Below the pieces are notes generated by a model. It made no database searches and was not told the origin of the DNA. It saw only the letters and a list, made by a program, of their open reading frames with translations. This document shows positions 1 to 6,793 of a stretch of DNA of 6,793 nt, in pieces. The stretch's first letter is position 1; every line of letters starts with the position of its first letter. The stretch is taken from positions 1 through 6,793 of the forward strand of contig JASKJZ010000139.1 in the NCBI GenBank assembly GCA_030154385.1. The letters run 5' to 3'. The position numbers and the translations under genes are program-made. This stretch comes from Clostridiales bacterium. GTDB taxonomy: Bacteria > Bacillota_A > Clostridia > Lachnospirales > Lachnospiraceae.

Positions 1-116
1 AAGAGCTCTGGCTTCTCTAAAAAATCAAGGATATCCGATAGCGTTCCGCCCATGCTGTCAGGATAGGCATTAAGCATCGCTCCATTTGGATGGGTGTGCA
101 TTCTTGTATTACTCAT
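1..116 (-). CDS. GH13 subfamily 18-type sugar phosphorylase, N-terminus (partial)
   Basis: Only the first 38 codons lie in the window; the gene continues past position 1. The peptide contains MLNAYPDSMGGTLSDILDFL, which resembles the N-terminal strand of sucrose-phosphorylase-like GH13_18 enzymes. These retaining phosphorylases cleave a glucoside (sucrose, sucrose 6'-phosphate, glucosylglycerol or glucosylglycerate, depending on the member) with phosphate to give glucose 1-phosphate. Which aglycone is used cannot be told from this fragment. The start codon is an ATG that overlaps the end of the upstream kinase-like gene by 8 bases (ATGAGTAA). A GGAGG lies six bases before the start, inside that upstream gene, so translation is probably coupled. 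No signal peptide is visible, consistent with a cytoplasmic enzyme. The family call rests on a short stretch recognised by eye; a different GH13 member is the main alternative. Confidence 0.68.
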   Translation of the reverse strand, partial: MSNTRMHTHPNGAMLNAYPDSMGGTLSDILDFLEKPEL

Positions 117-1068
117 TTTCTTCCTCCATTTGCTTGCAATATCCCTCATAGTCCAAAAGCGTGCCTTGCTTCGATACGATAAGCTTCGCCTTATGTGCCT
201 GCGCCCGCAGCATTCCCTGTTCGATTTCTAAGACCCGCATAGTGAAAGGACTATCGGTTCCTCCATCTCGATTTCGAAGCTTTCGATGCTCCAGGGTTTC
301 CTTCGGTGTACTATTTAGTAAAATCGGAAAATCAACACCACTAAAACAATCGCTGTTTCCATGTGTCCATTCGATGATCAACACGTTTACACTCGAAAAA
401 TCAACATTTTCATACCAAAGCTCGGTCTCTTCACGCCCCATTCTCTTGAGCCAGATCTTATCTTCTCCACTCTTAAATTCAGATATAATTTTTTCAATCT
501 GTTCAAAATTAATTTCTGCCTTTGTGCCAAGATATCCCTTTAATCCACCGATTCCTCCTTCAAGGTAAGAGGCAAACCATGGATTACTTGGTATATGTAA
601 ATGATTGGCATCGTCCGCTTTCTGTTGCAAGCGATGAACAAAATCAAAATGCTCCTTTGTATAAAAACCATCCTGTATCATCTGTTGTAAGCCGCTCTCG
701 CGAAAAATACGAAGTCTCTCGGCATCGTTGTATTTTGGCAGGCGATACGGATAATTGTCTCCCGACAAGGTATAGCTTCCAATCCCAATTTCGGTAAAGT
801 AGGTGGATAGAAGGGAGGCAATTTCTGATTTCCCAACACCCGAGCCTCCACATACACAAAGGACTACGCGTTCCTCGTTACTGGTTTCTAAGACGGAGGG
901 GAGCTTTTCAAGCAGTTCTTTAAATATTAAATTAGCCTTCAATATATGCTCTTCCCCGATTTTTATCTGATCTCCTGGCATATCACCTCCACATATTTTA
1001 TCTAACTGCGTGGGTGGATTCCAGGATGCTTTTACTTGATTGATTTGTTCGATGATAGATTGTTTCAC
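109..1068 (-). CDS. P-loop kinase-like protein (PRK/uridine kinase-like fold)
   Basis: A 319-residue soluble protein. A Walker A motif GGSGVGKS sits at residues 74-81 after an N-terminal helical extension of about 65 residues. It is followed by SGDNYPYRLP (about 102-111), in the place where uridine kinase/phosphoribulokinase-type enzymes carry their substrate-binding aspartate. A Walker B-like strand, VLIIEWTHG, lies at about 229-237. The arginine-rich stretch HRKLRNRDGG (261-270) looks like the lid that closes over the phosphate donor. These features support an ATP-dependent small-molecule kinase. The substrate is unknown, and automatic names such as adenylylsulfate kinase would be unsafe. 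The start is GTG, preceded at eight bases by AAGGAG. The gene follows the esterase by 61 bp, and its stop codon is embedded in the start of the GH13-type phosphorylase gene. That tight coupling suggests it acts on a product or substrate of the phosphorylase, which is inference. Confidence 0.72.
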   Translation of the reverse strand: MKQSIIEQINQVKASWNPPTQLDKICGGDMPGDQIKIGEEHILKANLIFKELLEKLPSVLETSNEERVVLCVCGGSGVGKSEIASLLSTYFTEIGIGSYTLSGDNYPYRLPKYNDAERLRIFRESGLQQMIQDGFYTKEHFDFVHRLQQKADDANHLHIPSNPWFASYLEGGIGGLKGYLGTKAEINFEQIEKIISEFKSGEDKIWLKRMGREETELWYENVDFSSVNVLIIEWTHGNSDCFSGVDFPILLNSTPKETLEHRKLRNRDGGTDSPFTMRVLEIEQGMLRAQAHKAKLIVSKQGTLLDYEGYCKQMEEENE

Positions 1069-1080
1069 GTGTTTATCTCC

Positions 1081-1108
1081 TTATTTCTTATCTCTTATTT
1101 CTTATCTC
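1081..1108. repeat. Two perfect 14-bp tandem copies in the esterase-kinase gap
   Basis: TTATTTCTTATCTC occurs twice back to back (1081-1094 and 1095-1108). On the transcribed minus strand this is GAGATAAGAAATAA repeated. A related stretch, TTTATCTCC, adjoins it and contains the ribosome binding site of the downstream kinase-like gene. It looks like replication-slippage duplication of leader sequence. An effect on expression of the kinase gene is possible but not shown. Confidence 0.85.
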
Positions 1109-1129
1109 TTTTTCTATGGTTACTACCCG

Positions 1130-1924
1130 TTACAAAAGTAGCCACTGTATGGCAGGTTCCAGATATGTATTCCAGAAGTTCCAATCATGGATACCGGGGC
1201 TCTCTTGATAGCAAACAGGAACTCCTTCTTTTTGTAAGAAATCGTGGAAGCTTCGATTTTCTTCAATCAAAAAGTCTTCCGTCCCACATGCCATATAAAG
1301 TGCAGGGATATCTCTATTTTCTTCTTTATTGCGCTTGATTAAATATTCCGGATTATTCACACTTTCCGAAAGCTTTGTCAAATCTCCAAAGGTAGAGACA
1401 TAATAATCGTAATCCGCAATGTCATCTCGCTCACCAGGTTTCATTCCCATAATATTGTGAATAATCAGTGCAGAGGATAACGCAACTGCCTTCGAAAAGG
1501 TCTCGTGATAGAAAAGAGCCGTTCGAATTGCTCCAAAGCCTCCCATTGACAATCCACCAATAAAGAGATCCTCTTTTTGATTCGACAAGCCAAAGGTTTT
1601 GGAAACATAAGAAACCAGCTCCTCTCCAAGAAATCTGGCATACGCTCTTCCAGTTCCCTTTCCATCCAGATAAAAGCTATTTTCCCCAGAAGGCATGACA
1701 ATCGCCAGATTATACTGAAGTGATAGCTGCTGCGCCATGCTATTGGTCATCCAGTCGGTTGTATTACCTGAAAATCCATGCAGTAAAAAAAGAGTTTTTG
1801 TCTTTCTTTTATAATGTGCATTCCCCTCCATCATCATTGGCTGCAGATCATTTGGTAAATAGATATGAAACGTAGTAATTTTCATCAACGCTTCGGAAAA
1901 ATAATTAATTTGTAATAAAGCCAT
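1130..1924 (-). CDS. Alpha/beta-hydrolase esterase (tributyrin esterase/esterase D-like, CE1-type)
   Basis: A 264-residue alpha/beta hydrolase of the putative esterase family that includes lactococcal tributyrin esterase, esterase D and CE1 carbohydrate esterases. The opening MALLQINYFSEAL matches the usual start of that group. FLLHGFSGNTTDW (47-59) holds the oxyanion-hole region. The nucleophile elbow GLSMGG is at 124-129 with Ser126. The likely acid is Asp217 in GTEDF, and the likely catalytic histidine is His246 in GIHDW. The complete triad suggests an active enzyme hydrolysing short acyl esters, for example acetyl groups on sugars. No signal peptide is visible, so it is probably cytoplasmic. 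Its start overlaps the end of the deacetylase gene by 20 bp, and an AAAGGAAG ribosome binding site lies just before the ATG. The true substrate is not deducible; in this operon a carbohydrate ester is the best guess. Confidence 0.88.
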   Translation of the reverse strand: MALLQINYFSEALMKITTFHIYLPNDLQPMMMEGNAHYKRKTKTLFLLHGFSGNTTDWMTNSMAQQLSLQYNLAIVMPSGENSFYLDGKGTGRAYARFLGEELVSYVSKTFGLSNQKEDLFIGGLSMGGFGAIRTALFYHETFSKAVALSSALIIHNIMGMKPGERDDIADYDYYVSTFGDLTKLSESVNNPEYLIKRNKEENRDIPALYMACGTEDFLIEENRSFHDFLQKEGVPVCYQESPGIHDWNFWNTYLEPAIQWLLL

Positions 1925-2774
1925 TCGTTTCTTCCTTTCTAAACGTCTCCCCAGCTTTTATCGTATGCGGCTTACCATCCAGGGAAAACCATAACGTCTC
2001 TGCCGTCGGATTATAAATTAGATTACCCTCCGCACTATATTCTAGTTGCAGATAAGCGGTTCGGTAACGATAGATTTCTTCATTCGTTGCCATCCAGATT
2101 TCTTCTTTTTGACTGGCTAGCTTTTCAAACAGAATGTCTGGCAGCTCCCAATTTAAGCGCTGATCAAACTCATAGCTATGACCCCATAAATAAAACAAGC
2201 GCGGTTCCAAAAAGGGGTTTTCCTCAAACAAAAAACGATCCAATACTAACATCAATTCCGGGTCATTGTGATGACAGGTCGGATGCCACTCTAAAAAATC
2301 CTCAGGCATTCCAAAGCTTCTGGTTGCCTTCACGGTTCTGGCATAATGAATACCGCAGGTTTTTAATACGCTGCGTACCCTTTGGTTATACGTCCCATAT
2401 GGGTATGCAAAGCCCTTTATCAAAGCGCCCGTAACTTGCTCCAGCTGTTTTCGGTCTTCGATTATCTGATACGAGGCAAGCTCCATCGGAATGCTCGTAA
2501 GATCCATATGTGTAAAACCATGAGCCGCAATTTCCTGTCCTTGATAAACCTCCTTAAGTTCAGAGGCAGAAAAGGTTGCAATATTGGTTGCAAAGCCATC
2601 GATTACAGCACTTCCCTCTCGCCCAAAAAAACCAGCACTTATATTAAAGGTTCCCTTGATTCCATAACGGTTCATCTTTTCAACGAGTCTTTTGTCTTGT
2701 CTGACACCATCGTCATAGCTGGTCGTGAAAGCCTTTTTCTTTCCTCCTGGAAATCTCATTTTTAGCTCCTGCAT
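1905..2774 (-). CDS. Polysaccharide deacetylase family protein (CE4-like, NodB fold)
   Basis: About 289 residues from the preferred start. The NodB-homology motifs are in order. SYDDG (about 19-23) carries the catalytic base and a metal-ligand aspartate. HGFTH (85-89) supplies the two metal-binding histidines. AYPYG (123-127) lines the groove, and WGHSYEF (197-203) is in the place of the late motif holding the catalytic histidine. The metal triad Asp-His-His is therefore complete. Family members remove N- or O-acetyl groups from glycans with a divalent metal. About 80 residues at the C-terminus lie beyond the NodB core and may form a small beta domain. No signal peptide is visible, unlike cell-wall deacetylases, which suggests action on imported oligosaccharides. 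The gene begins 12 bases after the SGNH hydrolase stop when the second ATG is used. An ATG at 2778-2780 is only two bases from the Shine-Dalgarno and is less likely. A third ATG at codon 6 of this call is also possible. Confidence 0.87.
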   Translation of the reverse strand: MQELKMRFPGGKKKAFTTSYDDGVRQDKRLVEKMNRYGIKGTFNISAGFFGREGSAVIDGFATNIATFSASELKEVYQGQEIAAHGFTHMDLTSIPMELASYQIIEDRKQLEQVTGALIKGFAYPYGTYNQRVRSVLKTCGIHYARTVKATRSFGMPEDFLEWHPTCHHNDPELMLVLDRFLFEENPFLEPRLFYLWGHSYEFDQRLNWELPDILFEKLASQKEEIWMATNEEIYRYRTAYLQLEYSAEGNLIYNPTAETLWFSLDGKPHTIKAGETFRKEETNGFITN

Positions 2775-2782
2775 TGCCATTT

Positions 2783-2788
2783 CCTCCT
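2783..2788 (-). promoter_or_regulatory. Ribosome binding site that decides the deacetylase start
   Basis: The minus strand reads AGGAGG here, overlapping the TAG stop of the SGNH hydrolase gene. It is eight bases from the ATG at 2772-2774 but only two from the ATG at 2778-2780, so the inner start is favoured. The overlap with the previous stop codon implies translational coupling of the two genes. Confidence 0.75.
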
Positions 2789-3956
2789 AATTCGTTTTAA
2801 AAAGGACCTCATAAGCCGCCTTGGCCATCACAGCCCCGCCCGCTTCGTTAGGATGCAGACCGTCTCCAATATGGAATCCCTCTTTCATATACTGCGGACG
2901 TTCCTCCTCTTCGATTGCCTTTGAAAAATCAATGACTCCATCCGCTATGGTCTGCTTGCGTATCCAATCATTAAAAGAGACCCTGCATCCCTCCGCCTCT
3001 GGTAACCACTCCATCGAATCATTACGAAACGGCATAACACTTCCCAGATATACGCGGCTTCCTCTTCCATGGGCGACATTGACAAATTCTTCGATTGCAC
3101 CCTCTAAATCCCTGGCCGTCACAATCTCCTCGGGCTTTTGAAATACATAAGGATGCATCATATCATTTATGCCCTCTAAAATCACAATATCCTCTGGACA
3201 ATCCAAATCGTAGACATCGGATACAAAACGCTTTGTCGCGGCAATTCCAAAGCATTTTCCTTCTCCTGGCATATCCTTTACGACAGAGGCATCGTGTAAG
3301 ACTCGATTTCCTCCGATTCCACGATTGATAACGGTTACACTTCCTGGATAGTTCTGATATAGGTTCTCCATCAAAGCATCACTGTAGTAGGACATGTGGG
3401 TAATCGAATCCCCAAAAAGAGCAATCGTTCGAACGGTATCCCTTGTAAAAGCCTTGATTTCCGATATGCCAAACACGATATTTGCCTTATTCACATCTGC
3501 CTCCACATAGGGAAATACCGCTCTGCTTTCAACCGGCGTAAAGGCATCGTTCTCTGTAAAATCACCGTCCAGACCATAAACCGTCTGCCAGCTTTTTGCT
3601 GCCCAGGTGGAGCATGCAGATTGTATCTTTGTCTTCTCTTTTATATAAAGCCGTATTTCAAGCTTTTGTCCCGCGGTAACTGACAGCATGCACTCATCAC
3701 TATAGAAGCTTTCCAACGATCCTATTGTAATTTTCGTACTCCCTTTATACGTCAGCGGCACCTTTTTTTGGTCGACCAGAAGTATTGCCTTTTCAATCAC
3801 CAGGTCTTCCCTTCCATATTGATTCGAGAAGCGGATTTTTATCTTTTCGGCGTTTAAGTTATTCCAAACCGTTGTTTTTTGTGTGATATTTTCTATGGTT
3901 CCAATCGTGGTTCCATAATCAATTGGCAGATAGCTCCAGGAAGTTTTCCATTCCAT
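2787..3956 (-). CDS. SGNH/GDSL-type hydrolase with N-terminal accessory domain
   Basis: 389 residues from the ATG at 3954-3956. The first ~170 residues are beta-rich and resemble an accessory domain. The SGNH hydrolase core follows. Block I is FGDSITH with Ser184 as nucleophile. Block II is RGIGGNR around 212-218. Block III is GIND with Asn264, and block V is DGLHPNEAG with the Asp365/His368 pair. All catalytic and oxyanion-hole positions are present, so it should be an active esterase or acetyl-esterase acting on glycan O-acyl groups. There is no signal peptide. The start is preceded by AAAGGATG at a suitable distance. An in-frame ATG at 4010 would add 18 residues but would place the start on top of the divergent promoter. 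This is the first gene of the operon, divergent from the truncated AraC-family regulator, and only six bases separate its stop from the first possible deacetylase ATG. Confidence 0.86.
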   Translation of the reverse strand: MEWKTSWSYLPIDYGTTIGTIENITQKTTVWNNLNAEKIKIRFSNQYGREDLVIEKAILLVDQKKVPLTYKGSTKITIGSLESFYSDECMLSVTAGQKLEIRLYIKEKTKIQSACSTWAAKSWQTVYGLDGDFTENDAFTPVESRAVFPYVEADVNKANIVFGISEIKAFTRDTVRTIALFGDSITHMSYYSDALMENLYQNYPGSVTVINRGIGGNRVLHDASVVKDMPGEGKCFGIAATKRFVSDVYDLDCPEDIVILEGINDMMHPYVFQKPEEIVTARDLEGAIEEFVNVAHGRGSRVYLGSVMPFRNDSMEWLPEAEGCRVSFNDWIRKQTIADGVIDFSKAIEEEERPQYMKEGFHIGDGLHPNEAGGAVMAKAAYEVLFKTN

Positions 3957-3995
3957 ACAAATCCCATCCTTTCTTATTTTCACTTTTCTTTTTGC

Positions 3996-4007
3996 ATACC
4001 CTGGTAT
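3996..4007. promoter_or_regulatory. Possible operator: small inverted repeat in the divergent promoter
   Basis: ATACC-CT-GGTAT is a perfect 5+5 bp inverted repeat with a 2-bp centre. It lies in the spacer between the -35 and -10 of the regulator promoter and just downstream of the candidate operon promoter. A protein bound here could shut off the regulator promoter. Palindromes this short occur by chance, and AraC-family proteins usually bind direct repeats, so this is only a candidate. Confidence 0.28.
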
Positions 4008-4012
4008 CAAAT

Positions 4013-4018
4013 GTTATA
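4013..4018 (-). promoter_or_regulatory. Candidate -10 box for the hydrolase operon
   Basis: The minus strand reads TATAAC, overlapping the -10 of the opposing regulator promoter. At 17 bp spacing the -35 position (4036-4041) reads CATATT, which is very weak. A poor -35 is typical of promoters that need an activator, and an AraC-family protein would fit that role. Transcription would start about 50 bases before the SGNH hydrolase gene. This is the best candidate I could find for the operon, but the evidence is thin. Confidence 0.3.
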
Positions 4019-4038
4019 CTAGTTTCAGGAGGTGCAAT

Positions 4039-4484
4039 ATGGCTAAACTTTACGAATCCTTTAATGATACTTTCGATCAGTTGCCTGTCAAACTGTATCG
4101 GCACGACTTGGCTGGCGAATACATATGGGCACCCTTGCATTGGCATCGCAGCATCGAGCTTCTGATTACCTTTGAAGGGCACTTGGCCTTCAATATCGGA
4201 AGTGATAACTTTCATTTTATTGAAGATGATTGGATGATTGTCAATAGCAGTCAGCTTCATTCCTCTCGCTATGTCAATCCAAGTGATCATTTTCGCGGTA
4301 TCTCCATCCTCTTTTCTCTTCCCTTTATCGAATCCTGGATTGGAAAAGGCTCTTTTTTTTATAATCCTCATATACCAGAAGTGACGAATCGGATCAAGGA
4401 TCTGGCACTTGATTTTTATGATCATGCCTCGGATGCTCCCTTTTATGCACTGTCCTTCATGAGTAAAGTATATGAGCTTCTCTA
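4039..4484 (+). pseudogene. AraC-family transcriptional regulator, cut off by a group II intron
   Basis: The frame gives 148 residues and ends at a TAG partly created by the intron junction. AraC-family regulators of this shape are usually about 270-300 residues. What remains is the N-terminal cupin-type sensor half: HWHRSIELLIT (about 35-45) and the following EGHLAFNIG resemble the sugar- or ligand-binding beta-barrel. The linker helix ending SKVYELL follows. The two helix-turn-helix motifs that bind DNA are missing. The last intact bases before the junction are TA, so the next residue was probably Tyr (TAT/TAC), continuing the helix. The remaining coding sequence should lie beyond the far end of the intron, outside the window. 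Because the intron is antisense to this gene, it cannot be spliced from this mRNA. The gene is divergent from the hydrolase operon and was probably its regulator, so that control may be lost here. Confidence 0.82.
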
Positions 4485-4556
4485 GTAGGTCATGAGCGCT
4501 TGCGCGCCCAAGCCCCTATTCAAAACCGTACGTGCCCTATTAAGGCATACGGCTTT
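4485..4556 (-). ncRNA. Group II intron domains V and VI
   Basis: Domain V (34 nt, 4556-4523) starts with the AGC catalytic-triad stem AAAGCCGTA, which pairs with TACGGTTT. It has the two-base CG bulge on the 3' side and an upper TGCC/GGCA helix. The stem closely resembles the conserved domain V of bacterial introns. Domain VI follows: a GGGCGC-GCAA-GCGCTC hairpin with a GNRA loop, a TAGG/CCTA base stem, and an unpaired A (4490, or alternatively 4493) near the 3' end that could be the branch point. The 3' splice site is placed after AC at 4485; an error of one or two bases is possible. Confidence 0.85.
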
Positions 4557-5250
4557 TCACTCTACATTCATTTATTATCTATAAAACAGACTAACCTTGA
4601 TTTCTGGTTCTAGTAATGGGAAAGTTCGCAGCAAGCCATTGAAGAATGTATCAATTGTATAACTTTTCTTCTGGCTTCTACGATTAAGCCATTTAAACAA
4701 CAACCATTTTGTCTGCGAGAGAAAGTTCTTTACCTCCTTCGTATTATCGGTGACCCCATAATACTGATAGTGTCCCCTTAATTTCGCATTTATCGTTTTA
4801 AATATCTTTTCTAATGGAATTGTTCTATGGGCTTTAATCCACTCTTTCATAGCCTTAATTTTGCTCCGAAATTTCTTCTTACTCGTCTTTACTCGACATC
4901 GAAAGAAGCTTTTCTTTCCATCCAGTCCACAATAAAATGTGAAGCCAAGGAAATCAAAGGTATCTGGTTTACTTTCTCCTCGTCTTTCCCTGTTTTGCCT
5001 GGCAAACCTCCCAAATTCAAGTATCTTGGTTTTCTCCATTGCCAGTTCCAGTCCGTATTTTCCGAACCTTTCTTGTAGTCTTTGATAGAAAACCTCTGCT
5101 TCCCTCTTGTTTTGAAAACAACATACAAAATCATCACAATAGCGTATTAGAAAACTTTGCCCCTCGCATTGTCTTTTAACAATTACATCAAACCAGTTAT
5201 CCAATACGTAATGCAAATATACGTTTGCAAGAACTGGACTTGCTCCATTT

Positions 5251-5282
5251 CCTTATGTGGAGATAAACGTTATGCCGAGTTA
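5251..5282 (+). repeat. Left 32-bp terminal inverted repeat
   Basis: It starts CCTTATGTGGAG and ends GTTATGCCGAGTTA. It is the inverse of 5572-5603 with 29 of 32 positions identical; the three differences cluster in the middle. It contains two copies of the 14-bp motif 17 bp apart (5253-5266 and 5270-5283), which looks like paired binding sites for a recombinase or transposase. Confidence 0.88.
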
Positions 5283-5503
5283 ATCTTAATAAGCTCATAA
5301 GATATGCCCATTGCTTTGGTTTTATCTCGGCATAACCTTTTGATACCAGCATGAATTATCCCCTCAACCTTATAGTGTAGACCGACAAATTTTTGAATAA
5401 CAGACTGATAATTCACCGCATTTATTGGTACTCTGTAATCATCAAATCGAAAATTTGCCTGATTGGAGCAAGGATAAAGATTTGATGGACTTTCTAAACT
5501 CAC
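5270..5503 (-). CDS. Hypothetical 77-residue ORF inside the nested insertion
   Basis: A 77-codon frame opens with GTG directly after a stop codon and ends at the TAA contained in the 14-bp motif (residues INSA, stop). No ribosome binding site precedes the GTG. The product is unremarkable: no signal peptide, no membrane segment, a mildly basic C-terminal half, and no motif I recognise. It fits exactly between the two identical direct copies of the motif at 5270 and 5519, which is how a cassette-borne gene would be arranged. The opposite strand has two short overlapping frames in the same stretch (ending near 5510, then 5511-5591), so strand bias alone does not settle whether either is real. 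It may be a decayed remnant of a larger element gene. Confidence 0.25.
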   Translation of the reverse strand: MSLESPSNLYPCSNQANFRFDDYRVPINAVNYQSVIQKFVGLHYKVEGIIHAGIKRLCRDKTKAMGISYELIKINSA

Positions 5504-5571
5504 TCAAGTGATGAATAATTATGCCGAGTTAAAATGTGGTAAATACAGATATTTAGCCACTGAACTAATAA

Positions 5572-5603
5572 TAACTCGGCATAACATCTAGCTCCACATA
5601 AGG
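5572..5603 (-). repeat. Right 32-bp terminal inverted repeat
   Basis: Its complement starts CCTTATGTGGAG and ends GTTATGCCGAGTTA, matching the left repeat at 29 of 32 positions. It contains the two mirror motif copies, 5571-5584 and 5588-5601, again 17 bp apart. Unlike the left repeat it does not abut the reverse transcriptase sequence: a 28-bp palindromic piece lies between. Confidence 0.88.
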
Positions 5604-5633
5604 CGGTTTATGCCGAGCTAGGCATAAACCGCC
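5602..5633. repeat. Perfect 13-bp-stem palindrome at the right insertion edge
   Basis: GGCGGTTTATGCC (5602-5614) and GGCATAAACCGCC (5621-5633) are exact inverse complements around the 6-base centre GAGCTA. The left arm contains the start of a 14-bp motif copy, and the right arm runs two bases into reverse transcriptase sequence. Nothing equivalent exists at the left edge. It could be a footprint of an earlier insertion or excision, a foldback duplication, or a folded recombination site. It is not followed by a T-run, so it is not a typical intrinsic terminator. Confidence 0.85.
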
Positions 5634-6272
5634 CTGCGGGGTTCCCCGTTCACTGTCTAAGTATTTCCCATTTTCCATAATCCCCGCATTTAAGAACTTC
5701 TCTATTAGTTCTAGAAACCTCTTGTCTGCAATGTCATGTTCTAGGAATTTCATCATCCAGTTATGGTCTACATTATCAAAGAAGCCTTTTATATCCGCTT
5801 CCACTATATAGTTTGTTTTCCTATACTGTACATCTTCTATGATTTCCCTTACTGCTTGGTGGCAGTTTCTGTTTGGTCTGAAACCAAAACTTTCATTGTA
5901 AAATTTTGGTTCATATATCATTGTCAGGATCTGTGCTATTGCATTCTCTACTAGCTTATCTTCATAACAGGATATTCCTAGTGGTCTCATTCTGTTGCTT
6001 CCATCCTTAGGTATATACACTCGTCTTATCGGATTAGGCTTATAGCTCCCATTTTTCATCCTCTTCACCAGATTATCAATGTTTGCTTCCAGATTTACCT
6101 CATACTCTTCTTTTGATGTTCCATCCATTCCTTTTGCTTTCTTTCCATCCATTTGTTTATGTATGGCTAAAAGCGTATCTTTATTGATGTAGGATGCTAG
6201 GTTCTGCACCTTATGGTCAGTTCTGTCTGCCTTTGCGATATTAAATTGTATTCCAAGTAACTCGTTAATCAT

Positions 6273-6793
6273 GTTGTTCAGCTCTCCTATGTCTGCACAA
6301 TCGCGCTTTACCTAAAGCTATAAAGTGTCCGCCCCTTCCCTCCATCTGCTTTCACAGGTTTCTTTGGTACTATGAGCGAATCGGACTTCCTGTCACACAT
6401 TTGGTTGTCTGTCGCATTTCTTTGATTCAACTTCCATACCTCAGAGTGAGGATATGACAGAACCTCAGCTGTTCCGATAAAGTACTTATCATCAACCTCG
6501 CCAAGTTCTCAGACTGGGGGTAGTCTCTTAACTCTCACCATAACGTGTTAAGAGATGTTGTCTGCTACGATAAAGAACGCATCGACCTAATCCCACTAGA
6601 TAATTATTTCCCAGCTCAATCACTTCACTTTCGTTTCGGCTCTGTTGCTCCCTGTCCTACGCTTAAACCTAGTGTTACCACTTCGGCTCCAAGGACTCGG
6701 TACAGGCGGTTGGTTAGACCTTACCTGATAGGATTTTCCTATTGTATCTTCATCAGCTTACCAAAGCTAGCAGAATAACTTCCGCTCGCTAGG
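6273..6793 (-). ncRNA. Group II intron ribozyme 5' domains (I to IV, 5' end missing)
   Basis: About 520 bases upstream of the reverse transcriptase contain no credible gene. They are rich in short hairpins, GNRA-like loops and purine runs typical of group II intron domains I-IV. Examples on the minus strand are CTAGCGAGCG with GCTAG nearby at the far end, the CACTTCGGCTCC region (plus strand), and GAGGGAAGGGGCGGAC shortly before the maturase gene. A plus-strand frame of 77 codons at 6545-6778 crosses these structures and is not believed to be coding. Individual domain borders were not folded. The intron's first bases are beyond the window. Confidence 0.7.

Follow-up and report, generated by a model that had tools for sequence, protein, structure and literature searches.

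What is the 381-bp sequence that splits a reverse transcriptase (RT) gene in the window (the whole 6,793-bp stretch of DNA analysed here), how may it have been moved, and why does it lie where it does? A first-pass annotation had described it as an unrecognised element. That term holds for the derivative, its target, and the anatomy of its junctions. It does not hold for the family, which is that of the known RIT (recombinase-in-trio) elements.

The Interrupted Gene and the Limits of the Insert

The insert lies in a group II intron on the reverse strand (4480-6793, the outer limit being approximate). The 5' ribozyme part of this intron is found at 6504-6737 (Rfam RF02005, 133.9 bits) and its 3' domains at 4480-4557 (RF00029, 37.1 bits, slightly below the gathering score of 40). 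Its RT gene is split into two parts, both on the reverse strand. The first (5634-6272) reaches the codons ...GTPQ, and its frame (5565-6272) matches TIGR04416 (1.2e-64) and RVT_1 (9.8e-19). The second (4575-5246) resumes at ...GASP and includes the maturase domain, the frame 4575-5216 matching TIGR04416 (3.1e-30), RVT_1 (4.4e-11), and GIIM (1.7e-8). Removal of 381 bp leaves an open frame of 438 aa; intact RTs, also of 438 aa, align with it across 100% of its length, at identities of up to 95%. Exact limits had been claimed from this restoration of the frame. The length stands, the 438-aa RT being restored; the coordinates are not unique, as three sliding positions read from the sequence (5251-5631, 5252-5632, and 5253-5633) yield an identical empty site. 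With the 6-bp crossover reading developed below, the insert comprises 375 bp (5253-5627) and one additional 6-bp copy, giving 381 bp. At the break, the native codons read G-N, since 115 of the 120 listed homologues have GTPQGNGASP at this site.

Sites and Ends of the Insert

The insert harbors a dense array of short sites. Seven exact matches to TTATGNNGAGNTA occur in the window, all within 5253-5620; 200 dinucleotide shuffles gave 0.01 on average. To these seven, already noticed earlier, an eighth is added here (5618-5627, reverse strand, one mismatch), which forms a near-palindrome together with the seventh. Two further features stand as first described: the inverted repeat, with 29 matches across the outer 32 bp, and the two sites of each end, which start 17 bp apart. 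A repeat finder stretches the inverted repeat to 5251-5288 and 5566-5603 (33/38). Just outside its right copy stands a 32-bp near-palindrome (5602-5633) that had not been singled out, with arms of 16 nt at 5602-5617 and 5618-5633 (94%).

Relatives with the Same Ends are RIT Elements

Compared loci and contig stretches are labelled L001 to L113. Genome contigs were scanned for TTATGNNGAGNTANNNNTTATGNNGAG, and nine of the 54 stretches obtained carry two inverted ends 3.4-3.5 kb apart (L003, L006, L018, L021, L029, L031, L032, L035, and L047). All nine enclose three tandem tyrosine recombinase genes; several further loci show a single end, with rit genes continuing to the contig end. The three rit ORFs have overlapping frames in L032, L018, and L011. 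All six proteins of L032 and L018 match PF00589, and pHG1 of C. necator, named as a RIT-rich plasmid in the available text of PMC3414803, is among the best plasmid matches listed for them. The earlier proposal of a multi-site enzyme such as a tyrosine recombinase is thus borne out by relatives whose paired, 17-bp-spaced ends enclose three such enzymes, and a search for a recombinase gene between ends of this type, suggested at the time, gave the three rit genes in 9/9 two-ended relatives. One related contig from Desulfofundulus thermobenzoicus (L004:1-3486) consists, over its 3,486 bp, of one RIT plus 6 bp beyond each end; its coverage is 373, and it is possibly a collapsed multi-copy element.

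The complete ends of loci that lie in RT genes are built alike: an outer site, a second 17 bp inward, and an inverted third 55-57 bp further. Both ends of the window insert follow this layout. The ritA-side end occupies 5253-5335 (forward strand), with its outer, second, and inverted third sites at 5253-5262, 5270-5279, and 5326-5335, respectively. The ritC-side end occupies 5519-5601 (reverse strand), with the corresponding sites at 5592-5601, 5575-5584, and 5519-5528. At the DNA level, the insert is 72-73% identical to L006, L019, and L023 over about 180-190 bp. Between the ends, the last 19 codons and the stop of ritC are preserved (5452-5511, forward strand; NLPDWSKDKDLMDFLNSLK), with 94.7% identity to residues 319-337 of the RitC of L016. 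The remaining interior (5336-5451, forward strand) gives no convincing recombinase match and is probably the former ritA leader. A 77-aa open frame on the reverse strand (5270-5503) was considered as cargo and rejected; it is antisense to the ritC remnant, matches no Pfam family at E up to 1, and is taken as spurious.

Three tandem overlapping recombinase genes, the hallmark of RIT elements, are present in L032, L018, and L003. The window copy, unlike these and unlike described RITs, has no recombinase gene. Because only the last 19 ritC codons are present, it is classed as a non-autonomous RIT derivative and not as a RIT element, in agreement with the non-autonomous status first assigned to it. 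It does display terminal inverted repeats in the RIT length range (roughly 28-34 bp) and, next to one of its ends, a palindrome, and it has both its ends and the ritC remnant in common with full RITs. Since the ritC C-terminus and both ends are kept, it corresponds to a RIT with nearly all the sequence between the ends deleted. Judged from its sequence, therefore, the insert is a miniature, internally deleted RIT derivative. The RIT family being known, it is the RT codon target and the stereotyped junction that look undescribed in the literature searched.

MITEs of bacterial insertion sequences are short, non-autonomous elements with terminal inverted repeats that originate by internal deletion. 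A plain MITE of a DDE transposase, its internal repeats being coincidental, would account for the size, the terminal inverted repeats, and the lack of an intact gene. However, ends of the same type flank tyrosine recombinases elsewhere, a ritC remnant lies inside, the target is a fixed codon, and the 6-bp regions differ at the two sides (GGCGGT and GGAAAT). The remnant and the common ends in effect refute this reading, which is extremely improbable. The window copy also differs from such MITEs in its mover, a tyrosine recombinase trio, in its single fixed target codon position, and in having six sites in its ends plus two in its palindrome.

The Target is One Codon Position in Group II Intron RTs

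The flanks of all ends were translated in the frame fixed by the 6 bp next to the element. The pattern used in the scan contains no target sequence, so that the outcome is not circular. Among 77 ends, 10 have no flank or one shorter than 45 nt, and 67 have at least 45 nt. Stops occur in 23 of these 67, which were left unscanned, and the 44 stop-free flanks were scanned: 42 match TIGR04416 (group II RT) and 39 match RVT_1 (E up to 0.01). L022, the flank of which is not RT-like, is probably one of the two that do not match among the 44. The 23 unscanned flanks include six that are RT-like by eye or by tblastn (L003 on its palindrome side, L012, L017, L023, L037, and L085); the rest look like other targets or chance matches. 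Loci L056-L084, which are re-fetches around the same genomes, are excluded from the end tables, and L079, which lies on a Sarcina contig (C36) represented by no other locus, is used only in the comparison of derivatives. The RT targets are diverse, and the break falls at identical codons in the RT flanks translated in frame. For this RIT branch, the point of entry into group II intron RTs is a single codon position (TPQG|G), and the insertion point in the window is not arbitrary.

A plasmid RIT of Rhodococcus pseudokoreensis, in which each of the three 6-bp places reads GGTGGT, interrupts a group II RT at these codons as well, so the branch is not confined to Firmicutes; it is the sole one of nine plasmid RITs with annotated RT pieces on both sides. 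L018 and L008, two Lentisphaeria contigs with TTATG-type ends, gave no RT match in their flanks by tblastn. The former has all three rit genes (L018:656-4169) and the crossover sequence TTTGCG; that of the pHG1 RIT is TAGCGC. RIT branches therefore differ in target.

Anatomy of the Junction

Read along the RT, the junction has a fixed order: CCN CAR, a first 6-bp crossover region (XR1), a 20-bp palindrome, an inverted second region (XR2), and the outer site of the element; then, past the body, the other outer site, a third region (XR3), and the RT again. In the window these are GGCGGT (XR1, TPQ side, 5628-5633), the near-palindromic core (5608-5627), ACCGCC (XR2, inner, 5602-5607), the body, and GGAAAT (XR3, downstream side, 5247-5252), the three regions being given on the reverse strand. 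The core consists of two head-to-head 10-bp sites, the seventh and the eighth, and its sequence is identical in L046. XR1 is foreign to the host RT and is the reverse complement of XR2, its inverted copy; XR3 represents the native codons G-N.

Of the 27 paired-site ends on the TPQ side, 26 have the palindrome and one (L085) is without it; it occurs at none of the 22 downstream ends of the scanned set. The 26 include five ends without an HMM scan (L003, two short flanks of L019 reading VPQGG and LAQGG, L023, and L037). The mirrored contig L011 contributes two of the 22 downstream ends and counts as one locus for orientation.

The rit genes run with the RT in nine loci (L003, L011, L016, L029, L031, L032, L035, L036, and L047), as they do in the miniature L040, and against it in ten (L002, L006, L021, L024, L025, L026, L030, L050, L053, and L055), as do the ritC remnant of the window and the RIT of L108. 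Where both are visible, the palindrome adjoins the ritA end in the first group (6/6, including L040) and the ritC end in the second (9/9). The side of the palindrome is independent of rit gene orientation. Both orientations might instead stem from inversion in place between XR2 and XR3, and not from insertion through either crossover region. These are mutually inverted 6-bp regions, each beside a TTATG site, and XR3 is the reverse complement of XR2 in 3 of 11 cases (shuffle mean 0.7; reached in 3% of shuffles); the palindrome would remain on the TPQ side. No locus was found in both orientations, with one genome per species, and the data do not separate the two routes; we hold inversion as a tentative option, somewhat on the doubtful side.

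XR1 is the reverse complement of XR2 in 15/26 ends (shuffle mean 2.8), or in 13/24 when one of the near-copies L050 and L053 and one of the two ends of L019 are dropped. The two differ in the other 11 of the 26; exact inverted identity is therefore not required. XR1 equals XR3 in 5 of the 11 two-sided cases (shuffle mean 0.7), and also in L030, which is kept outside these 11 on account of a degenerate second outer site. In the window, XR1 is foreign and matches the reverse complement of XR2, and XR3 is native; therefore, the 6 bp came in with the element, their most likely source being a GG-type site that it occupied earlier. L024 likewise has foreign 6 bp on the palindrome side and native ones on the other, the native codons being judged from the downstream GSVCSP. 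The foreign XR1 speaks to the arrival of the element and not to its deletion, and a full RIT could have been gutted here afterwards.

That the foreign 6 bp lie on the palindrome side and the native ones opposite in both informative cases would also fit a copy-out/copy-in route like that of SEs, with a strand-biased circle carrying the 6 bp of one side and an uncut donor. According to the text available from PMC10214605, SE/Tn554-related elements copy 6 bp from one donor side to one target side. However, the informative cases are two only, and the agreement of XR1 with XR3 in 5/11 and in L030 is neutral either way; we consider this route rather improbable.

Several loci deviate from, or widen, this picture. 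In L085 (1445-1527), a RIT-type end without palindrome directly abuts the TPQ side of an RT gene. L012 (2836-2918) is an 83-bp single end in an RT gene, again without palindrome, bounded by the inverted third site and the outer site, with the third site placed as if it were the element end. The palindrome is thus not always kept, and these two copies would need either its loss or the use of another site as an end. L019 (26-3538) is a RIT with palindrome, flanked on each side by a PQGG-like or AQGG sequence; either two RT insertions have rearranged with each other here or the contig is misassembled.

The pHG1 RIT displays a perfect 32-bp palindrome beside ritA (L086:2095-2126), and TAGCGC recurs at its far end; the 6+20+6 layout therefore extends beyond the RT-targeting branch. 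A simple scan of nine plasmid RITs for a gene-adjacent palindrome gave a score of at least 14 in four (L086, L107, L108, and L111), 8 or 9 in L109 and L110, and no palindrome beside the genes in L105, L106, and L112, so that the layout is established for part of the RITs only.

Other Short and Partial Copies

The window insert is one of several reduced copies. L040 (1.04 kb) has the start of ritA fused to the second half of ritC. L020 is 303 bp long and gives no recombinase remnant at E up to 0.01. Only a single end is left in L023 and L012. Sarcina sp. DSM 11001 has a 326-bp derivative with a degenerate ritC tail (E 0.001), copies of which, about 99% identical, occupy two RT genes or more; the same genome contains the full RIT L030. 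The RT flanks of these copies differ, reading G-N-I-S-P in L038 and G-S-V-C-S-P in L079. L038 is 99.7% identical to L051 over 326 bp and 99.0% identical to L079 over 315 bp; L079 is without the outer site at one end. L038 and L051, which each end at a contig end, may be halves of one insertion. Its occurrence in more than one RT gene, alongside a full RIT, supports movement of this derivative in trans.

The window copy might, alternatively, be a dead relic: a full-length RIT inserted, its genes were deleted in place, and the remnant never moved as a unit. Such a history would account just as well for the ritC tail and for the foreign XR1, and decayed or partial copies do exist, namely the single-end loci and the ritA-ritC deletion of L040. 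However, the window copy keeps both ends, the palindrome, and the crossover regions intact, which random decay would not favor, and the Sarcina copies indicate that such derivatives can move. A relic therefore appears unlikely.

A Model for the Origin and Movement of the Insert

The explanation that best covers these observations as a whole, and very probably the right one, is that a RIT lost ritABC and kept its ends, and that the resulting mini-RIT was mobilised in trans, via a circle with two crossovers, to its RT target. The deletion would have removed ritA, ritB, and ritC except for the last 19 ritC codons. RitA, RitB, and RitC, supplied in trans, would join the ends into a circle, the joint of which would read ritC end, XRa, palindrome, XRb, and ritA end. 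Either crossover region could then recombine with the RT gene of a group II intron, at the 6 bp that cover the G-G codons of TPQGG, one region giving one orientation and the other region the opposite, and the palindrome would always come to lie on the TPQ side. Strand exchange would occur over the 6 bp with no need for matching sequence. The window copy itself would have moved by this route.

A broader proposal, for and against which we are evenly balanced, is that RITs are target-specific "two-door" tyrosine-recombinase transposons, whose circle joint would carry two inverted 6-bp crossovers around a 20-bp palindrome and would allow either orientation, with the palindrome on one defined side. 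One branch, ranging from Clostridia to the Rhodococcus plasmid, would parasitise group II introns, entering their RTs at the codons TPQGG, and would support its own miniatures, as a parasite of a parasite of a parasite.

Comparison with Known Systems

RITs as known from C. necator pHG1 and C. metallidurans CH34 resemble the relatives of the window copy in having three tandem tyrosine recombinases over about 3.4 kb. An inverted repeat of 28-9 bp is mentioned in the available text of PMC3414803, together with an overlapping palindrome. Their target specificity and movement are given as not tested in the portion of PMC10214605 at hand, and no RIT movement experiment is reported in the available parts of either paper.

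GInts and SEs are akin to this RIT branch in their several tyrosine recombinases or related proteins, their site-specific insertion, and a 6-nt crossover with exchange of junction sequences. GInts are described as using 6-nt staggered cuts with heteroduplex, and SE/Tn554-related elements as leaving 6-bp footprints (PMC5385486, PMC10214605, each in its available text). They differ in their four-gene operons and, for GInts, in their cargo; a word search of the same texts found no mention of a palindrome for either. Identity with SE or GInt was rejected, the four-gene operon being absent and three genes being present in L032, L018, and L011. Tn554 also shares tyrosine recombinases, target specificity, and a 6-bp footprint (PMC10214605, available text). 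It is set apart by its gene set, TnpA/TnpB/TnpC, of which TnpC is not known to be a tyrosine recombinase. A text search of the literature found no paper that combines "group II intron" with "recombinase in trio", and no title on RT-targeted or miniature RITs in the literature searched.

RITs have been treated as putative mobile elements, and their need for three recombinases has been called hard to understand, in the parts of this literature available. The insert shows where one RIT branch inserts and what its recombination sites look like. With a fixed target codon, a readable 6-bp crossover, a palindrome on the target side, and a natural miniature devoid of genes, it makes a compact assay substrate, in which the miniature would serve as donor, an RT fragment as target, and ritABC as the supply in trans. 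The choice of target suggests a safe-haven strategy, the RT gene being conserved, often multi-copy, and placed inside an intron able to splice itself from the host message.

Wider Searches and Surroundings of the Insert

By blastn, the insert gave one 38-bp match in plasmids (E 0.3) and none in phages. A pattern search gave a match in 3 of 397 genomes of one family, and the junction pattern matched 1 of 391 genomes of one class; the latter locus, L113, has neither an RT nor a rit match by tblastn, and its match to the junction pattern does not fit. Among viral contigs, the paired-site pattern matched one (L001), where tblastn gave no match to rit or RT, and a stricter paired pattern and the junction pattern both found no match. 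L001 carries two TTATGTTGAG sites 17 bp apart (2043-2069), and an adjoining 180-aa frame (2088-2630) resembles by eye the C-terminus of a phage-type tyrosine integrase.

Elsewhere in the window, the reverse strand encodes a 319-aa protein (109-1068) that has no Pfam match at 0.001 and shows by eye a Walker-A-like GGSGVGKS motif, followed by a carbohydrate-esterase-like gene run (1130-4010) with esterase (PF00756), polysaccharide deacetylase (PF01522), and GDSL lipase (PF13472) domains. An AraC-type regulator frame on the forward strand (4039-4485; PF02311 at 21.0 bits, the cut-off being 21.1) ends where the 3' domains of the intron start (4480), so that the window resembles a nest: a regulator gene holds a group II intron, which in turn holds the mini-RIT.
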